This document shows, one piece after another, positions 1 through 13,502 of a DNA stretch of 13,502 nucleotides. Positions within the stretch are counted from its first letter, which is position 1. Each line of letters opens with the position of its first letter. The stretch lies in contig JAOUMF010000010.1 of the NCBI GenBank assembly GCA_029881615.1, positions 1 to 13,502 on the forward strand, given 5' to 3'. This stretch comes from Alphaproteobacteria bacterium. GTDB taxonomy: Bacteria > Pseudomonadota > Alphaproteobacteria > UBA8366 > JADFVY01. The notes beneath the pieces are model-generated. The model saw only the letters and a program-made list of their open reading frames with translations. It was not told the origin of the DNA and ran no database searches. Made by a program: the position numbers and the translations under genes.

Positions 1-30
1 CATAACCTACCGCATCGCCAGCGCCTTCGG

Positions 31-44
31 CGGGTGATCACCCG
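31..44. promoter_or_regulatory. 14-bp perfect palindrome upstream of the secreted FG-GAP-like gene
   Basis: CGGGTGATCACCCG reads the same on both strands. It ends 27 bp before a TATAAT hexamer, which puts it just upstream of or over the -35 region of the likely promoter, a place where a dimeric regulator could bind. As RNA it would form only a 5-bp stem with a 4-nt loop and no U-run, so a terminator for a gene to the left is less likely. The role is inferred from position only. Confidence 0.3.
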
Positions 45-71
45 TTAACGAGTCCTGCACCCGAATGGCGG

Positions 72-77
72 TATAAT
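72..77 (+). promoter_or_regulatory. Candidate -10 hexamer (TATAAT)
   Basis: A perfect TATAAT lies 30 bp upstream of the ATG at 108 and would start transcription near position 84. No convincing -35 hexamer sits at 16-18 bp spacing (cgagtc at 49-54), and there is no extended -10. If functional, the promoter would be weak or activator-dependent, which fits the palindrome just upstream. The call rests on one hexamer. Confidence 0.35.
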
Positions 78-107
78 CCGCGCGAAACCGTCGGGAGGCA
101 GAGGACG

Positions 108-914
108 ATGAGGACATTATCGGGACTAGCGCTAGCGCTGGCCATATCCACCCCCTCCGCTCCGGCCACCGCGGATTCCAGTATCCATCCCATTGTTCAT
201 GGCGACAGCGGCATCCTATTGGGCGCCGCGATCGAAGATAGATGGCTGACCGCCGAAGAAACCTCGCCGCGACTGCGCGGGGGCGAGCGCTATCGCCATT
301 ACAGCCTGCTTCACCAACATGGCGCAAGCGAAGGGTCCGCCCCGACATCCGCCGGCGATCCCTGCCCGGAAACAATGCTGGTGGAAACGGTGACGCCGGA
401 GGGCTTCAATACGGTATCGGTAGCGGGCGCGTGGAATGCCCTGGTCCGGATTCCCAAGCGGCTGGATACCGACCGGCGCGTCTATCGCGACGCCGCTGCG
501 GCCTGGCTAAGGAAACAGGGTTTGGAAACTCCCGCCGCGGAGCTGGAGCAAATCATCCGCATTGACCTTGAAGGCGACGGCGTGGACGAAGTGTTGATGG
601 CCGCCAACCGCCGGATCGCGCCCCCGGATGGCAACATTGCCGACGCGTCGGCGGGTGATTATTCCTTCGTCCTGCTGCGGCGACTCAAGGAAGGCAAGGT
701 AGAGACACTAAGCCTAGCCGACGTGATACACGTATCCCCGCAGCCCGAAGACATGAATATTTGGTACCGCATCGCCGCCATCCTCGACCTGAACGGCGAC
801 GGAGTCATGGAGATTGTCGTCGAGACCGGCTATTACGAGGGCAAGGGCGTCGCAGTCTTCGCGATAGAAGCGGGAAAACTGAAATTGATCTTCGAAGCAG
901 GCTGCGGTGCGTAA
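108..914 (+). CDS. Secreted protein with FG-GAP/EF-hand-like Asp loops
   Basis: This 268-aa protein begins with a probable Sec signal peptide: Met-Arg, a hydrophobic stretch at residues 4-20, and a likely cut near Ala-Thr-Ala at 20-22. There is no lipobox, so a periplasmic or secreted location is inferred. Two Asp/Gly loops, DLEGDGVDEV at 153-162 and DLNGDGVMEI at 227-236, are each followed by a beta-like hydrophobic stretch. That pattern is typical of FG-GAP/VCBS-type repeats that bind calcium. The C-terminal half (YYEGKGVAVF, ending GCGA) resembles a recurrent hypothetical-protein ending. Cys86 and Cys266 could pair as a disulfide. The start has an AGAGG site three bases before the ATG, with GGAGG further upstream. 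No enzymatic motif was seen and the function is unknown. It stands alone, convergent with the S8 protease cassette. Confidence 0.75.
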   Translation: MRTLSGLALALAISTPSAPATADSSIHPIVHGDSGILLGAAIEDRWLTAEETSPRLRGGERYRHYSLLHQHGASEGSAPTSAGDPCPETMLVETVTPEGFNTVSVAGAWNALVRIPKRLDTDRRVYRDAAAAWLRKQGLETPAAELEQIIRIDLEGDGVDEVLMAANRRIAPPDGNIADASAGDYSFVLLRRLKEGKVETLSLADVIHVSPQPEDMNIWYRIAAILDLNGDGVMEIVVETGYYEGKGVAVFAIEAGKLKLIFEAGCGA

Positions 915-932
915 CAAAATTGATACGCTGGC

Positions 933-970
933 GGGAAGGCGCGAGCTGTCGATTCCACTCGTGCCTTCCC
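933..970. terminator. Stem-loop between convergent genes, probable terminator
   Basis: Bases 933-945 pair with 958-970 over 13 bp, with one G-U wobble (941/962) when read as plus-strand RNA and one C-A mismatch as minus-strand RNA. The loop is 12 nt. It lies 18 bp after the stop of the plus-strand gene and 20 bp after that of the minus-strand acidic protein, where a shared bidirectional terminator is expected. No U-run follows directly on the plus strand. On the minus side an ATTTTG stretch begins about 12 nt downstream. It may act as a 3'-end stabiliser rather than a strict intrinsic terminator. Confidence 0.5.
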
Positions 971-990
971 ACCGACAAAACCAGCCAGGC

Positions 991-1269
991 CTAATCTTCA
1001 GGTGAATTCTCGGGCTTGGCCCGGGTTCCCTGAATGATTTCGACCAGCCATTCCGGCGCGGCGCCGGCGTTTTCAGGATCGATAGATATCTCTCCCTCGC
1101 CGCCCAACTCTTCCTCCTCGCCGGACTCGCCAGCGAGCATCTGCAAGAGGTCTTGCGGTGGCCCACCACCATCGATGGCCTCCGGTACCACCATTACCGA
1201 GGCTTGTGCATGTTCTTCCCGTGTAACCGTCACGAAATCCCGGGAATCTTCTTCTATCGTGATTTTCAT
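991..1269 (-). CDS. Small acidic protein of the S8 protease cassette, with duplicated GGxPPxxLL-type motif
   Basis: This 92-aa protein follows the S8 protease with 17 bp between stop and start. GGGAG stands just upstream of the chosen ATG, whereas an upstream extension would run back inside the protease gene. It has 23 Asp/Glu against 5 Lys/Arg and no signal peptide or membrane segment. After a beta-like N-terminus (KITIEEDSRDFVTVT), a motif occurs twice 34 residues apart: IDGGGPPQDLLQMLAG at 32-47 and ENAGAAPEWLVEIIQG at 66-81. The shared pattern is [D/N]-x-G-x-x-P-x-x-L-[L/V]-x-[M/I]-[L/I]-x-G, the two copies being joined by an acidic EEEE-rich linker. The family is not recognised. Being last in the operon with a protease, it could be a substrate, adaptor or partner; that is inference. 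Confidence 0.75.
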   Translation of the reverse strand: MKITIEEDSRDFVTVTREEHAQASVMVVPEAIDGGGPPQDLLQMLAGESGEEEELGGEGEISIDPENAGAAPEWLVEIIQGTRAKPENSPED

Positions 1270-1286
1270 TGTCTTTGCTCCCGTTT

Positions 1287-3101
1287 CTACCAGCCAAGGA
1301 CCGCGTAACGCGCCTCGATATTGGCGGCGTCCGGTGTCAGGTTCCTGACAGTGACCCAATAGGTGATCTGCCGATCCGAGGCCCGCGTTACCTCCACATT
1401 CCAATCGATCTGCGGCCCACCGCTGCGAGGAGTAATCGGCACGACGTTCCAGTGTACGTGCCAATGCGCCGGCCAGCTATGGGTGAACCACCTTCGCGAC
1501 GAATTGCCAGGCACGGAGCCCGTGAACTGCACGCCTATCCATTCCCGGTTCCTAAGCGCCGCCAGAATCAGTTGGCGGAGATTTGGCCGGCGACCGATAC
1601 GCTGCGTTCGTGGGCCGTTAGGGCCGTCCTGCTGCGGCGACCCCGTCGCACGAAGCAGGTCCCGTGCGCGGGCGGGGCTTAACAACGGCCGGCGACGCGC
1701 CCGCAGAATACCCTGTACACAGCCAAGGGCACCCACGACGATCGGCGAGGCGCTGGAGGTGCCGCTGAATCGTTTCGTGTAATGCAGATTTGGGTTAGTC
1801 CCGCCTTGCAAATCCCCGTAACCGGTGGTGACAACTTCGCGGCCCCAACCCTGGACGTCCACGGCCGATCCATAGTTCGAAAATCCCAGCCGGGATCTGT
1901 CCGGGCCGTAATTGCCGGACGGTGGCGCGCCCGCGCCCACCAATACCGCACCCGAATCGCGCGGTCCACGTCTGAACGGATTTTTCCAGTCAGCCGGGAA
2001 CCCGGCAGACGGGGTATCGTAGATGGCGGCATCCAGATTCTCGCCGCCGTTGCCCGCCGCTTCGACCACGACAATCCCGCGATTAACCGCATAGCGGATG
2101 GCGGCGTAATCGTCCGGCCACCATTCCATCGGGATATACCCCTTTTGGCCCGCACCCGTGGCATTGGGCCCCGGCCGATGCAGTTCGATCAGGATAATGT
2201 CACCCGACCGAAGCAGATTGGCCGCCCGGCGGATTGCGCCGGCGGAACCGACACCGCCGAATATCGACACACCCCTTACGTGGGCATCGGCACAAATACC
2301 CGTAATACCGAAACTGTTGAGGTCCCCGCCGATCTCGCCGACGACCGCCGTGCCATGATTAACCCAGCCGGGATCCGTTGAATTGATCCCAACAACGCCG
2401 CCCTGATTCTGACGCAAATCTTCGTGCGCAAAGTTCCAGCCGCCTTCGACATCACATATCCGCACGCCGAGGCCACGCCCACCGGCCAGCGTCCAGGCAT
2501 AACGCGCGTCAATACCGCCGGGCGCCGCATTCAGGTAACCCTGTTGCCCTGTAAAATCGGCGGTCGCCGGCAGCGCCTCGTCCGCCAACGCGGCCATCAC
2601 ATTGATCTCGTCCTCCATCCGCGGCGGCGCCTTTACCGGTGCCTTCGGTTTGACGGCTTCCGCCGCTTCCGCGGCCGGGTAGGCCGGCGGCTTGACATAG
2701 GCGCCAGCCACCCCGCTGGTCGCGCAAAGCTTCTCGCACAGCGCCTTCAACTGGTCTTCGGGCGCATCAATTCGGTAGAAGAGGGACAGGTCCGGCAAAT
2801 CCTCTCCGGCGGCTGCCGCCGAATCCGCGGTCGCGGCCGTGACTTCGGCCTCCATTTCCGCCAGAACCCGCTCCTCACTGTCACCGAACAACGGCCGGCA
2901 GACTGCGCCGGCGGACGAGAGAACCGAGGCTAGATCGCTCACGTCGGCGTCCGTCACGGACTCCATCCCCGCCACCCGAGCACGTAGACCCACCTCCCTT
3001 TTAGCCACCATGATAAGTTCGGGTTCCGAATGCGGGTTTGAACCATTCGCCGACGACTTATCGGCACCACCACCTGAACCACCAGAAGATTTTGTTTGCA
3101 T
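1287..3101 (-). CDS. Subtilisin-like serine protease (peptidase S8) with N-terminal pro-domain and C-terminal Trp-rich domain
   Basis: This 604-aa protease starts at the ATG at 3101, because GGAGGAG lies 7-8 bases upstream of it. The ATG at 3116 contains that ribosome site and is unlikely. Residues 1-30 are a Ser/Gly/Asn-rich tail, and no signal peptide is seen, so it is either cytoplasmic or leaves by a non-Sec route. Residues about 60-145 resemble a pro-domain (GAVCRPLFG...VAGAYVKPPAYPA). The S8 catalytic domain spans about 190-515. Its triad is Asp217 (ICDVEGGW), His249 (VNHGTAV) and Ser449 (SGTSSASP), with oxyanion Asn351 (AAGNGG), so it appears active. Residues about 520-604 form an extra, probably beta-sandwich domain with a Trp/His-rich core (WFTHSWPAHWHVHW), a module I associate with other bacterial proteins of unknown role. 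The substrate is unknown. The gene sits between two small cassette partners. Confidence 0.9.
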   Translation of the reverse strand: MQTKSSGGSGGGADKSSANGSNPHSEPELIMVAKREVGLRARVAGMESVTDADVSDLASVLSSAGAVCRPLFGDSEERVLAEMEAEVTAATADSAAAAGEDLPDLSLFYRIDAPEDQLKALCEKLCATSGVAGAYVKPPAYPAAEAAEAVKPKAPVKAPPRMEDEINVMAALADEALPATADFTGQQGYLNAAPGGIDARYAWTLAGGRGLGVRICDVEGGWNFAHEDLRQNQGGVVGINSTDPGWVNHGTAVVGEIGGDLNSFGITGICADAHVRGVSIFGGVGSAGAIRRAANLLRSGDIILIELHRPGPNATGAGQKGYIPMEWWPDDYAAIRYAVNRGIVVVEAAGNGGENLDAAIYDTPSAGFPADWKNPFRRGPRDSGAVLVGAGAPPSGNYGPDRSRLGFSNYGSAVDVQGWGREVVTTGYGDLQGGTNPNLHYTKRFSGTSSASPIVVGALGCVQGILRARRRPLLSPARARDLLRATGSPQQDGPNGPRTQRIGRRPNLRQLILAALRNREWIGVQFTGSVPGNSSRRWFTHSWPAHWHVHWNVVPITPRSGGPQIDWNVEVTRASDRQITYWVTVRNLTPDAANIEARYAVLGW

Positions 3102-3123
3102 CTTAGCTCCTCCCATGGGTACG

Positions 3124-3144
3124 GCCGCCGGCCCATCCGGCGGC
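3124..3144 (-). promoter_or_regulatory. Intercistronic hairpin upstream of the S8 protease
   Basis: GCCGCCGG and CCGGCGGC form a perfect 8-bp GC-only stem with a 5-nt loop, in the 63-bp gap between the pro-domain-like gene and the protease. No U-run follows, so it is not a standard intrinsic terminator. It ends about 15 bases before the GGAGGAG site and could slow read-through, mark an RNA-processing point, or adjust the ratio of the small protein to the protease. Confidence 0.4.
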
Positions 3145-3164
3145 TTGGAAGGCGCACTCTCCAG

Positions 3165-3467
3165 TCAGGCTGGCTCCGCGGACGGTTTCACATACGCCGC
3201 CGAAACCGCGCCGAGATCACGCAACGCGGCAAGGACTTCTTCGTCTTCGAGGCCTTCAGCCCCGATAAGCGTGAAGTAACTTGCCAGTTCCACATCCTCC
3301 TCGTCAGGATGCATGGGTCTCAATGACGCTCCAAGCTGCGCGAGTTTGTCATCAAGTTCCTGTTTGAGTTTTTTGTTTTTTTCAGTCGTTGCACCGCTAC
3401 CATCGATGCCACCAGAAAGTCGGGCGACCTCGGCCCTGAGCTGGATTATTTTCTCTGTCGCAGTCAT
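3165..3467 (-). CDS. Stand-alone protease pro-domain-like protein
   Basis: This 100-aa protein is the first gene of the S8 cassette. GGAAGAGG lies just upstream of the ATG. Residues 1-45 are a charged heptad-like helix (IIQLRAEVARL, KKLKQELDDKLAQL), possibly a coiled coil. Residues about 46-100 match the pro-domain of the next gene: GASLRPMHPDEED against GAVCRPLFGDSEER, and VSAAYVKPSAEPA against VAGAYVKPPAYPA. The protease copy has an extra Ala-rich stretch between these blocks. S8 pro-domains act as folding chaperones and tight inhibitors of their own protease, so a free copy could inhibit or assist the S8 enzyme in trans. The homology is seen in the sequence; the function is inferred. No signal peptide is present. 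Confidence 0.75.
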   Translation of the reverse strand: MTATEKIIQLRAEVARLSGGIDGSGATTEKNKKLKQELDDKLAQLGASLRPMHPDEEDVELASYFTLIGAEGLEDEEVLAALRDLGAVSAAYVKPSAEPA

Positions 3468-3535
3468 CAGGCCTCTTCCTCAGCCTATCCAGCGAATCAT
3501 ATCGCCTGCGCATCCGTGTGACGACCCACGCGAGA

Positions 3536-3553
3536 AACGAAATTACTTTCGTT
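3536..3553. promoter_or_regulatory. 7+7 bp inverted repeat in the leader of the protease cassette
   Basis: AACGAAA-TTAC-TTTCGTT is a perfect inverted repeat with a 4-bp centre. It lies 69 bp upstream of the first cassette ATG and about 80-100 bp downstream of the predicted transcription start. It could be an operator acting as a roadblock, or an RNA hairpin in the leader. It has no U-run. The regulator is unknown. Confidence 0.35.
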
Positions 3554-3640
3554 CTGACGCCTCGCCAAATGAGGAGAGTACACCTACACGCTTCGAAAAG
3601 GCTGTTTCAGCAATAACTTGCCTTATCGCGCGCTCAACCT

Positions 3641-3669
3641 AACATACTCCCCTATCAATTATATTTCAA
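3641..3669 (-). promoter_or_regulatory. Candidate sigma70-type promoter of the S8 protease cassette
   Basis: On the minus strand TTGAAA (5 of 6 to the -35 consensus) is followed after exactly 17 bp by TATGTT (4 of 6 to the -10 consensus). It lies in a locally AT-rich stretch between the ceramidase-like gene and the cassette. Transcription would begin near 3634 and give a leader of about 165 nt, longer than needed for translation alone. This supports the three-gene cassette as its own transcription unit. Confidence 0.5.
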
Positions 3670-3711
3670 CCTGGAAAAATTCCGTGTCGCGTCTTTTCCG
3701 GTAGATTGCGT

Positions 3712-4500
3712 TCACACCGCCACCTCGCGCGGCCAGCGCCGCATCATGGCGAGGATCGCGGCCGGGGCGCCGGCGGCGAACAGGTGCTTGATTGAATGGC
3801 CGCTGACGGCGCCGCCGGTCAGTTCGAAAACACCATGGTCATAATGTTCGAACAGCTTGGCCAGCCCGTAGAAGACCAGCGCAATGACCAGATAGCGCGC
3901 CCTCACATGGCGTCCCTCGGGGAACAGGTACAGTACCAGCGGGATCAGCACGACCGGCCAGAATTGCACCAGCGCGTAGGCGCGCAAGTCGCCGGCGCCG
4001 CGCATCTCGCCGTAATCCCACCAGAACACCGAGGCGGCGCCGCCCAGGACCAGCAGGTTCAACCCCCGGCAGGCCACCCACCCCCGCGACACCCGGTCCG
4101 ACAGTACCGCGGCGACCAGCCCCATGAAGGCGACGGTCATCGGCAGCCGGTCCCAGAACAGCGTCGCATTGTTGGGATCGAGGTGGTACCAGGCCGAGCC
4201 CGGACCGACCAGGGCGACCCCGGCGAAGAAATAGGCGAAGGGCACCGGGTCGCCCTCGCCCATCGATGGCACGCCAAACCACCCGCGCCACAATGCCCCC
4301 AGCCCGGCGAGCCCGACCAGCGTGAAGGGCAGGTTCGACATCACGTCGCCAAAACGCGGGATACCCAGCCAACCCCGCGCGTCGGCGAGCCGATGATAGG
4401 CCGGGTCCTGCGGGATCGCCGGCGCGAACAGGAACATTCCCGCCGCCGCCAGCGCGGTAAGGCCCCATAACAATGCTATCCGCTGGCCGCGCGACATCAT
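3712..4500 (-). CDS. CREST-superfamily (alkaline ceramidase-like) membrane hydrolase
   Basis: This 262-aa polytopic protein has about seven hydrophobic segments. It carries the residues expected for the CREST superfamily of zinc-dependent membrane hydrolases. SAWYHLDPN supplies Ser102 and His106, the following FWDRLP supplies Asp117, and GHSIKHLF supplies His235 and His239 (HxxxH). The early SNLPF block (around Asn56) also fits. Eukaryotic relatives are alkaline ceramidases. The bacterial substrate is unknown and is probably an amide- or ester-linked membrane lipid. The start ATG at 4500 overlaps the antiporter stop (TGATG); a second ATG at 4497 is equally possible. The overlap implies translational coupling with the antiporter. 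Hydrolysis of a lipid in the cytoplasmic membrane is inferred from family. Confidence 0.75.
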   Translation of the reverse strand: MMSRGQRIALLWGLTALAAAGMFLFAPAIPQDPAYHRLADARGWLGIPRFGDVMSNLPFTLVGLAGLGALWRGWFGVPSMGEGDPVPFAYFFAGVALVGPGSAWYHLDPNNATLFWDRLPMTVAFMGLVAAVLSDRVSRGWVACRGLNLLVLGGAASVFWWDYGEMRGAGDLRAYALVQFWPVVLIPLVLYLFPEGRHVRARYLVIALVFYGLAKLFEHYDHGVFELTGGAVSGHSIKHLFAAGAPAAILAMMRRWPREVAV

Positions 4501-5732
4501 CAGCCCTGCCCCGCCTCGGGCTGGCGCATCCGGTGGGGATAGCGGCCATGCAGCCATTTCAGCAGGATCGGCGGTATCAGGGTGGTCAGCACGATAACGA
4601 TGATCATGCCCGCATAGATCTCGTTGGAGAACACACCTGCCTGGCGCCCCAGTTCGGCAAAAACCAGCCCAACCTCGCCACGCGGCGCCATGGCCACCCC
4701 GATGGCGATACGCGAATGCCAACTCTCGCGCAGCATCAGGGCGCCAACGAACTTGCCCGCCACGGCGACAACAAACATGGCCCCGGAAAATATCCAGATA
4801 TAGCCAGAGCTCCATTCGATCTCGCGCAGGCTCAGCGACAGCCCGACCATGACGAAGAAGATCGGCGTAAACAGCCGGATGATCGGGTGCATCTGGGTCG
4901 AGATACGCTGCGCAAAGATGCGATCCGCGCGAATGGCGACGCCGAAGGGCAGAAAAAAGCGCCGTGACAGCGCAAGGCCCGCGGCGAACCCGCCAAGCAG
5001 TTCCGGCGCGCCGATTTCCCGCGCCGCCCAGGCAAAGAACAGAACCAGGGATACGATCATGGTGGGGATCAGCCCCGGGATGATGGTCTCGTCTTCCAAC
5101 CGCCGGATCGCCACCGCCATCAATTTCGCGGCCACCGGGGCCAACGCAAAAAACACCGTTATGAACAACAGCACCTTGCCCGTATTCGCCAGGTTCACCC
5201 CGCCATGCACCGCATATTCATAGAGCAACGCCAGCAGCACCACGCCGAGGATATCATCCAGCACGGCGGCGCCCAGCACCACCTGGCCCTCATGCCGGTT
5301 GCGCACCCCAAGGTCGGTCATGATACGTACCGTGATGCCGATGCTGGTGGCTGTCAGCGTGCCGCCGATAAACATCGCGACAAGCGGCGACAGGCCGAAT
5401 ACGTAGCGCCCCAACAGGAAACCCAGCCCGAAGGGGAACACCAGCCCGCCCAACGCCACGATCAGCGACTTTCCCCCGCTACGCCGCAGGCGCGTCAAAT
5501 CGGTTTCCAGCCCAACCTCGAACAGCAGCAGGATGATGCCGATTTCGGCCAGCATGCGGATCGCGTCGAAGGGTTCGATCCAGCCCAGCAGACTGGGCCC
5601 CAGCACCACGCCGGCAAGCAGTTCCCCCATCACCGACATCAAACCGATCCGCGCCGCCAGTTCGGCAAAAACGCGCGCCGTGACCAGAATGATCAGCAGT
5701 ACCTGCAGAAATTGATGAACATCGCTCGGCAT
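4500..5732 (-). CDS. CPA2-family monovalent cation:proton antiporter
   Basis: This 410-aa inner-membrane protein has about 12-13 hydrophobic segments and the usual length of a CPA2 exchanger without a TrkA-N nucleotide-binding tail. Landmarks are the GELLAGVVLGPSLLG block (36-50), the FEVGLETDL block (71-79), a Thr-Ser unwound-helix region (TATSIGIT, 127-134), and the Asp-Asp pair at 159-160 (AAVLDDILG). Lys327 (AGKFVG) and MAPRGEVGLVFAELG (348-362) complete the set. The Asp-Asp plus Lys arrangement resembles electrogenic NapA/NhaA-like members more than Kef channels. It should exchange Na+ or K+ for protons; the ion cannot be read from sequence. The ATG at 5732 has an AGGA site about 10 bases upstream. 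The longer upstream extension is Arg-rich and not membrane-like. It is first in an operon with the ceramidase-like gene. Confidence 0.88.
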   Translation of the reverse strand: MPSDVHQFLQVLLIILVTARVFAELAARIGLMSVMGELLAGVVLGPSLLGWIEPFDAIRMLAEIGIILLLFEVGLETDLTRLRRSGGKSLIVALGGLVFPFGLGFLLGRYVFGLSPLVAMFIGGTLTATSIGITVRIMTDLGVRNRHEGQVVLGAAVLDDILGVVLLALLYEYAVHGGVNLANTGKVLLFITVFFALAPVAAKLMAVAIRRLEDETIIPGLIPTMIVSLVLFFAWAAREIGAPELLGGFAAGLALSRRFFLPFGVAIRADRIFAQRISTQMHPIIRLFTPIFFVMVGLSLSLREIEWSSGYIWIFSGAMFVVAVAGKFVGALMLRESWHSRIAIGVAMAPRGEVGLVFAELGRQAGVFSNEIYAGMIIVIVLTTLIPPILLKWLHGRYPHRMRQPEAGQG

Positions 5733-5945
5733 GGGCGCGATCCTAGACCATATTCTCGCGGCGGGAAATCGGCGCCGTATATGGAATCGCGGATCAATCC
5801 CATGCAAAGGCGATTTCCGCGGGTTTCAGGGGGGCGGATGCATTGCCCGCCACGAAGGATGAAAGTGCGGCGGCGGCATTTTTCCCTTGCCTCGATAGCG
5901 GCGGGTAGACAAGTTGCCCGCATGTCGAAGCAGGGGAAAACGGAT

Positions 5946-6491
5946 ATGGAAACGATAGCCGAGGCGGGCGCGGATGATGCCGCCGCGATCGCCGCGATCC
6001 ATATCGAGAGCTGGCGCAAGGTTTATCGCGGCATCCTGCCCGACAGCTTCCTGGACCATAAGGTCATGGACGAGCGGCGGCGCTACTGGGAAGCGGCCCT
6101 GTCGAATCCCCGGGACGGCTGGTTTACGCTGGCCGCGATACGGGGTGGAACCATTCGTGGATTTATATCGGTCGCACGCGACGGCGAGCCGGGCTATGAC
6201 GCGGTTATCGAAAACCTGCATGTGATGCCCGGCCAGCGCGGGGCCGGCACGGGCCGCAAGCTGATCCGCCGGGCGGTGGCGCGGCTGATCGACGAGGGGG
6301 CGTCGTCGGTCGCCCTCACGGTCTATGATGCCAACAAGGCGGCTATCCGCTTTTACAAACGGCTCGGCGGCATCGCCGACGGCACCGGCATCGACCCCTT
6401 CGCCGGCGCCGACATGCCCGACACAAGATATGGCTGGCGCGACCTTCCGGCACTGATCGAGGCTTGTGCCGGCTCGACCCGAAGTTCCTGA
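5946..6491 (+). CDS. GNAT-family N-acetyltransferase
   Basis: This 181-aa protein has the GNAT fold order. An N-terminal helix (DDAAAIAAIHIESWRKVYRG) is followed by beta strands, then the acetyl-CoA motif ENLHVMPGQRGAGTGRKLI at 89-107 with the Q-R-G-A-G-T-G phosphate loop. The C-terminal VYDANKAAIRFYKRLGG block is typical of the family. It transfers an acetyl group to an amine on an unknown small molecule or protein N-terminus, in the cytoplasm. The start was set at 5946 because AGGGG lies nine bases upstream. An ATG at 5922 would add eight residues but has a weaker site. It is a single gene diverging from the antiporter operon, with 213 bp between the two starts. Confidence 0.85.
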   Translation: METIAEAGADDAAAIAAIHIESWRKVYRGILPDSFLDHKVMDERRRYWEAALSNPRDGWFTLAAIRGGTIRGFISVARDGEPGYDAVIENLHVMPGQRGAGTGRKLIRRAVARLIDEGASSVALTVYDANKAAIRFYKRLGGIADGTGIDPFAGADMPDTRYGWRDLPALIEACAGSTRSS

Positions 6492-6505
6492 TAACAGTAC
6501 CACGG

Positions 6506-6697
6506 GCACAGCTATCAGCCCCCCGCCATCGGGATTTCACAGGGATAATCGGCCAGGCAATCGCAGCCCGCCTCCGTCACCACGATGGAATCCCCGATCT
6601 GCCTACCGAACTCGCCGCCGAGGGAGAACCAGCCATGACGCCACCCCTGGTCGGCCGACTGGAGCATTACCGGGGGCATCTGACGGCGCGGAATCAA
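6506..6697 (-). pseudogene. Possible C-terminal remnant of an M24 (creatinase/Xaa-Pro) peptidase
   Basis: About 60 codons are open on the minus strand and end at a TGA near 6512-6514. The last 30 or so read GGEFGRQIGDSIVVTEAGCD and then CLADYPCEIP. This resembles the end of M24 peptidases, where a Glu/Asp-rich strand is followed by D-x-[IV]-x-V-T-E-x-G-C-[ED]-x-L-x-x-[YF]-P. The catalytic pita-bread domain is absent, and the frame opens only with a TTG that overlaps the stop of the dehydrogenase tail next to it. It is therefore read as a decayed fragment. A short unrelated protein or chance open frame cannot be excluded. Confidence 0.4.
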
Positions 6698-6732
6698 TAC
6701 CCCTCGTCAAGCAATGGGAAGGCGCTGAAGGG
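6694..6732 (-). pseudogene. Truncated 3' end of a second alpha-hydroxy-acid dehydrogenase gene
   Basis: Read on minus, these bases encode PFSAFPLLDEGY and a TGA stop. The same 12 residues end the intact dehydrogenase about 1,060 bp to the right (7757-7792). The nucleotides agree at 31 of 36 positions, and all five differences are synonymous. Similarity stops abruptly on both sides: upstream the DUF3592-like gene ends within 33 bp, and downstream the M24-like scrap begins. This is what remains of a paralogue that diverged under selection on the protein and was later cut away. Confidence 0.7.
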
Positions 6733-6764
6733 GGGCAGTGTATTAGCCGGCATACCCGGCCAGA

Positions 6765-7535
6765 TTATTCCCCGTAAGCCGGATCTACGTAATCCAAGTT
6801 GCGGCGCACCCCGGCAACCCCCGCGACGACCAGGAAGGCATAAAGCCCCATATAGAAGGTGAACTCGGTATAGGACACCACATCAGGCAGTATGTTTTGC
6901 GTCGGGTCACCCGGCATGTAACGGACCTCAAGTTCCGCGCCTTCCTTGTACTTGTGCAAGAACTGGGGCAGGACCTTTAACTCGTGACGCACAAGCCTCT
7001 TTTCGGCCGTGATGAACTGATAGGACAGGTAGCTGTAGTGGTCCTGTGAGGTGCGGCCGCCAATGACCACGGCGTTGGCCGTCTCACCGAGCAGTTTCGG
7101 AATGAGGTGATCGATATTGTTGACGAGCCCCGAGACCAGCAGAAACAGGCCAAGAACGGTACCCGCGCCGAATGCCAAGATATGCCCAAGGCGGCCTTCC
7201 GCCGTTTCTGCCGCTTCCGCCGGGGGCGGCAGCCCGTGAGTAAGGCGAATCATTAGTCCCCGGAAGCCGATGATCAACAACACCAGACCAATCAGCAATT
7301 CACCAATGATAATCGACCAGCCCCCCAGGGCCGCTCTACCGTATAGCCCCGCGCCATTCCGCGTCAGCATGTCCCAGTTGGTACCCTCGCCGACCAAAGC
7401 CGGCTGTTGGCTCATCTCGTCGGCGAATATGTACAGAGTGAACAGGGCCCTAATCCCCAAAATCATAAGCACCATACCAGCCGCAGCAATACCGGCACTG
7501 CCAGTAAGGCGGACGCAAAAACTCACAAATCTCAC
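6765..7535 (-). CDS. DUF3592-like membrane protein
   Basis: This 256-aa protein has four likely membrane segments, at about 15-38, 71-95, 117-139 and 222-243. Between the last two lies a soluble beta-rich domain (about 152-218) with YSYLSYQFITAEKRLVRHE and then YKEGAELEVRYMPGDP. The pattern of Tyr-x-Phe strands followed by G-x-x-[LV]-x-V-x-Y-x-P-x-x-P fits DUF3592. The start is GTG at 7535 with GGAG nine bases upstream. No enzymatic residues are obvious and the function is unknown. The gene lies between the intact dehydrogenase and the relic of its paralogue, so it may have arrived with the rearrangement. By eye its base composition looks less GC-biased than the dehydrogenase. Confidence 0.7.
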   Translation of the reverse strand: MRFVSFCVRLTGSAGIAAAGMVLMILGIRALFTLYIFADEMSQQPALVGEGTNWDMLTRNGAGLYGRAALGGWSIIIGELLIGLVLLIIGFRGLMIRLTHGLPPPAEAAETAEGRLGHILAFGAGTVLGLFLLVSGLVNNIDHLIPKLLGETANAVVIGGRTSQDHYSYLSYQFITAEKRLVRHELKVLPQFLHKYKEGAELEVRYMPGDPTQNILPDVVSYTEFTFYMGLYAFLVVAGVAGVRRNLDYVDPAYGE

Positions 7536-7753
7536 GCGACCACTCCAGATTGCAATGTTGCACCAGGAACGGATTGTGCGGATTTAAGATTAAAGAACAA
7601 TGAACCAAGTTGTTATGGTTTCACATCAGAACAATCAGTGGACCGCGATATCAGACTCGGAAACTCCGATCTTGAATCCGGAATCCCCGACTCCCGGCAC
7701 ACGAACCGGCCCGCACCCACATCACGTGGATTACGATGTCCGTCGCCCCCCTC

Positions 7754-8830
7754 TTAGTACCCCTCGTCGAGTAGCGGGAAGGCGCTGAAGGGGCCGGGCG
7801 GGGCGACCGGCGGCGCCGCGTGCAGATAGCTGGCGTCCAGTTCGGCGAATGATGTGACACCCAGCAGACCAAGCGCGATACGCACCTCGGTTTCCAGAAG
7901 TTCCAGGGCGCGGAAGATGCCACGCTGGCCCGCGGCCGCCGCCGCCAGTCCCTGCAGCCGGCCTATGCCCACCGCGTCGGCCCCCAGCGCCATGGCCTTC
8001 ACCACATCCGTGCCGCGCATGATGCCGCCGTCAAAAACGACCTGCGCCCGCCCATCCACCGCATTGACGATCTCCGGCAAGGTTTCCAGCCCGCCGCGCC
8101 CGTGGTCGAGCTGGCGGCCGCCATGGTTGGAGGCGTAGACGACGTCGATGCCGCGCTCCACCGCCATGGCTGCGTCTTCCGCCGTTGCAATGCCCTTCAG
8201 GACCAACGGAATATCGTATTTTCCCCGGATATAATCGATTTCCTTCCAGCTGAAGGCCGCCTGGTAATGCTCGCCCGAGGCGGTCTTGCGGCTGGAAGTC
8301 AGGTGGCGCTTGGCGAGGTCGCGCTCGCGCCTTCCGTAATAGTCCAGATCGACGGTGAAGCAGAAGGCCGCGTAGCCGGCATCGATCGCACGGATGATAC
8401 GATCCTCGACCGAAGCCATGTCGTCGCGCACATAGAGCTGATAGATCATGGGCGCATCGGTTGCGGCGGCGACCTCCTCCAGCCCCGGCTTGCAGGTGGA
8501 ACTGAGGACACTCATGGTGCCGAAGGCGGCGGCCGCCCGGGCCGGCGCCAGTGACCCATCGGCGGTGAAATCCTGTAGCGAGCCGATCGGCGCCATCAGC
8601 ACCGGCAGGCGGAGCCGATGGCCCAGCAACACGCCGCCGCTGTCGATCTTCGAGACGTCGCGCAGCACGCGCGGACGGAAAGCCACCGAATCCAGCGCCT
8701 GACGATTGCGCCGGTAGGTGGTCTCGGTATCGGCCGCGCCCATCAGGTAATCCCAATGCGCGGGCGACAGCGCCGCGCGGGCCATCGGCACGAACTCATG
8801 CAGGACCTGGATATCGAGTTCCTCAGCCAT
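7754..8830 (-). CDS. FMN-dependent alpha-hydroxy-acid dehydrogenase (LldD/glycolate oxidase family)
   Basis: This 358-aa TIM-barrel flavoprotein oxidises a 2-hydroxy acid to the 2-oxo acid. Expected residues are present: Tyr28 (WDYLMGAADTETT), Gln131/Tyr133 (YQLYVRDD), Asp161 and Arg168 (TVDLDYYGRRERD), Lys212 (LVLKGI), catalytic His236 with Arg239 (SNHGGRQLD), and the FMN-phosphate region DGGIMRGTDVVKAMALGADAVGIGR at 267-291 (quoted in part: DGGIMRGTD). No membrane anchor was seen, so it is probably cytoplasmic. The first barrel loop (PIGSLQDFTADG) differs from canonical LldD, so lactate is not certain as substrate. The ATG at 8830 overlaps the end of the RraA-type gene by 8 bp; an ATG at 8842 would add four residues. 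The overlap indicates one operon with that aldolase-type gene. Confidence 0.88.
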   Translation of the reverse strand: MAEELDIQVLHEFVPMARAALSPAHWDYLMGAADTETTYRRNRQALDSVAFRPRVLRDVSKIDSGGVLLGHRLRLPVLMAPIGSLQDFTADGSLAPARAAAAFGTMSVLSSTCKPGLEEVAAATDAPMIYQLYVRDDMASVEDRIIRAIDAGYAAFCFTVDLDYYGRRERDLAKRHLTSSRKTASGEHYQAAFSWKEIDYIRGKYDIPLVLKGIATAEDAAMAVERGIDVVYASNHGGRQLDHGRGGLETLPEIVNAVDGRAQVVFDGGIMRGTDVVKAMALGADAVGIGRLQGLAAAAAGQRGIFRALELLETEVRIALGLLGVTSFAELDASYLHAAPPVAPPGPFSAFPLLDEGY

Positions 8831-9320
8831 GGGCGGGCCCATCCAGCAGGATCACCGCATCACGGTCGGCATAGAGGTAATCGCCTGGATTGACCGCGAT
8901 TCCGCCGAAGACCAGCGGCTCGTTGATGCGACCCAGCCCGTTCTGGCGCGGCGGCATGGCGGTGGCGCCCAGCGCCTTGACGCCGAAATCCAGCCCGGCG
9001 AATTCGTGGCTGTCGCGAATGGCGCCGTTGAACACCACACCCTCCCAGCCATGCCGGAAGGCCTCATCGGCGATATTGCCGCCGCAGAGCGCGCGCCGCA
9101 TCGACCCGCGCCCGTCGACCACCAGCACCTTGCCGGCCCCGCCCTGGGCAATCAGGTCGCGGACGCCCTTGTTGTCCTCGAAGGTCGCGAAGGTCACGAC
9201 CTCGCCATGAAAATGTTCACGCGCCGCAAAGTCGCGAAACTGCAACTCGCAAACCCGCGCGTCACGATGATCATCGCAGATATCGGCGGTGCGGATGATG
9301 GTATCGTTCGGTCTGGCCAT
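8823..9320 (-). CDS. RraA/4-hydroxy-4-methyl-2-oxoglutarate aldolase family protein
   Basis: This 165-aa protein aligns along its length with E. coli RraA. Shared blocks are TADICDDH (11-18), the FHGEVVTFATFEDN strand region, VLVVDGRGSMRRALCGG (65-81), WEGVVFNGAIRD (92-103) and GDYLYADRDAVILL (146-159). Arg102-Asp103 matches the Arg-Asp pair used for substrate and divalent-metal binding in HMG/CHA aldolases, whereas E. coli RraA has Arg-Gln there. It may therefore cleave a 4-hydroxy-2-oxo acid or decarboxylate oxaloacetate rather than regulate RNase E. The start at 9320 has GGAGG eight bases upstream. It is first in an operon, overlapping the alpha-hydroxy-acid dehydrogenase by 8 bp, which favours a catabolic role. 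The gene name rraA would be based on similarity only. Confidence 0.85.
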   Translation of the reverse strand: MARPNDTIIRTADICDDHRDARVCELQFRDFAAREHFHGEVVTFATFEDNKGVRDLIAQGGAGKVLVVDGRGSMRRALCGGNIADEAFRHGWEGVVFNGAIRDSHEFAGLDFGVKALGATAMPPRQNGLGRINEPLVFGGIAVNPGDYLYADRDAVILLDGPAHG

Positions 9321-9412
9321 GATGATTCCCTCCAGTTGGCTTTGGGCCAATCGTACTACAGGGTGACAGCCCTAGATACACAGCCTGATTGCATGTCGGC
9401 CGCGGCGCCTTA

Positions 9413-11116
9413 TCAGGGATCGGCCGATGGCCGGATGACAGGGGAGTGGCCGGGATTTCCGTCGGGCTCGGGCACGCCGGGCGGCAGGACGAAGGTCACG
9501 CTGTGGGCGCCGGCCAGCCCCGCGGGAAAGGCGATCTTGCGCTGAATCACCAGTAGCGCGCGGCCCAGCACGAAGGAGGTCGGATGTCTGCTCAACTCGG
9601 GTGAGTTTTCTATCGTCTCCAAGAGTTCCGACCTATCCTTGCCATAGGGCCCCAGCGCGCCTTCGTCGAGAAGCTGCGCCAACCCGGCTTCCTGCGGCAG
9701 AACCTCGTAGGGTCCGACCGGCAAGGGTGAGACTACCGACTCCGCCTCGATGCGAACCAGCCCACCGGAGTTGTAATGCAGCATTTCGCGCCACAACGGT
9801 TCGCCGGGGGTACCCTTGGGCGGAGTAACGGTTTCCGGATAGGTGTGTTTTTCCTTGATGGCGCCGCCGGGCAGGCTGGCCTGGCCGATCCCGTAATGGA
9901 CGACGGTATCGTCTACCGGGCGGCCGATCACGCGCTCCATGACTTCCCTTTGCGATTTCTTGATCCTTCCACCTTCTTCATAGCGCGGTACGCAGTCGCG
10001 CATGCCGGTGAAATGGACACGGTCCTTCGGCAGGCCGACCACGCCAATGCGCGCCCGGCCATCGCGTGTGCGTTTCTGGGAATCGGCGACGAATACGGCG
10101 ACGCGCCCGACCGCGCCGGAGAGGCGCCAGACCACCGCGTGATGGCTGCCTACCACGACATAGAGCGGCCGGTCACCCTCTTCGATGTGCACATCGATGA
10201 CCTGGACTACCTCATCGTCGCCGCCGATGGATACCGTCGACAGGGCGATTCCCTCATACGCGGCCAAAAGCAGGATGCGCGCGTCGCCCGGCACTTCAGG
10301 CATCGCGCAACCCTCGATCAGCTTGCGCTCCAGTTCCCGCTGCCGCCGGGCTTTCTCTTCCGCGCGGCGTTCTCCCGTTTCCCTGCTGATGAATTGCCGA
10401 GCCAATTCATTGCCCTTGGCCTTTTCGTCCGGTGACAGCGTGCCATCGCCATCCTCGTCAATTATCGCGATCGCCTGTTCCAGGACGGCGGAATATTCCT
10501 CCATGGTCACCGTGCCATCACCGTCCTTGTCGAGATAAGAGGGAATCTGACGGCTGCTGTCGGGCGGCGGCTCGACCGGCGGGGCCATATTGCCAGCAGC
10601 CGCCAGCATTTCGGCGAAGACGATAACGCTATCGCCATCGCGGTCATGCTGCAGTACGGTTCCGACCAGCGTTTCCAGCCTCTGGCGGATCTGGTCGGGC
10701 GTCGGTTCCAGCGTGACGCCGTCGGCCGGGATCGGCGCCCGCGCCCTGCCACCCATTTGGGATTCGATCTCTTCGCGAGTCACTGCGCCGTCGCCGTCTA
10801 TATCCAGCAACAGGATACCGGAAACCGTTGAGGCACGACCACGGGCCGCATGGGTCTGCGCCCGCAGAAGGTAATCCGCATCCGATACGCCACCACCATT
10901 GATATCCGCCGCAAGAAAGATTTTGCGCATGGCGTCGCGGGTCTGGTCCAGATTACTCTGCCTGCCGGCAGGGCCAACTATCTTCGACAGCGCCCAGCCG
11001 ACGGCGCGCGATTCCGACGCAGCCTGGTCGGCTGACGGCGTATCCTGCGCGATCGCGGTCCCCGCGAAAAGCACGGGCAATAAAATGGCGGTAGTCAGCG
11101 TTGCCGGTATTTTCAT
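9413..11116 (-). CDS. Secreted multi-EF-hand calcium-binding protein with uncharacterised C-terminal domain
   Basis: This 567-aa protein has a clear signal peptide (MKIPATLTTAILLPVLFAGT, cut after Ala-Ile-Ala at 21-23), so a periplasmic or secreted location is likely. Five EF-hand-like loops follow: 71-82 (DINGGGVSDADY, degenerate), 105-116 (DIDGDGAVTREE), 158-169 (DRDGDSVIVFAE), 196-207 (DKDGDGTVTMEE) and 220-231 (DEDGDGTLSPDE). Loops 2, 4 and 5 have full ligand sets. A highly charged helix (233-268) leads to a C-terminal region of about 300 residues containing Cys270 and Cys375, beta-rich stretches and no recognised motif. The start at 11116 was chosen because the signal peptide begins there and AGGG lies just upstream; the extra 12 residues of a longer reading are Arg-rich. 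It diverges from aceK. Calcium binding is likely; the role is unknown. Confidence 0.8.
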   Translation of the reverse strand: MKIPATLTTAILLPVLFAGTAIAQDTPSADQAASESRAVGWALSKIVGPAGRQSNLDQTRDAMRKIFLAADINGGGVSDADYLLRAQTHAARGRASTVSGILLLDIDGDGAVTREEIESQMGGRARAPIPADGVTLEPTPDQIRQRLETLVGTVLQHDRDGDSVIVFAEMLAAAGNMAPPVEPPPDSSRQIPSYLDKDGDGTVTMEEYSAVLEQAIAIIDEDGDGTLSPDEKAKGNELARQFISRETGERRAEEKARRQRELERKLIEGCAMPEVPGDARILLLAAYEGIALSTVSIGGDDEVVQVIDVHIEEGDRPLYVVVGSHHAVVWRLSGAVGRVAVFVADSQKRTRDGRARIGVVGLPKDRVHFTGMRDCVPRYEEGGRIKKSQREVMERVIGRPVDDTVVHYGIGQASLPGGAIKEKHTYPETVTPPKGTPGEPLWREMLHYNSGGLVRIEAESVVSPLPVGPYEVLPQEAGLAQLLDEGALGPYGKDRSELLETIENSPELSRHPTSFVLGRALLVIQRKIAFPAGLAGAHSVTFVLPPGVPEPDGNPGHSPVIRPSADP

Positions 11117-11307
11117 ATCCCTGCCCCTTTTGGTTGCCCGCCTAGTATCCATGACCGGGACTTAACAAATCATCAAGCGGGACATCGTTAGATCACGAAG
11201 GAATCATCACACCGCCAGGACAATCTTGAGACGTGGTCCGTTAAGTCGCATATCCATATCCGTCAATAACCGGCTATGATGAACCGGTAACGGCGAAACG
11301 GAGCCCC

Positions 11308-13140
11308 ATGTCGCAGAAACTGTCGCTGTCCGACGGACAGGAAAATATTTTCAATGCCCTCCAGGAACTGGAGGCCGTCGCCGGCGTGCCCGACAAAGAT
11401 CAAGTCGTGCGGCTGACCGCCCGTTCGATCCTGGGAGTCTTCGACGCCTATTACGCCGAATACGAACGGCTGGCCTGGGCGGCCAAGGCCGCCTTCGAGG
11501 ACCGCGACCCGGCAACATCGCTGACCGTGGCACGGCGGCGGCTAACCATATACAGCGAAACCGTGCAACAGGCGGCCCGGCGCCTGATGCGCGTTCTGCC
11601 GGAACTGACCGCCGACGAGCCCCTGTGGCGTCGCATCGAGGAAGCCTATGCGCCGCTGACCGCCGGGCGCTACGAACAGGACCTGGCACTGGCCTATATC
11701 CATTCAGCGCGCCGTATCCTGTTTCAAGACGAATGGAAGCCGGTGGACTATGCGTTCGGCAATCCGGGCAAGGCTGAACGCCGGCCTGTCACGGTTCATC
11801 GCGACTTCCCCGGCGGCTCGACAATCACGCCGGAACTGGTGATAGAGATCCTACGAACGCCGGAGTTCGCCAAGCCCTTCCAGGATATCGAGCTCGACGC
11901 GGCCATGGTGGCGGAACGGGCCAACCGCGAATATGGCCTGGACGGGGGCGACCGGCGGGCCTTTCAGGCGGTGCAGGTGATCAAGTGCGGTTTCTACCGC
12001 AATCGGGGCGCCTATATCGTCGGCCGCATCATCATGAAGGATTACAGCTATCGGCCTTTCATGCTGTCGCTGGAAAACCATACAAGGGGCATCTTCGTCG
12101 ATGCGGTGCTGACCAGCGAAGCCGACGCGCACAACCTGTTCAGTTCCACCCTGGCGAATTTCCACGTCACCATCCCCCATTACCACGAGCTCGCGGCCTT
12201 CCTGTACAGCATCATGCCGCAACGCCCACTGGGACTGCATTATTCCACCTTCGGCGTTAATCACCTGGGCAAGGTGGCGGTGGTAGAGGAACTGCGGCGC
12301 GAGCTGATGGCCTCGGGCGAGCGTTACGACGTGGCGGTGGGATTCCGGGGCACCGTGGCCATCGGCTTTTCGACGCCCTCGTCCGGCTACGTGCTGAAGG
12401 TGATACGCGACACGCCCACCGAACATTACAAATGGGGCAGGTTCGAAGGCATCCCGACGGTGCTGGCAAAATACAGCCGGGTGCATGAAATCAACCGAAC
12501 CGGCAGCATGCTGGACAATCTGATTTTTTATAATATCAGGTTGGACAAAGACTGGTTTGCGCCGGAATTGAAGGAAGAGTTGCTGGAATTCGCGGGTGAG
12601 ACCGTAACCGAACAGGGCGATTATCTGCTGTTCAGGCATCTGATCGTACAGCTGAAGATGAATCCGCTGCCGAACTTCCTGGAGACCGCCTCGCCGGAAG
12701 ATGCGCGCATTGCCGTGATCAATCTCGGCCACTGTATCCGCAACAATGCGGCGGCCAACATCTTCAACAAGGATCTGGACGGCCGGAATTACGGGGTCAG
12801 CCGGTATCTCAAGGTCTATCTGTTCGATTACGACGCGGTGGAACCCCTGACCGATATCAAGATTCGCACCAACCAGGATCGCTTCGACGGCGAGGAAGAC
12901 GTGCCGGACTGGTTCTTCGAGGAAGGCTTCGTCTTCCTTCCCGAGGAAACCGACGTCGGCCTGCGCATCCCAGACCGCGCGCTGCAGGACCTGTTCCGGG
13001 AAGAACATGGCGAGTTGATGACGCTGGAATATTGGGAAGGCGTGCAACGCGCCCTGCAAAAGGGCCTGGTCCCGCGCCTGCGCGTCTACCCCGATGAAAC
13101 CCGCCTGCGTGAACGTCACACGGATGCATCGCGGGTATAG
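11308..13140 (+). CDS. aceK: Isocitrate dehydrogenase kinase/phosphatase
   Basis: This 610-aa enzyme phosphorylates and dephosphorylates isocitrate dehydrogenase and so directs carbon to the glyoxylate shunt during growth on acetate or fatty acids. The match to AceK covers the whole length. In the regulatory N-terminal half YIVGRIIMKD (236-245) and FVDAVLTSEAD (263-273) are clear. In the kinase domain there are the GFRGTVAIGF loop (345-354), the ATP-site Lys364 (YVLKVIRD), GDYLLFRHL (437-445) and AAANIFNKDLDGRNYGV (481-497). Asp489, Asn494 and Asp507 (LFDYD) correspond to the catalytic and metal residues of the E. coli enzyme. GGAG lies five bases before the ATG. It is slightly longer than E. 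coli AceK (578 aa) because of the termini. Neither aceA nor aceB is nearby. Confidence 0.95.
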   Translation: MSQKLSLSDGQENIFNALQELEAVAGVPDKDQVVRLTARSILGVFDAYYAEYERLAWAAKAAFEDRDPATSLTVARRRLTIYSETVQQAARRLMRVLPELTADEPLWRRIEEAYAPLTAGRYEQDLALAYIHSARRILFQDEWKPVDYAFGNPGKAERRPVTVHRDFPGGSTITPELVIEILRTPEFAKPFQDIELDAAMVAERANREYGLDGGDRRAFQAVQVIKCGFYRNRGAYIVGRIIMKDYSYRPFMLSLENHTRGIFVDAVLTSEADAHNLFSSTLANFHVTIPHYHELAAFLYSIMPQRPLGLHYSTFGVNHLGKVAVVEELRRELMASGERYDVAVGFRGTVAIGFSTPSSGYVLKVIRDTPTEHYKWGRFEGIPTVLAKYSRVHEINRTGSMLDNLIFYNIRLDKDWFAPELKEELLEFAGETVTEQGDYLLFRHLIVQLKMNPLPNFLETASPEDARIAVINLGHCIRNNAAANIFNKDLDGRNYGVSRYLKVYLFDYDAVEPLTDIKIRTNQDRFDGEEDVPDWFFEEGFVFLPEETDVGLRIPDRALQDLFREEHGELMTLEYWEGVQRALQKGLVPRLRVYPDETRLRERHTDASRV

Positions 13141-13226
13141 AATTTCCCTTTTTTCGATAGACCGAGAACGATTCCCGACTAAGCTGCCCCATCACAATCA
13201 ACGAAGAAAAGGGTAATGGAGGAAAA

Positions 13227-13502
13227 ATGACATATCAATCAAAAGGCCTGTTTATCGGCGGCAAGTGGCAGGCGGCGTCTGGCGGCGCCTTTGAAGATTA
13301 CAACCCCTCGACCGGCCAGGTCTGGGCCAGCATTCCAAATGCGACACGCGCCGATGCGGCGGCGGCGATCGAGGCTGCGCACAAGGCATTTCCCGCCTGG
13401 GCGGCGATGCCCTTCGTGGCGCGGGCCGCGCTTCTGAACAAGGCCGCCGCCCTTATCGAGGCACGCCAACAGGATTTCGTGGCGGCAATCGGGCCGGAAA
13501 TC
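13227..13502 (+). CDS. Aldehyde dehydrogenase, N-terminal part (continues past the right edge)
   Basis: The first 92 codons are present and open to the window edge. The start ATG has GGAGG four bases upstream. The N-terminus shows the standard ALDH-superfamily opening: GLFIGGKWQAASGGAFEDYN, then Pro-Ser-Thr-Gly, a dinucleotide-fold entry helix (ADAAAAIEAAHKAFPAWAAM) and RAALLNKAAALIEARQQDF. These proteins oxidise aldehydes to acids with NAD(P)+ in the cytoplasm. The catalytic Cys and Glu lie outside the window, so neither activity nor substrate can be judged. The general look suits an aromatic or semialdehyde-type member. It starts 86 bp after aceK on the same strand, so it may be co-transcribed or have its own promoter. 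Confidence 0.85.
   Translation, partial: MTYQSKGLFIGGKWQAASGGAFEDYNPSTGQVWASIPNATRADAAAAIEAAHKAFPAWAAMPFVARAALLNKAAALIEARQQDFVAAIGPEI

Follow-up and report, generated by a model that had tools for sequence, protein, structure and literature searches.

Gene organization of the cassette

The window, meaning the whole 13,502-nucleotide stretch of alphaproteobacterial DNA analyzed here, carries three genes on the minus strand: one for a 100-aa protein (3467–3165), one for an S8 protease, and one for a 92-aa acidic protein (1269–991). All three were located as the preliminary description had them, with two corrections: the cassette does not extend to 3669 but ends at 3467, and the protease, given as 609 aa, most likely starts at the ATG at 3101 and is thus 604 aa long. 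GGAGGA lies six bases before this ATG, and Met 6 is nearly invariant in the alignment. A start at 3101 leaves a 63-base gap from the stop codon of the 100-aa gene. The features are as follows.

3165..3467, minus strand: free pro-domain gene (PRO), 100 aa; C-terminus ...AAYVKPSAEPA; no signal peptide seen
1287..3101, minus strand: S8 (subtilisin-type) protease, 604 aa; PF00082, E 3.8e-14
2673..3020, minus strand: S8's own N-terminal pro-domain, residues 33–148 (609-aa frame)
1551..2561, minus strand: S8 catalytic domain with Asp222, His254, Asn356, and Ser454 (609-aa numbering)
1290..1538, minus strand: S8 C-terminal beta-strand domain, about residues 527–609, with six strands between 528 and 608
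991..1269, minus strand: acidic 92-aa protein, beginning 17 bases past the S8 stop codon
1135..1173, minus strand: acidic protein, duplicated motif copy 1, DGGGPPQDLLQML
1033..1071, minus strand: acidic protein, duplicated motif copy 2, NAGAAPEWLVEII

The protease belongs to family S8, as its Subtilase domain contains the Asp, His, Ser, and oxyanion Asn residues. We take Asp222, His254, and Ser454 to be the catalytic triad and Asn356 to be the oxyanion residue; all four are invariant across 29 aligned sequences, which bears out the earlier view of an intact triad. The reported lack of a signal peptide held as well: by simple hydropathy, a strongly hydrophobic N-terminus was found in none of the 120 closest relatives listed (the best 120 of 5619 S8 matches), and a signal-like N-terminus was seen in a remoter S8 relative (L031). 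The AlphaFold model of S8 is modest, with a mean pLDDT of 69.8 and parts of the catalytic domain under 50. S8 family members differ in their C-terminal modules (beta domain, FG-GAP, K/E-rich tail, or repeats), and free-standing copies of the beta domain occur downstream of S8 in three loci (L036, L068, and L069).

The 92-aa protein has a predicted pI of 4.05, and its motif pair is kept in homologues, in line with its description as acidic with a duplicated motif. It had zero matches in Pfam, NCBIfam, and PADLOC. Its homologues occur at 9 of 10 beta-domain S8 loci, with weak E-values in L068 and L069. Since it was found only with beta-domain S8 genes, we ruled it out as a general component of the pair; the earlier suggestion that it is a partner stands for this one S8 subtype, and we infer that it works with the S8 C-terminal beta domain.

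Relationship between PRO and the S8 pro-domain

Two sequence blocks had been described as common to PRO and the pro-domain of the neighboring protease. Both are present in the window proteins (GASLRP/GAVCRP and VSAAYVKPSAEPA/VAGAYVKPPAYPA), but they are not significant alone: direct BLAST of the 100-aa protein against the window S8 gave an E-value of 1.3, and we discarded this pairwise comparison as proof of homology. The relationship is clear between families. Alignment of 22 free proteins with 29 S8 proteins by hhalign yielded a probability of 97.9 and an E-value of 5.8e-13 over a stretch that spans both blocks. The AlphaFold model of PRO (pLDDT 80.1) contains strands at residues 5–10, 47–51, 64–69, and 88–94 and main helices at 29–45 and 75–83, and the predictions place secondary-structure elements in the same order in PRO and in S8 residues 33–142. 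Judged by family alignment and predicted folds, the 100-aa protein is homologous to its cognate S8 pro-domain, of which it is a stand-alone relative; it is predicted to have a ferredoxin-like fold like that pro-domain and to end just past the last strand.

For PRO, searches of Pfam, NCBIfam, and PADLOC returned sub-threshold matches only (Rab11-FIP3, E 0.051; CD1247_Nterm, E 0.012). Foldseek comparison of the PRO model with the PDB gave nothing at E ≤ 0.001, the top entries being ribosomal S6 and other ferredoxin folds, and querying PDB sequences with the PRO profile brought up no S8 propeptide, the best match (E 0.0017) being to an entry titled GCG binder. The Pfam Inhibitor_I9 model matched neither PRO nor S8's own pro-domain at E ≤ 1, and because the latter also goes unmatched, this test separates poorly; we class PRO as I9-like, not as a Pfam I9 member. 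Emfourin (PF20242) matched neither PRO nor the acidic protein at E ≤ 1; the model does match another locus (L010:7658-7978), next to an M4 protease.

The tail of PRO is strongly conserved. Among 109 stand-alone homologues, 105 terminate 5–8 residues past a Y-x-K-P-type motif, a count favored by a search profile that included the C-terminus. Free and fused forms differ here, with K-P-A-D-E-L-P-end in the former versus K-P-P-A-Y-P in the latter, and by analogy the end position of PRO would be as expected of a tail made for a protease cleft. Five PRO proteins have apparent signal peptides or lipoboxes by hydropathy and eye (L068, L069, P0135, P0150, and P0172), lipoprotein-like in L068 and L069, and these are at odds with a purely cytoplasmic guard.

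Distribution, descent, and genomic context of the pair

We tabulated 48 S8 loci, comprising the window, 33 of 34 genome-contig loci, five of nine plasmid matches (H1–H5), and nine loci from a genome search; the table omits L013, in which S8 starts at the contig end, and plasmid matches H6–H9. A free pro-domain gene adjoins S8 in 22 of these loci, from six phyla, and comes first in 19 of the 22; the whole gene order is kept in Alphaproteobacteria and Chloroflexota. The preliminary description had staked its reading on a conserved gene order and on a 100-aa protein related to the S8 pro-domain, and it withstood both comparisons, as a stand-alone pro-domain relative and a conserved order were found. 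In the other 26 loci PRO is missing, and the protease can hence exist on its own, although flank lengths are unequal and some of these loci (L007, L018, L019, and others) have only 1–4 kb upstream. No PRO was found at five remoter S8 loci outside the 48-locus count (L083 and L085–L088). Occurrence is patchy (two carriers among 385 genomes of the class), and in 12 genomes checked PRO was found nowhere apart from the S8 locus.

On a tree of S8 from all 49 loci, PRO clusters across phyla, a clustering inflated by near-copies among non-independent loci (eight from Nocardia); the Mantel test covered 18 of the 20 PRO loci (L014 and L084 having dropped out at a motif filter), with near-copies L003 and L005 included. 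The pro-domain tree holds 37 rows marked free, one of which should be L039, probably an S8 pro-domain split by an ORF break. A single free pro-domain lineage was not rejected, and likelihood is higher for the tree that groups all free rows; on that ground, local duplication of the pro-domain in repeated events is not favored, yet the unconstrained search gave four changes between free and fused forms, at least two of them forced by starred branches. Purifying selection acts on PRO in L068/L069, and dN/dS exceeds 1, from a handful of changes, in L003/L005. A chance or decaying pro-domain duplicate without function would explain the non-significant pairwise match in the window and the many S8 relatives lacking PRO, but the 109 homologues with a fixed C-terminus, the clustering on the S8 tree, and the selection in L068/L069 make it extremely improbable. 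The recurrence of the pair in unrelated bacterial phyla suggests that PRO is a dedicated inhibitor of a protease lacking an export signal.

PRO could instead be mainly a folding chaperone or assembly factor acting on S8 in trans, as a second chaperone domain on its own gene, with inhibition secondary. Subtilisin propeptides both aid folding and inhibit (PMC6993865), the PRO fold matches the pro-domain, and the PRO gene usually leads. However, S8 still carries a pro-domain within its own chain, more than half of the tabulated loci manage without PRO, and the differing free and fused C-termini look more like specialization for binding the mature enzyme; we consider a chaperone role quite unlikely.

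The conflict role proposed earlier for the cassette is weakly supported: one plasmid context speaks for it, whereas defense, viral, and neighborhood searches do not. Plasmid pRlX5 of Rhizobium johnstonii carries a diverged PRO relative between a trypsin-NucA fusion, which it directly follows, and SIR2/HerA defense-type genes, its partner there being of trypsin type, not S8. Scans of four proteins against PADLOC-DB gave nothing below E 0.04 (best 0.046 and 0.048) and matched these proteins to no known anti-phage defense system. Two IMG/VR scans, each with a few short peptide patterns, found nothing related to either the S8 alignment or the one PRO homologue used, and a phage or virus origin was set aside on this basis; four phage records contain remote S8 relatives at 46–54% query coverage. 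None of the neighbors among the seven window proteins scanned against Pfam or NCBIfam points to conflict. A related proposal is that S8 is an antibacterial effector sent to neighboring cells and PRO the immunity protein shielding the producer and its kin. A protease and its inhibitor in one operon form a toxin-immunity layout, as has been argued for protealysin and emfourin (PMC9505478), and the variable C-terminal modules, the patchy occurrence, and the lipoprotein-like signals in L068/L069, possibly facing an incoming enzyme, would fit. We nevertheless judge immunity unlikely, as no delivery gene was recognized among the window genes scanned and PRO did not occur away from S8 in the 12 genomes.

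In 11 sister loci, ATP-grasp genes lie right after S8; in three of these examined with Pfam, RimK scored above its cut-off in two and the pre-ATP-grasp model MvdD below its cut-off in two. A tblastn search of the window with two ATP-grasp and three pre-ATP-grasp queries found nothing credible (best E 0.26 over 26 residues). An ATP-grasp ligase gene, as expected of a graspetide-type ATP-grasp locus, is present in the 11 sister loci and was not found in the window. RiPP precursors are expected to contain a variable core region. PRO might be a substrate or precursor whose pro-domain fold, as a docking leader, brings in the protease, and elsewhere ATP-grasp ligases, to process or modify the tail; the absence of such a core from its tail and of a credible ATP-grasp relative from the window contig make this very unlikely, even with the 11 ATP-grasp loci and the high conservation of the tail. 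Also in its favor, PMC8939145 describes two branches of ATP-grasp loci, 7 and 8, that are linked to peptidases and to a truncated ATP-grasp protein and for which no precursor is known. Graspetide groups with proteases nearby are mentioned in PMC13097080 as well.

Proposed role of PRO and comparison with known systems

We consider it probable that PRO is an operon-encoded, propeptide-like (I9-type) putative inhibitor of the adjacent leaderless S8, a reading based on homology, fold prediction, operon-like order, the fixed C-terminus, and co-inheritance. That PRO binds and inhibits S8 in trans, and where and on what trigger, is what we infer from these data; the fixed C-terminus, the unrejected single free lineage, and co-inheritance strengthen it. 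S8 is produced without an export signal, and its own pro-domain would presumably fold and block it first. By analogy with I9-type propeptides, the PRO tail, mostly Y-x-K-P plus five residues, might then lie in the substrate cleft, and with nothing beyond the tail PRO may be hard to cleave. PRO would silence mature S8 in the producer until S8 is released or delivered, or PRO is lost. A broader and unlikely extension is that the PRO family, with its near-invariant ...YxKPxDELP, is an old, general bacterial brake holding leaderless S8 and, in diverged form, trypsin-nuclease fusions until a trigger takes the brake away; in sister loci ATP-grasp enzymes would set that switch by chemically locking or tagging the K/E-rich tail of S8 or the PRO tail, and peptidase-linked ATP-grasp loci would find their missing substrate in the S8 tail.

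Pro-subtilisin E and Tk-subtilisin are secreted and carry their pro-domain in cis; the window S8 differs in having no signal peptide and an extra free pro-domain. The closest functional parallels are MEROPS I9 inhibitors and their mimics: Pleurotus peptidase A inhibitor 1, yeast peptidase B inhibitor, Arabidopsis SPI-1, Toxoplasma MIC5, and Plasmodium SUB1-ProM. Stand-alone propeptide-like subtilase inhibitors are described from fungi, plants, and apicomplexans, with convergent evolution suggested (PMC6993865). Like PRO, they are small, separately encoded proteins with a propeptide fold, and the SUB1-ProM locus adjoins three subtilase genes (PMC6993865). They are eukaryotic, whereas PRO is a bacterial, operon-like, predicted inhibitor with a nearly fixed C-terminus; the I9 trio is said to show no significant resemblance to propeptides in sequence, whereas PRO shares sequence with the neighboring pro-domain. 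In the emfourin/protealysin pair, too, one operon encodes both a protease described as intracellular and a small inhibitor dedicated to it (PMC9505478), but protealysin is an M4 metalloprotease and its inhibitor is of another family, Pfam Emfourin being absent from PRO. Sister loci resemble branches 7/8 of PMC8939145 in combining S8, a short pre-ATP-grasp protein, and an ATP-grasp ligase, to which they add PRO; the window has no ATP-grasp gene, and the link to branch 8 follows that paper's wording, not a tree. What connects PRO to the NucA-trypsin 'System 3' conflict loci (PMC7159879) is its diverged relative directly behind the trypsin-NucA fusion on pRlX5; the window lacks a relative of the fusion, and the section of PMC7159879 on these loci names no small propeptide-like protein.

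Among the titles that open-access literature searches listed, no bacterial stand-alone propeptide-like subtilase inhibitor was seen. PRO would be a new small component of peptidase-linked ATP-grasp loci, for which PMC8939145 was unable to predict a precursor. It represents a bacterial family of common ancestry with the pro-domain of the neighboring protease, the two travelling together across phyla, and with a near-fixed C-terminus, so that trans-inhibition by a free pro-domain is directly testable with two genes.

The protease cassette and its recurrence

The window is the entire contig (13,502 bases), and its source genome is 82% complete. As proposed in the preliminary description, three consecutive genes on the minus strand encode a free pro-domain (PRO), a subtilisin-type protease (S8) and an acidic protein, in this order:

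3467-3165, minus strand: PRO, 100 aa
Frame opening at 3116, likely start ATG 3101, minus strand: S8 protease, PF00082 match
1269-991, minus strand: acidic protein, 92 aa

Position 3101 is the likely S8 start because GGAGGA lies six bases 5' of this ATG and the Met encoded there is almost invariant among aligned relatives; the resulting gaps are 63 bases (PRO-S8) and 17 bases (S8-acidic gene). The S8 catalytic residues, previously judged intact, are invariant in 29 aligned sequences, and the protease does appear leaderless: none of 120 listed relatives has a strongly hydrophobic N-terminus, whereas the remoter relative L031 does. Directly downstream of the cassette, on the opposite strand, lies an FG-GAP-like protein (108-914, matches below the Pfam cut-off), and 9413-11152 encodes a 579-aa EF-hand protein; the Pfam scan revealed no tie between either protein and the cassette.

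PRO homologues co-occur with S8 genes. A free PRO gene lies near S8 in 18 of 34 S8 relatives from the species-level genome collection and beside it in 22 of 48 loci in the full count, which comprises the window, the loci of that collection, five plasmid loci and nine whole-genome-search loci (L013, where S8 begins at the contig end, was left out). PRO is directly upstream on the same strand in 19 of these 22; it is downstream on the opposite strand in L006 and divergent in L020 and L034. Across 12 whole genomes (E<=0.001, up to 150 candidates scored per genome), the PRO profile matched solely PRO (11) and the adjoining S8 pro-domain (12). Taken together, the PRO-S8 arrangement is real and conserved, beyond chance. 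The carriers come from six phyla: Pseudomonadota, Bacteroidota, Chloroflexota, Myxococcota, Nitrospirota and Actinomycetota. A further 58 genomes related to that of the window gave no PRO at E<=1e-6. Within the class only 2 of 385 genomes have window-type S8 (E<=1e-60), and within the order 1 of 43; this patchy distribution suggests that the pair spread by horizontal transfer.

Descent of PRO and its fixed C-terminus

Mapped onto the S8 tree, which covers 49 loci, PRO presence required 5 changes against a shuffled mean of about 16, with none of 500 shuffles that low, a result favoured by near-copies. In the tree of pro-domains, built from 84 rows with few columns, 4 changes separated the free forms from the fused ones, at least two of them forced by starred branches, versus 27.7 after shuffling. 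Constraining all free rows together gave a higher likelihood (p-AU 0.746), so a single free clade is not rejected. PRO distances also correlate with catalytic-domain distances (n=18, r 0.59, reached in 0 of 5000 permutations). Judging from these few changes and this correlation, renewed copying of the free form from the neighbouring S8, genome by genome, is unlikely. A comparison of L068 with L069 gave dN/dS values of about 0.14 (PRO), 0.15 (acidic gene) and 0.05 (S8); the L003/L005 PRO pair was too similar for such a reading.

The alignment search recovered 109 stand-alone PRO homologues at E<=0.01, the window PRO included. In 105 of them the chain ends 5-8 residues past a Y-x-K-P-type motif (scored as [YF]x[KQRAES]P), and exactly 5 past it in 81, a count biased toward this end by a profile that spans the PRO C-terminus. 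Of the other four, one ends 11 residues past the motif and three have no match, two of these with W instead of Y. The free consensus, A-Y-V-K-P-A-D-E-L-P-end, differs from the fused A-Y-V-K-P-P-A-Y-P, after which the chain continues. Such conservation is expected if PRO works like subtilisin propeptides, whose C-terminal tail, according to a passage of PMC6993865, reaches into the active-site groove. In the homologue P0197 the C-terminus is extended and finishes with another P-A-D-E-L-P, a hint that such an ending may be recognised on its own.

S8 subtypes and neighbouring genes

S8 relatives vary in their C-terminal parts. PRO is present in 8 of 10 loci whose S8 has a C-terminal beta-strand domain (the window type), in all 12 that have ATP-grasp genes, a K/E-rich tail or both, and in 2 of 26 of the remaining kinds (Fisher p 3e-9, uncorrected for relatedness, groups set after the loci had been viewed). 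The acidic gene occurs in 9 of 10 beta loci, the L068 and L069 matches being weak by E-value, and no homologue was found in the non-beta loci searched; its proposed association with S8 thus holds for the beta type and did not extend to the others searched. The window's order of PRO, S8 and acidic gene is repeated in L002-L005 (labelled Alphaproteobacteria). It is also seen in L068 and L069, where a free beta-domain gene intervenes; both loci came from a search at phylum level around a Chloroflexi genome. Among beta loci, L006 has PRO relocated and L007 lacks it; L007 has a second beta-domain copy immediately after S8. Haloferax L036 has only S8 and a free beta-domain gene. Both end domains of S8 therefore occur as separate genes, the beta domain directly downstream of S8 at:

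L036:7749-8003, free-standing beta-domain gene
L068:2975-3226, free-standing beta-domain gene
L069:2896-3147, free-standing beta-domain gene

In 11 loci an ATP-grasp ligase gene lies right behind S8, preceded in 10 by a gene for a short pre-ATP-grasp protein:

PRO and S8, then ATP-grasp genes: L008, L009, L011 (ATP-grasp split over two ORFs), L014, L015, L017, L020, L030, L032, L034, L084

Among examples searched against Pfam, two matched RimK above and two MvdD below the cut-off; the window has no credible ATP-grasp match. These loci resemble, by wording of descriptions rather than by tree, the peptidase-linked 'branch 8' loci, which passages of PMC8939145 describe as having an ATP-grasp protein in truncated form and for which no precursor was predicted there. 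In many of the 11 loci the S8 tail is K/E-rich and has FI..RPD ahead of K..KD.KD.E (L014 is an exception), making the tail a candidate substrate, fused to the protease, for the ATP-grasp enzymes. In L084, from a genome of the window's class, the S8 frame (2162-3550) lacks the catalytic-Ser stretch and runs in frame into the RPDL tail, through either a deletion or an assembly fault.

Proposed role of PRO

We consider PRO somewhat more probably than otherwise a dedicated trans-inhibitor of S8. The protease would fold with help from its own pro-domain, and PRO would then fill the cleft of the mature enzyme, its tail presenting nothing cleavable. A role as chaperone for S8 is a weaker alternative. 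Five PRO proteins (L068, L069, P0135, P0150, P0172) begin with an apparent signal peptide or lipobox, and these starts argue that PRO and S8 may meet outside the cytoplasm in some hosts:

L068:4997-5416, signal-like PRO
L069:299-766, signal-like PRO

The suggested conflict role receives indirect support from one locus. P0231, a diverged PRO relative (36.6 bits, falling to 9.4 when the last 15 residues are removed, against at most 4.1 for shuffles) with 32% identity over its length to the L084 PRO, lies on Rhizobium johnstonii plasmid pRlX5 (L090:2344-8957) directly after a trypsin-NucA fusion, with SIR2 and HerA genes one gene beyond. Parts of PMC7159879 count NucA-trypsin systems, of which some include S8, among conflict systems. 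PADLOC gave no good match on the window genes. Other protease neighbourhoods include a Paenibacillus oralis array (L010:6485-15314) of M4 protease, Emfourin, S8, CYTH/histidine-phosphatase protein, matrixin-like protease and trypsin-nuclease fusion; a Paenibacillus plasmid S8 whose pro-domain and catalytic part are split between two overlapping ORFs (L039:4573-6071), adjoining a trypsin-like gene; and an RHS-repeat protein that carries a toxin domain, close to an S8 without PRO (L022:12138-15884).

By analogy, PRO might instead be an immunity protein, as passages of PMC9505478 argue for the M4 protease protealysin and its operon-encoded inhibitor emfourin; this is a close rival of trans-inhibition. 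The open-access literature searched yielded no earlier description of the PRO family. Stand-alone propeptide-like inhibitors are a known kind in eukaryotes, of which PRO is a bacterial, operon-like counterpart with predicted inhibition, and operon-encoded protease inhibitors, whose layout the PRO-S8 pair shares, are a known kind in bacteria; the PRO family joins these two themes.
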